DNA of 64,000 nucleotides from Acidobacteriota bacterium. Its GTDB lineage: Bacteria; Acidobacteriota; Vicinamibacteria; Vicinamibacterales; 2-12-FULL-66-21. The stretch covers positions 1 through 64,000 of the forward strand of contig QHWT01000071.1 in assembly GCA_003222675.1 (NCBI GenBank), given 5' to 3'. This document shows, in pieces, positions 1-64,000 of this stretch. Both the position numbers and the translations under genes were made by a program. Each line of letters opens with the position of its first letter. The stretch's first letter is position 1. The notes beneath the pieces were generated by a model, which made no database searches, had not been told where the DNA came from, and saw nothing but the letters and a program-made list of their open reading frames with translations.

Positions 1-1
1 T

Positions 2-1342
2 GCGGAAGCGATCGCGGCGGCAGCGCACCGGCCGTTTCGCTACGTAGCGTCCTCGCGGATCTCCAAGGAAGACCTCGTGCGGGACATCCTCCGGGCCGAT
101 CCGGTGACCGAGGGCCTGATCTGCGTCCTCTCCTGTGTCGAGCCGTGCCAGTCGTTCACCATCCGACGCGATCGGGCCACCCACCACCTGCAGCTGATCG
201 CGCAGGAACGCAAATGCTTGCATCTGTACTTCTACTATCTCGATCGTGACTTTGGGGTGATGCATGTGCGACTGCAGACCTGGTTGCCCTGCACGATCCA
301 GGTGTGTGTGAATGGCCGTTAGTGGCTCGCGCGCCACATGACCCGTCGTGGGCTCGGGTATGAGCAAGCTGACAATGCGTTTGTGCACCTCGCCGATCCC
401 GAGCGCGCCCAGGCCATCGCCGACCGGCTGCTCGATTGGCCGTGGCCGTCCTTCTTGCAGCGCCTCGCTCGGCAGGTCAATCCGTGGGCCACCGCCAAAC
501 GGACCGCCGTCAAGCCGTACTACTGGAGCGTGCGACAAAGCGAGTACGCCACCGATGTCGTCTTCTGTGACGACACCACGCTCGCCCGCTGGTATCCCCG
601 CCTGCTGCATCACGCCGTGGAACACTTCGGCGCGGAAGATGTCCTCCGGTTTCTCGGCCGGCCGCTGCCCGGCCGCTTCCGCGGCGAGGCCCGGACTGAG
701 TTGCGCCAGCGCTCCGAGGGGCGACGCATCAAACATTGCATCGATGAAAACTGGATCAAGATGTACGACAAAGCGGGTCGTCTGCTGCGAATCGAAACGA
801 CCATCAATAATCCTCGACGCTTCAAGGTGCGCCGAATCCGGCGCTGCGGCCATCAACGCGTCCTCGGCTGGTTGCCCTTGCGAAAGAGCATCGCGGATCT
901 GCGACGGCGGGTGGAGATCGCCCGCGCCGCCAATGCGCGCTATCTCGAGGCGCTCAGCGTGGTGGGCGAGATCACTCCCTCGCACCACCTGCTCGACCCG
1001 GTTAGTCAACGGGTCACCCGCAACGGTCGGGCCTATCGTCCGTTGCGCCCGATCAGTCCCGAGGACGCTGCCGTCTTCCAGCTCCTCCTGCACGGACAGT
1101 TTTCCATTCAAGGCATCCGCAATGCCGATCTGCGTCGCCCTCTCATCTCGCAGGCCGACGCCACCACCACTCGACGACAAGCCTCGGCGCGCATCAGTCG
1201 CCTGCTCCGCCTCCTGCGCGCGCACGGCTTGCTTCGCAAAGTGTCCGGCACGCGCTACTACCGTGTCACTATCAAAGGGCACCAGGTCATGACCACTGCG
1301 CTCAAATTCCGCAACACCGATATCGCGTTGCTCGCAGCCTGA
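2..1342 (+). pseudogene. Large uncharacterised ORF interrupted by an in-frame TAG, 5' end outside the window
   Basis: One frame is open from the window edge at base 2 to the stop at 1340-1342 except for a single TAG at 320-322. The 5' part reads through a Cys-rich stretch (CVLSCVEPCQSF, then RKCLHLYFYYL and VRLQTWLPCTIQVCVNGR). The 3' part resumes immediately with WLARHM and continues about 330 residues, with a basic middle and a C-terminal part resembling a winged helix (SARISRLLRLLRAHGLLRKV). Because the frame is unchanged on both sides, a one-base nonsense change (for example GAG to TAG) is the simplest reading. I recall similar long proteins of unknown function in environmental bacteria, but I cannot name a family or function. 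If translated at all, the 3' piece could restart at the ATG at 338. Confidence 0.55.
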
Positions 1343-1418
1343 CTTTCGTGTCAAAAAAACAAGAAACCACACGTTTGCATTGCAGAGCCCTCTTCGTTGA
1401 AAGACTAAATTCAGATTT

Positions 1419-1445
1419 CTCTGCGAGCTCTGCGAGCTTTGCGTG
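1419..1445. repeat. Short 9-bp tandem repeat (CTCTGCGAG type)
   Basis: Three near-identical 9-bp units (CTCTGCGAG, CTCTGCGAG, CTTTGCGTG) lie in the 160-bp gap before the SnoaL-like gene. No matching inverted arm was found nearby, unlike the heptamer arrays elsewhere in the window. The rest of the gap shows only the ribosome-binding site of the next gene. Confidence 0.6.
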
Positions 1446-1503
1446 AGTACGTCCGTGAGACGCGATTCGTGGTATTTTCACGCGGACTTTTCGAGGAGGG
1501 TCG

Positions 1504-2019
1504 ATGATTTCCACGTCCATCAAGTACCGGTTCTTTGGAGCGGCGTGTGGCGTGATCGCGCTCGCGTCGATGCCCGCATTTGCGCAGCAGCGCGGCGGGT
1601 CCGCCGCCGCCGAAGCGGCCATCGGCAAGACCCGATCGGCCTACCAGACGGCTGCCAATGCACAAGACGGCGCGGCGATCGCGAAGCTGTTCGCGCCGGA
1701 CGGCACCGAGATGCCGCCGAATGCGCCGCTCCAGAAAGGACGCGCGGCGATCGAGGGCTACCACAAGAATTTCGCCAGTCAAATGATGGTCCACAACCTG
1801 GTGATCAAGCCAACTGAAACGCACGTGATGGGTGAGGTGGCGTACGACGTCGGCACCTACTCGCAGAATCTGATGCCGATGAAAGGGGGAGGCAAGATGA
1901 TGGACGACAAAGGGAAGTACATCGTCCTCCTCAAGAAGGACGCCAGCGGCGCGTGGCTGATCACGCACGCCATCTACAACAGCGACGTTCCGCTTCCGGC
2001 CCCTGCTGCCGCGAAGTAG
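1504..2019 (+). CDS. Secreted SnoaL/DUF4440-like (NTF2-fold) protein
   Basis: The 171-residue product begins with a clear Sec signal peptide: a basic N terminus, a hydrophobic core and AFA-QQ at about residue 27. The mature part resembles the SnoaL/DUF4440 group of NTF2-like proteins: a first helix with TRSAYQTAANAQDGAAIAKLFAPDG, then GRAAIEGY, and a C-terminal sheet ending in GAWLITHAIYNSD. Such proteins are small cone-shaped binding or catalytic domains; no substrate can be read from this sequence. The start is supported by GAGGAGG just upstream. Translation of the next gene begins 2 bp after its stop, so the two are probably co-transcribed. Confidence 0.75.
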   Translation: MISTSIKYRFFGAACGVIALASMPAFAQQRGGSAAAEAAIGKTRSAYQTAANAQDGAAIAKLFAPDGTEMPPNAPLQKGRAAIEGYHKNFASQMMVHNLVIKPTETHVMGEVAYDVGTYSQNLMPMKGGGKMMDDKGKYIVLLKKDASGAWLITHAIYNSDVPLPAPAAAK

Positions 2020-2020
2020 C

Positions 2021-2494
2021 GTGACGCCGGTCGTCAAGATTCGCGACGGCACGGCCGCCGACCGCGACTTCGTCATCGCGACCGCGCAACGATTCGCGGC
2101 ATTCGGACCGCCACCGTGGCGATCCGCGGACGAAGTCGTGGCCGGCGAGGTTCGGTACCTGAACGATTTCTTCGACGGTCACCTAAAAGGGCCGCTCCTG
2201 CTCGTCGCCACCACCGCCAGCGAGGAGCCGATCGGCTTCGCGCTGCTCGAGCCTGTCGTTGATTACTTTTCCGGTGAACCCCACGCGCACCTCGGCATGA
2301 TCGCCGTCACCGAAGCGGCAGAAGGAACCGGCGCTTCCACAGCGCTGATGCGTGCCGCGGAACACCGCGCACGCGCGCAGGGTTTCACGAAAATCACCCT
2401 CAACGTATTCGAACGCAACGCGCGCGCGCGGCGCCTCTACGAGAAGCTCGGCTTCGCCGTGGAGATCGTGCGGTATGTGAAGCCGCTTACGTGA
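2021..2494 (+). CDS. GNAT-family N-acetyltransferase
   Basis: The 157-residue protein has the GNAT layout. An N-terminal strand-helix (VKIRDGTAADRDFVIATAQRF) is followed by a central sheet with LGMIAVTEAAEGTGASTALM, which corresponds to motif A, the acetyl-CoA pyrophosphate loop (Q/R-x-x-G-x-G/A, here AEGTGA). A C-terminal ARRLYEKLGF motif is typical of RimI-like members. It should transfer acetyl from acetyl-CoA to an amine; the acceptor is unknown. The start is GTG, two bases after the preceding stop, which suggests translational coupling with the SnoaL-like gene. Confidence 0.85.
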   Translation: MTPVVKIRDGTAADRDFVIATAQRFAAFGPPPWRSADEVVAGEVRYLNDFFDGHLKGPLLLVATTASEEPIGFALLEPVVDYFSGEPHAHLGMIAVTEAAEGTGASTALMRAAEHRARAQGFTKITLNVFERNARARRLYEKLGFAVEIVRYVKPLT

Positions 2495-2581
2495 CCGCGC
2501 CCGCCGGCATTGCGAACCGAGGCGCGGCTTGCGTCGCGACGCCGCCAACTCAGCCGAGCGCTATAATCTGCCGACCTGACG

Positions 2582-5227
2582 GTGGTGCTGACTCCGGGGA
2601 CTCGCGTCGGCCCGTACGAGATCGTGTCCGCCATTGGCGCCGGCGGCATGGGTGAGGTCTATTGCGCGCGAGAGACGCGGTTGCAGCGGAACGTTGCCAT
2701 CAAGGTTCTGCCCGCGGAGTTCGCGACCGATCCCGAGCGCTGCGCCCGATTCGAGCGCGAGGCGCAGATCCTGGCGTCTCTGCATCACCCACACATCGCC
2801 TCAATTTTCCGGCTCGAGGAATCCCACGGCCTGCGCGCGATCGTCATGGAACTGGTCGAAGGGCCGACGCTGGCGCAGCGCATTGCTGAAGGACCGGTCG
2901 CCGTTCCCGACGCGCTCAGTATCGCGCTGCAGATCGCGCAGGCGCTCGGTGCGGCGCATGAGCGCGGCATTGTCCATCGCGATCTGAAGCCCTCGAATAT
3001 CAAGATCGCCGAGGACGGTACGGTCAAAGTGCTCGACTTCGGACTGGCGAAGACGCTGAGTCGCAGCGGCCCCCTCGAAGGGACTCAGTCGCAGACGGTC
3101 TCCGCGGTCGGTACTCGCGCGGGCGTCATTCTTGGAACAGTCGCGTACATGAGCCCGGAGCAGGCGCGCGGCGAGGCAGTGGACAAGCGCACCGATATCT
3201 GGGCGTTCGGTTGCGTGTTGTACGAATCGTTGACGGGCCGCAAAACATTTCCGGGCGCGACGCCATACGACGTTGTCGCTGCGATCCTGACGCGCGAACC
3301 CGACTGGACGGCGCTGCCCCCCGGCACTCCGCCATCGGCCCGTCGGGTGCTCCGACGAACGCTCGAGAAAGATCCGAAGCGCCGACTCCGCGACATTGGC
3401 GACGTGCGGCACGACCTCGAGGACGTCGCTATCGAGCCCGAACCCCTTCGCCCCGTGTTCAATCATCGGTGGCACCGGTTGGCGATCGCCGGACTGTTAC
3501 TAATCGGCGCTGCCCTGATCGCCATCTGGATCGCGTGGTTTGGCCGCCAGGCGTCGCGCGACGCACCCGAGACGCGCTTCGAGATCCAGACCCCGACGAC
3601 GACCGATCCAGCGTCATTCGCGATTTCGCCCGATGGGCGGCAGCTGGCGTTCGTCGCGAACCGTAACGGCGTTCCGCAGTTGTGCGTGCGTCCGCTCGCC
3701 GACACCGTGTCACGCTGGCTTCCCGGCACCGAGCGTGCGATGTTTCCGTTCTGGGCGCCAGATGGGCAGGCCATCGGCTTCTTCGCGGAAGCCAAACTGA
3801 AAAGAGTCGATCTTGCAGGCGGACCGCCGCGGGACCTGGCAAACGCCACAGGGTGGGGCGGTACATGGAACGCGCTCGGGGACATCGTCTACGCCCCGCT
3901 CGCGGGCGGCCCGCTGATGCGAGTGGACGCGAACGGCGGCGCGGCTCGGCCGGTCACACGACTCGTGTCCAGCATCGGAGAGATCAATCACTGCTGGCCG
4001 CAGTTCCTGCCCGACGGACGCCGGTTCATTTTCATGGTGGTCGGACCGCCTGAGCGACAGGGTGTGTACGTCGCGTCACTCGATGGCGGCGAAGCTTCGC
4101 GCCTCATCGAGTCCGAGTCGCCCGCGCTGTTCGCGCCACCCGCGACGTTGTTGCTTCGGAGGCAGGCCACACTCGTCGCGTTACCCTTCGATGTCACGCG
4201 CGCCAGAGTGACAGGCGAAGCGACGATCGTTGCGCAGTCGCTCGGAGGTGCGTCGGTACCTTTTCGCGGCGCGGTCGCGGTCTCCGCCAACAACGTGCTG
4301 GTGTTTCGTGCTGCCGGCGGCGAGCCACGCCAGCGCCTTGTCTGGGTCGGACGGACTGGGAGTGTGCAGGGGTCGGCAGGCCCTCTCGATCCCGTGTGGC
4401 CTGCAAGGCCCGAGCTTGCGCCTGACGGACGGCGTGTCGCACTGGAACGAGGGATCGGAAATCTGGACATCTGGGTGATCGATACGGTCACAGGTGTGCA
4501 GAGCCGCTTGACGTTCAATCCACGAATCGACTGGGCGCCGGTGTGGTCTCCAGATGCGCGCCGGATCGTCTTTGTGTCAGATCGCAGCGGTCCCATGCAA
4601 TTCTTCGAGAAGCCATCAAATGGTTCCGGTGTGGAACGATCGCTGTTCTCACCCGAAATCCCGACGATGCCGTTGGCGTTCTCGCCGGACGGGCAGCTAC
4701 TACTTTACGCCGCCAAGGATCCAAAAACCGGCGTCGATCTTCGCGCGCTTCCATTGGTCGGGGCCACCGAGCCGATTCCCGTCGTGCAGACGCCGGCGGA
4801 CGAGGCGTCGGGCCAGTTCTCGCCCGACGGCCGCTGGATCGCGTATCAGTCGAACGAGTCCGGGCAGGTTCAGATTTATGTGGAACGCTTTCCGACTCGC
4901 GGCGGCAAGTGGCAGATCTCAGCGGGTCAGGGGGAACAGCCGCGCTGGCGGCACGATGGGAAGGAACTGTTCTACCTGAGGGCGGATGGATACTTGATGG
5001 CGGTGGCGATTGATTTTCAGTCGGAGGGAGAGTTGACGGCGGCTACGCCGGTGCCACTCTTCCTGACCCGGATAAACACGACGGTTGGCGGCGCGCCGTG
5101 GTATGCGCGCCCTCAGTACGCCGTCGCACCCGACGGCCGATTCCTGGTCAATGAGGTGCACGAAGCCGAGTCCATGCCGCCCATCACCATCGTCCTCAAC
5201 TGGCACGCACCGCAGGCTCAGCGGTGA
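2582..5227 (+). CDS. Membrane Ser/Thr protein kinase fused to a TolB/PD40 beta-propeller
   Basis: The 881-residue protein has a PknB-type kinase domain at about residues 10-280: glycine loop GAGGMGEV (19-26), ATP-binding Lys41 in AIKVLP, catalytic HRDLKP with Asp134, the DFGLA metal motif and the SPEQARG activation segment. One transmembrane helix follows at about 299-320. The C-terminal half carries repeated PD40/WD40-like blades ([43 protein letters not shown]), which should lie outside the cytoplasm. Similar kinase-propeller fusions are abundant in Acidobacteriota. The signal sensed and the substrates are unknown. The start is GTG at 2582; GTG at 2585 is also possible. Confidence 0.93.
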
Positions 5228-5262
5228 ACAATCAGCGCGCCACGTTCGATTAAGATCGCGTG

Positions 5263-6537
5263 ATGCTTCGTTCGTTCGTTTTGTGTCTTGCCATGGTGTT
5301 ACTGCAAGCGTCCTCGCAGGAACGTGCGATCTCCGATTACATCGATGCCCACAACGGCGAGGCGCTCGCATTGCTGGAGAAGGTCGTCAACATCAACAGC
5401 GGTTCGATGAACCTCGCGGGCGTTCGCGCGGTGGGCGACGTATTTCGAGCTGAGTTCGATACGCTCGGGTTCAAGTCGACCTGGGTGGACGGGACCGCGT
5501 TTAAACGCGCCGGGCACCTCGTCGCGGATCATCCGGGGCGCGGCCCGCGCATCCTCTTGATCGGGCACCTCGACACCGTCTTCGAGCCGGACAGCCCCTT
5601 CCAGAAATTTCAGCGCATCGACGAGAAGACCGCGACGGGCCCCGGCATCATCGACATGAAGGGGGGCGACGTCATCATCGTGCAGGCATTGAAGGCATTG
5701 AAGGCCGCCGCGGTGAACGACGTGAATGTCGTCGTGGTCATGACCGGCGACGAGGAAGACACCGGAGAGCCGCAGAGCCTCGCGCGCGCCGCGCTGGTCG
5801 AGGCGGCCAAGGGCGCCGATTACGCGCTTGGGTTCGAGGATGGGCCGGGAGACCCGCGCTACGCAGTGACGGCGCGCCGCGGAACGTCCAGCTGGAAGCT
5901 CGAGGTGAAAGGGGATCCGGCGCACTCATCGCAGATCTTTCGATCGGATGTCGGCTACGGCGCCATCTACGAGCTCTCGCGCGTGCTCGACGGCTTCCGC
6001 CAGCGTCTGGCGGGGGAGGAGTTTCTCACGTTCAATCCGGGGATGGTCCTCGGCGGAACGTCGGTGGAGTTCGACCAGGCGCAGAGCCGCGGCAGCGCGT
6101 CCGGCAAGACGAACGTGGTCGCCGCGCGCGCCGTCGCGATGGGCGATCTCCGCACTGTGTCGAAGGCGCAGCTCGAACGCGCACGCGCGATCATGAACGA
6201 GGTCGCGGCCGCGTCGCTTGGCCACACGCAATCGACGTTGACATTCGAGGATGGCTATCCGTCGCTCTCGCCGACGGAGGGGAACGCGAACCTGCTCGCG
6301 CTCTACGATCGCGCGAGCCAGGATCTCGGCTTCGGCGCCGTGACTGCGGTGAGCCCCGCGCGCGCCGGCGCCGCGGACGTCTCGTTCGTCGCCGGCGAGG
6401 TCGAAAGCATCATCGACGGCATCGGCCTGATGGGTCGCGACGATCACACGCCGGGGGAAACCGCGGATCTCTCGACGCTCTCCAGCCAGACCAAACGCGC
6501 GGCGATCCTGCTGTATCGCCTGAGGAATCGTTCATGA
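5263..6537 (+). CDS. M20-family zinc peptidase (glutamate carboxypeptidase-like), exported
   Basis: The 424-residue protein has an N-terminal signal sequence (MLRSFVLCLAMVLLQAS). The M20 metal-binding pattern follows: HLDT with His102, GIIDMKGG with Asp131, the GDEEDTGEP block with Glu164/165 and a C-terminal DDHTPGE with His395. A dimerisation insert lies between (RRGTSSWKLEVKGDPAHSS). This resembles CPG2-like carboxypeptidases, which remove a C-terminal residue from peptides or conjugates using two zinc ions. ATG at 5263 is preferred over the overlapping GTG at 5260. The stop overlaps the SDR start by 4 bp, so the two genes are likely co-transcribed. Confidence 0.88.
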   Translation: MLRSFVLCLAMVLLQASSQERAISDYIDAHNGEALALLEKVVNINSGSMNLAGVRAVGDVFRAEFDTLGFKSTWVDGTAFKRAGHLVADHPGRGPRILLIGHLDTVFEPDSPFQKFQRIDEKTATGPGIIDMKGGDVIIVQALKALKAAAVNDVNVVVVMTGDEEDTGEPQSLARAALVEAAKGADYALGFEDGPGDPRYAVTARRGTSSWKLEVKGDPAHSSQIFRSDVGYGAIYELSRVLDGFRQRLAGEEFLTFNPGMVLGGTSVEFDQAQSRGSASGKTNVVAARAVAMGDLRTVSKAQLERARAIMNEVAAASLGHTQSTLTFEDGYPSLSPTEGNANLLALYDRASQDLGFGAVTAVSPARAGAADVSFVAGEVESIIDGIGLMGRDDHTPGETADLSTLSSQTKRAAILLYRLRNRS

Positions 6538-7304
6538 TGCGAACCGTCGTCGTCACCGGCGCCAGCAGCGGGATCGGCGCGGCGCTCGCGCGTCAGCTCG
6601 GCGCGCGCGGTGACCGTGTCGTACTCGCGGCCAGGCGCGAGACGGAGCTGCGGCGGCTGGCCGACGAGATCGGCGCGGGCGCGATCCCGATCGCCGCCGA
6701 TGTCACGCGGCGCCGGGAGGTCGACGCGCTGCGCGATCGCGTGATCGACGCCTTCGGCGGGATCGACGTGTGGGTCAACAACGCCGGACGCGGCGTGTCG
6801 AAGATGGTCCTCGATCTGACGGACGACGAGGTCGACGAGATGATGACCATCAACCTGAAGTCTGCGCTGTACGGCATGCAGGCCGCGGTTCCACACTTCA
6901 TCGAGCGTGGGCGCGGCCATATCATCAACATCTCGTCATTTCTGAGCCGGGTGCCGATGGCGACGATCCGATCGGCCTACAGCGCGTCGAAGGCGGCGCT
7001 CAACTCGCTCACGGCAAACCTCCGCATGGATCTCGCCGGCGCGCATCCGGCCATCCACGTCACGCTCGTGATGCCGGGCCTCGTGTCGACGGAGTTCGCG
7101 AAGCACGCGTTGCACGGCACACCGCCGATGAGCCCGGCGGCCGCTGGAGGTGCCCAGACCGCCGACGAGGTCGCGGCCGTCATTGTCGGCGTCATCGATC
7201 GTCCGGTGGCGGAGGTCTACACGGGGCCGCAACTCGCACCGCTCGCGCGGCGCTACTTCGAAGACGTCGGCGCCTTCGAACGATCGATGTCGGCATCGCG
7301 CTAG
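6534..7304 (+). CDS. Short-chain dehydrogenase/reductase (SDR)
   Basis: This 256-residue classical SDR has the cofactor motif TGASSGIG at residues 8-15, NNAG at 82-85 and the catalytic set Ser134/135, Tyr149 and Lys153 (YSASK). An Arg in LAARRET after the second strand suggests a preference for NADP(H). The C-terminal segment MPGLVSTEFAKHAL is typical of the substrate lid. Substrate is unknown. Start overlaps the peptidase stop (ATGATG at 6534). Confidence 0.92.
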   Translation: MMRTVVVTGASSGIGAALARQLGARGDRVVLAARRETELRRLADEIGAGAIPIAADVTRRREVDALRDRVIDAFGGIDVWVNNAGRGVSKMVLDLTDDEVDEMMTINLKSALYGMQAAVPHFIERGRGHIINISSFLSRVPMATIRSAYSASKAALNSLTANLRMDLAGAHPAIHVTLVMPGLVSTEFAKHALHGTPPMSPAAAGGAQTADEVAAVIVGVIDRPVAEVYTGPQLAPLARRYFEDVGAFERSMSASR

Positions 7305-7313
7305 AGTAGAGAG

Positions 7314-8623
7314 GTGAAGAAGATCGCCGACAATATCCTCGAGGTCATCGGCCACACGCCGATGGTCCGCCTCAATCGCATCACGAAGGAAGTGCCGGCA
7401 ACGGTCCTCGCGAAAATCGAGACATTCAACCCGGGCAACTCGATCAAGGACCGGATGGCCGTGCGCATGATCGAGGATGCGGAACGCGCGGGGAAGCTGA
7501 AGCCCGGCGGAACGATCGCTACAAGTGCATCTTCACGACGACCGACAAGCAATCGAAAGAGAAAGTGGACGCGCTGAAGGCATTCGGCGCGGAAGTCATC
7601 GTCTGCCCGACCAACGTCGACCCGGAAGATCCTCGGTCGTACTACTCCGTCTCCTCGCGCCTCGAGAAAGAAGTGCCGAACTCGTGGAAGGCGAACCAGT
7701 ACGACAACCTCTCGAACTCCGCCGCGCACTACGAGCAGACCGGGCCGGAGATCTGGGACCAGACCGACGGCCGCATCACGCAGCTCGTCGTGGGTGTCGG
7801 CACCGGCGGCACGGTCAGTGGCGTCGGCCGATACCTGAAGGAGAAGAACCCGAAGATCAAGATCTGGGGCATCGACACGTATGGCTCGATCTTCAAGAAG
7901 TACAAGGAGACCGGGATCTTCGACAAGAACGAGATCTATCCGTACATCACCGAGGGGATCGGCGAGGACTTCCTGCCGAAGAACGTCGATTTCGACGTCA
8001 TCGATCATTTCGAGAAGGTGACCGACAAGGATGCCGCGCTCATGACCCGGCGAATCGCGCGCGAGGAAGGCATCTTCGCGGGCAATTCCGCCGGCTCCGC
8101 GGTGGCCGGGCTGCTGCAGCTCAAGGATCAATTCAAGAAGGAAGACGTGATCGTGGTGATCTTTCACGACCACGGGTCGCGGTATCTCGGAAAGATGTTC
8201 AACGACGAGTGGATGCGCGAGAAGGGGTTCTTCGAGAAGACGGGCATGACCGCGCGCGATCTCGTTGCCTCGGGCGTTTCCGGCGAGTTGCTGTCGATCG
8301 AGAGCTGCGAGCCGGTGGCGGCGGCGGTGAAGCTGATGAGCGCCCACGACTTCTCACAGATTTCGATCACGCGCGATGCGCGCCTCGTCGGGTCTCTCAA
8401 TGAAACGCACCTGTACTCGCAGCTCGTCACCGATCCCGCAGCGAAGGATCAGCCTGTCGAATCGATCATGCAGCCCGCGTTTCCGTTCGTGGACATCTCC
8501 ACGCCCGTGGACCTGCTGTCCACCATGATCACGCCCACCACCCCGGCCGTTCTCGTGCGCGATTTCAAAACTGACAAGACGTTCATCATCACGCGCTCTG
8601 ACATCATTCGAGTCCTCGTGTAG
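7314..8623 (+). pseudogene. Cystathionine beta-synthase / cysteine synthase with CBS pair, disrupted by an internal deletion
   Basis: Two frames together give a CBS-type PLP enzyme. The 5' frame (GTG 7314 to 7577) has [10 protein letters not shown] and the lysine motif [11 protein letters not shown], then breaks after KPGGTI. The 3' frame (open from about 7522) resumes with [28 protein letters not shown], the C-terminal catalytic region and two CBS repeats. Expected between them is about 19 residues holding the PLP phosphate-binding loop (GTSGNTG). Roughly 55-58 bp appear to be missing, which also shifts the frame. The enzyme condenses serine or O-acetylserine with homocysteine or sulfide. 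As sequenced the gene cannot make an active product, so this is either a recent inactivation or an assembly error. Confidence 0.85.
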
Positions 8624-8813
8624 GCCGGAGCCTGCCGCGCCGAAGCCGGGGTGTTGATCCAAGCGGCGAAGGCGGGTCTTCAGACGCGGCGGAGCTGAAG
8701 GATCCGGCCCTGCAAAAGCGCTGCGGCCGCCGCTCAGCTGCATGCGGCACAAATAATGCTCGTCAAATCCATGTCCCCGTCGGAGTGTGGGTCACGATCA
8801 AGGAGTGCAAGAC

Positions 8814-9497
8814 ATGTTGAAACGGATGGCCGTTCTGATTTGCGGCGCTGGCGTCATCCTGATGACGTCCGGTCCGGCGGCGGCGCAGGCGGTGGAAAAG
8901 ACGAAGGAGAAGACGAAAGCGGCCGCGAGTAAAACCGGAGAGTTCCTGTCCGATGCGGCTATCACCACGGCCGTAAAGACCAAGCTGCTCGCGGACAGGA
9001 CCGTCAGCGGCTTGAACATTAACGTCGATACGACCGACGGCGTCGTGACGCTGACGGGGCCGGTGAAGACAGCCGCCGAGCGGAACCAGGCGCTGCGGCT
9101 CGCGCGGGCGACGAAGGGCGTCAAGCACGTCGAGAACAAGTTGACGCTGGAGACTGCCGGCACGACCGGGACGGCGGCCCCCAAGGCAAAGGTCAAGGAC
9201 GACGCCAAGCAGAACAACGATGAGAAAGCCAAGGTCGTCATCAAGGACGACACGACGCCGAAAGTGAAAGCGGCGGGGCGGAAGATCGCGGACGGTGAAA
9301 TCACGACGTCCGTGAAGACGAAGCTGCTCGGCGTGAAGGACGTGATCGCCAACGATATCAACGTCGATACGAACGAAGGCGTCGTGACGTTGAAGGGTAG
9401 CGTGCCGACGGAAGCGCAAAAGACGCGCGCAGCCGAGATCGCGCGCGGAACGGCCGGCGTCAAGCGCGTGGTGAACGAACTGACCGTGCAGAAATAG
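8814..9497 (+). CDS. Periplasmic double BON-domain protein
   Basis: The 227-residue product has a signal peptide ending near AAAQA. Two BON domains of about 65 residues follow (ITTAVKTKLLADRTVSGLNINVDTTDG and ITTSVKTKLLGVKDVIANDINVDTNEG), joined by a Lys/Asp-rich linker. BON domains occur in OsmY-like periplasmic stress proteins and are thought to bind phospholipid or envelope surfaces. ATG at 8814 is chosen over an upstream GTG at 8787 because AAGGAG lies at 8800-8805 and the signal peptide then starts at residue 1. The two BON copies align closely, as expected from an internal duplication. Confidence 0.87.
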   Translation: MLKRMAVLICGAGVILMTSGPAAAQAVEKTKEKTKAAASKTGEFLSDAAITTAVKTKLLADRTVSGLNINVDTTDGVVTLTGPVKTAAERNQALRLARATKGVKHVENKLTLETAGTTGTAAPKAKVKDDAKQNNDEKAKVVIKDDTTPKVKAAGRKIADGEITTSVKTKLLGVKDVIANDINVDTNEGVVTLKGSVPTEAQKTRAAEIARGTAGVKRVVNELTVQK

Positions 9498-9498
9498 G

Positions 9499-9543
9499 CT
9501 TCGGGCCTCAGGATTCTGACCTGACGCTCTGAGGCCCCTGAAG
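9499..9543. terminator. Bidirectional hairpin between convergent genes
   Basis: CTTCGGGCCTCAG at 9499-9511 pairs imperfectly with CTGAGGCCCCTGAAG at 9529-9543, between the convergent BON and cupin genes. There is no strong T tract, so its terminator role is inferred from position and stem. Confidence 0.5.
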
Positions 9544-9558
9544 CCTGAACCGGAAGCC

Positions 9559-9921
9559 CTACTCGTCGCGGTGCACCGTCGTCGGCGAGAACGCCGGCAG
9601 ACACACCGCGACGTATTCCGCGCCCTCGGGTCCAGGCGTGCTATAGCGCACCCACTCGCCGGCGCTCGCGACGACCGCTTGTCCCGTCTGCACGTCGAGC
9701 ACACCCGCATCGTGCTCGACGCGCAGCATGCCTTTCAACACCACAGTGATCTCTTCGAACTCGGGACGCTGCCCGGGTTCCTCCCATCCACTCGGCGAAA
9801 TCATCCTCGCGACGCTGACGCCCGCATGCCCGGAATTCACACGTCCCGCGAATTCCTGGATCTGTTTCGGCTTCGTGCCGACGCAGTCGATGATCGCCGG
9901 CCGTTCAATCAATCTCGGCAA
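9559..9921 (-). CDS. Small cupin-domain protein
   Basis: This is a 120-residue single-domain cupin: GHAGVSVARMISPSGWEEPGQRPEFEEITVVLKGMLRVEHD matches cupin motif 1, and QAVVASAGEWVRYSTPGPEGAEYVAVCLPAF matches motif 2. Compared with metal-binding cupins the usual histidines are mostly replaced, so binding without classic metal chemistry is possible. I place the start at TTG (9921-9919) because GGAGGT lies 6 bases upstream on this strand; the longer frame upstream has no comparable site. Function unknown. Confidence 0.75.
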   Translation of the reverse strand: MPRLIERPAIIDCVGTKPKQIQEFAGRVNSGHAGVSVARMISPSGWEEPGQRPEFEEITVVLKGMLRVEHDAGVLDVQTGQAVVASAGEWVRYSTPGPEGAEYVAVCLPAFSPTTVHRDE

Positions 9922-10011
9922 TGCCCGACCTCCGGACCACCGAAAAACACAGTTGGATCTCCTCGGAAGACACAGAACCCGCAATTATATGCGGTACGAT
10001 CGTGCGCAGTG

Positions 10012-10809
10012 ATGAGCGAGCGCACCCGCGGGGTGCTGCGGCGGATTCGGCGCGCGTTGATCGTGGCGGTGCTGTTGCTGTTTGTCGCGACGCCCGCGTA
10101 TGTCAGTATCGCGTTCGGTCCCGACGGCGTCGGCCCGGAAGTGCTGACAAGCGATGCGCGCGTGCGCGTCGACGATCGATCGGATGCGCTGGTGTTCCAG
10201 CCCGTGAACGATCGCGGCGACGCGGGACTGATCTTCTATCCTGGTTGTCCCGTTCCGTCAGAAGCGTACGCGCCGATGGCGCGAAGCATCGCGGAGCACG
10301 GCTATCCGGTGTTCGTGATGCGCGTGCCGTATAGGTGCGCCACGGCGGCAGATCAGCAGCAGCAGCTCTTCGCGGCCACTCGCGCCGTGACCGGATCGTC
10401 GCGGCGCCGATGGGTGCTGGCAGGTCACTCGCGCGGCGCCGTTCACGCATCGCGCCTGCTAGCCCTGGAGCCGCACATGGTTGACGGCCTGGTGCTCATC
10501 GGCACAACACATCCGAGGGACGTAAGCCTGACGTCACTCTCCATTCCCGTGATGAAGATTTACGCGTCGCTCGACGGCGTGGCGCCGGAGGCGAGGGTCA
10601 AGGCCACTGCTTCTCTGCTGCCACGATCGACGCGCTGGGTGCGCATCGAAGGAGGCAACCATCGGCAGTTCGGTTCCTACCGCTATCAGCTGTTTGACCG
10701 CACGGCGACCATTACGCGCAAAGCGCAACAGGACCAGACCATCGAGGCGATTCTGACGATGCTTGGGTTCCGGGGTGCGCGGTCCGGGGTGCGGGGTGCG
10801 AAGAACTAG
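10012..10809 (+). CDS. Alpha/beta-hydrolase with N-terminal membrane anchor
   Basis: The 265-residue protein starts with a basic segment and a transmembrane helix (LIVAVLLLFVATPAYVSI). An alpha/beta-hydrolase domain follows with nucleophile elbow GHSRGA and a late His in EGGNHRQFG. It resembles the alpha/beta-hydrolase-5 group of putative extracytoplasmic esterases or peptidases; the substrate is unknown. The last ten or so codons (RGARSGVRGAKN) are written by the first arm of a GGGGTGC heptamer array, so a repeat has extended the reading frame. ATG 10012 is preferred to the adjacent GTG at 10009. Confidence 0.82.
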   Translation: MSERTRGVLRRIRRALIVAVLLLFVATPAYVSIAFGPDGVGPEVLTSDARVRVDDRSDALVFQPVNDRGDAGLIFYPGCPVPSEAYAPMARSIAEHGYPVFVMRVPYRCATAADQQQQLFAATRAVTGSSRRRWVLAGHSRGAVHASRLLALEPHMVDGLVLIGTTHPRDVSLTSLSIPVMKIYASLDGVAPEARVKATASLLPRSTRWVRIEGGNHRQFGSYRYQLFDRTATITRKAQQDQTIEAILTMLGFRGARSGVRGAKN

Positions 10810-10878
10810 CCGGCGCGGCGTCTTGGGGCGCACTCGCATTCCCGAACCGGGCGCGCTGCACCCCCGCGCCCCGACCCC
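10772..10878. repeat. Inverted heptamer array, GGGGTGC / GCACCCC type
   Basis: The left arm at 10772-10799 has four 7-bp units (GGGGTGC, GCGGTCC, GGGGTGC, GGGGTGC). The right arm at 10858-10878 has three complementary units (GCACCCC, CGCGCCC, CGACCCC). The left arm is inside the hydrolase coding sequence and the spacer holds its stop codon. Confidence 0.8.
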
Positions 10879-10937
10879 GACAATTTCCTTACTGCTGACG
10901 CACCGGAACTTGAATGTCCTTAGCGAGGAGGCGACGC

Positions 10938-11141
10938 ATGAATCGCGACGAGCTCGACGGCAAGACCGATCAGGTGAAAGGCCGCGCCAAGCAGGCATGG
11001 GGACACATCACCAATAATGAGCGGCTGCACGACGAAGGGACCGCGGATGAGGCGGCCGGCAACGTGCAGGAAGGGTTTGGGAAGGCCCGCCGCAAGGTCG
11101 GCGAAACACTCGACGATATCGCGGATCAGATCAAGGAATAG
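10938..11141 (+). CDS. CsbD-family stress-response protein
   Basis: This 67-residue hydrophilic protein has the CsbD signature: MNRDELDGKTDQVKGRAKQAWGHITNNERL, then GNVQEGFGKARRKVGETLDDI. CsbD-like proteins are general-stress proteins of unknown biochemical role. Start ATG 10938 has GAGGAG at 10925-10930, with 7-base spacing; the upstream in-frame ATG at 10914 lacks a site. A terminator follows, so the gene is monocistronic. Confidence 0.88.
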   Translation: MNRDELDGKTDQVKGRAKQAWGHITNNERLHDEGTADEAAGNVQEGFGKARRKVGETLDDIADQIKE

Positions 11142-11157
11142 CCCTCGCCGGAATCGG

Positions 11158-11197
11158 AAAACCCCCTCCCGCTTGCAACCCGGGCGGGGGTTTGTTA
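11158..11197 (+). terminator. Intrinsic terminator after csbD-like gene
   Basis: AAACCCCCTCCCG and CGGGCGGGGGTTT form a GC-rich stem around a short loop, followed by TTGTTAT. It separates the CsbD gene from the ribosomal superoperon. Confidence 0.8.
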
Positions 11198-11465
11198 TAT
11201 TCGAAAGGTTCTGGTCGGCGCTAGGACACCCTATCTAGAGCCGAACTCCAAACAGGCGCCCTCGTTTATGCGCGCCGCTCGACGCATCCTTGCGGGTGCA
11301 TGCAACTTCAACCAATAGGGTAAGTCAGCTTCAGGTGCCGGGCCGCCACGCGGTTCCCTAGGCTTGGAGCAACCAACCGATCGCGCGCGGCGCATTGAGA
11401 AATGTTGCCTGCGTGGTTGGCGTGCTTGTTTTGAATTTGGGGGTCGATCCCCCTGTGGAGTCACT
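11198..11465 (+). other. Leader region of the ribosomal superoperon
   Basis: About 270 bp without a gene separate the csbD terminator from rpsL. The superoperon promoter must lie here or overlap the terminator, but no convincing -35/-10 pair stands out. Near rpsL, GGGGGTCGATCCCCC (about 11440-11454) is a strong short palindrome that overlaps the ribosome-binding region and could act in feedback control. rpoB/rpoC, often found just upstream of rpsL, are absent. Confidence 0.4.
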
Positions 11466-11840
11466 GTGCCGACGATCAGCCAGCTTGTGCGCAAGGGGCG
11501 CGAGAAGGTCGTGACGAAGACGAAGAGCCCTGCGCTGCAGGACAGCCCGCAGAAGCGAGGCGTGTGCGTCCGCGTGTTCACGCAGACGCCCAAGAAGCCC
11601 AACTCCGCGCTGCGGAAGGTGGCGCGCGTGCGCCTGACCAATGGGATCGAAGTCACGACATACATTCCCGGCGTCGGCCATAACCTGCAGGAGCACTCGC
11701 TCGTGCTCATTCGCGGCGGCCGCGTCAAGGATCTCCCGGGCGTGCGCTACCACGTCGTCCGCGGCACGCTCGACGCGGTAGGCGTGCAGGGAAGAAAGCA
11801 GGGGCGCTCAAAGTACGGAGCGAAGCGCCCCAAGTCGTAG
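11466..11840 (+). CDS. rpsL: 30S ribosomal protein S12
   Basis: This 124-residue S12 begins [12 protein letters not shown] and includes the decoding-centre motif [11 protein letters not shown], site of streptomycin-resistance changes in other bacteria, and the conserved [13 protein letters not shown] and [14 protein letters not shown]. The GTG start at 11466 follows GGAG at 11457-11460; longer frames upstream do not resemble S12. It is the first gene of the str part of the superoperon, with a heptamer array starting right after its TAG. Confidence 0.98.
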
Positions 11841-11954
11841 CCGGTAGCCGGTGACCAGTTTCCGGTTTCCAGTCGAGGAAACGGAGTTCACGGACAACTG
11901 GCAACTGGCAACTGGAAACAACTGGCAACCGGTAACTGGCAACTGGAAACTGAC
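11841..11954. repeat. Inverted heptamer array rpsL-rpsG, CCAGTTT / AACTGGC type
   Basis: The left arm begins immediately after the rpsL stop with five exact 7-bp steps (CCGGTAG, CCGGTGA, CCAGTTT, CCGGTTT, CCAGTCG). The right arm at 11896-11954 has units AACTGGC, AACTGGA and AACCGGT and ends AACTGAC two bases before the rpsG ATG. No Shine-Dalgarno sequence remains before rpsG. Confidence 0.85.
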
Positions 11955-11956
11955 AA

Positions 11957-12430
11957 ATGCCACGACGCAGAGAAATCCCGAAGCGCGACGTTCCCCTGGA
12001 TCCGATCTACAGCAGCGCGCTGGTCACGAAGTTCATCAGCACGTTGATGAGTGACGGCAAGCGCAGCACCGCCGAGCGGATCATGTACGGGAGCCTGACT
12101 TCCATCCAGGAGAAGACGGGCGACGATCCGCTGAAAGTGTTCAAGAAGGCCATCGAGAACGTGAAGCCGGCGCTGGAAGTGAAATCGCGCCGCGTGGGCG
12201 GCTCGAATTACCAGGTGCCGGTCGAAGTGAACCCCAACCGGCGCCTGTCGCTCAGCATCCGGTGGCTCGTCGGCTACGCGCGTTCGCGCGGCGACGGCAA
12301 GACGATGACGGAAAAGCTCGCGAACGAGCTGCTCGACGCGGCGAATCTCCGCGGAGGCGCCGTGAAGAAACGCGAAGACACACATCGCATGGCGGAAGCC
12401 AACAAGGCCTTTGCGCATTATCGCTGGTGA
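11957..12430 (+). CDS. rpsG: 30S ribosomal protein S7
   Basis: This 157-residue S7 has the usual start [18 protein letters not shown], the helical core with [12 protein letters not shown], and the C-terminal [21 protein letters not shown]7 nucleates the 30S head by binding the 3' major domain of 16S rRNA. The ATG abuts the preceding array without a visible Shine-Dalgarno site. It is flanked by arrays on both sides, yet coding length and motifs are normal. Confidence 0.98.
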
Positions 12431-12441
12431 AAAGTAAGCCT

Positions 12442-12538
12442 CCAGCTGCCAGCCACCAGCTGCCAGCTGGAAGAGCACGAAGCGTCGAAGAGAACACGGA
12501 TTCAGCTGGAAGCTGGCAGCTGGAAGCTGGCAGCTGAT
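12442..12538. repeat. Inverted heptamer array rpsG-fusA, CCAGCTG / AGCTGGA type
   Basis: Left arm 12442-12469: CCAGCTG, CCAGCCA, CCAGCTG, CCAGCTG. Right arm 12504-12538: AGCTGGA, AGCTGGC, AGCTGGA, AGCTGGC, AGCTGAT, then TTTT and the fusA ATG. The spacer is 34 bp with no similarity to other spacers that I can see. Confidence 0.85.
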
Positions 12539-12542
12539 TTTT

Positions 12543-14663
<2,121 letters not shown>

Positions 14664-14668
14664 ATACC

Positions 14669-14731
14669 GTGACGCGGGTCGCGGGACGCGGGGCGCGATC
14701 GCACCCCGCACCCCAGATCCCGCACCCCGAC
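14669..14731. repeat. Inverted heptamer array fusA-rpsJ, GACGCGG / CCGCACC type
   Basis: Left units GACGCGG, GTCGCGG, GACGCGG, GGCGCGA run directly into right units TCGCACC, CCGCACC, CCAGATC, CCGCACC, CCGACGA, all in 7-bp phase, with almost no spacer. GAGGATC follows and supplies part of the rpsJ ribosome-binding region. Confidence 0.8.
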
Positions 14732-14747
14732 GAGGATCGAGAGAGAC

Positions 14748-15083
14748 ATGGCTTCTCCTTTCAGTGACAAGATTCGTATTCGCCTCAAGGCGTACGACAA
14801 CCGCGTGCTGGACCAGTCGACGACGGAGATCGTGGACACGGCGCGGCGGACGGGCGCGCGGCTCGCCGGACCGATTCCGCTGCCGACCGAAAAGAACAAG
14901 TGGACGGTGCTCCGCTCGCCGCACGTGGACAAGAAGTCGCGCGAGCAGTTCGAGCTTCGAACGCACAAGCGGCTGATCGACATCTTCGAGCCGACGCCGC
15001 AGACGGTCGACGCGCTGATGAAGCTCGATCTGCCGGCAGGGGTCGACGTCGAGATCAAGGCGTTCGGCAAGGAACATAAATAG
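14748..15083 (+). CDS. rpsJ: 30S ribosomal protein S10
   Basis: This 111-residue S10 includes [30 protein letters not shown], the PLPTEK loop and the [11 protein letters not shown] motif near the tRNA-facing loop. S10 belongs to the 30S head and is also the NusB partner in antitermination complexes. It opens the S10 operon part, in the standard order before L3. A purine-rich GAGGATCGAGAGAG precedes the ATG. Confidence 0.97.
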
Positions 15084-15166
15084 GGTTCACGGTTCAGGGT
15101 TCACGGTGCACGGTTCCAGGTTCGGAACCCTGAACCGATGAACCGTGAACGGTGAACCGTGAACCG
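15084..15166. repeat. Inverted heptamer array rpsJ-rplC, GGTTCAC / TGAACCG type
   Basis: The array starts directly after the rpsJ TAG: GGTTCAC, GGTTCAG, GGTTCAC, GGTGCAC, GGTTCCA. The opposite arm has GGAACCC, TGAACCG, TGAACGG, TGAACCG, TGAACCG. The unit is entirely different from the AGCTGG type but the 7-bp step and two-arm layout are the same. Confidence 0.85.
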
Positions 15167-15176
15167 AGAGACAAAG

Positions 15177-15899
15177 ATGGTTACCGGAATCATCGGCAGA
15201 AAAGTCGGCATGACCCAGGTGTTCGCGACCGACGGCACTGTCACGCCCGCGACGGTCATCCAGGCGGGACCGTGCGTCGTGCTGCAGGCCAAAGGTCCGC
15301 AGACCGACGGGTATGAGGCGGTGCAGCTCGGCCTCGTCGAGAACAAGCCGGCGAAAGTGAACAAGCCGCTGGAGGGGCATTACAAGAAGGCCAGCGTGCC
15401 GCCGACCCGCGTCCGTCGCGAGGTGAAAATCGCGCCGGGAGGCGACGCGGTGAAGGCGGGCGATCAGGTGCTCGTCAATGGCGTGTTCAAGGGCGGCGAT
15501 CGCGTCGATGTGATCGGCATCAGCCGCGGCAAGGGCTTCCAGGGCGTCGTGAAACGCCACAACTTCCGCGGCGGCGCAGCGACCCACGGCTCGATGTTTC
15601 ATCGCGCGCCGGGTTCGATCGGCGCCTCATCGTTCCCCTCGCGTGTTGTCAAGGGCATGCGCGCCGCGGGACGCATGGGCGGCGATCGCGTGACGACGCG
15701 GAATCTGAAAGTCGTGCAGGTCGACGCCGAGAACAACCTGCTTCTCGTCCGTGGCGCGGTCCCCGGTGCGCCGGGCACTTACATTGTCGTGCGCAAGGCC
15801 GTGGCCGCCAAGCCGGAGCCGAAGCCGCAGGTCGAGAAGGCCGGCAAGACGACGGTTGCGAAGAAGCCGGCCGCGGTGAAGAAGCCGACGAAGAAATAG
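15177..15899 (+). CDS. rplC: 50S ribosomal protein L3 with Lys/Pro/Ala tail
   Basis: This L3 is 240 residues: [20 protein letters not shown] at the start and [17 protein letters not shown] with [23 protein letters not shown] in the loop that reaches the peptidyl-transferase centre. The core is followed by about 33 low-complexity residues (AKPEPKPQ through KKPTKK), which E. coli L3 (209 residues) lacks. ATG 15177 is chosen because the in-frame ATG at 15159 lies inside the repeat array. Rod-like basic tails recur on several proteins of this operon. Confidence 0.97.
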
Positions 15900-15904
15900 T
15901 GTCC

Positions 15905-15941
15905 CGCTGGCTGGAAGCTGGAAGCCGGTTCCTGGTAGCTC
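15905..15941. repeat. Short one-armed heptamer array rplC-rplD
   Basis: Four to five AGCTGGA-like heptamers (GGCTGGA, AGCTGGA, AGCCGGT, TCCTGGT, AGCTCAA) fill the gap right up to the rplD ATG. No CCAGCT-type arm is present, so this looks like a remnant of a full array. Confidence 0.7.
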
Positions 15942-15943
15942 AA

Positions 15944-16576
15944 ATGAAAATCGACATCGTCAACACGAACAAAGAGACCGTCGGCTCCCTCGACCTGAAG
16001 GACGAGGTGTTCGGCGGACGCGTGAAGACCGATCTGATCTGGGAGGCGGTCATTCAGGAGAATGCGGCAGAGCGGCGCGGCACGCATGCGACGAAAAACC
16101 GCGCGCTCGTCAGCGGCTCCGGCAAGAAGCCGTGGCGCCAGAAGGGCACGGGCCGCGCACGCGTCGGCGAGATCCGCAATCCGCTGTGGCGCAAGGGCGG
16201 AACGGTGTTCGGCCCCCAGCCGCGCAGCTACGACTACGCGCTGCCGCGCAAGGTGAAGCTCGCCGCGCTGCGCGCGGCGATCTCGCAGAAGCTGAGCGAC
16301 GGCACGCTTGTCGTCGTCGACACGCTCGAGACTCCGCGGTCCGAAGACACCAGGAAGACGAAGGTGACGGCCGAGATGTTCAAGAACCTCGGCGCCACCG
16401 GCAAGACCCTCGTGATCGACACGAAGCACGATGAGCGCTTCATGCTGACGGCGCGCAACATCGCCGGCGTGCGGCTGGTGGCGACAAACCGCGTGACCGC
16501 GCGCGACGTGATGGACACGAATTATGTGGTGGCAACGAGATCGGCTCTCGAGAAGCTTCAGGAGAGCCTCGGATAG
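15944..16576 (+). CDS. rplD: 50S ribosomal protein L4
   Basis: This 210-residue L4 begins MKIDIVNTNKETVGSL and has the exit-tunnel loop SGSGKKPWRQKGTGRARVGEIRNPLWRKGGTVFGP and a C-terminal Rossmann-like part. L4 lines the polypeptide exit tunnel and in some bacteria represses its own operon. A longer frame from 15899 exists, but its extra residues are read from the heptamer array, so ATG 15944 is taken. No clear Shine-Dalgarno site. Confidence 0.96.
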   Translation: MKIDIVNTNKETVGSLDLKDEVFGGRVKTDLIWEAVIQENAAERRGTHATKNRALVSGSGKKPWRQKGTGRARVGEIRNPLWRKGGTVFGPQPRSYDYALPRKVKLAALRAAISQKLSDGTLVVVDTLETPRSEDTRKTKVTAEMFKNLGATGKTLVIDTKHDERFMLTARNIAGVRLVATNRVTARDVMDTNYVVATRSALEKLQESLG

Positions 16577-16587
16577 TCGCCACGTTC

Positions 16588-16667
16588 GGTAGCCAGTGGC
16601 CAGTAGCCAGTTTCCAGAAGACCGAACTGGCTACCGGCAACTGGCCAACTGGTAACTGGTTACTGAC
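16588..16667. repeat. Inverted heptamer array rplD-rplW, AGTAGCC / AACTGGT type
   Basis: Left arm GGTAGCC, AGTGGCC, AGTAGCC, AGTTTCC. Right arm ACCGGCA, ACTGGCC, AACTGGT, AACTGGT, TACTGAC, with the rplW ATG at the very next base. Confidence 0.85.
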
Positions 16668-16958
16668 ATGAAACTGACAGACGTAATCCGCCGTCCGCTG
16701 ATCACCGAGAAGACGACGCTCATGCGCGAAGACGGGCGGACGCTCGTGTTCGAGGTGGCGCGGGGCGCAACGAAAGTGGATATCAAGCGCGCGGTCGAGA
16801 AGCTGCTCGGCTCGAAGGTCGAGACCGTGCGGACCGCGATCGCGCACGGAAAGATGAAGCGCCAGGGGCGCTTCGTGGGACAGCGGTCTGACTGGAAGAA
16901 AGCCTTCGTGAAACTGCGTGAAGGCGAGAAGGTGCCGGAGTTCCTGGAAGGGGCGTAA
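16668..16958 (+). CDS. rplW: 50S ribosomal protein L23
   Basis: This 96-residue L23 includes VIRRPLITEKTT, FEVARGATKVDIKRAVEKLLGSKVETV and RQGRFVGQRSDWKKAFVKL. L23 sits at the tunnel exit and is the docking site for trigger factor and SRP. The ATG is fused to the last CTGAC unit of the array, so translation begins without an obvious Shine-Dalgarno sequence and probably depends on coupling or on the array's structure. Confidence 0.97.
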   Translation: MKLTDVIRRPLITEKTTLMREDGRTLVFEVARGATKVDIKRAVEKLLGSKVETVRTAIAHGKMKRQGRFVGQRSDWKKAFVKLREGEKVPEFLEGA

Positions 16959-16961
16959 GAC

Positions 16962-17049
16962 AAGCCGCCAGCTCCCAGCTACCAGCAGCAAGCACGAAGC
17001 AAGCTGGAAGCTGATGGCTGGAAGCTGGTAGCTGACAGCGTCAAGGATC
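16962..17049. repeat. Inverted heptamer array rplW-rplB, AGCTGG family
   Basis: CCGCCAGCTCCCAGCTACCAGC forms the left side and AGCTGGAAGCTGATGGCTGG onwards the right side, ending AGCTGAC. The tail GTCAAGGATC (17040-17049) contains the AAGGA used by rplB and resembles the GACAAGGATC tail at other arrays. Confidence 0.8.
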
Positions 17050-17055
17050 AGAGTT

Positions 17056-17880
17056 ATGCCTATTCGCAAGTACAAGCCGACCTCCGCGGGCCGGCGGTTC
17101 CAGACGGTGCAGGTGTTCGACGAGATCACGACGCAGGAGCCGCACAGGCCGCTCGTCGAGCCGCTGGGCAAGTCGGGCGGCCGCAATAACCACGGCGAGA
17201 TCACCTCGTGGTGGCGCGGCGGCGGGCACAAGCGGAACTACCGCGTGATCGACTTCAAGCGCGACAAACGCGGCATTCCCGCGAAAGTCTCGACGATCGA
17301 GTACGACCCGAACCGTTCGGCGCGCATCGCGCTGCTTACGTATGCGGATGGCGAGAAGCGTTACATCCTGCAGCCGCTCGGCCTGAAAGTTGGCGACACG
17401 ATCATCGCCGGCGACAACGTCGACATCCTGCCGGGAAATTCGCTGCCGCTGAAGAACATCCCGCTCGGGACGCTCGTGCACAACGTGGAGCTCCGGCCCG
17501 GGCGCGGCGGTCAGATCGCGCGCAGCGCCGGATCCGGCGTGCAGGTCGTGGCGAAAGAAGGAGACTACGCCTCGGTGAAGATGCCGTCCGGCGAAATCCG
17601 GAAGATCAACATCGAGTGCTTCGCCACGATCGGTCAGGTCGGCAACCTCGATCACGAGAACGTGTCGATCGGCAAGGCGGGCCGGAGCCGCTGGCTCGGC
17701 AAGCGACCGCACGTTCGCGGCGTCGCGATGAACCCGGTCGATCACCCGCTCGGCGGCGGTGAGGGCAAGACCTCCGGCGGACGTCACCCCGTGACGCCGT
17801 GGGGCGTTCCGACCAAGGGTTACAAGACGCGCAACCGGAAGTCGACGGACAGGTTCATTGTCCAGAGGAGACAGAAATAA
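17056..17880 (+). CDS. rplB: 50S ribosomal protein L2
   Basis: This 274-residue L2 begins [18 protein letters not shown] and has the RNA-binding central domain ([22 protein letters not shown]) and the catalytic-region loop [21 protein letters not shown], including the conserved His implicated in peptidyl transfer. Length and motifs are normal. AAGGA at 17043-17047 is its probable Shine-Dalgarno site. Confidence 0.98.
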
Positions 17881-17882
17881 CT

Positions 17883-17941
17883 TTCAGCGTCCAGCCTCCA
17901 GCAGCTAGCTGGGAGCTGGGAGCTGGTAGCTGGTAGCTGAT
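17883..17941. repeat. Inverted heptamer array rplB-rpsS, AGCTGG family
   Basis: Short left arm (CCAGCCT, CCAGCAG) followed by AGCTGGG, AGCTGGG, AGCTGGT, AGCTGGT, AGCTGAT; the final A-T of the last unit runs into the rpsS ATG. Confidence 0.8.
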
Positions 17942-18277
17942 ATGTCCAGATCGCTTAAAAAGGGTCCCTTCGTCGACGTCCCGCTCCTCGAGAAGGTCGA
18001 GGTCATGAACCGCGGCGGCGAGAAAAAGGTCATCAAGACCTGGTCGCGTCGCTCGACAGTGGTGCCCGAGATGGTGGGGCACACGATCGCGGTGCACAAC
18101 GGGAAGAAGTTCATCCCCGTGTACGTGACGGAGAACATGGTCGGGCATAAGCTCGGCGAGTTCGCGCCGACGCGTCAGTTCAAGGGTCACACCACCAAGG
18201 CCGACAAGGCGGCGGCGGTCGCGCCGGCGGCGGGCGCCGGTGCAGGAGCAGGTGCAGGCGCCAAGGGAGGCGCGTAA
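17942..18277 (+). CDS. rpsS: 30S ribosomal protein S19 with Ala/Gly tail
   Basis: This is S19 ([44 protein letters not shown]; the [16 protein letters not shown] motif) of 111 residues, about 20 longer than usual. The extra C terminus is alternating Ala and Gly ending KGGA. S19 sits in the 30S head near the A-site finger. The start abuts the array and the stop overlaps the rplV start by one base (TAATG). Confidence 0.97.
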
Positions 18278-18822
18278 TGGCGATTGAAGCGCACGCCACC
18301 GCAAAATACGTCCGCACGTCCGCGCAGAAGGCGGGGCTGGTGATGGACCTCATTCGCGGGCGCGACGTGAACCACGCGCTGGCGACGTTGAAGTTCGCCC
18401 GCAAGGGCATTGCGCGCGACATCGAGAAGGTCCTGCGGTCCGCGATCGCGAACGCGCAGCAGAAAGACGGCTTCGGCGGAGACGTCGATCGCCTCTTCGT
18501 CACCGCGTGCTACGCGAATCAGGGGCCGTCGCAAAAGCGGATTCGCCCAGCTCCCATGGGGCGCGCCTTCCGCGTCGTGAAGCGGACCGCGCACCTCACC
18601 GTGCGCGTGGCGGAGCGTGCGCCGCGGGTCGTCGCGGCATCCGCCTCCGCCAAGGCTTCGGCGGGACAGGCCTCCGCGCCGGCGGGCGAGCCGACGCCGA
18701 CGCCGAGACCGAAACGCGCGGGCGCGAAGCCCAAGGCAAAGCCCAGAGCAAAGGCGGCAAGCGCCGCGAAACCGAAATCACCGACGAAGCGCGGCGGGGC
18801 CGCCAAGAAAGCTAAGAGCTAA
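18277..18822 (+). CDS. rplV: 50S ribosomal protein L22 with long basic tail containing a REP-like insert
   Basis: The first ~110 residues are a normal L22 ([27 protein letters not shown], the loop with [18 protein letters not shown]). They are followed by about 70 residues rich in Ala, Lys and Pro, so the protein is 181 residues long. The first part of the tail is encoded by a REP-like palindrome at 18644-18664 (CCTCCGCC...GGCGG), nearly identical in reverse to 58180-58200. L22 lines the exit tunnel. The tail probably projects from the ribosome surface and may be neutral. The start overlaps the S19 stop by one base. Confidence 0.95.
18644..18664. repeat. REP-like palindrome inside rplV
   Basis: A 21-bp imperfect palindrome (CCTCCGCCAAGG...CGGCGG) lies in frame in the rplV tail. 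It matches the reverse complement of 58180-58200 at 20 of 21 positions, which suggests a dispersed element rather than ordinary coding sequence. Confidence 0.7.
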
Positions 18823-18868
18823 CAGCCTTCAGCCTCCAGCTGGAAGCTGGTGGCTGGAAGCTCGCAGC
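18823..18868. repeat. Short inverted heptamer array rplV-rpsC
   Basis: CAGCCTTCAGCCTCCAGCT pairs with AGCTGGAAGCTGGTGGCTGG, with almost no spacer. CACTGGAGATTT follows and provides GGAG before the rpsC ATG. Confidence 0.75.
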
Positions 18869-18881
18869 TCACTGGAGATTT

Positions 18882-19568
18882 ATGGGTCAGAAAGTCCATC
18901 CGCACGGGTTCCGGCTCGGGTTCAACAAGACCTGGCGATCGCGCTGGTTCGCCGACAAGGATTATTCGAAGCTGCTGCACGAGGACCTCAAGCTGCGCGA
19001 CAGCCTGAAGGAACGCTTCGCGCACGCCGGCGTGTCGAAGATCGAGATCGAGCGCGCCGCGAACAAGCTGAAGATCGACATCTACACCTCGCGTCCCGGC
19101 ATCATCATCGGGCGCAAGGGAACGGAAGTGGACAAGCTGAAGACCGAGATCCAGAAGCGGACGAACCGCGAGGTGTTCATCAACATCCAGGAGATCCAGA
19201 AGCCGGAGCTCGACGCGCAGCTGATCGGCGAGTCGGTGGCGATGCAGCTCGAAAAGCGCGTCGCGTTCCGCCGCGCGATGCGTAAGGCGGTCGAATCGGC
19301 GCTGCGCTTCGGCGCGCGCGGCATCAAGGTGCGCGTGTCGGGCCGGCTGAACGGCGCGGAAATCGCGCGCTCCGAGTGGTACCTGCACGGCCAGCTGCCG
19401 CTGCAGACGCTCCGCGCCGACATCGATTACGGCTTCGCGCAAGCATTCACCACCTACGGCGCGATCGGCGTGAAGGTGTGGCTCTACAAGGGAGAGCGCC
19501 TGGCGCCGCGGATCGGCCGCGAAGAGGACTACCGCTCGCCTCGCCGTGCGGCGGGCGCTCGCGGGTAA
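18882..19568 (+). CDS. rpsC: 30S ribosomal protein S3
   Basis: This 228-residue S3 has the N-terminal [23 protein letters not shown], a KH domain with [11 protein letters not shown], and the C-terminal S3 domain ([24 protein letters not shown]). S3 is part of the mRNA entry site and helicase activity of the ribosome. GGAG 9 bases upstream is a plausible ribosome-binding site. Confidence 0.98.
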
Positions 19569-19637
19569 GCTCCCAGCCACCAGCAGCTAGCTGGTAGCTG
19601 GAAGCTGGTAGCTGGAAGCTGGAAGCTGACAAGGATC
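19569..19637. repeat. Inverted heptamer array rpsC-rplP with GACAAGGATC tail
   Basis: The left part CCCAGCCACCAGCAGC is followed by AGCTGGT, AGCTGGA, AGCTGGT, AGCTGGA, AGCTGGA, AGCTGAC. The array is closed by GACAAGGATC (19628-19637), the same 10 bp seen after arrays before rpsM (twice) and rplQ. Confidence 0.8.
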
Positions 19638-19644
19638 CTTAGTC

Positions 19645-20070
19645 ATGTTGATGCCGAAGAAGGTCAAGTACCGGAAGCAGCAGCGCGGCCGGATGGCGGG
19701 CAAGGCCTGGAGAGGGTCCGACGTGTCGTTCGGTAATTACGGGCTGAAAGCGCTCGAGCCGTGCTGGCTGACGGACCGCCAGATCGAAGCGGCGCGCGTT
19801 GCGATGACCCGGTTCATCAAGCGGGGCGGCAAGATCTGGATCCGCGTGTTCCCGGACAAGCCGATCACGAAGAAGCCGCAGGAAACGCGAATGGGCAAGG
19901 GGAAGGGCGCGCCCGAGCAGTGGGTGTGCGTCGTCCGCCCAGGCCGGATCCTTTTCGAGATGGAAGGGGTCAACGAGACGGAAGCGCGCGAAGCGATGCG
20001 CCTCGCCGCGGCAAAGCTGCCCATCAAGACGAAGTTCGCGACCCGATTCGCGGAGGAGAGAGCGTCATGA
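19645..20070 (+). CDS. rplP: 50S ribosomal protein L16
   Basis: This 141-residue L16 begins [21 protein letters not shown] and has the conserved GMGKGKG-like loop ([13 protein letters not shown]) and the C-terminal LPIKTKF. L16 organises the A-site side of the peptidyl-transferase centre. The AAGGA in the array tail is its Shine-Dalgarno site. The stop overlaps the rpmC start (ATGA). Confidence 0.97.
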
Positions 20071-20258
20071 AGATCGGGGAGTTCCGCGATCTCGGGGCCG
20101 ACGAGCTGAGGCAGCGCGAGAAGGATCTCGACGACCAGCTGTTTCGCCTGCGGATTCAGAAATCGATGGGGCAGCTCGAGGCGGCCCACAAGCTGAAGTC
20201 GCTGCGCCGTGACCTGGCGCGCGTGAAGACGGTGCTGCGCGAGAAGGAGACGGTGTAA
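20067..20258 (+). CDS. rpmC: 50S ribosomal protein L29
   Basis: This 63-residue helical protein ([38 protein letters not shown]...) matches L29: two helices with the FRLRFQ-like segment. L29 is next to L23 at the tunnel exit. The ATG lies in the ATGA overlap with rplP, and GGAGGAGAG just upstream is a strong ribosome-binding site. Confidence 0.95.
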
Positions 20259-20261
20259 GTC

Positions 20262-20516
20262 ATGGCCACCAAGGCAATCGTCACTGGCGTTGTCGTCAGC
20301 GACAAGATGCAGAAGACCGTCAAGGTCGCGATCGAGCGTCAGGTGCGGGATCCGTTGTACGGGAAAACTCAGCGCCGCACGTCGACGTTTCTCGCGCACG
20401 ACGAGAAGAACGAGGCAAAGCTCGGTGACAAGGTCGCGATCACCGAGACCCGACCGCGCAGCCGCCGCAAGCGCTGGGTCGTGACGTCGATCGTGGAGAA
20501 GGCGAAGGGGATCTGA
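20262..20516 (+). CDS. rpsQ: 30S ribosomal protein S17
   Basis: This 84-residue OB-fold S17 includes [63 protein letters not shown]17 binds the 5' domain of 16S rRNA early in assembly. It starts 3 bases after the rpmC stop, so the two are translated as a tight pair. Confidence 0.97.
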
Positions 20517-20592
20517 CGGAACGGCCGAACGGCCGAACGGCCGAATGCCGCGGAGCGGCCTCGAAAATTCAGCGTTCGTCGTTCAGCGTTTC
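20517..20592. repeat. Divergent tandem array rpsQ-rplN, 8-bp CGGCCGAA and TTCAGCG units
   Basis: Three copies of an 8-bp CGGCCGAA-like unit are followed by TTCAGCG, TTCGTCG, TTCAGCG heptamers. The two halves are not obvious reverse complements. This gap therefore differs from the standard two-arm form, and rplN downstream keeps a normal GGAG site. Confidence 0.6.
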
Positions 20593-20604
20593 TGGAGAGC
20601 AGCC

Positions 20605-20973
20605 ATGATTCAAATGCGATCGATCCTCGACGTCGCCGACAATTCCGGCGCGCGCAAGATCGCCGTCATCAACCCGATCGGCGGATCCACCGGCCGCTAC
20701 GCGCGGCTGGGCGACATCGTCACGGCATCCGTGAAGGAGGCCACCCCCGACGGCAACGTCAAGAAGGGACAGGTGGTCAAGGCCGTGATCGTGCGGACGC
20801 GCAAGGAACAGCGCCGCAAGGACGGCAGCTACATCCGGTTCGACCGGAACGCCGCCGTGCTGGTCAACGATCAGGGGGAGCCGATCGGCACGCGCGTGTT
20901 CGGTCCGGTCGCGCGTGAGCTGCGCGAGCGCAAGTTCATGAAGATTATTTCGCTGGCTCCAGAGGTGCTCTAA
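20605..20973 (+). CDS. rplN: 50S ribosomal protein L14
   Basis: This 122-residue L14 includes [55 protein letters not shown] and [27 protein letters not shown]14 forms intersubunit bridges B5/B8 and is the docking site of RsfS. GGAG at 20593-20596 supports ATG 20605 over the upstream in-frame start at 20545. Confidence 0.98.
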
Positions 20974-20974
20974 G

Positions 20975-21035
20975 ACAGCCACCAGCCATCAGCTACCAGC
21001 TGGAAGCTGCTGGAAGCTGGAAGCTGAAAGCTAAC
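20975..21035. repeat. Inverted heptamer array rplN-rplX, AGCTGG family
   Basis: CAGCCACCAGCCATCAGCTACC (left) and AGCTGGAAGCTGCTGGAAGC (right), ending AGCTGAAAGCTAAC, then GATT and the rplX ATG. No Shine-Dalgarno site is evident. Confidence 0.8.
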
Positions 21036-21039
21036 GATT

Positions 21040-21372
21040 ATGTCGAGATTACAAACACCGGTTCGCCGGAACGACAACGTGATCGTCACCACCGGCAAGG
21101 ATCGCGGCAAGCGCGGGCGCGTGCTGAAGGTCCTGCCGGAGAAGAACCGCCTCATCGTCGAAGGCGTGAATATCATCAAGCGTCACACGAAGCCGAATCC
21201 CGGCCGCCAGATCAAGGGGGGCGTCGTCGAGCGCGAGGCGCCGCTGCACGCGTCGAACGTGCAGGTGGTCTGCCCGGAGTGCGGAAAGGCGACGCGCATC
21301 GGGCGCAAGATCCTCGGCGACGGTCGCAAGGTCCGCATCTGCCGGAAGTGCGAGGGAGTGGTAGACAAATGA
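21040..21372 (+). CDS. rplX: 50S ribosomal protein L24
   Basis: This 110-residue L24 has the KOW motif ([39 protein letters not shown]). The C-terminal half contains CPECGK and CRKC, a four-cysteine zinc ribbon found in many bacterial L24 proteins. L24 starts 50S assembly at the 5' end of 23S rRNA. ATGA overlap with rplE. Confidence 0.97.
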
Positions 21373-21911
21373 GCCGCCTGAAGGACCGCTACAGCAAGGA
21401 CGTTGCGCCGGCGCTCAAGAAAGAGTTCGGCTACAAGAACGTCATGGCCATCCCGAAGATCGAGAAGGTGGTCGTCAACATGGGGCTCGGAGAAGCGACG
21501 CAGAACGCGAAGATCGTCGACACCGGCACGGACGAGCTCGCCCGCGTCACCGGACAGAAGCCTGTGGTCACGCGCGCGAAGAAGTCGATCGCGCAGTTCA
21601 AGGTCAGAAAAGGCATGCCGATCGGGACGATGGTCACGCTGCGTGGCGAACGCATGTGGGAGTTCCTGGATCGCCTGATCTCTGTCGCGCTGCCGCGCGT
21701 CCGCGACTTCCGCGGCGTCTCGCCGCGCGGTTTCGATGGTCGCGGCAACTACACGCTCGGCCTCAAGGACCAGCTGCTGTTCCCCGAGATCGACTACATG
21801 AAGGTCGACAAGGCGCGCGGCATGAACATCTCGGTCGTGACGACGGCGAAGACCGACGAGGAGTCGCGCAAGCTGCTGCAGCTTCTCGGCATGCCGTTCA
21901 GGGCTAACTAA
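21369..21911 (+). CDS. rplE: 50S ribosomal protein L5
   Basis: This 180-residue L5 runs [43 protein letters not shown], with the conserved [52 protein letters not shown] and a C-terminal [21 protein letters not shown]5 binds 5S rRNA and bridges to S13. ATG 21369 is in the ATGA overlap with rplX; the stop overlaps the S14 start by one base. Confidence 0.98.
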
Positions 21912-22096
21912 TGGCTACTACCGCGAAGATCGCAAAAGAGTCGAAGTCGCCGAAGTTCAAGATCCGGCTGCGCAACCGCTGCCGCCGATGCGGGCGCCCG
22001 CGCGCCTACATTCGCAAATTCGCGCTGTGCCGCCTCTGTTTCCGCCAGCTCGCGCTGGAGGGAGACATCGCAGGAGTGACGAAGAGCAGCTGGTGA
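21911..22096 (+). CDS. rpsZ: 30S ribosomal protein S14, zinc-binding short type
   Basis: This 61-residue S14 has the Cys4 zinc motif CRRCGRP...CRLCFRQLA, as in the short (type Z) form rather than the ~100-residue Cys-free form. S14 is in the 30S head. It overlaps the L5 stop by one base (TAATG). [14 protein letters not shown] at the C terminus is typical. Confidence 0.96.
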
Positions 22097-22098
22097 GA

Positions 22099-22187
22099 AA
22101 GCTGCCAGCCGCCAGCTGCCAGTCGCCAGCTTCGAGCTGGAGGCAACGGAGCTTCGATAGCTGGAAGCTGGAAGCTGGTAGCTGACA
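22099..22187. repeat. Inverted heptamer array rpsZ-rpsH, AGCTGG family
   Basis: Left arm AGCTGCCAGCCGCCAGCTGC with CCAGTCGCCAGCTTC; spacer of about 35 bp; right arm AGCTGGA, AGCTGGA, AGCTGGT, AGCTGAC. The rpsH ATG lies 16 bp further. Confidence 0.8.
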
Positions 22188-22203
22188 TCGAAGAGTAACG
22201 AAT

Positions 22204-22605
22204 ATGACTGACCCTATCGCCGACATGCTCGCCCGGATCCGCAACGCGACCCAATCTCGGCATCCCCGCGTCGACATGCCATCATCCCGGTTGAAGGTTG
22301 AGATCGCGCGCATCCTGGAGAGCGAAGGCTACATCCAGGGCTCCAAGGTCGTGGAACCGCAGAACGGGGAGCCACAGGCCACGCTGCGGATCTTTCTGAA
22401 GTATGGCCCGCGCGGTGAACGTGTCATCACCGGCATTCAGCGCGTGAGCCGCCCCGGGCGTCGCGTCTACTTCGGACGCGATGAAGTGCCGGACGTCCTC
22501 GCCGGTCTCGGCACGAGCATCCTCACGACGTCCCGCGGCGTCATGACCGGCCGCGAGGCGGTGAAGGCCGGTGTGGGTGGAGAAGTGCTCTGTAATGTGT
22601 GGTAG
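22204..22605 (+). CDS. rpsH: 30S ribosomal protein S8
   Basis: This 133-residue S8 includes MTDPIADMLARIRNATQSRH, LKVEIARILESEGYI and the C-terminal STSRGVMTGREAVKAGVGGEVLCNVW. S8 binds helix 21 of 16S rRNA and in E. coli represses the spc operon by binding a similar mRNA structure near rplE. Whether that control exists here is unknown, since the intergenic regions are occupied by arrays. GAAGAG upstream is a weak ribosome-binding site. Confidence 0.98.
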   Translation: MTDPIADMLARIRNATQSRHPRVDMPSSRLKVEIARILESEGYIQGSKVVEPQNGEPQATLRIFLKYGPRGERVITGIQRVSRPGRRVYFGRDEVPDVLAGLGTSILTTSRGVMTGREAVKAGVGGEVLCNVW

Positions 22606-22698
22606 AAGCTGCCAGCCTCCAGCCTCCAGCAGCTAGCTGGAAGGTTGAAGCTGGAAGCTGGTTTATCGAAGCTGCTGATAGCAGGAAGCTGGAAGCTG
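22606..22698. repeat. Inverted heptamer array rpsH-rplF, AGCTGG family
   Basis: AAGCTGCCAGCCTCCAGCCT starts right after the rpsH stop. The right side has two AGCTGGAAGCTGG blocks separated by TTTATCGAAGCTGCTGATAG and ends AGCTGAT before TTATG of rplF. Confidence 0.8.
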
Positions 22699-22702
22699 AT
22701 TT

Positions 22703-23242
22703 ATGTCTCGCATTGGTAAAAAAGTCATCGCGATTCCGAAGGGCGTGAAAGTCGACGTCCAGCCGGGCGCCGTCGAAATCCAAGGGCCGAAAGGCAAGCT
22801 CCGGCAGGCGTTGCCGGCAGGCATCGGGTTCGAGGTCAACGGCGATCAGCTGCAGGCAAGGACCCTTCGTGCAGATTCCGAGCTCGGCAAGTTCCACGGC
22901 CTCGCGCGCAGCCTCGTCGCAAATGCCGTCCGCGGCGTGACGGAGGGCTTCCGCAAGGACCTCGACATCGTCGGCGTCGGGTACCGCGCCGAAGTGAAAG
23001 GCAAGCAGGTGCACTTCGCGCTCGGCTACTCGCATCCCGTGGTGTTCGACATCCCCAGCGGGATCGACGTGGCGATCGACAAGCAGACGCACCTCACCGT
23101 GACCGGCATAGACCGGCAGCTCGTGGGGCAGGTGGCGGCCGACATCCGCGCGCTCCGCAAGCCGGACCCCTACAAGCAGAAGGGCGTCCGCTATACGGGT
23201 GAAGTGCTGAAGAAGAAGGCCGGGAAGACCGGAGCGAAATAG
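22703..23242 (+). CDS. rplF: 50S ribosomal protein L6
   Basis: This 179-residue L6 includes [35 protein letters not shown], the conserved [30 protein letters not shown], and the C-terminal [29 protein letters not shown]6 lies at the base of the L7/L12 stalk near the sarcin-ricin loop. The start follows AGCTGATTT of the array with no Shine-Dalgarno sequence. Confidence 0.98.
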
Positions 23243-23244
23243 CC

Positions 23245-23308
23245 GCCATCTGCCAGCCTCCAGCTGGAAGCTGGAAGCTGGAGGCTGGTAGCTGGAAGCT
23301 GGTACCTG
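23245..23308. repeat. Inverted heptamer array rplF-rplR, AGCTGG family
   Basis: CTGCCAGCCTCCAGC (left) then AGCTGGA, AGCTGGA, GGCTGGT, AGCTGGA, AGCTGGT, ACCTGAT and TTATG of rplR, all in 7-bp phase. Confidence 0.8.
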
Positions 23309-23312
23309 ATTT

Positions 23313-23687
23313 ATGAAGATCAAGACGACCAAAGACCGCCGACACCGGATCGCGCTCAGGCAGCGGAAGCGCATCAGCGGCACCGCCGAGCGGCCGCGTC
23401 TCCGCGTGTTCCGCAGCGTGTCGCACATCTACGCGCAGGTGATCGACGATATGAGCGGGACGACGCTCGCGTCGGCGGCGAGCACAGAACCCTCATTGAA
23501 GAGCGCACTCAGCGGCAAGGCGCGCGGCAGCAACGTCAGCGGCGCGAAGGCGCTGGGCAAGACCATCGCCGACCGGCTGAAGGAGAAGGGGATCTCCCGG
23601 GTCGTGTTCGACCGCGGCGGCTACCTGTATCACGGACGCGTCAAGGCGCTCGCCGATGCCGCGCGCGAGGGAGGACTGCAGTTTTGA
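23313..23687 (+). CDS. rplR: 50S ribosomal protein L18
   Basis: This 124-residue L18 includes [85 protein letters not shown]18 binds 5S rRNA with L5. The array's last CTGAT lies immediately upstream. The stop overlaps the TTG start of rpsE. Confidence 0.97.
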
Positions 23688-24286
23688 GCGAGACCTATCA
23701 GGAGACCCGCGAGCTCAAGGAGCGGGTCGTGGAGATCAACCGGGTCGCCAAGGTCGTCAAGGGCGGCCGGCGCTTCTCCTTCACGGCGCTCGTCGTGATC
23801 GGCGACGAGGTCCTGAAGGACACGGTCGTCAACATCAGCCGCGTCACGAAGGTCGTCAAGGGCGGCAAGAACCTGAGCTTCAGCGCGCTGGTCGTCATCG
23901 GCGACGGGCACGGCGTGGTGGGCTTCGGCGTCGGCAAGGCGAAGGAAGTCCCCTCGGCGATCAAGAAGGGGATCGAGGCCGCGAAGAAGTCGCTCATTCG
24001 TGTCCCGTTGAAGGGGACGACGGTGCCGCACCCGGTGCTGGGGCGCTTCGGCGCGGGGCAGGTGCTGCTGAAGCCGGCGCCGGACGGGACCGGCATCATC
24101 GCCGGCGGCGCGGTGCGCGCGGTCGTCGAATCGGCCGGCATCCAGAACGTGCTCACCAAGTCGATTGGATCCGCGAACCCGCACAACGTGGTGCGCGCGA
24201 CGTTCGCGGGCCTGAGCGGCTTGAAGGATCCGGCCGCGGTGCTCAGGCTGCGCGGCCGCGAAGAAGAGACTGGTACTTCCGCCTGA
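23684..24286 (+). CDS. rpsE: 30S ribosomal protein S5 with tandem duplication of its N-terminal RNA-binding segment
   Basis: This S5 is 200 residues, against about 165 in most bacteria. Residues 10-42 ([19 protein letters not shown]...) are repeated as residues 43-75 ([19 protein letters not shown]...) with a 33-residue period and about 22 identities. Only the second copy continues into the normal [19 protein letters not shown]. The duplicated piece is the first strand, the basic VKGG loop where spectinomycin-resistance changes map in other bacteria, and the following FSFxALVVIGD strand. The C-terminal domain ([13 protein letters not shown]) is intact. The start is TTG at 23684, overlapping the rplR stop and preceded by GAGGGAGGA. 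Confidence 0.95.
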
Positions 24287-24370
24287 ACGCGGAAGCCACA
24301 AGATTTGTAGGTGGCCGGCTCAGCCGAAAGATTTTTGCAGGGACTCGTGGCTTCCACCTTCCGGCGGAAG
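24276..24370. repeat. Nested palindromes rpsE-rpmD
   Basis: The perfect hairpin CTTCCGC-CTGAAC-GCGGAAG (24276-24295) spans the rpsE stop. The larger inverted pair GGAAGCCAC (24291-24299) and GTGGCTTCC (24347-24355) encloses the gap, and CTTCCGGCGGAAG (24358-24370) follows. This is not a heptamer array, but it is again an inverted structure filling a superoperon gap. Confidence 0.7.
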
Positions 24371-24381
24371 AGGACACAGCG

Positions 24382-24588
24382 ATGGCTCAGAACAAATCAA
24401 GCAAGTCGCAGACGGCCGCGAAACTGAAGGTCACGCTTCGCAAGAGCACGATCGGTTTCAACAAGGATCAGGCAAAGGTCGTCGAGGGCATGGGCCTCCG
24501 GCGGATCGGCCATTCGGTGGAGCTGCCGGACACGCCCGCCACGCGCGGCATGATCCTCAAGGTGCGGCACCTGGTGGAAATCGAGTAA
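24382..24588 (+). CDS. rpmD: 50S ribosomal protein L30
   Basis: This 68-residue L30 includes LKVTLRKSTIGFNKDQAKVVEGMGLRRIGHSVELPDTPATRGMILKVRHLVEIE. It is slightly longer at the N terminus (MAQNKSSKSQTAAK). GAAGAGGA upstream gives a ribosome-binding site. Function: a peripheral 50S protein. Confidence 0.95.
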   Translation: MAQNKSSKSQTAAKLKVTLRKSTIGFNKDQAKVVEGMGLRRIGHSVELPDTPATRGMILKVRHLVEIE

Positions 24589-24589
24589 A

Positions 24590-24718
24590 GATTTGGTGAT
24601 TGGGTGATTGTGTAATCTGGTGATTTGCTTGCGCGGCCTACCGGCCGCGCTTTAACGCACGCGTGGTAGCGCGTGCGATGCTCGATCACCAAATTACCGG
24701 ATCACCAGATCACCAAAT
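24590..24718. repeat. Inverted tandem array rpmD-rplO, GGTGATT / ATCACCA type, with internal GC hairpins
   Basis: The left arm has GGTGATT-like units every 7-9 bp; the right arm has ATCACCA-like units every 8-9 bp. Between them lie a strong hairpin, GCGCGGCC-TACC-GGCCGCGC followed by TTT, and a second palindrome, CGCACGCGTGGTAGCGCGTGCG. The first hairpin could attenuate the operon. Confidence 0.75.
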
Positions 24719-24734
24719 GACAGGGACAAGAATC

Positions 24735-25178
24735 ATGGATCTTTCAAATCTCCGTCCGCCGAAGGGCGCGAAGCACGCGAAGAAGCGGGTCGGCCGCGGC
24801 CAGGGCTCGGGCAACGGCAAGACTGCCGGGCGCGGGCACAAGGGCGCGAAGTCCCGTTCCGGCTTCAAGCACAAGCGCGGGTTCGAAGGCGGCCAGATGC
24901 CGCTGCACCGCCGCGTGCCGAAGCGCGGTTTCCATAATCCCTTCCGCGTCGAGTACGACGTCGTGAACCTCGATACGATCGCCGCGCGATTCGACGCCGG
25001 CACGGAAGTGACCCCGGACCTGCTCCGCGAGCACGGCCTCGCCGGCCGGAGCGGCGTGATCAAGATCCTTGCGCGCGGCGATATTGCAAAAGCGTTCACG
25101 GTGCGCGCGCACAAGTTCAGCGGCAAGGCGGCGGAAAAAATCGCGGCGGCCGGTGGCAGGACCGAAGTGTTGGCGTAA
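24735..25178 (+). CDS. rplO: 50S ribosomal protein L15
   Basis: This 147-residue L15 includes [43 protein letters not shown], the [16 protein letters not shown] motif and a C-terminal domain. The ATG at 24735 is taken because the longer in-frame start at 24663 would read through the repeat array. No strong ribosome-binding site (GGGACAAGAATC upstream). Confidence 0.96.
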
Positions 25179-25179
25179 C

Positions 25180-25228
25180 GTTCTTGGTAAAGCCGGGTCT
25201 TGAGGTAGGCCGGGTCTTTAGACCCGGC
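25180..25228. repeat. Short direct repeat and hairpin rplO-secY
   Basis: GCCGGGTCTT occurs twice (about 25193 and 25209). The second copy forms the perfect hairpin GCCGGGTC-TTTA-GACCCGGC. Without a T tract it is more likely a repeat scar or mRNA stabiliser than a terminator. Confidence 0.6.
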
Positions 25229-25239
25229 GGTAAACACAC

Positions 25240-26634
<1,395 letters not shown>

Positions 26635-27312
26635 GTGGTCCAGCGTCACGGAGTGGCGCTGAACGTCGTCATGCTCGGCCCTCCCGGGGCGGGCAAGGGG
26701 ACGCAGGCGGAACGGTTCGCGCAGCGACACCGGCTCCCGAAGATCTCGACGGGCGACATCCTGCGCGAGGCCGTCCAGGAGGACACCGGGCTCGGGCGGA
26801 TCGCAAAGGCGACGATGGATGCCGGGAACCTCGTCGGCGACGAGGTCATGATCGGCATCGTCTCCGGGCGGCTGACACGGGACGACGCGAAGAGCGGGTT
26901 CGTGCTCGATGGGTTTCCGCGAACGGTCGTGCAGGCAGGCGCGCTCGACCAGATGATGACGGGGCGCGGGCCGCTCGTCGTCGTCGACATCGTCGTGCCG
27001 GAAGACGTGCTCGTCCGGCGGCTCGCGGCGCGCCGGATCTGCGGTGAATGCGGATCGAACGCGCTCGTCGAGTGGACGACGAACTGCGGCAAGTGCGGCG
27101 GCGTGCTCGTGCAGCGGACCGACGACGGCGACGGAATCGTACGGGAACGGTTGAAGGTGTATCACCTCCAGACGAAGCCGCTCGTGGACTACTACTCAGG
27201 GCGCCCGACGTTCAGGACGATTGACGGCAATCAGCCGCCCGATATTGTCACGGCATCGCTCGACAGGGCGATCTGCGGGGCATCGACGCTCGCGGACGGA
27301 GCGCGATTGTGA
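26635..27312 (+). CDS. adk: Adenylate kinase, zinc-lid type
   Basis: The 225-residue Adk has the P-loop [14 protein letters not shown], the AMP-binding STGDILRE and GFPRT, and a LID with a Cys4 zinc site (CGEC...CGKCGG). It interconverts ATP, AMP and ADP. The start is GTG at 26635 directly after secY; GTG 26653 or ATG 26671 would also retain the P-loop. The stop overlaps the map start (GTGA). Confidence 0.95.
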
Positions 27313-28070
27313 TCGTCTGCAAGTCGCCGGCGGAGATCGAGCGGATGCGCGCGTCGAATGGGCTGGTGGCGCAAGTGCTCGCCGAGCTCGCCGCAATGGT
27401 CGCGCCGGGCGTGAGCACGCTGGATCTCGACGCGGCCGCGGAGAAGAGCGTGCGTGCCGCCGGCGCGGAGCCGGCGTTCAAGGGCTACCGCGGATATCCC
27501 GCGACGTTGTGCGCGTCGGTGAACGACCAGGTGGTCCACGGGATTCCGTCGAAGCGGCCGCTCGCCTCAGGCGACATCGTGTCGCTCGACATGGGCGTCA
27601 AGCTCAATGGGTTCTACGGCGATTCGGCGGTGACGGTCGCGGTCGGTCAGGTCGCCGACGAAGTGAAAACGCTGCTGCGCGTCACCGAAGAAGCGCTCGA
27701 GAAAGGGATTTCGCAGGTGCGCGTCGGCGGGCGCATCTCGGACATCGGCCACGCGATCCAGAAGCACGTCGAGGCGCACGGTTTTACGGTCGTGCGCGAA
27801 TTCGTCGGGCACGGCATCGGCGCGGCGCTGCACGAGGAGCCGCAGATTGCGAACTACGGCGAGCCCGGACGAGGCCCGCGGCTTGCCGAAGGCATGACGC
27901 TCGCGATCGAGCCGATGGTGAACATGGGGAAACCCTCGGTGAAGGTCCTCGCGGACGGCTGGACCGCGGTGACGCGCGACGGCAGCCTGTCGGCGCATTT
28001 CGAGCACACAGTCGCCGTGACGAAGAATGGGCCGCTCGTGATGACCCTGCGGCCAACGCCCGTCGGTTAA
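27309..28070 (+). CDS. map: Type I methionine aminopeptidase
   Basis: The 253-residue enzyme has the pita-bread motifs: [12 protein letters not shown] with the substrate-positioning His, [18 protein letters not shown] with the two metal Asp residues, [20 protein letters not shown] with the metal His, and AIEPMV and [10 protein letters not shown] with the two metal Glu residues. It removes the initiator Met from nascent proteins. The GTG start overlaps adk. Confidence 0.96.
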
Positions 28071-28133
28071 ATCGAAGGGGTCGAAGAAGAGCGCCTGCGG
28101 GCAGCCAGCGTTGCCCCCACGGCGGTCATAAGC

Positions 28134-28370
28134 ATGTTCGAAAGAGACCCCCGGGAGGAAGAGCGGCACGCGATCTCGGTCGAAGGGATCGTCCGGGAGT
28201 CGCTGCCTTACGCGCAGTACCGCGTGGAGATCGACGGCCCGCATCAGGTGACGGCGCACGCGCCGAGCGGACCGGGAAAGAACTTTATCCGCGTGCTGAT
28301 CGGCGACCGGGTGCGGCTCGAGCTGAGCCCGCGGGACCGGACACGGGGAAGGATAGTCGAAAAGTTATGA
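28134..28370 (+). CDS. infA: Translation initiation factor IF-1
   Basis: This 78-residue OB-fold protein includes [63 protein letters not shown]. The first residues ([11 protein letters not shown]) differ from the common MAKED start but the domain is complete. IF-1 blocks the A site during initiation. The last bases overlap the rpmJ ATG (ATGA). Confidence 0.95.
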
Positions 28371-28480
28371 AGGTACGAGCGTCGGTCAAGAGAATCTGCG
28401 ACAAGTGCAAGGTCATTCGCCGCCGCGGCGTGGTGCGAGTGATCTGCACGAACCAGAAGCACAAGCAGAGGCAGGGCTAG
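28367..28480 (+). CDS. rpmJ: 50S ribosomal protein L36
   Basis: The short 37-codon gene reads [19 protein letters not shown]...NQKHKQRQG. It keeps the zinc ligands C, C, C and H of the canonical zinc form of L36, a small late-assembly protein at the base of the L7/L12 stalk. The ATG is within the ATGA overlap with infA, giving tight coupling. Confidence 0.97.
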
Positions 28481-28697
28481 GAGCTAGAAGCTAGGAGCTA
28501 GAAGCTAGAAGCTAGGAGCAAGAGCGATACGGAGTGACACGAATCGATCTAGCTCCTAGCTCCCAGCTTTTGACAAGGATCAAGAGCATATGGCAGAAGC
28601 TAGAAGCTAGGAGCTAGAAGCTAGGAGCAAGAGCGATACGGAGTGACACGAATCGATCTAGCTCCTAGCTCCCAGCTTCTGACAAGGATCAAGAGCA
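28480..28697. repeat. Duplicated inverted heptamer array rpmJ-rpsM, TAGAAGC / CTAGCTC type
   Basis: Two ~93-bp copies (28503-28595 and 28612-28704, offset 109 bp, one mismatch) each contain TAGGAGC/TAGAAGC heptamers, a 20-bp spacer (GAGCGATACGGAGTGACACG), CTAGCTC/CCAGCTT heptamers, the tail GACAAGGATC and AGAGCATATGGCA. The rpsM start is in the second copy; the first copy keeps an equivalent start codon that leads into the second array. Confidence 0.85.
28590..28610 (+). other. Six-codon micro-ORF created by the array duplication
   Basis: The first copy of the duplicated rpsM leader carries AAGGATC-AAGAGCAT-ATG and would encode MAEARS before a TAG supplied by the heptamer unit. It has the same ribosome-binding context as rpsM, so translation is plausible. 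Any regulatory role is speculation. Confidence 0.4.
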
Positions 28698-28698
28698 T

Positions 28699-29073
28699 AT
28701 GGCACGTATCGCTGGTATCGATCTCCCGCGCACGAAGCGGGTGGAAGTCGGACTGACCTACATCTACGGGATCGGCCGGAAGCGCTCGAACGATATTCTG
28801 ACGGCGGCGGGCGTGAGTCCGGATGTTCGCGTCAAGGATTTGTCGGAAGACGATGTCCGGAAGATCAGCCGCGTGATCGAAGAGCAGGGCCGCGTGGAAG
28901 GAGACCTCCGTAAGGAAGTCTCGATGAACATCAAGCGGCTGATGGAAATCGGCAGCTGGCGCGGGATGCGGCACCGGCGCAATCTGCCGGTGCGCGGCCA
29001 GCGCACGCGCACGAACGCGCGCACGCGAAAAGGCCCGCGTAAGGGCGCAGTGGCAAAGAAGAAGACTGTGTAG
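28699..29073 (+). CDS. rpsM: 30S ribosomal protein S13
   Basis: This 124-residue S13 includes [34 protein letters not shown], the [31 protein letters not shown] tail that contacts P-site tRNA, and a basic C terminus. It opens the alpha-operon part. Ribosome-binding site AAGGA at 28684-28688. Confidence 0.98.
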
Positions 29074-29077
29074 TGAA

Positions 29078-29184
29078 CAGTTACCAGTTACCGGTTTCCG
29101 GTTTCCAGTTCAAGACGATGGAAACGGAGAAGTGGGGACTGATAACGGCAACTGGCAACTGGCAACCGGCTACTGAAAACTGAT
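29078..29184. repeat. Inverted heptamer array rpsM-rpsK, CCGGTTT / AACTGGC type
   Basis: Left arm AGTTACC, AGTTACC, GGTTTCC, GGTTTCC, AGTTC. Right arm CAACTGGCAACTGGCAACCG, then CTACTGAAAACTGAT and TTTTATG of rpsK. The 7-bp step is exact in each arm; no Shine-Dalgarno site remains. Confidence 0.85.
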
Positions 29185-29188
29185 TTTT

Positions 29189-29650
29189 ATGGCCAAAAAC
29201 GAACCCGTCGACGCGTCAGCAACGCCAGGGACCGAAGGCGGAAAGAAAGCCGCCGGACGTCCGGCGAAGAAGAAGACGTTCAAGAAGCGCGGGGAGAAGC
29301 GCATCATCCATCACGGATTTGCGCACATCCACGCGTCGTTCAATAACACCACCGTCACCATCACGGATCCCGAGGGAAACGTGGTGGCGTGGTCGAGCGC
29401 CGGCGGGATTGGATTCAAGGGCTCGCGCAAGGGCACGCCATTCGCCGCGACACAGGCCGCGATTGCGGCGGGCAACGCCGCGAAGACATTCGGCATGCGG
29501 ACGCTCGAAGTGCGTGTGAAGGGCCCGGGCGCAGGGCGCGAGTCGGCAATCCGCGCGCTGCAGACGATCGGCCTCGACGTGAAGTCGATCCGCGACGTCA
29601 CGCCAATCCCGCATAACGGGTGCCGGCCGCCAAAGCGCCGCCGAGTCTGA
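29189..29650 (+). CDS. rpsK: 30S ribosomal protein S11 with basic N-terminal extension
   Basis: S11 core: [51 protein letters not shown]... to [17 protein letters not shown]. The protein has 153 residues. About 25 extra N-terminal residues ([29 protein letters not shown]) are low complexity. S11 lies on the 30S platform near the Shine-Dalgarno helix. ATG is preceded by CTGATTTTT of the array. Confidence 0.97.
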
Positions 29651-29663
29651 CGCCGCGGCGGCG

Positions 29664-29796
29664 CAGTTGCCAGTCGCCAGTTACCAGTTACCGGTTTCCA
29701 GTAGCCAGTCAAGGCAACGGATCCGAGAGCTGGGAACCGGACACTGGTAACCGGAGACTGGTAACTGGAAACTGGAAACTGGAAGCCACAAGGATC
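29664..29796. repeat. Inverted heptamer array rpsK-rpsD, CCAGTTA / AACTGGA type
   Basis: Left arm AGTTGCC, AGTCGCC, AGTTACC, AGTTACC, GGTTTCC, AGTAGCC, AGTC, in strict heptamers. Right arm GGTAACC/GGAGACT/GGTAACT/GGAAACT/GGAAACT. The tail CACAAGGATC (29787-29796) provides AAGGA for rpsD. Confidence 0.85.
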
Positions 29797-29804
29797 AGTA
29801 AAGA

Positions 29805-30434
29805 ATGGCACGTTACATTGGACCCGTTTGTCGGCTGTGCCGGCGCGAAGGCATGAAGCTCTTTCTGAAGGGAGAGCGCTGCTACACCGAGAAGTGCGCA
29901 ATCGAGAAGCGCAACCTGCCGCCAGGGCAGCACGGAAAGCTGCGGAAGGCGAAGCTCGTGGGCTACGGCCTGCAGCTGCGCGAGAAGCAGAAGGTGAAGC
30001 GCATCTACGGCGTGCTCGAGAACCAGTTCCGCCGCTACTTCGAGATGGCGGAGCGCACCCGCGGCATTACCGGCGAGACGCTGCTGCAGCTTCTGGAGCG
30101 CCGCCTCGACAACGTGGTCTATCGCCTGGGGCTTTCGACATCGCGCTCGCAGGCGCGGCAGCTCGTGCGCCACGGCCACTTCACCGTGAACGACCGCAAG
30201 GTCGACATCCCGTCGTACTCCGTGAAGGCGGGCGACGTGATCACGGTGCGCGGCACCAGCGCGCAGAATCCGTCGATCCAGCACGCGATGGAAGAAGTGA
30301 AGGGACGCGGCATCCCCGAGTGGCTGTCGTTCGACGTTGGCACGATGACGGGCCGCATCGCGTCGCTCCCGACACGCGAGCAGATCAATCTGCCGGTGCA
30401 GGAGCAGCTGATTGTGGAGTTGTATTCGAAATAA
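29805..30434 (+). CDS. rpsD: 30S ribosomal protein S4
   Basis: This 209-residue S4 begins [36 protein letters not shown]; the N-terminal Cys4 zinc site is retained (C9, C12, C26, C31). The S4 RNA-binding domain ([32 protein letters not shown]) follows. S4 initiates 30S assembly at the five-way junction and in E. coli represses the alpha operon. Ribosome-binding site AAGGA in the array tail. Confidence 0.98.
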
Positions 30435-30436
30435 GC

Positions 30437-30512
30437 CGCCAGCTTCCAGCCTCCAGCTTCCAGCTTTAAGAGCTGCTAGCTGGCAGCTGGTAGCTGGCAG
30501 CTGGTAGCTGGC
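30437..30512. repeat. Inverted heptamer array rpsD-rpoA, CCAGCTT / AGCTGGC type
   Basis: Left arm CCAGCTT, CCAGCCT, CCAGCTT, CCAGCTT; right arm AGCTGGC, AGCTGGT, AGCTGGC, AGCTGGT, AGCTGGC. Here about 100 bp separate the array from rpoA, unlike most loci. Confidence 0.85.
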
Positions 30513-30530
30513 TCCTCGCCCGCAGCCTTT

Positions 30531-30572
30531 CCGGACCTGCGGTGGGAGGCGGGGAGCTCAAGGCAGGTCCGG
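30531..30572 (+). promoter_or_regulatory. Inverted repeat upstream of rpoA
   Basis: CCGGACCTGC (30531-30540) and GCAGGTCCGG (30563-30572) are perfect 10-bp complements around 22 bp. The structure lies 41 bp before the rpoA ATG and could be a leader hairpin or protein-binding site. No promoter elements are obvious. Confidence 0.5.
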
Positions 30573-30613
30573 CGGTCGTCCAGGGTGGGCGTCCGATTGA
30601 AAGGAACGAACAA

Positions 30614-31597
30614 ATGTTGTGGAAAGGCTTTCAGCGTCCGAAGCGGCTCGAGTTCGAGCGTGAAACACTGACGGATCGATTCGGGCGGTTCTACGCGCAG
30701 CCGTTCGAGCGCGGGTTCGGCACGACGGTCGGCAATGCACTCCGCCGCGTGCTGCTGTCATCGATCGAAGGCGCGGCCGTGACAGCAGTGAAGATTGACG
30801 GCGTGCTGCACGAGTTCTCGCCGATTCCCGGCGTGGTCGAGGACGCAACCGACATCATCCTCAACCTGAAGCAGATTCCGCTCAAGATGCACGTCGACAC
30901 CACCAAGACGCTGTACCTGCGCGTCGACAAGACGGGCGAAGTGCGCGCGCGTGACATCGAGGGAGACGCCGACATCGAGATCCTCGAGCCCGACGCCCAC
31001 ATCGCGACGGTTGCCGAGCACGGCAAGCTCCACATGGAGCTGCGCGTGAAGCGCGGCCGCGGCTACGTCTCGGCGGACAAGAACTTCGACGAGGATCTCG
31101 GCATCGGCTGGATCCCGGTCGATTCGGTCCACTCGCCGATCAAGAAGGTGAACTACCTCGTCGAGGCGGCGCGCATCGGCCAGGCGACCGACTACGACAA
31201 GCTGACGGTGGACGTGTGGACCAACGGCTCCGTCACGCCGCGCGACGCCGTGTCGCTCTCGGCGAAGCTGATTCGCGATCACCTGAACATCTTCATCAAC
31301 CTCGAGGACGTGGGGGAGATACAGAGCGAAGCGGCCGGCGACACGCCGCGCGCCGCGTCGAACGAAAACCTCGACAAGAGCGTCGAGGAACTCGAGCTCT
31401 CGGTCCGCTCCTACAACTGTCTGAAGAATGCGAACATCCGGACGATCCGGGAGCTGGTGCAGAAGACCGAGGGCGAGATGCTGAAGACGAAGAACTTCGG
31501 CAGGAAATCGCTGAACGAGATCAAGGAGATCCTCTCCGGCATGGGCCTGAGCCTCGGCATGCGCCTGGATCAGCCGGCGACGGCGTCGCAGGAATAG
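30614..31597 (+). CDS. rpoA: DNA-directed RNA polymerase subunit alpha
   Basis: This 327-residue alpha subunit has an N-terminal dimerisation domain ([37 protein letters not shown]) and, after a linker, the C-terminal DNA-binding domain ([55 protein letters not shown]). ATG 30614 has AAGGAA at 30600-30605; an in-frame GTG at 30542 is unsupported. Alpha nucleates RNA polymerase assembly and binds UP elements and activators. Confidence 0.98.
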
Positions 31598-31601
31598 TCA
31601 C

Positions 31602-31700
31602 GGGTCGGGGCGCGGGGCGCGGGATCCGGGATGCGCTGGTTCACGGAGAACCATCGGGCCCCGCACCCCGCACCCCGCACCCCGGATCCCGACAAGGATC
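31602..31700. repeat. Inverted heptamer array rpoA-rplQ, GGGGCGC / CCGCACC type, with GACAAGGATC tail
   Basis: Left arm CGGGTCGGGGCGCGGGGCGC; right arm CCCGCACCCCGCACCCCGC, ending GGATCCC and then GACAAGGATC (31691-31700), which carries the rplQ ribosome-binding site. The unit resembles the fusA-rpsJ array. Confidence 0.8.
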
Positions 31701-31706
31701 ACAGCA

Positions 31707-32339
31707 ATGCGTCATAGAGTAGGACACCGGAAACTAGGACGAGTCACCGAGCACCGCATCGCGATGCTTCGCAACCAGGCCGAGGCGTTGATCCGCCACG
31801 AGCACATCGAGACCACCGTGCCGAAGGCGAAGGAGCTGCGGCCGTTCGTCGAGCGGATCATCACGATCGCCAAGCGCGGGATCACGGCGGGCAATGGCAA
31901 CGGCCGCGCGCTGCACGCGCGGCGCACGGTGCTGCAGGACATTCCGAACCGCGACATCGTGGCGAAGCTGTTCGACACGATTGCGCCGCGCTTCGAAACA
32001 CGGCCCGGCGGGTACACGCGCATCCTGCGTCTTGGTCACCGGCGCGGCGACAGCGCGGACGTCGCCCGCATCGAGCTGGTCGGCAGCGAGTACAACCCGA
32101 ACGCCGAGACCGAGAAGAAAGCGGCAGCGGAGCAGAAGAAGCCCAAGGGCGTGGGCGGCCGGCTGCGTGCGGCGGCCGAGCGCCTGCGCGCGAAGAAGAC
32201 CGAGGGCGAAGAGGGTGAGGCGACCGCCGAGCCCAAGAAAGGGCGCGCTCCACGTGGAAAAGCCGAGCGCAGCGGCAAGGCCGACACACGCGGCAAGGGA
32301 GCCAAGACCAGCACCCCGCGGAAAGCGGGAGGATCGTAG
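31707..32339 (+). CDS. rplQ: 50S ribosomal protein L17 with long charged tail
   Basis: The first ~120 residues are L17 (MRHRVGHRKLGRVTEHRIAMLRNQAEALIRHEHIETTVPKAKELRPFVERIITIAKRG...). Another ~85 residues rich in Lys, Ala, Glu and Arg bring the protein to 210, against 127 in E. coli. L17 is near the tunnel exit. Last gene of the superoperon. Confidence 0.96.
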   Translation: MRHRVGHRKLGRVTEHRIAMLRNQAEALIRHEHIETTVPKAKELRPFVERIITIAKRGITAGNGNGRALHARRTVLQDIPNRDIVAKLFDTIAPRFETRPGGYTRILRLGHRRGDSADVARIELVGSEYNPNAETEKKAAAEQKKPKGVGGRLRAAAERLRAKKTEGEEGEATAEPKKGRAPRGKAERSGKADTRGKGAKTSTPRKAGGS

Positions 32340-32470
32340 GTCAGCTGGCAGCTGCCAGCTATCAGCTACTAGCTGCCAGCTATTCGAAAGAGCCGAGTCG
32401 CTTGCGACTCGGCTTTTTGTTTTTAGCACAAGCTTCAACCTGGAGGCTGGAAGCTGGCCGCTGACGGCTA
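32340..32470. repeat. Inverted heptamer array with the superoperon terminator in its spacer
   Basis: The left arm, from CAGCTGGCAGCTGCCAGC to about 32382 (CAGCTAT, CAGCTAC, TAGCTGC, CAGCTAT), starts at the rplQ stop. The right arm at 32435-32470 has CTTCAACCTGGAGGCTGG and AAGCTGGCCGCTGAC. The 50-bp spacer contains the intrinsic terminator. Confidence 0.75.
32391..32422 (+). terminator. Intrinsic terminator of the ribosomal superoperon
   Basis: AGCCGAGTCGC-TTGC-GACTCGGCT (32391-32413) is a near-perfect hairpin followed by TTTTGTTTTTAG. Position after rplQ and convergent to the minus-strand EF-G gene fits the end of the operon. Confidence 0.93.
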
Positions 32471-32481
32471 TCTCCGGCCGC

Positions 32482-34578
32482 TCATACTTCTTCGGCGGCC
32501 TCAGCCCCCCGCTCAGCCTTCGACGCGGCGATGATCTTGCTGTGGAGGTGGGGCGGCACTTCCTCGTAGTGCGAGAACTCCATGTGATACGAGCCGCGTC
32601 CACCGGTGGCCGACGTGAGGTGCTGCTCGTAGGTCAGCATCTCCGCCATCGGCACCTTCGCGCGAATGATCGTCGACGCGCCGCGCGTATCCATCCCGCC
32701 GATGCGACCGCGGCGGCTGTTCAGATCGCCCATCAGGTCTCCCGCGAAATCGCTCGGCGCGTACACCTCGACGTTCATCACCGGCTCCAGCAGCGTCGGA
32801 CGCGCGCGCGACATGCCGTCCTTGAACGCGAGGGAGCCAGCCATTTTGAACGACAGCTCGTTGGAGTCGACCGCGTGGAACGATCCGTCGAACACCGTTG
32901 CGCGGAAATCCACCATGGGATAGCCCGCGAGGAACCCGCGCATGCGCGAGTCCTGGATCCCCTTCTCGATAGCCGGCACGAACTGACGCGGGATCGCGCC
33001 GCCGAAGATGTCGTTCGCGAACTCGAAATCGGCGCCGCGCGGCAGCGGCTCGAACTTCACCTTGCAGTCGCCGAACTGACCGTGGCCGCCGGTCTGCTTC
33101 TTGTGGCGCCCGTGCGCCTCGACCGACGCGGTGATCGTCTCGCGGTAGGGGATGCGCGGTAGCTTGAGCGTCACCTCGACGCCGAACCGACGCTTCAACT
33201 TGGCGACCGTCACCTCGATGTGTGACTGGCCCTGGCCGGCGAGCAGCAGCTCTTTGGTCTGCGCGTCGCGGTTGTAGCTGATCGTCGGATCCTCTTCCTG
33301 CAGCCGATGGAGCGCTGTGCTGATCTTGTCTTCGTCGCCGCGGCTCTTCGGCTCAATCGCGTAGGAGATCACCGGCTCGGGAAATTTGATCGGCGGGAGG
33401 CCCGCTCGTGCCTTGCTGTCGCCGATCATGTCGCTCGTCAACGTCTCCTTTAATTTGGCGACCGCACCGAGGTCCCCCGCGCGGAGCTCCGGCACGTTCG
33501 TCTGCGTTTTTCCCTGCAGCAGCACGAGATGGCCGAGCCGCTCCGGCACGTCCTTGGAGAGGTTGTGCACCGTCGAGTCAGCCTTCAGCGCGCCCGAGAG
33601 CACGCGGAACATCGTGATGCGTCCGGCGAACGGATCCGCGACCGTCTTCCACACGAACGCCGAGGTCGCGCCCGATTCCTCGGTCGGCACTTCCACCTCT
33701 TCGCCGTCCGCCTTGCGCGCCTTCAACGGCCGTTCGAGCGGCGAGGGGACATACGTGACGACGGCATCGAGGATCGGCGGCATGCCGATGTTGGCCCCTG
33801 CGGACGCGCACAGCACCGGGAAGAGACGTCCGCCGGCGATGCCGCGTTTGAGCCCCGCGCCGAGCTCCTCCTCGGTCAACGTGCCGGCATCGAAGAACTT
33901 CTCCATCAGCGCATCGTCGGCTTCGGCGACCATCTCGATGAGCGCTTCGCGCGCGGTCCCCGCGGCGGACGACAGATCGGCAGGCACGTCCCCCTCCGTC
34001 GCTTTTCCGCTGGCGTCAGCGGCAAACGTCCAGGCGCGCATCGTCACGAGGTTGATGATGCCCTTGAAGTTCTTTTCTTCTCCGACAGGGAGCTGAATTG
34101 GAATGACGGTGCGGCCGAACACCGTGCGCAGCGACTCGAGCGATCGATCGAGGCTGGCGCGCTCGCGATCGAACCGGTTCAGCACGATCAGCCGCGGGAC
34201 GCCGAGCTCCGTCGCGACCTCCCACACCTTCTCGGTCGATACCTCCACGCCGGAAACCGCGTCGACGACCACGAGCGCCGCGTCAGCGACGCGGAGCGCG
34301 GCGCGCGCGTCGCTCAGGAAGTTCGCCATCCCGGGCGTGTCGATAAAATTGATCTTGTGCTTGTTCCACTCTGCGTAGGCGAGGCTTGCGGAGAGCGTGT
34401 GCTTGCGGGCGATTTCTTCGTCGTCGTAGTCCGTGACCGTGCTGCCCTCGTCGACGCGACCGAGGCGGTTGACCGCCCCTGCATCGAAGAGCAGGGCGGA
34501 CACGAGCTGCGTCTTGCCAGAACCGGAGTGGCCGACGAGGGCCACGTTCCGGATGCTGGCGGCATCATAGACCTTCAT
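32482..34578 (-). CDS. EF-G-like GTPase, divergent second copy
   Basis: The 698-residue protein has the full EF-G domain set but differs from FusA at 12543-14663. G1 is GHSGSGKT, G3 DTPG, and G4 NRFD instead of NKMD. Domain IV reads TGGHGQFGDCKV and the C-terminal part TSATGGRGSYHMEFSHYEEVP. It resembles the EF-G2-like group, whose members often lack robust translocase activity and are proposed to act in ribosome recycling or stress. ATG at 34578 has GGAGGG upstream on its strand. It is downstream of the four-helix-bundle element. Confidence 0.9.
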   Translation of the reverse strand: MKVYDAASIRNVALVGHSGSGKTQLVSALLFDAGAVNRLGRVDEGSTVTDYDDEEIARKHTLSASLAYAEWNKHKINFIDTPGMANFLSDARAALRVADAALVVVDAVSGVEVSTEKVWEVATELGVPRLIVLNRFDRERASLDRSLESLRTVFGRTVIPIQLPVGEEKNFKGIINLVTMRAWTFAADASGKATEGDVPADLSSAAGTAREALIEMVAEADDALMEKFFDAGTLTEEELGAGLKRGIAGGRLFPVLCASAGANIGMPPILDAVVTYVPSPLERPLKARKADGEEVEVPTEESGATSAFVWKTVADPFAGRITMFRVLSGALKADSTVHNLSKDVPERLGHLVLLQGKTQTNVPELRAGDLGAVAKLKETLTSDMIGDSKARAGLPPIKFPEPVISYAIEPKSRGDEDKISTALHRLQEEDPTISYNRDAQTKELLLAGQGQSHIEVTVAKLKRRFGVEVTLKLPRIPYRETITASVEAHGRHKKQTGGHGQFGDCKVKFEPLPRGADFEFANDIFGGAIPRQFVPAIEKGIQDSRMRGFLAGYPMVDFRATVFDGSFHAVDSNELSFKMAGSLAFKDGMSRARPTLLEPVMNVEVYAPSDFAGDLMGDLNSRRGRIGGMDTRGASTIIRAKVPMAEMLTYEQHLTSATGGRGSYHMEFSHYEEVPPHLHSKIIAASKAERGAEAAEEV

Positions 34579-34604
34579 AGGCGGGTACCCTCCGCAGGCG
34601 GCTG

Positions 34605-35110
34605 CTAGCTGTCAGCTTCCAGCCGCCAGCTGCCAGCCTTTGATGACCGCGATTACGTCGTCATGCTCTGGATCAGGCCGACCAACATGCGCCTGACCTC
34701 TTCGACTTGGCCCGTCAGCCGCGTGTGCAGGGCAACGGGCAAGAACTTGAGGTCCCGCGCAAGGAGCAAATCATACTCAAGTTCGTTACAGGAACCCAAC
34801 GAGTGCCAGAGGAACCGCCGGAAGTCCGGATCCGAGCCCCTTCCCCTTCCTTCGGCGATATTGGATGCTATCGAAATCGCCGCTCGGAGCAATTGATCCC
34901 GTAACGGCCACCCCTCAGGCTTCTGTAGGTATGCAGAAACGTCGTACGACGAAAGCGCAAGTTTGTGCGCTTTCTGCCACACCTGCAGCTTTCTATAGTC
35001 CTGCATTGGGACCTCCTTAGCGAGTCATCCCGCAATGCAACTTTTTTGCTCAGCTGAGAGAAGCTGGGAGCTGGGAGCTGGCAGCTGGGAACTGGCAGCT
35101 GGCAGCTTAC
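34605..35110 (-). mobile_element. Candidate element: inverted heptamer arms flanking a four-helix-bundle gene
   Basis: The low-coordinate arm 34605-34639 steps in heptamers CTAGCTG, TCAGCTT, CCAGCCG, CCAGCTG, CCAGCCT. The high-coordinate arm 35062-35110 has AGCTGGG, AGCTGGG, AGCTGGC, AGCTGGG, AACTGGC, AGCTGGC, AGCTTAC, and its last unit overlaps the stop of the neighbouring permease. Read on the minus strand this is CCAGCT arm, gene, AGCTGG arm ending AGCTGAC, then the EF-G gene: the same polarity and ends as the gene-free arrays. That it is mobile is inference; no target-site duplication is obvious. Confidence 0.55.
34653..35006 (-). CDS. Four-helix-bundle protein (23S rRNA intervening-sequence / S23 type)
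   Basis: The 117-residue protein MQDYRKLQVWQKAHKLALSSYDVS...RDQLLRAAISIASNIAEGRGRGSDPDFRRFLWHSLGSCNELEYDLLLARDL matches the four-helix-bundle family first found inside 23S rRNA intervening sequences. That family is structurally related to the Avd accessory protein of diversity-generating retroelements. The WQKAH, SNIAEG and ELEYDLLLA blocks are the family hallmarks. Family members have basic surfaces and likely bind nucleic acid, but no enzymatic activity is known. AAGGAGGT lies just before the ATG. No 23S rRNA is present; the gene instead sits between two inverted heptamer arms. Confidence 0.9.
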   Translation of the reverse strand: MQDYRKLQVWQKAHKLALSSYDVSAYLQKPEGWPLRDQLLRAAISIASNIAEGRGRGSDPDFRRFLWHSLGSCNELEYDLLLARDLKFLPVALHTRLTGQVEEVRRMLVGLIQSMTT

Positions 35111-36414
35111 TCGTATCTCAATGCTTCAATCGGATCCAGCCGCGACGCTTTGAAGGCGGGGAACAACCCGAAGAAGATGCCGACGCTCGCGGAGAATCCG
35201 ATTCCGATAGCGAACGACCACCACGGCAGCGACACGGGGAACCCTGTGAATGCATGCACAGACAGGCCGATGCCGCTGCCGAGCGCGATCCCGAGCAGGC
35301 CGCCGAGGGACGTGAGGAACACGGCCTCGACGAGGAACTGCCAGAGGATCTCGCGGCGGCGCGCGCCGAGCGCCTTGCGCACGCCAATCTCGCGCGTGCG
35401 TTCGGTCACCGAGATCATCATGATGGCCATCACGCCGATGCCGCCGACCATCAGCGCGATTGACGAGATGACGACGAGTCCGAGGAACGTCGCGCGGCTG
35501 ATCTGATCCCACACCTTCAGCACGGCGTCCTGCGTGGCCAGGTCGAAGTCGTTCGGCTGATCCAGCTTCAGATTGTGGCGGATGCGCATGATCGCCTCCA
35601 CCTCCGCCATCGCTGCATCGCGCGCGCCTTCGCGAGGGACCACGGCAATCATCGCCGTTCGGAACACCGCGGGATTGAAATTGCTCGCGGTGATTTTCGC
35701 CGATCCCTTGAGGACCTTGCCGAACAGCTTCTCGTGGGTGCCATACGGGATGATCACGAAATCGTCCACGCCGGTCTGGAATCCCCCGGGGCTGGGCCGT
35801 GGGCCCAGCACGCCGATCACCGTGAAGGGCGTCGCGCCGATGCGCACGGTCTTCCCGATCGGATCGATGTTGGGGAACAGCGACTTCCACGGCATGTTGC
35901 CGAGCAGCACGACCTGGCGTCGGTGCTCGACTTCCGCCGAGATGAACAGGCGCCCGTACTCCAGCTTCGCGAAGTTCACGGCGGCCCAGTTCTCGGTCGC
36001 GCCGAGAATCGCGAGCTGCTTCGTCCTCTCGTGCCCGTAGTAAATCCGCGACTGGTTGAACCCCGTCGCGCCCAGCCACACGTCGACGATTGCGACCGAC
36101 GGGCACTCGCGCTCGATGGCGCGCGCGTCTTCCATCGTCAGGTTCGGACGCCGGGCGACTTCGAGAAAGCTCTTGCCCGAGCCGAAGCTGAGGGCGCCCC
36201 ACTTCTGCACCATAAGGGTGTTTGGCCCCAGCTGCCTGAACAAGTCGCGCAAGGACTGGTCGAAGCCGCGAATGAGCGACGTCATCCCCACGATCGACGT
36301 GATGCCGATGACGACGCCGAGGACCGTCAGCGCCGAGCGCATCTTGCTCGCGCGCAGCGTATCGAAGGACATGACGACGATCTCGGAGAGCAGGCCCGTG
36401 CGGACGGTCTTCAT
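35107..36414 (-). CDS. MacB/FtsX-like ABC transporter permease (first paralogue)
   Basis: The 435-residue protein has one N-terminal helix (MRSALTVLGVVIGITSIVGM), a large periplasmic MacB_PCD domain and three C-terminal helices with the FtsX motif MMISVTERTREIGVRKALGARRREILWQFLVEA. Such permeases act as mechanotransmitters with an adaptor and an outer-membrane channel to expel macrolides, peptides or lipoproteins. It follows its paralogue by 1 bp. No ATPase is encoded in this window. The stop lies inside a heptamer unit of the four-helix-bundle element. Confidence 0.92.
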   Translation of the reverse strand: MKTVRTGLLSEIVVMSFDTLRASKMRSALTVLGVVIGITSIVGMTSLIRGFDQSLRDLFRQLGPNTLMVQKWGALSFGSGKSFLEVARRPNLTMEDARAIERECPSVAIVDVWLGATGFNQSRIYYGHERTKQLAILGATENWAAVNFAKLEYGRLFISAEVEHRRQVVLLGNMPWKSLFPNIDPIGKTVRIGATPFTVIGVLGPRPSPGGFQTGVDDFVIIPYGTHEKLFGKVLKGSAKITASNFNPAVFRTAMIAVVPREGARDAAMAEVEAIMRIRHNLKLDQPNDFDLATQDAVLKVWDQISRATFLGLVVISSIALMVGGIGVMAIMMISVTERTREIGVRKALGARRREILWQFLVEAVFLTSLGGLLGIALGSGIGLSVHAFTGFPVSLPWWSFAIGIGFSASVGIFFGLFPAFKASRLDPIEALRYE

Positions 36415-36415
36415 G

Positions 36416-37642
36416 CTATTCGCGCCTCAGGGCTTCGATAGGATCCAGTTTCGCCGCGCGCATCGCGGGATACAGACCAAAGAACAATCCGACGAGCGCG
36501 GTAATGCCGATGCCCATCGCCACGGACCACGCCTGGACCGCGGCCGGAAGCGGCGACAGCTTGCTGATGATCATCGCAAGGATGAAACCAAAGCCGGTGC
36601 CGAGCACGCCGCCGAACGTCGAAAGCGTGACCGACTCCGTCAGGATCTGCCAGATGATGTCGCGGCGGCGCGCGCCGAGGGCTTTTCTCAGCCCGATCTC
36701 GCGCGTGCGCTCGCTCACCACCATCAGCATGATGTTCATGATCACGATGCCGCCGACGACGAGCGACAGCGACACGACGCCGATGAGCACGGCGAAGATG
36801 CCCTTGGTGGCGGTTTGATAGATGCCAAGCAGCGTGTCCGACGTGAACATGCCGAAGTTGTCGCGCTCGCGCGGTCGCAGCCGCCGCTCGATCCGCATCG
36901 CGACCGTCGCGTCGTCCATCGCGGGCTTCACGAGGTCGGGCGTCTTCGGCTTCACGAGCAGCTGCAGGCCCAGCATGCGCGCGCCGAACATCTTCTGGAA
37001 GACGCCAAGCGGAATGATCGCGAAGTTGTCCTGTGAGTTGCCGAACGACGATCCCTTTTTCTTGCTGACGCCGACCACGCGGAAATGGGTGGCGCCAATC
37101 GAGATCACCTTGTCGAGCGGATCTGCGGGGCCGAACAGCTTGTCGGCAACGTCCCAGCCGATGACGCTGACGGGCCGGTTCGAATCGACCTCGACCGGGC
37201 TGATGAGGCGCCCGCGCTCCACATCGAACGTCGAGAAATAGATGTAATCGCGCGAAACGCCCTGCACCTGGGCGCCGTCGATCGATTCGCCGCGGTACGT
37301 CATCAGCGCCCGTGCGCTGGCCTGCCCCGCGACTGCGCCGATGTTCTCGCTGAACTTGCGGATGGCCCCAGCTTCGACCATCGTGATGCGGGGATTGTTC
37401 CGGACGCGCTCCTCGTCTTCCTGCGTCCGCACGACCGGCATGCGCTGGATGGTGAAGTTGTCGGCGCCGACGCCCGACACGATTGCGTCGGTGACGTACG
37501 CGTTCATCCCCTGGACGAGCGACACCACGGCAATGATCGAGGTAACGGCGACGATGTTCCCCAGCACCGTGAGAAACGACCGCAGCTTGTTCGACCAGAT
37601 CGCGTTGAGCGCGATGAAGGCGGCCTCGAAGAATTGGTTCAT
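36416..37642 (-). CDS. MacB/FtsX-like ABC transporter permease (second paralogue)
   Basis: This 408-residue relative of the preceding permease has the same layout: N-terminal helix (SNKLRSFLTVLGNIVAVTSIIAVVSLV), periplasmic domain, then IMLMVVSERTREIGLRKALGARRRDIIWQILTESV and two more helices. The two permeases probably form a heterodimer. The start codon follows a heptamer array with AGCTGAT near it and no Shine-Dalgarno site. Confidence 0.92.
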   Translation of the reverse strand: MNQFFEAAFIALNAIWSNKLRSFLTVLGNIVAVTSIIAVVSLVQGMNAYVTDAIVSGVGADNFTIQRMPVVRTQEDEERVRNNPRITMVEAGAIRKFSENIGAVAGQASARALMTYRGESIDGAQVQGVSRDYIYFSTFDVERGRLISPVEVDSNRPVSVIGWDVADKLFGPADPLDKVISIGATHFRVVGVSKKKGSSFGNSQDNFAIIPLGVFQKMFGARMLGLQLLVKPKTPDLVKPAMDDATVAMRIERRLRPRERDNFGMFTSDTLLGIYQTATKGIFAVLIGVVSLSLVVGGIVIMNIMLMVVSERTREIGLRKALGARRRDIIWQILTESVTLSTFGGVLGTGFGFILAMIISKLSPLPAAVQAWSVAMGIGITALVGLFFGLYPAMRAAKLDPIEALRRE

Positions 37643-37651
37643 GAAAAAGGA

Positions 37652-37718
37652 GCTATCAGCTTCCAGCTACCAGCTATCAGCTGCCAGCTGATGGCTGGCA
37701 GCTCGTGGCTGATGGCTC
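37652..37718. repeat. Inverted heptamer array between permease and adaptor genes
   Basis: Plus-strand reading: AGCTATC, AGCTTCC, AGCTACC, AGCTATC, AGCTGCC, AGCTGAT, GGCTGGC, AGCTCGT, GGCTGAT, GGCTC. Read on the coding (minus) strand it has CCAGCC-type units first and AGCTGGAAGCTGAT next to the permease start, matching the polarity of the plus-strand loci. Confidence 0.8.
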
Positions 37719-37720
37719 TC

Positions 37721-39058
37721 CTATGTCTTCGCCACCGGCGACCGCTTTGCCGCTTCAATCTTGACAGCGGTCCCGTCCGCCAGCTCGCGCACGGAGCTGA
37801 ATGGTCCGACGATGACCTGGTCTCCCTCTTTGAGGCCCGACAGCACTTCGAAATATTTTTCGCCGGCGATGCCTGTCTTCATCGAGACGAACTCCGCGTG
37901 GTTGTCGCGGACGACGAATACGCCTTCGAGCTCCTTGCGCTCCTGGCCCGGCTTCAGCTCGGACGCCTGCAGGCTCGTGCGGCTCGGACGTTTGTCGTTG
38001 CGCGGCTCGCGCACGATCTTGCCTTCCTTGTCCACCACCATCTCGCGCACGGTCGTCGCCTGAATCGGCACCGATACGACCGCCTGGCGCTTGGCCGTGG
38101 TGATCTCCGCGGTGCACGTGAACCCGGGGCGGACGTCGGGAATCTCGGCGTCCACGGTGACCTTCACCTTGAAGTTCGTCGCCTGCGTGGTCGCGGTTCC
38201 GGTGGCCTGAATCGGGCTGTTGCCAATCTCGGTCACCTTGCCCGCAAAGGATTTGCCGGGCATCGCGTCAATCGTGATCTTCGCCTTCTGACCGAGCTGC
38301 ACGGTCGGGATATCCGTTTCGTCGACCTCGACTTCCGCCTCGATGACGGACATGTCGGCGACCGTGAGGAGAACCGTGCCGGCGTTGTTCATCGTGCCGA
38401 TGACCACGGTTTCACCCTCCTCGATGTTGCGGCGGGTGATGATGCCGGTGATCGGCGATTCGATGCGGACCTTGCTCAGGTTGTAGCGCGCGTTGTCGAG
38501 CGACGCCTCTTCCTGCTGCATGCGGAGCCGCTGCGTCTCTATCTGCCGCTCCGATGCGGTCGCTTCCGCCTGGCGCATCTTCAGCTGGTTCTCGGCGTTG
38601 TCGAGCGACTCCTTCGTCGTGAGTCCCTGCTTCCAGAGCTGCTGCTGGCGCGTGAAGGCGTCCTGCGCCTGCTTCAGCGACGCCTTGTTGCTCTCCGACG
38701 AGACGCGCAGCTGCTCCATCTGCGAGCGCGCGGCCGCGAGCGACGCCTGCGTCTGGTTGACGGCGCTCGTCAGGTTGCGCGGATCGATTTGCAGGAGGAA
38801 CTCCCCCTTCGTGACGCGCTGGCCTTCCTCGACCGCGAGATTGGTGACCCGTCCCATCGTGTCGGCGCTGATGTTGACGAGGCGCTGCGGCTGAATCTTG
38901 CCCGACGCGGACACGATCGCCTGGAGGTCTCGCTTCTGCACGGTCTCGACGTTGACGACCGTGCCCTCCTGCCGCTTGAACTTGACGTTCGCGAATGCCA
39001 GCGCGCCGAGGATCACGACCACGCCGATGCCGATCAGAATCTTCTTGCCTCGCGTCAT
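37721..39058 (-). CDS. HlyD/MacA-type periplasmic adaptor protein
   Basis: This 445-residue adaptor has an N-terminal membrane anchor (KILIGIGVVVILGALAFANVKF) and a split lipoyl domain (IVSASGKIQPQRLVNISADTMGRVTNLAVEEGQRVTKGEFLLQID and SPITGIITRRNIEEGETVV). Between them is a long coiled-coil hairpin (about residues 80-190), followed by beta-barrel and membrane-proximal domains. It should couple the two permeases to an outer-membrane factor. The start overlaps the stop of the Yip1-like gene by 4 bp. Confidence 0.92.
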   Translation of the reverse strand: MTRGKKILIGIGVVVILGALAFANVKFKRQEGTVVNVETVQKRDLQAIVSASGKIQPQRLVNISADTMGRVTNLAVEEGQRVTKGEFLLQIDPRNLTSAVNQTQASLAAARSQMEQLRVSSESNKASLKQAQDAFTRQQQLWKQGLTTKESLDNAENQLKMRQAEATASERQIETQRLRMQQEEASLDNARYNLSKVRIESPITGIITRRNIEEGETVVIGTMNNAGTVLLTVADMSVIEAEVEVDETDIPTVQLGQKAKITIDAMPGKSFAGKVTEIGNSPIQATGTATTQATNFKVKVTVDAEIPDVRPGFTCTAEITTAKRQAVVSVPIQATTVREMVVDKEGKIVREPRNDKRPSRTSLQASELKPGQERKELEGVFVVRDNHAEFVSMKTGIAGEKYFEVLSGLKEGDQVIVGPFSSVRELADGTAVKIEAAKRSPVAKT

Positions 39059-39789
39059 GCGCCCCCCACACGGCTCTTGAACAACGCGATTCCCACCGCA
39101 ATCACTGCGTAGACCGCGAGCAGCGTGAGCGCGATCGGCTGCGTGCGGCGCCGATACAGCACGGCGAGGCCGATCGCCAGCACCACGATGTACCAGACCA
39201 GAAACACGTCAATCGCGCCAAGCAGGCTGCCGATGAACGACTTGTCGGGCAGCATCGGCAGCAGCGCGCCGAGGTTTGCGACGCTTCCCGTCGCTCCGCG
39301 GAAGTAATTGATCGTCCCGGAGAAGAGCGCTCCCAGCGCGGACACGACACCGGCATGCGCGATCACCGAGTACACCTGCTTGAACGAGGCCTCGCCACCC
39401 ATCGCGGCATTGAAGACGGCGAAGAGAAGACCCGCGACGATGAGCGCGATGATTGGCGATATGACGATCACGCCTGCCGCGGTGGTATACGGCAGACGTG
39501 CGGCGCTGCGTTCCATGCGGTCGTACATCTCTGGCGTCACCTCGACGCCGAACGATTTCATCGTCGTGACCTGCTGATCGAGCGTCGCCTGGCGTCCGGC
39601 CTCGGTCGTCATGGGAAGCGCGCTGAAGAACGAGACGAGCAGCGTGGTTACCGCGAGCGCGCCGAACCATCTGGGGTTCGCCACGATCGTCTGGAATGTC
39701 GCCATCGGGGAGGTCAGGACGCCGATGAGGCGAGCGGGCAGAGCCCTGGGCGCAGCCGTGGGTGCTGCCGCCATAGCAGTGTTGGTCAT
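39055..39789 (-). CDS. Yip1-family integral membrane protein
   Basis: This 244-residue protein has about five or six hydrophobic helices after a short Ala/Pro-rich N terminus. PARLIGVLTSPMATFQTIVANPRWFGAL at the start and GVIVISPIIALIVAGLLFAVFNAAMGGEASFKQVYSVIAHAGVV in the middle fit the bacterial Yip1/YIP domain. Function is unknown. Being the first gene of the adaptor-permease operon, it may assist exporter assembly. The 160-bp divergent gap to the barrel gene should contain its promoter; CTATATAC near 39853 is a possible -10 but not convincing. Confidence 0.8.
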   Translation of the reverse strand: MTNTAMAAAPTAAPRALPARLIGVLTSPMATFQTIVANPRWFGALAVTTLLVSFFSALPMTTEAGRQATLDQQVTTMKSFGVEVTPEMYDRMERSAARLPYTTAAGVIVISPIIALIVAGLLFAVFNAAMGGEASFKQVYSVIAHAGVVSALGALFSGTINYFRGATGSVANLGALLPMLPDKSFIGSLLGAIDVFLVWYIVVLAIGLAVLYRRRTQPIALTLLAVYAVIAVGIALFKSRVGGA

Positions 39790-39949
39790 AGAGATGTCGC
39801 CTTGAAAAAATGCGCTGGCTGAAGTCAGTCTGGAACAGCCGATATTACCACGCTATATACGCTCCGGCCGCCGCGAATGTTTCGGCGTGTTGGGATGAGA
39901 AAGCTCACGTACTGTAAGACTTAGGGACGGGCTGCGGTAAGCTTCGCCG

Positions 39950-40951
39950 ATGCGAAGCCTCATCTTCACCTTCTTCATGGCAATCACGCAGGTCTCCAGG
40001 GCCGTCGCCCAGACGGAACCGCCCGTCGGGGTGCGCGCCACCGGCATGGGCGGTGCGTTTGTCGCGGTCGCCGACGATGCCTCTGCGGTCTTCTGGAATC
40101 CGGCGGGTCTCGCTTCGGGATCGTACTTCAGCCTCGCGCTCGACGACAATCGCCTTCAAACCCCTGATGACACGTCGTTTCCGCATCGCCGCTCCGCATT
40201 CATGCTCGCGCTCGGCGCGCCTGCGCTGGGCATGTCCTACCTCAGTACAACGGTCACCCGCGCGGCGCAGCCGGTGATCACGCTGGATCCGGCGTCCGGC
40301 ACAAATACGCGTTTGATTCGTGTGGAGCGCCTGGCCGCGCGTCATGTGGGCGCCACCCTCGTTCAGTCGCTTACGCGGAACCTGGCCATCGGAGCCACGT
40401 TCAAGCTCGTCAGAGGCTCGGCATCCACCGGGGTCGTCAACGTCGCCGATGCGGCAGCCTTCGACGCCTCAGGGGACCTCTTTCCGGCGAGGGGGACGAC
40501 GAAATTTGACGGTGACATCGGCCTGATGCTGGCCGGCACCTACGCGAAGGCCGGAATCGCCGTACTGAACCTGCTGGAGCCGACGTTCGCAACGCCCGAC
40601 GGCGCGGCCTCGATCACGCTCGAGCGGCGCGTCAGAGGCGGAGTCTCCCTGCTGGTGCGCCAGACCATAACCGTGGCTGCGGACGTCGATTTTACGAAGG
40701 CGTCCACGAGCCTTGGCGAGTGGCGGGATGCCGCCATCGGGGCGGAGGCGCGCGCGGCCCGGCGGGCCTGGGTGCGCGGGGGCATCCACTGGAATACGGC
40801 TGGAGGGGACTCCGGACCGGGGGCAGCGCCGATTGCGAGCCTCGGCGGTAGTTACACCGTGTATGGGTCGGTCCTTGCGGACGGCCAGGTCAGCGTAGGG
40901 TCCGAGAACGGAGACCGGGGATGGGGGATTGGGCTTCGGTTTGTGTTCTAG
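39950..40951 (+). CDS. PorV/TraF-like outer-membrane beta-barrel protein
   Basis: This 333-residue protein has a signal peptide ending AVAQ. It begins GVRATGMGGAFVAVADDASAVFWNPAGLA, a hallmark of FadL-related PorV/TraF/UPF0164 barrels, and continues with alternating amphipathic strands to a terminal Phe (IGLRFVF), as in outer-membrane proteins. The role is unknown; a position just upstream of pilB could be incidental, since a promoter lies between them. Confidence 0.78.
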   Translation: MRSLIFTFFMAITQVSRAVAQTEPPVGVRATGMGGAFVAVADDASAVFWNPAGLASGSYFSLALDDNRLQTPDDTSFPHRRSAFMLALGAPALGMSYLSTTVTRAAQPVITLDPASGTNTRLIRVERLAARHVGATLVQSLTRNLAIGATFKLVRGSASTGVVNVADAAAFDASGDLFPARGTTKFDGDIGLMLAGTYAKAGIAVLNLLEPTFATPDGAASITLERRVRGGVSLLVRQTITVAADVDFTKASTSLGEWRDAAIGAEARAARRAWVRGGIHWNTAGGDSGPGAAPIASLGGSYTVYGSVLADGQVSVGSENGDRGWGIGLRFVF

Positions 40952-40952
40952 C

Positions 40953-40980
40953 TTGACAATATTTGTCACCCATGTAACAT
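40953..40980 (+). promoter_or_regulatory. Promoter with overlapping palindromic operator before pilB
   Basis: TTGACA (40953-40958) and TAACAT (40975-40980) with 16-bp spacing form a plausible sigma-70-type promoter. TGACAA-TAT-TTGTCA (40954-40968) is a perfect palindrome over the -35 box. The same half-sites occur upstream of two pilin genes. Confidence 0.6.
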
Positions 40981-41036
40981 AGCACCTTCCCCGGCAAGTC
41001 TTTCGGCGCCCTAAGTGTGGACCGGTGGTCTAACAG

Positions 41037-42836
41037 ATGCCCGTCCGTATTGGCGAGCTGCTGCTCAAAGAGAAGCGCCTGACGCCTGCTCAGTTGCAGG
41101 AGGCGTTGAACTATCAGAAGACGAACGGCGGCAAGCTCGGCTTCAATCTCGTCAAGCTCGGCTTCGTCAAGGACGAAGAGATCACCGCGCTGCTCTCGAA
41201 GCAGTACGGCGTCCCTTCGATCAATCTCGCACAGTTCGAGATTGACCCGGCGATCGTCAAGCTGATTCCCGCGGAGACGGCGCAGAAATATCAGATCGTT
41301 CCGTTGAGCCGATCCGGCGCGACGCTCACAATCGCGATGACGGATCCGACCAACGTGTTCGCCATGGACGACATCAAGTTCATGACGGGCTACAACGTCG
41401 AGCCGGTCGTAGCTTCCGAAACAGCGGTTACCGACGCCCTCCAACGCTACTTTCCGTCCACTCCCGCAGCGGCGCCGCGCGGCGAGAGAAAAGAAAAGAA
41501 GATCACCGCCCCTCAGCAGGAGGCGAACCTCAATAACGCCGCCACTCTCGAGATGGTTTCCAAGGCCCTCGAGGAAAGCGCGTCCATCGTCGACGACGAC
41601 GTGGAGCTGCTCGAGGAGATCGACCAGATCGACGTCTCGTCGCTCGAAAAGCAGGGCGGTGAAGCGCCCGTCATCCGGCTCGTGAATCTGATGCTGATGT
41701 CCGCGATTCAGAAGGGCGCGAGCGACATCCACATCGAGCCGTACGAAAAGGAATTCCGCGTCCGCTTCCGCATCGACGGGATCCTCTACAACGTCATGGC
41801 GCCGCCGATGAAGTTCCGCGATGCAATCACGTCGCGCATCAAGATTATGGCGAAGCTCGACATCGCGGAAAAGCGCCTGCCGCAGGACGGCCGCATCAAG
41901 ATCCGCTTCGCCGACGGCGAAGGGGGTACCAAGGAAATCGACTTCCGCGTGTCGTGCCTGCCGACGCTCTTCGGCGAAAAGATCGTTCTTCGTCTGCTCG
42001 ACAAAGACAAGCTGATGCTCGACATGACGAAGCTTGGCTTCGAGCCGGACTCGCTCAAGCGGCTCGAGACGGCGATCGGGAAGCCCTGGGGCATGGTGCT
42101 GGTCACGGGGCCGACGGGGAGCGGCAAGACCAACACGCTCTATTCGTCAATCTCGAAGATCAACACGCCCGAGACCAACATCATGACTGCCGAGGACCCC
42201 GTCGAATTCAACCTGGTCGGGGTGAACCAGGTACAGGTCCGCGAGAACATCGGGCTCAACTTCGCTGCCGCGCTCCGGTCGTTCCTCCGGCAGGATCCCA
42301 ACATCATCCTCGTCGGCGAAATCCGCGACTTCGAAACGGCGGAAATTGCGGTGAAGGCATCGCTCACCGGCCACCTCGTGCTCTCGACGCTGCACACCAA
42401 CGACGCGCCGAGCACGATCAGCCGGTTGATGAACATGGGCATCGAGCCGTTTCTCGTCGCGAGCTCGGTCAACCTGATTTGCGCGCAGCGCCTCGTGCGC
42501 CGCGTGTGCGCCGCATGCAAGCAGGATCAACCGCACGCCGCGCAGGCGCTCGTCGACGCCGGGTTCACGCCCGACGAAGCGCAGAAGGTCATTCCGAAGA
42601 AGGGGGCCGGCTGCGAGAGGTGCAACAACACCGGCTACAAAGGGCGCGTGGGGCTCTACGAAGTGATGGAGATCACCGACGAGTTGCGCGAGCTGATTCT
42701 CGTCGGCGCGTCCGCGCTCGAACTGCGGCGCAAGGCGGTCGAGGAAGGAATGATCACGCTCCGCCGGAGCGGCCTCCACAAGGTCATGGACGGCGTGACG
42801 ACGATTGAGGAAGTGGCACGAGAGACGGTCAAGTAG
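41037..42836 (+). CDS. pilB: Type IV pilus extension ATPase PilB
   Basis: This 599-residue PilB/GspE ATPase has an N-terminal MshEN-like domain (IGELLLKEKRLTPAQLQEAL...). It also has the Walker A GPTGSGKTN, Asp box EDPVEFNLVGVNQVQV, Walker B LVGEIRDFETAEIA, and the zinc Cys4 motif CAACK...CERCNNTGYKGR. The Walker A Lys and arginine fingers appear intact. It powers pilus polymerisation at the cytoplasmic side of the inner membrane. MshEN domains in related ATPases bind c-di-GMP, so that control is possible here. Confidence 0.96.
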   Translation: MPVRIGELLLKEKRLTPAQLQEALNYQKTNGGKLGFNLVKLGFVKDEEITALLSKQYGVPSINLAQFEIDPAIVKLIPAETAQKYQIVPLSRSGATLTIAMTDPTNVFAMDDIKFMTGYNVEPVVASETAVTDALQRYFPSTPAAAPRGERKEKKITAPQQEANLNNAATLEMVSKALEESASIVDDDVELLEEIDQIDVSSLEKQGGEAPVIRLVNLMLMSAIQKGASDIHIEPYEKEFRVRFRIDGILYNVMAPPMKFRDAITSRIKIMAKLDIAEKRLPQDGRIKIRFADGEGGTKEIDFRVSCLPTLFGEKIVLRLLDKDKLMLDMTKLGFEPDSLKRLETAIGKPWGMVLVTGPTGSGKTNTLYSSISKINTPETNIMTAEDPVEFNLVGVNQVQVRENIGLNFAAALRSFLRQDPNIILVGEIRDFETAEIAVKASLTGHLVLSTLHTNDAPSTISRLMNMGIEPFLVASSVNLICAQRLVRRVCAACKQDQPHAAQALVDAGFTPDEAQKVIPKKGAGCERCNNTGYKGRVGLYEVMEITDELRELILVGASALELRRKAVEEGMITLRRSGLHKVMDGVTTIEEVARETVK

Positions 42837-42839
42837 ACG

Positions 42840-42928
42840 GTCAGCCACCAGCCGCCAGCCACCAGCAGCAAGCTGGAAGCTAGTAGCTGGAAGCTGGAAG
42901 CTGGAAGCTGGTAGCTGGTAGCTAACGA
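42840..42928. repeat. Inverted heptamer array pilB-pilT, AGCTGG family
   Basis: Left arm CAGCCACCAGCCGCCAGCC; right arm AGCTGGAAGCTAGTAGCTGG and further AGCTGGA/AGCTGGT units ending AGCTAAC. The pattern is the same as in the ribosomal superoperon. Confidence 0.8.
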
Positions 42929-42943
42929 TTGGACACACCACAC

Positions 42944-44077
42944 ATGGTTACGTTGCCCGAACTCTTACAGACGCTCGTCCAGAACAGCGGGTCGGACCTT
43001 CATATCACGACCAACACGCCGCCACAGGTCCGCATTCACGGGCACCTGCAGCCGCTGGATCTGCCGCCGCTCGACGCGGCCGCCACCAAGGCGCTCGCGT
43101 ACAGCGTGCTCACCGATCTGCAGAAGAAGCGGTTCGAGGAATCGCTCGAACTGGACTTCTCGTTCGGCATCCGCGGCATCGCGCGCTTCCGCTGCAACGT
43201 GTTCAACCAGCGCGGCGCGGTCGCGGCGGTCTACCGCGTGATCCCGGAGCAGATCAAGGGGTTCCACGAGCTTGGACTGCCACAAGTGCTGGCGAACCTC
43301 GCCGACCGTCCACGCGGTCTCGTGCTCGTCACGGGTCCCACCGGCTCCGGCAAGTCGACGACGCTCGCGGCCATGATTGACAAGATCAACACGGAGCGCC
43401 ACGAGCACATCCTCACGATCGAAGACCCGATCGAGTTCGTGCACCAGCACAAGGGTTGCCTCGTGAACCAGCGCGAGGTCCATCAGGACACCCAGGGCTT
43501 TGCGATGGCGCTGCGCGCCGCGCTCCGCGAAGACCCCGATATCGTCCTCATCGGCGAGTTGCGCGATCTCGAGACGATCGAATCGGCGCTGCGCATCGCG
43601 GAAACCGGCCACTTGACGTTCGCGACGCTGCACACGAACTCGGCGGCGCAGACGATCAACCGGATCATCGACGTGTTCCCCGCGCACCAGCAGGGGCAGA
43701 TCCGCACGCAGCTCTCGCTCGTGCTCGAAGGGATCGTGTGTCAGGCGCTGCTGCCACGCGCCGACGGCCACGGACGCGTCGTCGCGCTCGAAATCATGGT
43801 GCCGAACCCCGCGATCAGGAACCTGATTCGCGACGACAAGGTGCACCAGATCTATTCGACGATGCAGACAGGGCAGGAGAAGCTCGGGATGCAGACGATG
43901 AACCAGTGCCTCTCGACGCTGTATCAGAAACGGCTGATTTCGCTCGAGTCGGCGATGAGCGCCTCGTCGTTGAAGGACGAACTCGAGCAGATCATCGCGC
44001 GGGGCGCGGGTGTGGTGGCCGGCGCGGGCATGCAGAAGCCGGGCGCCGGACTTCCGAACAGACCGGTGGGACGGTAA
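42944..44077 (+). CDS. pilT: Twitching-motility retraction ATPase PilT
   Basis: This 377-residue PilT has GSDLHIT in the N-terminal PAS-like domain, Walker A GPTGSGKST, Asp box EDPIEFVH, Walker B LIGELRDLETI, the HTNSA His box and the PilT-specific AIRNLIR motif. It depolymerises the pilus to pull the cell. ATG 42944 is preferred to the in-frame TTG at 42929 that lies at the array end; neither has a clear ribosome-binding site. Confidence 0.95.
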   Translation: MVTLPELLQTLVQNSGSDLHITTNTPPQVRIHGHLQPLDLPPLDAAATKALAYSVLTDLQKKRFEESLELDFSFGIRGIARFRCNVFNQRGAVAAVYRVIPEQIKGFHELGLPQVLANLADRPRGLVLVTGPTGSGKSTTLAAMIDKINTERHEHILTIEDPIEFVHQHKGCLVNQREVHQDTQGFAMALRAALREDPDIVLIGELRDLETIESALRIAETGHLTFATLHTNSAAQTINRIIDVFPAHQQGQIRTQLSLVLEGIVCQALLPRADGHGRVVALEIMVPNPAIRNLIRDDKVHQIYSTMQTGQEKLGMQTMNQCLSTLYQKRLISLESAMSASSLKDELEQIIARGAGVVAGAGMQKPGAGLPNRPVGR

Positions 44078-44172
44078 ACAGTTACTCAGAGGCCACTGAG
44101 GCCACGGAGTGGTTTTGGATTTCGTTTGGTTTTCAAATTTTTTGCTCTCCGTGCCCTCTGTGGCCTCCGAGT
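44078..44172. repeat. Long inverted repeat pilT-pilC, CCACTGAGG type
   Basis: A 28-bp segment starting TTACTCAGAGGCCACTGAGG (44084) is matched in reverse by CTCCGTGCCCTCTGTGGC and on to GAGTAA (about 44145-44172), with four mismatches, around a 33-bp AT-rich spacer. The layout equals the heptamer arrays but the unit is about 10 bp (GAGGCCACTG, GAGGCCACGG). Confidence 0.8.
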
Positions 44173-44186
44173 AAAAAGGAACCAGT

Positions 44187-45407
44187 ATGCCAACATTCGC
44201 GTATAGCGGACGGACTCGGGCGGGCCAGACGATCACGGGCGAGCGCATCGCGGACACGATGGACGCGGCGATTGCGGCGCTGCGTCGCGAGCAGATTCAG
44301 GTGACGCGGATCGATCCGGCCAAAGCGGCCGCGGCCGCGAAGGAGGCCAAGCCGAAGAAGCCGAAGGGCAAGGCTGCGCCATCGAAGAACCTCGCCATCT
44401 TCACGCGGCAGTTCTCCGTCATGATCGACGCCGGTCTGCCCCTGGTCCAGTGCCTCGACATCCTCGGCAAGCAGGAGCCGCACAAGGGCTTTGCCGAAGC
44501 GATCCTGTCGGTGCGGTCGGACGTCGAGTCGGGCGCCGCGCTCGCCGATGCGATGAAGAAGCATCCAAAGTCGTTCGACGCGCTCTACGCGAACATGATC
44601 GCCGCGGGTGAGGCGGGCGGTATCCTCGACACGATCCTGAAGCGGCTCGCGGTCTACATCGAAAAGAGCGTCAAGCTGAAAGGACAGGTCAAGTCCGCGA
44701 TGATCTACCCGATTGCGGTCATCTGTATCGCCGCGATCGTCGTCTCCGCGATTCTGTGGAAGGTCATCCCGACCTTCGCGCAGCTGTTCGCGGGCCTCGG
44801 CGCCGAACTCCCGTTCCCGACCCGCGTCGTCATCGCGATGAGCAACGGGCTCGTCTCGTACGGACCGTTCATCCTCGTCGGTCTCGGCGGCATCTTTTAC
44901 GGCCTCAAGCGCTACTACGACACGTCCGCAGGGCGCTACGCGATCGATGCTCTGACCTTGAAGATGCCGATCCTGGGGATGATTCTCCGGAAGATCGCGG
45001 TCGCACGGTTCTGCCGGACGCTCTCGACGCTGCTGTCGTCGGGCGTGCCGATTCTCGACGGCCTCGACATCACGGCGCGCACGGCGGGCAATGCCATTAT
45101 CGAGGAAGCGATCCAGAAGACGCGCTCGAGCATCGAGCGCGGCGAGACCGTCTCGGGGCCGCTGCGCGAGACGAACGTGTTCCCCTCGATGGTCGTGCAG
45201 ATGATCAACGTCGGGGAGACGACGGGCGCGCTCGACGCGATGCTCGCGAAGATCGCGGACTTCTACGAGGAGGAAGTGGACACGGCGGTCGCCGGCCTTC
45301 TGACGCTGATGGAGCCGATCATGATCGCGGTGCTCGGCGGCGTGGTGGGCGGCATCGTCATTGCGATGTATATGCCGATCTTCGATCTGATCAGCAAGCT
45401 GACGTAG
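44187..45407 (+). CDS. pilC: Type IV pilus platform protein PilC
   Basis: This 406-residue protein has the short N-terminal region MPTFAYSGRTRAGQTITGE and two T2SF domains (FTRQFSVMIDAGLPLVQCLDIL... and FCRTLSTLLSSGVPILDGLDIT...), with three membrane helices. PilC is the inner-membrane platform on which PilB and PilT act. AAGGA precedes the ATG. Confidence 0.96.
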   Translation: MPTFAYSGRTRAGQTITGERIADTMDAAIAALRREQIQVTRIDPAKAAAAAKEAKPKKPKGKAAPSKNLAIFTRQFSVMIDAGLPLVQCLDILGKQEPHKGFAEAILSVRSDVESGAALADAMKKHPKSFDALYANMIAAGEAGGILDTILKRLAVYIEKSVKLKGQVKSAMIYPIAVICIAAIVVSAILWKVIPTFAQLFAGLGAELPFPTRVVIAMSNGLVSYGPFILVGLGGIFYGLKRYYDTSAGRYAIDALTLKMPILGMILRKIAVARFCRTLSTLLSSGVPILDGLDITARTAGNAIIEEAIQKTRSSIERGETVSGPLRETNVFPSMVVQMINVGETTGALDAMLAKIADFYEEEVDTAVAGLLTLMEPIMIAVLGGVVGGIVIAMYMPIFDLISKLT

Positions 45408-45544
45408 GAGTCAGAAGGTAGGAGTCAGAAGGCAGAAGCGCCTGCGGCCCGAGCGAGGCGACGGAGTGAAGCGCGGTCTTCCGCGCCTCCGAGCGAGCGC
45501 GCGTGGGGTAGGGCCCCACGCGCATTGAGAAAAGCGGACAAACT
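45408..45544 (+). other. pilC-pilS gap with tandem units and hairpins
   Basis: TAGGAGTCAGAAGG-type units repeat right after the pilC stop, followed by GCGCGGTCTTCCGCGC and a strong 10-bp hairpin GCGCGTGGGG / CCCCACGCGC (45499-45523). There is no clear T tract, so the hairpin may be an attenuator or a repeat remnant. Confidence 0.55.
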
Positions 45545-47206
45545 ATGCACAGCATCCGGCACAACAAGCTGCTGTGGTTGATTGGCGGCCGAGCCGCCGT
45601 CATCACGATGCTGCTCGGATCCGCGATCCTCATCCAGCTGAAGGCGCCGGGCGCGTTGCCGATCGATCCGTTCTTCTTCCTGATCGGCCTGACGTACGGG
45701 CTGACGGCGGTGTGGGCCATCACGCTGCGCTTCATCGATCGGCATCCATGGCTCGTGGACGTGCAGGTCGCGTGCGACGCGCTGGTGGTCTCGGCGATGG
45801 TCCACCTGACCGGCGGCGTCGCAAGCTACTTCTCGTCGCTCTACGCGCTGCCGATCATCGCCGCGAGCACGGTGCAGTCGTGGCGGGGCGGCCTGATGGT
45901 GAGCGCGTTGAGCTCGATCATCTACGGCGGCCTCGTGATCGCGCAGTACCAGGGGGTCGCGCTGCCATTCGTGGACGTGCCGGCTGTGCTGCCGCCGATG
46001 CGCGTCGCGATCTTCACCGTGGGGCTGAACGTGTTCGGCTTCATGGCCGTTGCGGTGCTGAGCGGATATCTCGCGGAAGGTTTGAGGCGGACCGGCGAGC
46101 AGCTCGAAGAGACGTCAACGCAGCTCGCCGACCTGCAGGCGTTCAGCCAGCACGTGATCGACAGCCTGACCAGCGGTTTGACGACCTGCGACATGGCAGG
46201 ACGGCTGCTGACGTTCAACCGCGCCGCGGAAGGGATTACCGCGATCGCGGCCGTGGACGCCCTGGGGCGTCCGATGGCAGAGGTGCTGCAGCTGCCACAG
46301 GCGTATGCCGGCCTGTTCAGGCCGCACGGCCGCCGGCCGATGCCGCCGCGCATCGAGTACGGGTACACGCGGGCCGACGGACGTCAGATCGAGCTTGGCA
46401 TCAGCGCGGCGCCGCTCATAACGCCGCGAGGCGACGTCGGCTTCCTGTTTACGTTCCAGGACGTCACGGAAGCAAAGAAGCACGAGCGCGAGGCGCGCGT
46501 GCAGCAGCGGCTCGCGGCCGTGGGTGAGATGGCCGCGGGTATCGCGCACGAGATCCGCAATCCGCTGGCGTCCATGGCGGGGTCGATACAGATCCTGCGC
46601 GACGAGCTGCCGCTGACCGCCGAGCAATCGCAGTTGATGGATATCGTGCTGCGCGAGTCGGAACGTTTGAACGAGACGATCAGGAGCTTTCTATCCTACG
46701 CCCGGCCGCAGCGCGCCGCGCTCGGCGACGTGGACGTCCGCCGCGTGCTGACCGACACGGCGGCGCTGCTCGAGAACAACGCGGAGCTCGTGGACGGTCA
46801 TTCGATCGTCGTCGATGCGGCGTCCGATCCCGTCGTGTATCGGGCCGACGAGGCGCAGATACGACAGATCGTGTGGAACCTGGCGACGAATGGTTTGCGC
46901 GCGATGCCCGACGGCGGCGAGCTGCGGCTCTCGGTGCGTCGAGCCGGCGCTCGCGGCGGCGATCAGGGGCAGGTCGTCATCGCGGTGCACGACCACGGGG
47001 TTGGCATTGCACCGGAGGAGATGGACGGGATCTTCCAGCCGTTCCGTGGCGGCTTCGCGCGGGGGACGGGACTCGGCCTCTCAATCGTGCATCGGATTGC
47101 CAGCGATTACGGCGGGGAAGTGCGCGTGGCGTCGAGCCAGGGGCGCGGCACGACTGTGGAAGTCATCCTGCCGGTGGGGGCGCTCACCGCGCCCGTGGCC
47201 GGCTGA
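45545..47206 (+). CDS. pilS: PilS-like membrane sensor histidine kinase
   Basis: The 553-residue kinase has about six N-terminal membrane helices (residues 12-180), then a PAS domain (SLTSGLTTCDMAGRLLTFNRAAEGI...), a HisKA phospho-acceptor HEIRNPLASMAGSI and an HATPase with N, G1 (DHGVGIAPE) and G2 (GTGLGLS) boxes. In Pseudomonas, PilS senses inner-membrane pilin and controls PilR; the same role is inferred here from synteny. Confidence 0.9.
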   Translation: MHSIRHNKLLWLIGGRAAVITMLLGSAILIQLKAPGALPIDPFFFLIGLTYGLTAVWAITLRFIDRHPWLVDVQVACDALVVSAMVHLTGGVASYFSSLYALPIIAASTVQSWRGGLMVSALSSIIYGGLVIAQYQGVALPFVDVPAVLPPMRVAIFTVGLNVFGFMAVAVLSGYLAEGLRRTGEQLEETSTQLADLQAFSQHVIDSLTSGLTTCDMAGRLLTFNRAAEGITAIAAVDALGRPMAEVLQLPQAYAGLFRPHGRRPMPPRIEYGYTRADGRQIELGISAAPLITPRGDVGFLFTFQDVTEAKKHEREARVQQRLAAVGEMAAGIAHEIRNPLASMAGSIQILRDELPLTAEQSQLMDIVLRESERLNETIRSFLSYARPQRAALGDVDVRRVLTDTAALLENNAELVDGHSIVVDAASDPVVYRADEAQIRQIVWNLATNGLRAMPDGGELRLSVRRAGARGGDQGQVVIAVHDHGVGIAPEEMDGIFQPFRGGFARGTGLGLSIVHRIASDYGGEVRVASSQGRGTTVEVILPVGALTAPVAG

Positions 47207-47223
47207 AAAGAAACAAGAAACCT

Positions 47224-48656
<1,433 letters not shown>

Positions 48657-48660
<4 letters not shown>

Positions 48661-49247
48661 AGCAATCCTCGGCAGTCGACATTGGGCATTCGGCGTTGAC
48701 GCGTGAAGCGCAGGAAAAACCAGCAGTCGGCATTGGCCGTTCAGCATTGACGCGCGAAGCGCAGCCGTCTGAGCGCAACGGCTTCACACTCCTCGAGCTC
48801 CTGTTGGTCGTCGCCATCATCGCCGCGATCGCGGCGATCGCCACGCCCGGCCTGTTGCGCGCACGCATCTCCGCTAACGAAGCGTCGGCGATTGCGTCGC
48901 TGCGGGCCATCGGCAGCGCGCAGGCGACCTTCTCCCGCAGCTGCGCGAACGGCCTGTACGCGGCGTCGCTCGATATCCTTGGCACGGGACCGTCGGGCGA
49001 TACGCCCTTCATCAGCGTCGATCTCGGCGGATCGGCCACCGCGTCAAAGAGCGGCTACCTCATTTCCCTCGCCGGTGCGACTGCTACGCTGGCGACCGGC
49101 TTTCATTCGTGGGCGGACCCGGTCTCGTCCAACAGCGGCATCCGCTATTTCGGGTCCAATACCACCGGCACGATCTGGCACGCGACCTCGTCGCTCAGCG
49201 GGATGAGCGACACCGCGAGCCCCTCGGGCGGCACCCCGATTCAGTGA
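48657..49247 (+). CDS. Type IV pilin with unusually long, internally repeated leader
   Basis: The mature sequence starts after Gly42: NG-FTLLELLLVVAIIAAIAAI, followed by a pilin globular domain similar to the next two genes (SGDTPFISVDLG, YFGSNTTGTIW). The 42-residue leader, usually 6-15, holds a 14-residue repeat (AVDIGHSALTREAQ at 6-19 and AVGIGRSALTREAQ at 23-36) written by a repeat in the DNA. Only one Cys (SRSCANG) remains; the loop carrying the second Cys in its relatives is missing. ATG overlaps the pilR stop. Confidence 0.85.
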
Positions 49248-49252
49248 TCGCC

Positions 49253-49281
49253 TGACAATTCATGGCTGCCACGAATTGTCA
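49253..49281 (+). promoter_or_regulatory. Inverted repeat TGACAATTC/GAATTGTCA upstream of pilin gene
   Basis: Perfect 9-bp arms with an 11-bp loop lie 6 bp after the previous pilin stop and about 195 bp before the next pilin. The outer half-sites TGACAA/TTGTCA equal those at pilB and before the 50332 pilin. Alternatively it is a weak terminator, but no T tract follows. TTGGCAGATCAATCTGAT at 49343-49360 is at best a poor sigma-54 match (GG but not GC at the second position). Confidence 0.5.
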
Positions 49282-49475
49282 CTGACGCGGATTGTCTATA
49301 TCATCGGTAAGAGTATGCGCACCGAGATTAATCTCGTAAGTCTTGGCAGATCAATCTGATATCGGGTTCGTCCGGTCTATACTCCCTACACCGGTACGTC
49401 GCTTGCTCTCCAGCGCTGCGAATCCATTCTTTTGTTGCGTTCACCCCGTTTGCAGGTCAAGGAGTAGCTGCGGAC

Positions 49476-49991
49476 ATGAAAATTAGGAACCAGAAGGGCT
49501 TTACGCTGATCGAGCTGCTGATCGTCGTGGCGATCATCGGCATCATCGCGGCGATTGCCGTCCCCGGCCTGCTCCGGGCACGCATCTCCGGTAACGAGGC
49601 GTCGGCGATCGGGTCGCTGCGCGCCATCAGCAGCGCGCAGTCGACGTTCTCGGCGAGCTGCGCGAACGGCATGTATGCGTCATCGATGGACATCCTCGGC
49701 ACGGGTCCGTCGGGCGGTTCGGCGTTCATCAGCCCGGACCTCGGCGCGGCGGCGACGGCGACCAAGAGCGGCTACAGCGTGAGCCTGGCGGGCACGAGCG
49801 CGACGGGCACGGCCTGTAACGGTTCGACGGCGCTCGCTTCCGGCTATCACTCGTGGGCGAACCCGGTGTCGAGCTCGACGGGCACGCGCTACTTCGGGTC
49901 GAACACCACGGGCACGATCTGGCAGTCGACCTCGACGCTCAGCGGCATGTCGGACACGGCGACCCCGTCGGGCGGCACGGCCATCCAGTAA
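49476..49991 (+). CDS. Type IV major-pilin-like protein, copy 1
   Basis: This 171-residue prepilin has an 8-residue leader MKIRNQKG, the cleavage/methylation site G-FTLIELLIVVAIIGIIAAIA with Glu5, and a small globular domain with two Cys (SASCANG and GTACNGS) that probably pair. It is nearly identical to the 50332 gene, so a tandem duplication kept similar by recent origin or gene conversion. AAGGAG at 49459-49464. Group resembles GspG/PilA-like short pilins of Acidobacteriota and Deltaproteobacteria. Confidence 0.93.
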   Translation: MKIRNQKGFTLIELLIVVAIIGIIAAIAVPGLLRARISGNEASAIGSLRAISSAQSTFSASCANGMYASSMDILGTGPSGGSAFISPDLGAAATATKSGYSVSLAGTSATGTACNGSTALASGYHSWANPVSSSTGTRYFGSNTTGTIWQSTSTLSGMSDTATPSGGTAIQ

Positions 49992-50020
49992 GTAAGATCG
50001 TCGGTTCCGAAGCACCCTGC

Positions 50021-50060
50021 GAGGTGCCGCCCGATCTCAATCAGGCGGCACCTCATTTCC
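50021..50060 (+). terminator. Intrinsic terminator after pilin copy 1
   Basis: GAGGTGCCGCC (50021-50031) pairs perfectly with GGCGGCACCTC (50044-50054), followed by the pyrimidine-rich ATTTCCTTCCCC. The T tract is interrupted, so termination may be partial. Confidence 0.7.
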
Positions 50061-50105
50061 TTCCCCGCTCACGGCATTCCATCCGACAATCCTCGGCACC
50101 ATCTA

Positions 50106-50122
50106 CTGACAAAATTTGTCAG
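50106..50122 (+). promoter_or_regulatory. Palindromic upstream site before pilin copy 2
   Basis: CTGACAAA-A-TTTGTCAG is an 8-bp perfect palindrome containing TGACAA-AAT-TTGTCA, the same arrangement as over the pilB promoter. It lies about 105 bp upstream of the sigma-54 promoter, a usual distance for an enhancer-type activator site, so PilR is the natural candidate ligand. Confidence 0.6.
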
Positions 50123-50226
50123 TCGCCGCTTTTTTGCCAGCAATCCCGAAGGACTGACGGAATTTTTCTTCCCCGCAAATCGCTCGAATCAAACGGTTTG
50201 TACAACGAGCGTATTTTCAGGGGCTG

Positions 50227-50242
50227 TGGCATTGCCGTTGCT
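50227..50242 (+). promoter_or_regulatory. Sigma-54 promoter of pilin copy 2
   Basis: TGGCAT-TGCCG-TTGCT matches the -24/-12 consensus TGGCAC-N5-TTGCW with exact GG-N10-GC spacing. It is 90 bp before the pilin ATG. The 340-bp gap from 49992 to 50331 otherwise holds the terminator and the palindrome listed separately. Confidence 0.8.
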
Positions 50243-50331
50243 CTTCGGTCCGATACGCCCCAAAGTGCGGTTGCCAGGGCATCGGGCTTTGAGACGCGGC
50301 ACACCACAATCTTTCGGAGGAGCTGACTGTC

Positions 50332-50847
50332 ATGAAGGTTCGTAACCAGAAGGGTTTCACTCTCATCGAGCTGCTGATCGTCGTCGCGATCATCGGCATC
50401 ATCGCGGCGATTGCGGTTCCGGGCCTGCTCCGGGCACGCATCTCCGGTAACGAGGCGTCGGCGATCGGCTCGCTGCGCGCCATCAGCAGCGCGCAGTCGA
50501 CGTTCTCGGCGAGCTGCGCGAACGGCATGTATGCGTCATCGATGGACATCCTCGGCACGGGTCCGTCGGGCGGTTCGGCGTTCATCAGCCCGGACCTCGG
50601 CGCGGCGGCGACGGCGACCAAGAGCGGCTACAACGTGAGCTTGGCGGGCACGTCCGCCACGGGCACGGCCTGCAACGGTTCGACGGCACTCGCGTCCGGC
50701 TATCATTCCTGGGCCGACCCCGTATCGAGCTCGACGGGCACGCGTTACTTCGGGTCGAACACCACGGGCACGATCTGGCAGGGCACCGCGACGCTCAGCG
50801 GCATGAGCGACACGGCCACCCCGTCGGGCGGCACTGCGATTCAGTAA
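50332..50847 (+). CDS. Type IV major-pilin-like protein, copy 2
   Basis: This 171-residue prepilin (leader MKVRNQKG) differs from copy 1 at only a handful of residues (for example S to N at YNVSL and N to D at WADPV). It keeps the Cys pair. It has the best sigma-54 promoter in the window, a GGAGGAG ribosome-binding site (50316-50322) and its own strong terminator, suggesting independent high-level expression as the main pilin. Confidence 0.93.
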   Translation: MKVRNQKGFTLIELLIVVAIIGIIAAIAVPGLLRARISGNEASAIGSLRAISSAQSTFSASCANGMYASSMDILGTGPSGGSAFISPDLGAAATATKSGYNVSLAGTSATGTACNGSTALASGYHSWADPVSSSTGTRYFGSNTTGTIWQGTATLSGMSDTATPSGGTAIQ

Positions 50848-50869
50848 GCGTGTTGGTCTAGCCGCGTCT

Positions 50870-50907
50870 GCGAGGGATGTCCATCGGACATCCCTCGCCT
50901 TTTTTTT
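50870..50907 (+). terminator. Intrinsic terminator after pilin copy 2
   Basis: A 13-bp perfect stem, GCGAGGGATGTCC-ATC-GGACATCCCTCGC, followed by C and eight T. Confidence 0.95.
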
Positions 50908-50934
50908 GCCGCTTCGGTACCCTTCGATCAAAAC

Positions 50935-53364
50935 ATGGCATTGCCGTCCGTCGCAGGTTCCCCCTCGGTCGTCGCGGCTCCGCGGCGCACGTGGCGCTGG
51001 TGCCTGCTGGTGGCCGCGGTGAGCGTCGTGCCGGTTGCCGGCGTTTTTACCCTGTCGCGAATCTTCTTCGTCCGCGACCTCACGCTCGCCTTTCATTCCC
51101 GATTTCTCTGGCTGCGCGCCAGCGTCTGGTCAGGCCAATGGCCGTGGTGGGATCCGTTTCCCGCTTCGGGCCAGTCGGCCGCGGGCGACGCGTTGTATCA
51201 ACTGTTTCTTCCGCCGACGCTTGCCCTGCGACTCCTGCTGCCAGAAGTTTTGGCGTGGAATCTCTGGGTGGCGTTGCCGGTGCCGTTGGCCGGCACAGGG
51301 TGCTGGCTGTTCCTGCGACGTCACGTGCGGGATCCCGCTGCGGTACTCGGGGCGCTCGCCTTCTCGCTCTCGGGACCGATCGTCTCCACCACTAATTTTC
51401 CAAACCTTTCGTGGTCGATCGCGGCCGTCCCTTATGTGTTCTGGGCCATCGATCGTCTCGCTGTCCGGCCTAGCGCCCGTGACGCCGCGGTCCTGGCGGT
51501 GACGATTGCGATGCAGGCGCTGGCGGGGGAGCCTGTCAGTCTCGCGGGGACCCTCGCGCTTGCCGCGGCGTACACGCTGACGGTTGCGGCGCCGCGGTGG
51601 CGATCGCAGGCACGCGCGCTCGTCACGACGTTCGTCGCCGTCGTACTGGGACTCGGGCTCGCGAGCATCCAGTTCGCGCCCTTGCTGGAGGCGAGCCGCC
51701 ACTCGGTGCGCAGCATGATGACGGGCGACGCCTTCTGGTCGTTCCACCCGCTCGCGCTGCTCGAGCTGCTCGTGCCGCATTTCTACGGCGACTACTTCAA
51801 TTCGAATCTTCGCGAGCTCGCGTGGATGGTCGCCTTGAACAGCGGGCGCGAGCCTTTCTACTACACGATGTACGTCGGCGTTGGCGCGATTCTGGTTGCT
51901 GCGCTCGCGGCAACCGTCGGGCGACGTCGCCATATCTTCTGGTCGGTCGCGCTGATCGCCTCCATCGTGGCGGCGCTGGGGTCCTTTACGCCCGTGTATC
52001 CGGCACTGCAGCAGGTGATCCCCGGTCTGAGCGCATTTCGCTTCCCGGTGAAGTACCTGTCGCTCGCGTCGTTCGCGCTCGCGGCGCTCACGGCGCACGG
52101 GTGGCAATCGCTTCTTGACGGCGAGATTCGGCGCCGGCGCGCGTTCATCGCGGTTGGCATGGCATTCGCCGTCGCCGCCTGTGCGTACGTGCTCGTGGCG
52201 TGGCTGCTGATCGCGCCGGCGCGTCCGGTGCACCTGTTCTTCCGCCTCGCTGAGATCGCCAACGTCCGCTTTCCGATCCAGGGCGCGGAGTACCTGATCT
52301 ACCGCGCGCGTCCGCTGTTGACGACGCTTTTCCTGAAGCTGATGGCGATGGGCCTGCTCGTCGCCATCGCGGTCTCGACTCGCCGTGAGCACCGGATGGC
52401 GCGCACTGTCCTTGCTGTCGCGATGGTCGTGGACCTCGCCATCGCGAATGGCAGCGTCAATCCGACCATGGATGCGGCGGCGCTCGGACCGCCATCGTGG
52501 ATTTCCGTGATGGACGCGCACCCACAGGATCGGATTTACATGGGAGGCCGCCTCGAAGGGTGGATCAACCCGCTCGATCCCGACGCGCCGAAGTGGGTGG
52601 CGCCTCCCGAGGGCATCTCGCCGACGGATGCGCGCTACCTCGCTGTCAACGAGCTGATGTACTCGCCGTCGGGCTGGCACGTGCGCGAGTCCATCTCATT
52701 CGATCTGCCGCTGCTCTGGCCGCTCGATTACGCGCGGCTGGTCAGCCGCTTCAGGCCGTCGGCGCGCGAAGAACGCTTGCGGCTGCTCGAACGGATTGGG
52801 ACGCGCTACTGCGTGCTGCCGACGCCGCCGCATCAGGGCGCGGTCCCGCTCGCCTCGCTGAACGGGATCCCGCAGATGAAGGTTTATGAATGTCATCCTT
52901 CAGCCCGGCGCGTCAGCGTCGTGCCCGATGCGTTGATCGGCCCGGACGTGCCCTGGCAGATCGAAGGATTGTTTCAGGAGCGCTTCGACCCGTCGCGGGG
53001 TGTGCTCGTGAGCGACCGGCCGCCGGATCCCGTGGGCATCGAAGGGCCCGCGGCGCCGGCATCTGCGACAATCATCACGGACGGCAACAGCCGCGTCGTC
53101 GTGCACGCAGGGCTGCCAGGTGACGGCTATCTGGCGCTGTTCGATTCCTACAGTTCCGACTGGCGCGTCGATGTCGACGGGCGTGCCGCGCCGCTGATGC
53201 GCGCGAACGGCCTCTTCCGCGCTGTGCACCTGACGCGCGGGCCGCACGTCGTGACATTCACCTACCATCCGCGGGCCCTCTATCTTGGCGCGGCCATGAG
53301 CGCGCTCACGGGTCTCGCGCTCGCAGCCTGGTGTGTGGCCGACAGGCGGCGCCGCGTCGCGTGA
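50935..53364 (+). CDS. YfhO-like polytopic membrane protein, first of three
   Basis: This 809-residue protein has about 11-12 membrane helices. The first extracytoplasmic loop has the GT-C-like pattern FVRDLTLAFHSRFLWLR and WPWWDPFPASGQ; further along are VPHFYGDYFNSN, FRFPVKYLSLASFAL and a soluble C-terminal domain (LFDSYSSDWRVDVDGRAAPLMRANGLFRAVHL) before a last helix. YfhO-family proteins in Firmicutes act as GT-C glycosyltransferases on teichoic acids. A role in glycosylating pilins or envelope polymers is inference. It starts 28 bp after the pilin terminator. Confidence 0.85.
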   Translation: MALPSVAGSPSVVAAPRRTWRWCLLVAAVSVVPVAGVFTLSRIFFVRDLTLAFHSRFLWLRASVWSGQWPWWDPFPASGQSAAGDALYQLFLPPTLALRLLLPEVLAWNLWVALPVPLAGTGCWLFLRRHVRDPAAVLGALAFSLSGPIVSTTNFPNLSWSIAAVPYVFWAIDRLAVRPSARDAAVLAVTIAMQALAGEPVSLAGTLALAAAYTLTVAAPRWRSQARALVTTFVAVVLGLGLASIQFAPLLEASRHSVRSMMTGDAFWSFHPLALLELLVPHFYGDYFNSNLRELAWMVALNSGREPFYYTMYVGVGAILVAALAATVGRRRHIFWSVALIASIVAALGSFTPVYPALQQVIPGLSAFRFPVKYLSLASFALAALTAHGWQSLLDGEIRRRRAFIAVGMAFAVAACAYVLVAWLLIAPARPVHLFFRLAEIANVRFPIQGAEYLIYRARPLLTTLFLKLMAMGLLVAIAVSTRREHRMARTVLAVAMVVDLAIANGSVNPTMDAAALGPPSWISVMDAHPQDRIYMGGRLEGWINPLDPDAPKWVAPPEGISPTDARYLAVNELMYSPSGWHVRESISFDLPLLWPLDYARLVSRFRPSAREERLRLLERIGTRYCVLPTPPHQGAVPLASLNGIPQMKVYECHPSARRVSVVPDALIGPDVPWQIEGLFQERFDPSRGVLVSDRPPDPVGIEGPAAPASATIITDGNSRVVVHAGLPGDGYLALFDSYSSDWRVDVDGRAAPLMRANGLFRAVHLTRGPHVVTFTYHPRALYLGAAMSALTGLALAAWCVADRRRRVA

Positions 53365-55778
53365 CCCGATTGCGCCGAAGCCACCTGTGGGCGCTCGTGG
53401 CCGTCGCCGCCGCCACGCTGCCGGTCCACGGCCTCTTCACCGTGTCGCGGCTCTTCTACATTCGCGATCTGACGCTCGCGTTCCGATCGCGCTTTCTGTT
53501 TCTTCGACATACTGTCGGTTCCGGCGTGTGGCCGCTCTGGGATCCCTATCCCGGGAATGGCCAGGCGGCGGTGAACGACGCGCTGTATCAGCTGTTTCAC
53601 CTTCCGTCACTTCCGCTGCGGCTGCTGCTCCCCGAGATTCCTGCGTACAACCTCTGGATCGCGCTTCCGGTGCCGCTCGCGGCGCTCGGCGCGTACCTGT
53701 TTTTGCGGCGCAAGGTCTCGCCGCCGGCTGCCGCGGCCGGAGCGATCGCGTTTGCCGCCGCCGGTCCTGTTGTCTCGACAACCAACTTTCCGAACATGTC
53801 GTGGTCGGTGGCGGCGGTGCCGTTCGTGTTCTGGAGTCTGGAACGGGTGTTCGAGCGGCCGGCGCGTGGTTCTGTGACGTGGCTCGCGATCGCTGTCGCG
53901 TGTCAGGCGCTGGCTGGCGAGCCGGTGACGCTGGCCGCGACGCTGGCGATGGCAGGGGCCTATGTCGTGTTGCCCGCGCGCCGCTGGCACGACGTTCGGC
54001 TCACCGTCTTGTGCGCGACCGGAATGATCGCCGGCGTGCTGCTCTCGGCGATTCAATACGTTCCGCTCGTCCTCGCGACGCGCCATTCGATGCGCGGCGC
54101 GTTCGCCGTCAGCGACTTCTGGGCGTTTCATCCGCTGGCGCTCGTCGAGCTGCTCGTGCCGCATTTTTACGGCGACTACTTCAACTCGAATCTCGCGGAA
54201 CTGACCTGGATGGTCGCGCTCAACAGCGGCCGCGAGCCGTTCTATTACACGATGTATGTCGGCGTGCCCGTGATCCTCGCCGCGGCCGTGGCCGCCTGCT
54301 CGGGACGATCGGGCACGCTGTTCTGGACCTGCGCCGTGATCGCCTGCGGGATTGCGTCGCTCGGCGATCACACGCCGTTGTACCCGGCGCTGACCGCGGC
54401 CGTTCCACCTCTGCGCGGCTTCCGATTTCCCGTGAAGTACCTGTCGCTCGCTGCCTTCGGCATTGCGACGCTGGCGGCGATGACCGTGCAATGGTTGCTC
54501 GACGCTCAGGTCCCGCGCCGTCCACTTCGCGTAGTTGTGACGCTTGCGGTTGTCATCGGCATCGCCGCCTACGCGCTCGTCGCCTGGCTGCTGCTGGCGC
54601 CGAGCCTGCCGATCCGCGGCTTCTACGAGCTTGCCGCGTGGGCGGGCGTGCCGTCGCCAATCCAGGGGGCCGAGTTTCTCATTTACCGTGCGAGGCCGCT
54701 TCTGACGGGCCTGTTCATCAAACTGCTGTGCGGCGCGTTCCTGCTCTGGATTGCGGCGTCCGCCCGCCGCGAGCGCCGGCTTGCGCTGGCCGTATTCGCG
54801 GTTTTCGGCGGCGTCGATCTGATCGCCTCGAACGGCAACGTCAATCCGACAATCCCGGCGACGGCGCTGGCGACGCCGGAGTGGATCCATCACATTCCGA
54901 CGGATTTCCACGAGCGCGTCTACGTCGGGGGACGGCTCGAGGGCTGGGTGAACATGACGGACATCGACGCGCCGAAGTACGCGCGCGAGGTCGAGGGCTT
55001 TTCCGAGCTGGAGCAGCGGTATATCGTCATGAACCAGTTCATGTTCCATCCCTCGGCGTTCGGGCTGCGCGAATCGGTCTCGCACGACCTTCCTCTGCTG
55101 TGGCCGGTGGAGCACGCGCGTGAGGTCGCACGCTTCACCGCAGCGAATCGCGAAGAGCGGCTGCGGTTCCTCGACAGGGTTGGCACCCGCTACGTGATGC
55201 TGCCGACGCCGCCGTTTCGCGGCGCGACGCCACTGGCCGCGATGGTCAGCGCGGAGCAACAGCACTTGTACGAGTTCCAGCCGGCCGCACGGCGCGCGTA
55301 CATCGTTCCCGACGCGCTGCTCGGGCCGAGCGTCGGGTGGCAGATCGAGGGGTTGTTTCAAGAGCGGTTCGACCCATCTTCGGGCGTGCTCGTCAGCGAG
55401 CCGCCACCGCCGCCGTCTGGCCGGCCAGCGCCGCCCGTTCCGGCCTCCGCGACCTTCGAGGAGGACGGCATCAACCGCGTCATCGTGCGCGCCGGACTGC
55501 CTGCCGAGGGCTACCTCGCGCTGCTCGATTCGTACGATCCGGACTGGAAGGTCGACGTGGACGGCGCGTCGGCGCCGATGATGCGCGCGAACGGGCTCTT
55601 TCGTGCCGTCCATCTCGCGCCGGGCACCCACGTCGTGACGTTCATGTACCGGCCGCTGCCGTTCTATGCAGGCGCGTCGACGACGGCCGCCGCGGCGCTG
55701 GGACTGGGGCTGTGGTGCGCAATTGACGTCGGTGGCCGTCGCCGGGCCCGACGCGCCGCTCGCGCGCCGGTATCGTGA
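53361..55778 (+). CDS. YfhO-like polytopic membrane protein, second of three
   Basis: The 805-residue paralogue shares all blocks with the first: FYIRDLTLAFRSRFLFLR, WPLWDPYPGNGQ, VPHFYGDYFNSN, FRFPVKYLSLAAFGI, YDPDWKVDVDGASAPMMRANGLFRAVHLAPGTHVVTF. It starts at GTG 53361, overlapping the previous stop (GTGA), so the three genes are translationally coupled. Motif spacing is unchanged, so all three may be active. Confidence 0.85.
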   Translation: MTRLRRSHLWALVAVAAATLPVHGLFTVSRLFYIRDLTLAFRSRFLFLRHTVGSGVWPLWDPYPGNGQAAVNDALYQLFHLPSLPLRLLLPEIPAYNLWIALPVPLAALGAYLFLRRKVSPPAAAAGAIAFAAAGPVVSTTNFPNMSWSVAAVPFVFWSLERVFERPARGSVTWLAIAVACQALAGEPVTLAATLAMAGAYVVLPARRWHDVRLTVLCATGMIAGVLLSAIQYVPLVLATRHSMRGAFAVSDFWAFHPLALVELLVPHFYGDYFNSNLAELTWMVALNSGREPFYYTMYVGVPVILAAAVAACSGRSGTLFWTCAVIACGIASLGDHTPLYPALTAAVPPLRGFRFPVKYLSLAAFGIATLAAMTVQWLLDAQVPRRPLRVVVTLAVVIGIAAYALVAWLLLAPSLPIRGFYELAAWAGVPSPIQGAEFLIYRARPLLTGLFIKLLCGAFLLWIAASARRERRLALAVFAVFGGVDLIASNGNVNPTIPATALATPEWIHHIPTDFHERVYVGGRLEGWVNMTDIDAPKYAREVEGFSELEQRYIVMNQFMFHPSAFGLRESVSHDLPLLWPVEHAREVARFTAANREERLRFLDRVGTRYVMLPTPPFRGATPLAAMVSAEQQHLYEFQPAARRAYIVPDALLGPSVGWQIEGLFQERFDPSSGVLVSEPPPPPSGRPAPPVPASATFEEDGINRVIVRAGLPAEGYLALLDSYDPDWKVDVDGASAPMMRANGLFRAVHLAPGTHVVTFMYRPLPFYAGASTTAAAALGLGLWCAIDVGGRRRARRAARAPVS

Positions 55779-58741
55779 ACCGCGTTCCGCCTCGTGCCGC
55801 CTGGCCGGCGCTCGTCGTCGCCATCGCGCTTACTCCCGTTCTTGGCGTGTTCACGCTGTCGAGAATCTTCTACGTCCGCGACCTGTCGTTCTTCTTCTGG
55901 TCGCGTCACCTCTGGCTGCGGCATACGCTGTTGTCCGGCACGTTTCCGCTGTGGGATCCGTACGTCGCCGGCGGCCAGTCCATGATTGCCGACGCGCTGA
56001 ACCAGGTGCTGATGCCCATCACGATCGCGATCCGCCTGCTGCCGTCAGACATTGTCTCGTTCAATCTCTGGGTCGCCCTTCCGCTGCCGATTGCGGCAAT
56101 CGGAACGTATGCGTTTCTGCGCCACGCAAACAGCGAGGCGGCGTCGGGTGTCGGTGCGATCGCGTTCGGATTGTCAGGTCCGATCGTCTCGATGCTCAAC
56201 ACGCCGAACCTCGCGTGGTCCGTCGCGGTGCTGCCCTACGTCATGCTCGCGACCGAGCGTGTGATCGCTGCGCCGTCCGCGCGGCGGATGTCGCTGCTTG
56301 CCGTCACGGTCGCGCTGCAGGCGCTCTGCGGAGAGCCGGTCACGCTTGCGGCAACCGGTGTGATGGCGTGCGCTTTTGCGTTGTGGACCGGTCTCGCCGG
56401 GTCTGAAGATCCGGCCTACCGCGCGAGGGCGGTTGGGTGGGTCGCTGCCGGACTCGTGTTCGGCGCGCTGCTCGCCTCGGCGCAGTTGTGGCCGACGATG
56501 ATGGCGGGCGTGAGGGCACATCGGGGCAATATGGGGGTGCCCGACTTCTGGTCGCTGCACCCGCTCGGCGCGCTCGAGCTCATCGCGCCACATCTCTTCG
56601 GCAACTACTACGACGCGTTTCTGGCAGACATGCCGTGGATGTCTCCCCTCAACAGCGGACGTGACCCCTTCTACTACTCGATCTACCTGGGGCCGATTGT
56701 TCTCGCGCTGGCCGGGGCCGGACTCGCCGCGCGTCCTCGGCGCAACGTGGGCTGGGCGCTCGTCGCCCTCGTGTTTTTCATCGCCTCGATGGGCGGCTAC
56801 ACGGCCGTCTATCCGTTGATCCGCAAGCTGCTGCCGCCGCTGGCGTATTTCCGTTTCCCGGTGAAATATCTCGTCGTCACGACGTTTGCGACAGCGGTAC
56901 TTGCCGCCGACGGCTGGTCCGCTCTATCGGACCCGTTGATGCGCACGCGTATCAAGCGCGTCGCCATCATCTGTGTGCTGATGGCCGTGGTGTTTGGGAT
57001 CGCGATCGGCTTTGCGGAGGGTGCGCCACAATCGGCTGAGCGCGCGCTTGCCGCACTGGCCAGGCGCGTGCCCGTGGACCCGTTGATCGGTGCGGAATTC
57101 CTGCTGCGCGTCGGCCCGGCGCTCGCCGCGCGCGCGGCAGCGCTCCTGCTCGCGGCGGCGGCACTGATCGCCATCGCGGCATCCCCGCGCTCACGCGCGG
57201 GCACGGCGTCCTACCTGCTCCTCGTCGCGATGTGCGCTGATCTCGCCGTCACGAACGCGGAGCTGAACCTGACCTCGTCGGTGGCGAAGCTCACGCCGCC
57301 GGATTGGTACCAGGCGATGGCGGCCGAGCAGCGCGTGTACATCGGCGGACGCGTGCGGGGCTACATGAACACGGACGATCCGGATGCAACGAGCAAGTGG
57401 GAGGTTCCCGCCGAAGACACCGCGATCGAGGGTCGTATGGAGCTGAACGCGGAGCTCCCGATGGCGCCTTCGGGCTGGCGCGTGCGCGAGGCCCTGTCGT
57501 ACGACCTTCCAGTCCTCTGGCCCTCGGAGTACGAAGCGCTCGTGCGCCGTTTCGAGAAGGCGACCGCTGGGGAACGTGACCTGTTCTTGAGTCGATCCGG
57601 CGTGCGCTGGTGCGCCTTACCGGAGAACGCACGGCCCTGGCTCAAACCGATTGCGCAGGTGCCGCACTGGAAGATGTCGGTCGTCGAGTGCCATCCGACC
57701 GCGAAGCGCGTGTTCATCACGGCGACGGCGCGTCAGGGAAACGACGCGGCGTGGCAGCGCAACGCGCTCTTCGATGCCACCGTGCCGGACGAGGAGCTGC
57801 GGCTTTCGGAGGTGCCGCCCTTGGCGGGCAAGCCTGGCGAGCCTGCGGCCGCGTCCGCGCGCATTGTCGTTGACGGAACAAACGAAGTCGTGGTCGATGC
57901 GACCCTGCCGGCGGACGGGTTCGTCGTGCTGCGCGACTCATACGATCCGTCCTGGACGGTTGACGTTGACGGCGTCCACGCGCAAATAGCTCGTGCCAAC
58001 AGCGCCTACCGGGCCGTGCACGTCGCGGCAGGACATCACGTGATACGGTTCCGGTTCAGACCGCGCGACCTGTTCGTTGGTCTAACAATGTCATTGATGG
58101 CTGGGCTCATGCTGATCGGGGTGTCCGTCCGGAGGAGGGATCTTCCGCCTTCCGCCGTCGCGCGAAGCGCTTCGGCGGACCGCCGTAGCCTTGGCGGAGG
58201 CTGGTTAGGCGAAAGGACTCGTGAGCGAGAATCTGGCTTCACGCTCATCGAGCTGATGATCGTGATGGCGATCATCGGCATCATCCTCGCGATTGCGTTC
58301 GGGCAGTATCGGAATATGCAGTCGAAAGGCAACGAAGCCTCGGCGATCGCATCGCTGCGTTCGATTGCGGCGGCCGAGTGGCAGTTCGCGCAGACGTGCG
58401 GCAACCAGAAATATGCGACCACGCTGCCGGGATTGGGGCAGCCGATCCCGACGACCGGACACGCCTTTCTCAGCCCCGATCTCACCGGCGGCGACCAGGT
58501 GGAAAAGTCCGGCTACCTGTTCAAGATCACGGCGAAGCCACTCGATGGTGTCGCCCAGGCCTGCAACGGAACCCCGGTTGCAGACGGCTATGCGGCCACG
58601 GCGGATCCGGCCAGGCCCGGTATGAGTGGCGATCGTTTTTTTGCGGTCAACGCCGATCGCGTCCTGTACGAAGACAGCGAGACGTTCACGGAAAAGATGC
58701 CGGAGGAGGGGAACCCGGGCAAGGGAACGGAAATCAAGTAG
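55775..58741 (+). CDS. YfhO-like membrane protein fused to a C-terminal type IV prepilin
   Basis: Residues 1 to about 790 are the third YfhO paralogue (FYVRDLSFFFWSRHLWLR, FPLWDPYVAGGQ, FRFPVKYLVVTTFA, SYDPSWTVDVDGVHA, last helix LFVGLTMSLMAGLMLIGVSV then RRRD). Without a stop the frame crosses a REP-like palindrome (58145-58200) and enters a complete prepilin: ESG-FTLIELMIVMAIIGIILAIA, with two Cys (QTCGN, QACNG). The last YfhO helix should leave the junction in the cytoplasm, so prepilin peptidase could release the pilin. Alternatively the pilin starts inside, at GTG 58121, as the only nearby in-frame start. GTG start overlaps the previous gene. Confidence 0.85.
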   Translation: MNRVPPRAAWPALVVAIALTPVLGVFTLSRIFYVRDLSFFFWSRHLWLRHTLLSGTFPLWDPYVAGGQSMIADALNQVLMPITIAIRLLPSDIVSFNLWVALPLPIAAIGTYAFLRHANSEAASGVGAIAFGLSGPIVSMLNTPNLAWSVAVLPYVMLATERVIAAPSARRMSLLAVTVALQALCGEPVTLAATGVMACAFALWTGLAGSEDPAYRARAVGWVAAGLVFGALLASAQLWPTMMAGVRAHRGNMGVPDFWSLHPLGALELIAPHLFGNYYDAFLADMPWMSPLNSGRDPFYYSIYLGPIVLALAGAGLAARPRRNVGWALVALVFFIASMGGYTAVYPLIRKLLPPLAYFRFPVKYLVVTTFATAVLAADGWSALSDPLMRTRIKRVAIICVLMAVVFGIAIGFAEGAPQSAERALAALARRVPVDPLIGAEFLLRVGPALAARAAALLLAAAALIAIAASPRSRAGTASYLLLVAMCADLAVTNAELNLTSSVAKLTPPDWYQAMAAEQRVYIGGRVRGYMNTDDPDATSKWEVPAEDTAIEGRMELNAELPMAPSGWRVREALSYDLPVLWPSEYEALVRRFEKATAGERDLFLSRSGVRWCALPENARPWLKPIAQVPHWKMSVVECHPTAKRVFITATARQGNDAAWQRNALFDATVPDEELRLSEVPPLAGKPGEPAAASARIVVDGTNEVVVDATLPADGFVVLRDSYDPSWTVDVDGVHAQIARANSAYRAVHVAAGHHVIRFRFRPRDLFVGLTMSLMAGLMLIGVSVRRRDLPPSAVARSASADRRSLGGGWLGERTRERESGFTLIELMIVMAIIGIILAIAFGQYRNMQSKGNEASAIASLRSIAAAEWQFAQTCGNQKYATTLPGLGQPIPTTGHAFLSPDLTGGDQVEKSGYLFKITAKPLDGVAQACNGTPVADGYAATADPARPGMSGDRFFAVNADRVLYEDSETFTEKMPEEGNPGKGTEIK
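58145..58200. repeat. REP-like palindromes at the YfhO-prepilin junction
   Basis: TCCGCC...GGCGGA (58151-58178) and CCGCC-GTAGCCTT-GGCGG (58180-58197) are two adjacent palindromes. The second matches the reverse complement of rplV 18644-18664 at 20 of 21 bases. They encode the low-complexity linker of the fusion. Confidence 0.7.
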
Positions 58742-58755
58742 AATGATGCATCTCA

Positions 58756-59943
58756 ATGTCAGCGCTCGCGCGTAAGCTCCTGCTCGGCTTCGGGCTGCTC
58801 GGACTCGTGGCGTCCGGGGCATCGACGTACGTCCATTACAACCTGCTCGAGAATCCGGGCTACACCAGCTTCTGCGACATCAACGCGACGGTCAGTTGCG
58901 GACAGGCATATCTGAGCCGTTATGGCTCAATCGCCGGCGTCCCCGTCGCGATTGGCGGTCTGGCGTTCTTCCTGCTCGTCCTGATGCTCGTGTGGGGAGG
59001 CGGCGGCAAGAGCCGCATTGCCGACAGCGCGCCCGGCTATATCTTTGCGGCCTCGACGCTGGCCCTCGCCGTCGTGCTGTATCTCGCGTATGCGTCATTT
59101 TTCATTCTCAGGGCGGTCTGTCCGTTGTGCGTGGCAACGTACATCGCGGTGGCCGGCATTTTCGTGATTTCGGGAGGAGCCAGTTCCTTGCCTATGACCA
59201 GTCTTCCGAAACGTGCGTCACGCGACCTGCGCGTGCTCGTCACGACGCCGGTGGCCTTCATCATCGCGCTCCTGTTCCTTGGCGGGGCGACATCGGCCGT
59301 TGCACTGTTCCCCCGTGAAGAAGCGCGATCGATCAGAGCGCAGCAGGCGACGCCGATTACGGAGCAGCAGCGCAGCGAGTTCGAGAAATGGTGGGAGATG
59401 CAGCCGCGCGTGCAGGTGCCCTATACGGCCGAGGGGGCCAAAGTGGTCGTCGTGAAGTTCAACGACTATCAGTGCCCGCCGTGCAAGCAGACCTACGAGG
59501 CGTACGAGCCGATCCTGGCCAAGTACGAGCCGCGCGGGGTCAAGTATGTCATGCGGCACTTCCCGTTGAATCCGCAGTGTAACTCCGCGGTGAAGGCCAT
59601 GGTCCACACGGCCGCGTGCGACGCGGCCGCCGCCGCCGTCATGGCGAAATCGAAAGGGACGTACGACAAGCTCAGCGCCTGGTTCTTTACGAACCAGGAG
59701 ACGCTCAGCCCCGCAACCGTGCGCGAGGCGGCGAAGACCGTCGGCGGGATCACCGACTTCGATACGCAGTACGAGAAGGCGATACAGGAAGTGAAGACTG
59801 ACGCCTCCACCGGCGCCGTGCTCGGCGTCACCTCAACGCCCACGTTCTTCGTGAACGGCCGCATGCTCAAGGGGGGCCTGCCGGCGCAGTACTTCGAAGC
59901 CGCGATCGAGCTCGAACTGCAACACGGCAACGGATCGAAATGA
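58756..59943 (+). CDS. VKOR-DsbA fusion (disulfide-bond formation)
   Basis: This 395-residue protein has a VKOR domain with four to five helices (TSFCDINATVSCGQAYLS with the redox Cys pair; the CPLC pair in AVCPLCVATY). It is followed by a soluble thioredoxin/DsbA-type domain with FNDYQCPPCKQTYE and the cis-Pro segment VTSTPTFFVNGRML. Such fusions reoxidise their own DsbA domain using quinone and introduce disulfides into exported proteins. Its place after pilins with paired Cys suggests they are substrates. Confidence 0.92.
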   Translation: MSALARKLLLGFGLLGLVASGASTYVHYNLLENPGYTSFCDINATVSCGQAYLSRYGSIAGVPVAIGGLAFFLLVLMLVWGGGGKSRIADSAPGYIFAASTLALAVVLYLAYASFFILRAVCPLCVATYIAVAGIFVISGGASSLPMTSLPKRASRDLRVLVTTPVAFIIALLFLGGATSAVALFPREEARSIRAQQATPITEQQRSEFEKWWEMQPRVQVPYTAEGAKVVVVKFNDYQCPPCKQTYEAYEPILAKYEPRGVKYVMRHFPLNPQCNSAVKAMVHTAACDAAAAAVMAKSKGTYDKLSAWFFTNQETLSPATVREAAKTVGGITDFDTQYEKAIQEVKTDASTGAVLGVTSTPTFFVNGRMLKGGLPAQYFEAAIELELQHGNGSK

Positions 59944-60214
59944 GTCATGGCTCACCGCTCATGGGTCATGGCGGATCGAGACTCGCCGGCTCAGGGCACG
60001 AGACAGCTGAGCCCTAAGAGTGCGTTTCAAAACTACCGTAGCGCAGCCCTTCAGGGCTGCCCGGCGGCCGTCAAGCAGGCCTGAAGGCCTGCGCTACGCA
60101 AGGCCGTCAAGCAGGGCCTGAAGGCCTGCGCTACGCAAGGCCGCCGTTTATTTTGAAGCGCCCTCTGACCTGTCTAAGCCGTGAGCCAGCCTGAGCCTTG
60201 AACCTTAAGCCTGC
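59944..60214. repeat. Mixed repeat region: GAGTCATGG units and tandem GCAGGCCTGAAGGCCTGC palindromes
   Basis: CATGG-rich short units (59941-59971) are followed by palindromes GCAGCCCT-TCAGGGCTGC (60043-60060) and GCAGGCCTGAAGGCCTGC (60075-60092 and, with one extra G, 60111-60129). The latter two sit in a 36-37-bp direct repeat (60066-60143). CTGAGCC/TTGAACC units precede the next gene. No gene is visible. The palindromes resemble REP elements. Confidence 0.75.
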
Positions 60215-61216
60215 GTGACTCCCGCCATTCGCACTCGTGAGCTGACGAAAGATTTTCCCGTCGGGTTCTGGCGTCCGCGGCCCTACCGCGCGCTCGATCG
60301 CCTGTCGATCGAGGTCGCTCCTGGCGACGTCTTCGGGTTCCTTGGGCCGAACGGCGCCGGGAAAACGACGACGCTCAAGCTGCTCATGCAGCTCGTGTTT
60401 CCGACGAGCGGCGACGCCGAAATCCTCGGTCGGCCGGTCGGCGACGTGGGGATCCGCCGGCGGATCGGGTACCTTCCCGAGAATCCGTACTTCTACGACC
60501 ATCTCACCGCCGAAGAACTCCTCGGGTATTACGCGCGCCTTTTCCGGATGGCGCCGGTCGAGCGGCGGCAGCGCGTGACCGCGGTGCTCGATCGTCTGGG
60601 CATTGGCGCGGAACGGCGGCTGCAGCTCCGGAAGTTTTCGAAAGGCATGCTCCAGCGCGTCGGGCTTGCGCAGGCACTCCTGAACGAGCCTGAGGTGATC
60701 GTGCTCGACGAACCGATGTCGGGTCTCGATCCGCTTGGCCGTCGCGACGTTCGCGCATTGATTCTCGAGCTGCGCGACCAGGGCAGGACCGTCTTCTTCA
60801 GTTCTCACATCCTTTCCGATGCCGAGGCGCTTTGCAGTCAGGTCGCGATCCTCGCGAAAGGCCGGCTCGCGGCCGCTGGACGCCTGTCGGATCTGCAGGA
60901 GTTCGCTGTGCATGGCTGGGAGCTCGTGGTCTCCGGCGTGCCGCCGCACGTGCTCGATCGCGTCCGCTCACGCGTCCGATCCGTGACGGCGATTACCGGC
61001 GACCGCTACGCGATAGACCTGCCCGCGGACGCGCGTCCCGAGCAGTGGCTCGCGGAGCTCGCCGCGGCCGGCGCGACGCTCGTCGCGCTGAATCCAATCC
61101 GCGAGACGCTCGAGGACCTGTTCGTCCGCCGCGTCTCCGAAATGGGCGACGGCGGGCGTCCCGCCACCGCGACGCGGGTGCCGCGTCGGGGGCCTGGCCC
61201 GGGGAGTGCCGCATGA
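60215..61216 (+). CDS. ABC transporter ATP-binding protein
   Basis: This 333-residue ABC ATPase has Walker A GPNGAGKTTT, the signature variant FSKGMLQRVGLAQAL in place of LSGGQ, Walker B VIVLDEPMSGLDPLG and the H-loop FFSSHIL. A C-terminal DUF4162-like domain of about 90 residues follows, as in exporters of the ABC-2 type (CcmA/NatA group). It pairs with the following permease, which overlaps its stop by 4 bp. The start is GTG at 60215, with no clear ribosome-binding site. Confidence 0.94.
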   Translation: MTPAIRTRELTKDFPVGFWRPRPYRALDRLSIEVAPGDVFGFLGPNGAGKTTTLKLLMQLVFPTSGDAEILGRPVGDVGIRRRIGYLPENPYFYDHLTAEELLGYYARLFRMAPVERRQRVTAVLDRLGIGAERRLQLRKFSKGMLQRVGLAQALLNEPEVIVLDEPMSGLDPLGRRDVRALILELRDQGRTVFFSSHILSDAEALCSQVAILAKGRLAAAGRLSDLQEFAVHGWELVVSGVPPHVLDRVRSRVRSVTAITGDRYAIDLPADARPEQWLAELAAAGATLVALNPIRETLEDLFVRRVSEMGDGGRPATATRVPRRGPGPGSAA

Positions 61217-62019
61217 ACGCGGCGCGCTCAGTCGCCATCGCCGTGTTCAAAGAATCGGTCCGCGATCGGATCTTCTACAACCTCGTGCTGTTTGCCGTGC
61301 TGCTGGTGGGCGCTTCGATTCTCATGGGCCAGTTGACGGCGGGGCAGGACGTCAAGATCATCAAGGACCTCGGCCTGACGGCCACGTCGGTCTTCGGCCT
61401 GTTCATCTCGATCTTCGTCGGCATCAATCTCGTCTCCAAGGAAGTCGAGCGCCGCAGCGTGTATCCGCTGTTCGCCAAGCCGATCCGCCGCTCCGAGTTC
61501 ATCATCGGCAAATACGCCGGTCTCCTCCTCACGCTGATGGTGAACGTCGTCGTGATGACGGTGGCGCTGTACACCGTCCTGTTCTTCCTCTCGCGCGGCG
61601 TGTCGCCGAACGTGCAGCGCGCCTGGGACGCGCCGCCGATTGACCCGGCGCTGCTGAAGGCGATCGGGCTCATCTACGTCGACCTCGCGCTCGTCACCGC
61701 GGTCGCGGTGCTGTTCTCCACGTACTCCAGCCCGATGCTGTCAGCGGTGTTCACGTTCGGCCTTTACGTAGTGGGGCAGTGCAACGAGGACCTGCGGCGC
61801 CTTGACCAGATCGTGGGCGGACCCGCGGCAGGGATCGTCGGCAAGGCGTGCTACTACCTGCTCCCCGACTTCGCACGGTTCGACATCAAGCTCGCGGTCG
61901 TGCACGGCATTCCGGTGAGCGCCGGATACATGCTGTGGACCACTGCGTACGCGGCAGCCTATGTCGCGGCACTGCTGCTCGGCGCCTGCGTGATCTTTTC
62001 GCGGAGAGACTTCAAGTGA
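61213..62019 (+). CDS. ABC-2-type transporter permease
   Basis: This 268-residue permease has six helices: VAIAVFKESVRDRIFYNLVLFAVLLVGASILMG at the start, FGLFISIFVGINLVSKEVERRSVYPLFAKPIRRSEFIIGKY as the conserved cytoplasmic motif, and a last helix before RRDFK. Substrate unknown. ATG 61213 overlaps the ATPase stop and the gene's own stop overlaps the next GTG, giving a four-gene coupled operon to prepilin peptidase. Confidence 0.9.
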   Translation: MNAARSVAIAVFKESVRDRIFYNLVLFAVLLVGASILMGQLTAGQDVKIIKDLGLTATSVFGLFISIFVGINLVSKEVERRSVYPLFAKPIRRSEFIIGKYAGLLLTLMVNVVVMTVALYTVLFFLSRGVSPNVQRAWDAPPIDPALLKAIGLIYVDLALVTAVAVLFSTYSSPMLSAVFTFGLYVVGQCNEDLRRLDQIVGGPAAGIVGKACYYLLPDFARFDIKLAVVHGIPVSAGYMLWTTAYAAAYVAALLLGACVIFSRRDFK

Positions 62020-62909
62020 CGCGTGCCGGCGCAGGCGCTGCGGCCACGGTCTGTCTTGGCGCAGCCGTGGCGCTGCACGCGGCGCAGGACGCACGATATC
62101 CTTCGCCTGCCATCGATCGTCCCGAGCTTCTCTACGTGCGATCGGGTGACACGATCAAGCGGCTCGCGCTCGATTACGACGCGTTCGCGGCGGACGTGTA
62201 CTGGATCCGCGCCCTGCAGCATTTCGGCGGCGAGCGGACCGCGCCGCCCGATCACGTGCGTGACTACGCGCTCCTCTACCCACTGCTCGATTTGACGACG
62301 ACGCTCGATCCGTACTTCAGCATCGCGTATCGCTTCGGCGCGATTTACCTTGGCGAGCCGTATCCCGGCGGGCCGGGGCGCGCGGATCTTGCGATGACGC
62401 TGCTGCGGAAGGGGCTCGCGGCACAGCCGCAGAAGTGGCAGTACATGCAGGATATCGGCTTCGTCTACTACTGGCATTTGCAGGACTACAAGTCCGCGGC
62501 GACATGGTTCCAGCGCGCCTCGGAGATCCAGGGGGCTCCATCCTGGCTGCGGCCGCTGGCCGCTGTGACGCTGGCCGAAGGCGGGCATCGGAGCGCGTCG
62601 CGCGCGCTCTTCGGGCAGCTTGCCGAATCCGAGGAGCCGTGGCTGCGCGACGCGGCCCGGTTGCGGCTCCGGCAGCTCGATGCGATGGACGTCATCGACG
62701 CGCTCCAGGCGCGCGTGGCGCTGTATCAGCGCGAGCACCCCGGCGAGCCCGTCACGTGGCAGAAGCTCGTCGCCGCTCGTCTCGTGCCGAGCGTACCGGT
62801 GGATTCCGCCGGCGTGCCTTTCATCATCGAGGCCACCGGACGCGTGACGGTGGCGCGGGAATCGCCGCTCTTTCCGCTCCCCGGGCAGAAACCGGACAAC
62901 TCGTCGTGA
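62016..62909 (+). CDS. TPR-like exported protein of unknown function
   Basis: The 297-residue protein has a short hydrophobic N terminus (AGAAATVCLGAAVALHAAQ) and helical pairs that look like degenerate TPRs (ADVYWIRALQHFGG, DLTTTLDPYFSIAYRFGAIYLGEPYPGGPGRADLAMTLLRKGLAAQP, WFQRASEIQGAPSWLRPLAAVTLAEGG). The C-terminal ~60 residues are separate. I do not recognise a named family. It lies between an ABC-2 exporter and prepilin peptidase with overlapping stops, so a role in pilus or envelope assembly is possible. Confidence 0.65.
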   Translation: MTRAGAGAAATVCLGAAVALHAAQDARYPSPAIDRPELLYVRSGDTIKRLALDYDAFAADVYWIRALQHFGGERTAPPDHVRDYALLYPLLDLTTTLDPYFSIAYRFGAIYLGEPYPGGPGRADLAMTLLRKGLAAQPQKWQYMQDIGFVYYWHLQDYKSAATWFQRASEIQGAPSWLRPLAAVTLAEGGHRSASRALFGQLAESEEPWLRDAARLRLRQLDAMDVIDALQARVALYQREHPGEPVTWQKLVAARLVPSVPVDSAGVPFIIEATGRVTVARESPLFPLPGQKPDNSS

Positions 62910-63685
62910 TGGACGTGCCGGTCGGCTTTGTGTTCGCCGTGCTCATCGCGACCGGGCTCATCGTCGGCAGCTTTCTCAACGTCTGCATCTACCGCATTCC
63001 GCGCAAGCGATCGATCGTGTGGCCGGCCTCGCGCTGCGCGTCCTGCGAACGTCCGCTCGCGTGGTTCGAAAACCTGCCCGTGCTCAGCTACGCCGCGCTA
63101 CGGGGGCGCTGCCGCACGTGCGGCACGCGCATCTCGATCCGATATCCGATTGTGGAGCTCGTGACGGCCGCCGCCTTCGCACTCGATTTCCTGGCGTTCG
63201 GGCTCACGCCGCTTTTTGCCGTGCGGGTGTTGTTCGCCTGCGCGATGATCGTGCTGTTCGCGATCGATCTGGAGCATCAGCTGCTGCCGAACGTGATCAC
63301 CGTGCCCGGCAGCCTCATCGGCTTTCTCGCGAGCCTCTTTCTTCCGCCGGGGCCGGCGATGTCGCTTGCGGGGATCGCGGCCGGCGGAGGATTGTTGTGG
63401 CTGATTATCGAGGTGTGGCTCCGGCTTCGCGGCGTCGAGGCGATGGGCTTCGGCGATGTGAAGATGCTGGCAATGATCGGCGCGTTTCTCGGGCTCAAGC
63501 TGGCGATCCTGACGTTCATCCTGTCGTCGCTCATGGGCGGGGTGATCGGCCTCTTCGTGATCGCGACGCGCCGCGGCGGGATGGCGACTGCGCTGCCGTA
63601 TGGGACGATGCTCGCCGTCGCGGCGTTCATCGCGAGCGTCGCGGGAGAGCGGCTCATTGATTGGTATGTGCATCTGTATCTGTAG
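62909..63685 (+). CDS. pilD: Prepilin peptidase (leader peptidase / N-methyltransferase)
   Basis: The 258-residue enzyme has the N-terminal methyltransferase-type domain with Cys pairs CASC and CRTC. The two catalytic Asp motifs follow: AIDLEHQLLP (first Asp) and GFGDVKM (second Asp in GxGD), within about eight helices. It cleaves after Gly in G-FTLIEL leaders and methylates the new N-terminal Phe. All four pilins in the window have the required Gly and Glu5. Confidence 0.95.
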   Translation: MDVPVGFVFAVLIATGLIVGSFLNVCIYRIPRKRSIVWPASRCASCERPLAWFENLPVLSYAALRGRCRTCGTRISIRYPIVELVTAAAFALDFLAFGLTPLFAVRVLFACAMIVLFAIDLEHQLLPNVITVPGSLIGFLASLFLPPGPAMSLAGIAAGGGLLWLIIEVWLRLRGVEAMGFGDVKMLAMIGAFLGLKLAILTFILSSLMGGVIGLFVIATRRGGMATALPYGTMLAVAAFIASVAGERLIDWYVHLYL

Positions 63686-63728
63686 GCAGGAGGCAGACTC
63701 CTGACTTCTGACTCCTGACTTCTGACTA
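63686..63728. repeat. Inverted heptamer array, GGCAGGA / CTGACTT type
   Basis: AGGCAGGAGGCAGA is followed by CTCCTGACTTCTGACTCCTG and ACTTCTGACTACT, in 7-bp steps CTGACTT, CTGACTC, CTGACTT, CTGACTA, just before the next gene. Confidence 0.75.
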
Positions 63729-63737
63729 CTCGTCCTT

Positions 63738-64000
63738 ATGACTCGTAGCGGCTACTTGCTCCTCGGCCTCACGGCGATCGTCGGCATGCTGGCGGCGGTG
63801 CTGGCGTTCGCCGTGCTGCGGTTGTTTGCCGCCGCGCGCGCGGCGGCGAAAGCGGAGAAGACCGAAGGGACGGAGACGGCCTTCATGGCCGCGGCCATGG
63901 AAGACGCGGTGCAGCGCCTGCGCGACCAGGAGCGCGCGATGAAGGCGCGCGCGGAAGCATCCGAGCGGTTGAGCAGCGAGATCATCGCGAGCATGACGTC
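63738..64000 (+). CDS. Partial membrane protein, probable sensor kinase (3' end outside the window)
   Basis: The ATG at 63738 opens a frame running to the window edge: MTRSGYLLLGLTAIVGMLAAVLAFAVLRLFAAARAAAKAEK, one N-terminal helix followed by a charged, possibly coiled-coil region (MEDAVQRLRDQERAMKARAEASERLSSEIIASMT). ASERLSSEIIASMT is typical of the stretch before a PAS domain in NtrB/PilS-like kinases, so a sensor histidine kinase is likely, but no catalytic motif is visible yet. Confidence 0.6.
   Translation, partial: MTRSGYLLLGLTAIVGMLAAVLAFAVLRLFAAARAAAKAEKTEGTETAFMAAAMEDAVQRLRDQERAMKARAEASERLSSEIIASMT

Follow-up and report, generated by a model that had tools for sequence, protein, structure and literature searches.

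The window, a stretch of 64,000 nucleotides from an Acidobacteriota genome, carries at 34653..35006 on the minus strand a gene for a four-helix-bundle protein of 117 aa. Profile searches assign this ORF to PF05635 (E 1.6e-31) and TIGR02436 (E 8e-31), and a structure model gives the protein an Avd-like fold. Read along the coding strand, the upstream neighbour is a MacB/FtsX-type permease gene (35107..36414, minus strand), whose context is orthologous in the family. Its stop codon (35107-35109) is followed immediately by an arm of AGCTSCC-type heptamers (35062..35107, minus strand; CCAGCT-type when read from 35107 down to 35062) and then by the PF05635 gene. A second arm, AGCTGG-type and composed of AGCTGGC/AGCTGAC heptamers (34607..34637, minus strand, read from 34637 downwards), lies downstream of the gene, just ahead of the ribosome binding site of an EF-G paralogue (32482..34578, minus strand, start at 34578). 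The heptamers of the arms are mixed (AGCTGGN, AACTGGN and AGCTGAC), and the arms form an inverted pair of 31 nt, 84% complementary, with a spacing of 439 nt. When the reverse complement of the left flank is aligned to the right flank, the locus scores 44, the 95% point for flanks swapped between loci being 23. These results bear out the sequence-only reading, which had placed inverted AGCTGG-family heptamers on both sides of the gene, in the order stop, CCAGCT arm, gene, AGCTGG arm, next gene start; its further statement that the second arm ends in AGCTGAC needs a small correction, since the outer end on the EF-G side reads AGCTGACAGCTAGC.

The motif is abundant beyond the arms: CCAGCT occurs 103 times in the window (27 expected), and three successive AGCTGGN units occur 100 times in the genome, the reversed pattern never. 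The window element combines the terminal inverted repeats by which IS elements and MITEs are recognised, a PF05635-type ORF between such repeats, as in 23S rRNA IVSs, and tandem 7-nt units in many copies, as in SSRs and STRRs. It does not lie inside a 23S rRNA gene; it is located between the permease and EF-G genes, and no Rfam match was obtained anywhere in the window. Profile searches of the element matched PF05635 and no transposase domain, PADLOC recognised no known defence system, and one query against a phage collection returned zero matches.

The protein model (pLDDT 96) matches two relatives of solved structure, 2gsc (XCC0516 of Xanthomonas) and 2rld. Avd is a more distant match (4dwl, TM 0.77), also as part of the ribonucleoprotein of a diversity-generating retroelement (8ub7, TM 0.75). 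There is in addition a weak sequence match to the PHROG Avd profile (E 2.8e-5). The structures 2gsc and 2rld each contain five chains; the window protein was compared with Avd as a protomer model. Residues Q38, S45, A51, E52, G53, S72 and E75 are invariant. No nuclease motif was recognised in the PF05635 protein. Its family is not known to have a catalytic domain, and something other than this protein may therefore be the mover.

The row of permease, element and EF-G is orthologous across the family. A permease orthologue was found in eight other family genomes, and in seven of these a PF05635 gene, intact or decayed, adjoins it. Both arms are present at the orthologous locus in G000, G001, G002, G005, G006 and G010, and their heptamer varies by species, on both sides in parallel (AGCTGCC/GGCAGCT, AGCTTCC/GGAAGCT, AGCTGTC/AGCTGAC). 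The gene itself is shortened in G002 and G003, carries a frameshift in G010 and is missing from G008; dN/dS among the intact orthologues is 0.09-0.38. The orthologous row and the decayed copies in relatives led us to reject a recent insertion of the window copy, which is best described, from these comparisons, as an old, vertically inherited resident that is useful or selfish, and dispensable.

Inverted heptamer arms at PF05635 loci

A search with AGCTGG alone made one of the eight PF05635 gene copies of this genome look flanked and the other seven naked. This picture was overturned by a scan for any array of period 7: such arrays adjoin the majority of PF05635 genes both in this genome and in its family, and each locus has its own heptamer, usually reverse-complementary between its two sides (for example ACGGTTC/GAACCGT at L005, AGGTTCT/AGAACCT at L006 and AAGGGAC/GTCCCTT at L053). 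In 464 kb around PF05635 genes there are 80 period-7 arrays, compared with 0-24 for the other periods from 4 to 15. An array lies within 400 bp at 57% of PF05635 gene flanks and at 3.9% of random flanks. The enrichment over other genes that the sequence-only reading had proposed to test was found: 25/44 PF05635 flanks have an array versus 37/380 flanks of other long ORFs (9.7%, p 2e-12), and arrays stand on both flanks of 9/22 PF05635 genes versus 5/190 other ORFs.

The pairing of the two flanks extends far beyond this family. Across 137 PF05635 loci from many phyla, the median flank score was 36, whereas swapping the partners gave 17 and sham genes gave 18; of the own-family loci, 81% scored above the 95% point for swapping, as did 97% of loci from elsewhere in the phylum and 71% of other bacterial loci. 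The inverted flanks often consist of 7-nt units, with a heptamer particular to each locus. A replication set of 37 further loci, from a class-level gammaproteobacterial draw around Thiohalocapsa plus six other genomes, gave a median of 34 versus 18. Clear inverted flanks are missing at about a quarter of PF05635 loci. The swapped-partner, sham-gene, other-ORF and other-period controls together reject a chance origin of the flanks. No 23S motif pairs were found in the scanned PF05635 loci.

The arms also have a direction and an internal phase. In gene orientation, CT is contained in 71% of downstream heptamers and 38% of upstream ones. Hairpin mismatches sit on one phase in seven (0.65 versus 0.05-0.13), and array variation is likewise concentrated on one phase of seven; the test aligned phases on the worst one, and the simulated null for arrays was clearly flatter. 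This concentration suggests that each unit of the arms pairs over about 6 bp and leaves one mismatch, the pairing that also appears in the predicted folds of the window hairpins.

Individual loci show how varied the arms can be. After the PF05635 gene of Grimontia hollisae (L181), a near-perfect array of the heptamer ACCCAGG extends for 268 bp on a single side. Among Acidobacteriota and Planctomycetota, genes that are 40-50% identical (L128, L147, L176 and others) have inverted arms of different heptamers, which indicates a fast turnover of arm sequence.

Gene-free hairpins and resident genes

Arrays of the same kind occur without a gene at many places in the window. Inverted AGCTGG arrays lie at 12442..12536, AGCTGG arrays in both orientations at 22045..22186 and an AAGCTGG array at 42842..42923 (plus strand). 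Two further sites have the heptamers of other resident genes: an inverted AACCGTG-type pair at 15084..15166 (the heptamer of locus L005) and an ACCCCGC-type array at 31659..31691 (plus strand; the type of resident gene L003), which is missing in G009. Closer to the window gene are two AACTGG-type hairpins, S1 (29078..29170) and S2 (29664..29784), and an AGCTGG-type hairpin, S3 (30439..30511). The gap orthologous to S1 is 1-3 nt in G005 and G007; that of S2 is 2 nt in G010 and holds other repeats in G002 and G007; that of S3 is near-empty in G010 and G004 and contains an ACGTGCG type in G006. At five window sites in all, relatives have either nothing in the orthologous gap (0-5 nt in the clearest cases) or hairpins of another heptamer, and on this comparison the hairpins near the window gene are younger than the gene copy itself.

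The window as a whole is a hot spot, with 22 period-7 arrays in 64 kb as against about 0.11 per kb in the remaining sampled genome (3-fold). In a period scan of G000, period-14 arrays and a few of periods 8 and 15 were seen alongside those of period 7; they are probably degenerate heptamers.

At a further site, S5 (32340..32460, in the region 32340-32480), AGCTGG-type arms stand on both sides of a terminator-like hairpin (GAGCCGAGTCGCTTGCGACTCGGCTTTTT). G001 and G005 have at this site a terminator-like hairpin of their own between arms of a different heptamer, GATTGGC/GCCAATC. Such a pattern is not easily accounted for by insertion alone, and it suggests that arms may also lengthen at their site or be exchanged there.

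We then compared array heptamers with those of the genes. Among PF05635 loci, heptamer similarity rises with protein identity (r 0.21; the largest value in 500 permutations was 0.10). A 984-kb sample of this genome contained 113 gene-free arrays. Of these, 65% are within one mismatch of a heptamer from seven resident genes, and 23% match exactly; control heptamer sets from other family, phylum and bacterial loci gave means of 26%, 15% and 9% within one mismatch, and 5%, 0.8% and 0.3% exactly. For 25-35% of the gene-free arrays there was no such match to a resident gene. When twelve genomes of the family were scanned in full, GAACCGT arrays turned up in G000 (305 matches) and G002 (32) and in none of the ten others; genes with GAACCGT arms (L005, L058) were found in exactly these two. 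The arm type thus tracks the gene, a relationship on which the earlier reading depended.

The AGCT type behaves similarly, with matches to the reversed pattern given in brackets as a control. Genomes with an intact AGCT-type gene have 197 (11), 283 (57), 123 (2) and 147 (4) matches, and those with a decayed gene that keeps both arms have 63 (0) and 113 (2). Where the gene is degraded or absent, the numbers are 7 (0), 5 (2), 0 (1), 0 (1) and 43 (70). The exception is G011, with 118 (0) matches and no PF05635 match in an assembly that is 88% complete. AGCT arrays are therefore abundant in 6/6 genomes with an intact or recently decayed gene versus 1/6 others. Since matches within one array can overlap and only a small family was scanned, the results linking genes and arrays are associations: gene-free hairpins are abundant where a matching gene is present, and from this co-occurrence a causal role of the gene may be inferred. 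One such role would be movement or maintenance of the arrays by the protein. A low-copy gene accompanied by many gene-free hairpins of its own type is a trait shared with REP/RAYT systems, and the comparison with these in the sequence-only reading fits in that one gene copy goes with many gene-free ones.

Mobility in cyanobacterial plasmids

The empty sites that the sequence-only reading had proposed to look for exist in Nostoc plasmids. Cyanobacterial plasmids, for which close relatives are numerous, gave four sites at which a gene-bearing element can be set against an empty counterpart. Site A is filled in L212 and L216, empty in L213, L214 and L226, and occupied by a gene-free hairpin in L215. 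Site B is filled in L209 and empty in L217; site C1 is filled in L218, L220 and L222 and empty in L210, L219, L221 and L223; site C2 is filled in L210 and empty in the others. At sites A (L212/L216) and C1 (L218/L220/L222) the elements are 98-99% identical and their flanks 83-94%, a homing-like pattern. Because the elements are more alike than their flanks, they presumably arrived after the flanks had diverged, either site-specifically or by recombination.

Gene-free hairpins have moved as well. A 182-bp hairpin without a gene, built of the same heptamers (GGAGTCA/TGACTCC), breaks the PF05635 gene of L222; the arms of this hairpin equal those of a gene-bearing Trichormus element. This hairpin family occupies 98 places in 43 records, and nine copies that we compared have identical sharp ends in unrelated flanks. 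GATAA is found nearly always at one end and, in L222, was already in the target beforehand. Another copy splits the annotated rarA in two on plasmid1 of Calothrix brevissima NIES-22 (L320). No consistent target duplication was found in the plasmid filled and empty sites or in the nine 182-bp copies. Thus, the elements are mobile in cyanobacterial plasmids, and they move without target duplication. On another plasmid, pANA02 of Anabaena sp. 90 (L211), a PF05635 element with an ACAGGTG array of about 260 bp lies in a type I-D CRISPR locus, with cas6 on one side and cas4 on the other.

The gene-bearing form behaves differently from the gene-free one. Near-identical gene-bearing plasmid elements occur at the same site only, and gene-bearing copies within each of three genomes (G152, G126, G020) are less than 76% identical, so that recent intragenomic copying of this form was not seen in these genomes. 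Homologous recombination may therefore spread the gene-bearing form, and the strong divergence of its copies within a genome suggests that only the gene-free form multiplies. The term autonomous element, used in the sequence-only reading, is for this reason less apt than master locus.

A candidate master-and-satellite system and its known counterparts

We favour a model, to which we give a probability of roughly two in three, in which the gene belongs with its arms to a single genetic unit. This unit would be the master copy of a heptamer-hairpin element in a master-and-satellite system that resembles RAYT/REPIN and uses an unrelated protein. The model is preferred because only the gene-free form appears to multiply. 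It takes the architecture, type matching, presence or absence and ends as observed, and proposes how binding, dependence on the protein and the chemistry of movement might work. The arms, runs of 7-nt units, are predicted to pair with each other in the pattern described above. The Avd-like four-helix bundle, to judge from its fold and the matching of gene and heptamer, probably binds an arm as RNA or single-stranded DNA and would be the sequence-reading partner, and gene-free hairpins with the same heptamer would be satellites of the master copy. Cutting and joining would probably fall to a host or borrowed enzyme, because the PF05635 family has no recognised nuclease or transposase motif. The gene-bearing copy would persist at low copy number by vertical inheritance in the family, enter plasmids laterally and decay in some lineages.

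Movement as single-stranded DNA, driven by a Y1 (HUH) transposase borrowed from IS200/IS605 or from RAYT relatives, with the four-helix-bundle protein a mere chaperone or regulator, is consistent with the lack of target duplication, the near-constant pre-existing GATAA at one end of the 182-bp hairpin and hairpin ends like those of IS200/IS605. Y1_Tnp is also commoner in genomes with PF05635 (57/76 versus 38/73 without, p 0.004). Nineteen of the 76 PF05635 genomes, however, have no detectable Y1_Tnp, including G141 and G121 with eight gene copies each, and no Y1 or reverse transcriptase gene lies inside the elements examined; we consider this route unlikely, if still a serious contender. G022 (seven copies) and G141 have neither a reverse transcriptase nor Y1_Tnp, and with many PF05635 genomes lacking one or the other, an obligatory partner of either kind is rejected as a general rule.

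Purifying selection on the window orthologues, the operon-like position between same-strand genes and the placing of the arms right after a stop codon and ahead of a ribosome binding site would all suit a cellular regulatory module, in which the protein, bound to the hairpin of its own transcript and of others, adjusts operon expression or mRNA ends, and dispersal is old and passive. Such a module is distinctly improbable, as several relatives have a deleted or frameshifted gene or none at all, arrays vary among them in presence and type, and plasmid insertions interrupt genes. Still more doubtful is that the arrays are ordinary simple-sequence repeats, made in place by replication slippage and hairpin-templated copying and tolerated or attracted by the gene. 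Array lengths do vary, different heptamers surround the resident terminator at S5 in different relatives, and heptamers are a common bacterial repeat length (PMC4679880, PMC4692102); yet slippage would not lead one to expect matches to resident gene arms far above controls, a GAACCGT type confined to the two genomes having that gene type, precise filled and empty sites, a dispersed family with fixed ends, or both arms of a locus switching type together. Movement through RNA, the Avd-like protein delivering the RNA of the hairpin to a reverse transcriptase provided in trans, in the way Avd does in diversity-generating retroelements, is just as doubtful: for all the Avd fold, the PHROG match and the higher frequency of RVT_1 in PF05635 genomes (34/76 versus 16/73 without, p 0.003), 42/76 have no detectable RVT_1, including G152 with 17 copies, and the elements carry no reverse transcriptase.

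Under the master-and-satellite model, the gene and the repeats together have the look of a single family of selfish, mobile DNA that had not been recognised before. A broader proposal seems to us evenly poised: that PF05635 genes are the masters of a bacteria-wide class of mobile elements without transposase, each Avd-like variant reading its own 7-nt arm code and spreading matching gene-free hairpins, that most bacterial heptamer repeats originated in this way, and that the 23S rRNA IVS is a special case. Two old puzzles meet here, the 7-nt tandem repeats that fill many genomes and the role of the "four helix bundle / 23S rRNA intervening sequence" protein. If they belong to one system, many phyla harbour an overlooked class of mobile DNA in which no transposase can be recognised, and this would offer a natural parallel for studying how Avd was recruited to retroelements. 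The parts are tractable: one small soluble protein with structurally solved relatives, and short hairpins with a type-specific, readable code.

Cyanobacterial STRRs are comparable intergenic heptamer repeats. Other published examples include the intergenic GGGAATC heptamers of Xanthomonas, with about 70 convergent inverted pairs, and the GGGGA(C/T)T repeats of Nostoc, both reported as not generally associated with mobile elements (PMC4692102), and the TAACTGA repeats of Beggiatoaceae and others, for which no transfer mechanism was evident (PMC4679880). They share with our arrays the intergenic 7-nt units and, in Xanthomonas, the inverted pairs; no gene was linked to them, whereas here heptamer types are borne as arms by a gene, and we found PF05635 genes armed with AACTGAT (L132) and GGGAATA (L303). 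A search of the open-access literature, with preprints and most subscription journals outside its scope, found no paper joining gene and heptamers.

RAYT/REP/REPIN systems likewise have few gene copies and many short, matching, largely intergenic gene-free hairpins (PMC3116915, PMC3733652), but their protein is a Y1 transposase and not an Avd-like four-helix bundle, and the repeats here are period-7 arrays. Bacterial MITEs are also short gene-free elements with inverted ends and arms common to a gene-bearing relative; here that relative has no transposase, and there is no target-site duplication. The likeness of PF05635 to Avd was known already (PMC10053308). In contrast to diversity-generating retroelements, whose Avd the window protein resembles in fold and weakly in sequence, no reverse transcriptase lies within or adjoining the window element, which is on contig C60 while the genome's only RVT_1 match is on C55, and many PF05635 hosts have no RVT_1. 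The 23S rRNA IVS, for example of Coxiella, has an S23p-family protein, terminal inverted repeats and a long hairpin, is suspected to be mobile and has an ORF that decays (PMC4990558). The window element is a similarly short element with the same protein family and hairpin-forming terminal inverted repeats; it differs in lying outside rRNA, in having arms of 7-nt units and in having gene-free derivatives of the same heptamer elsewhere in the genome. We group it with the 23S rRNA IVS and put the odds that it merits a separate class at even.
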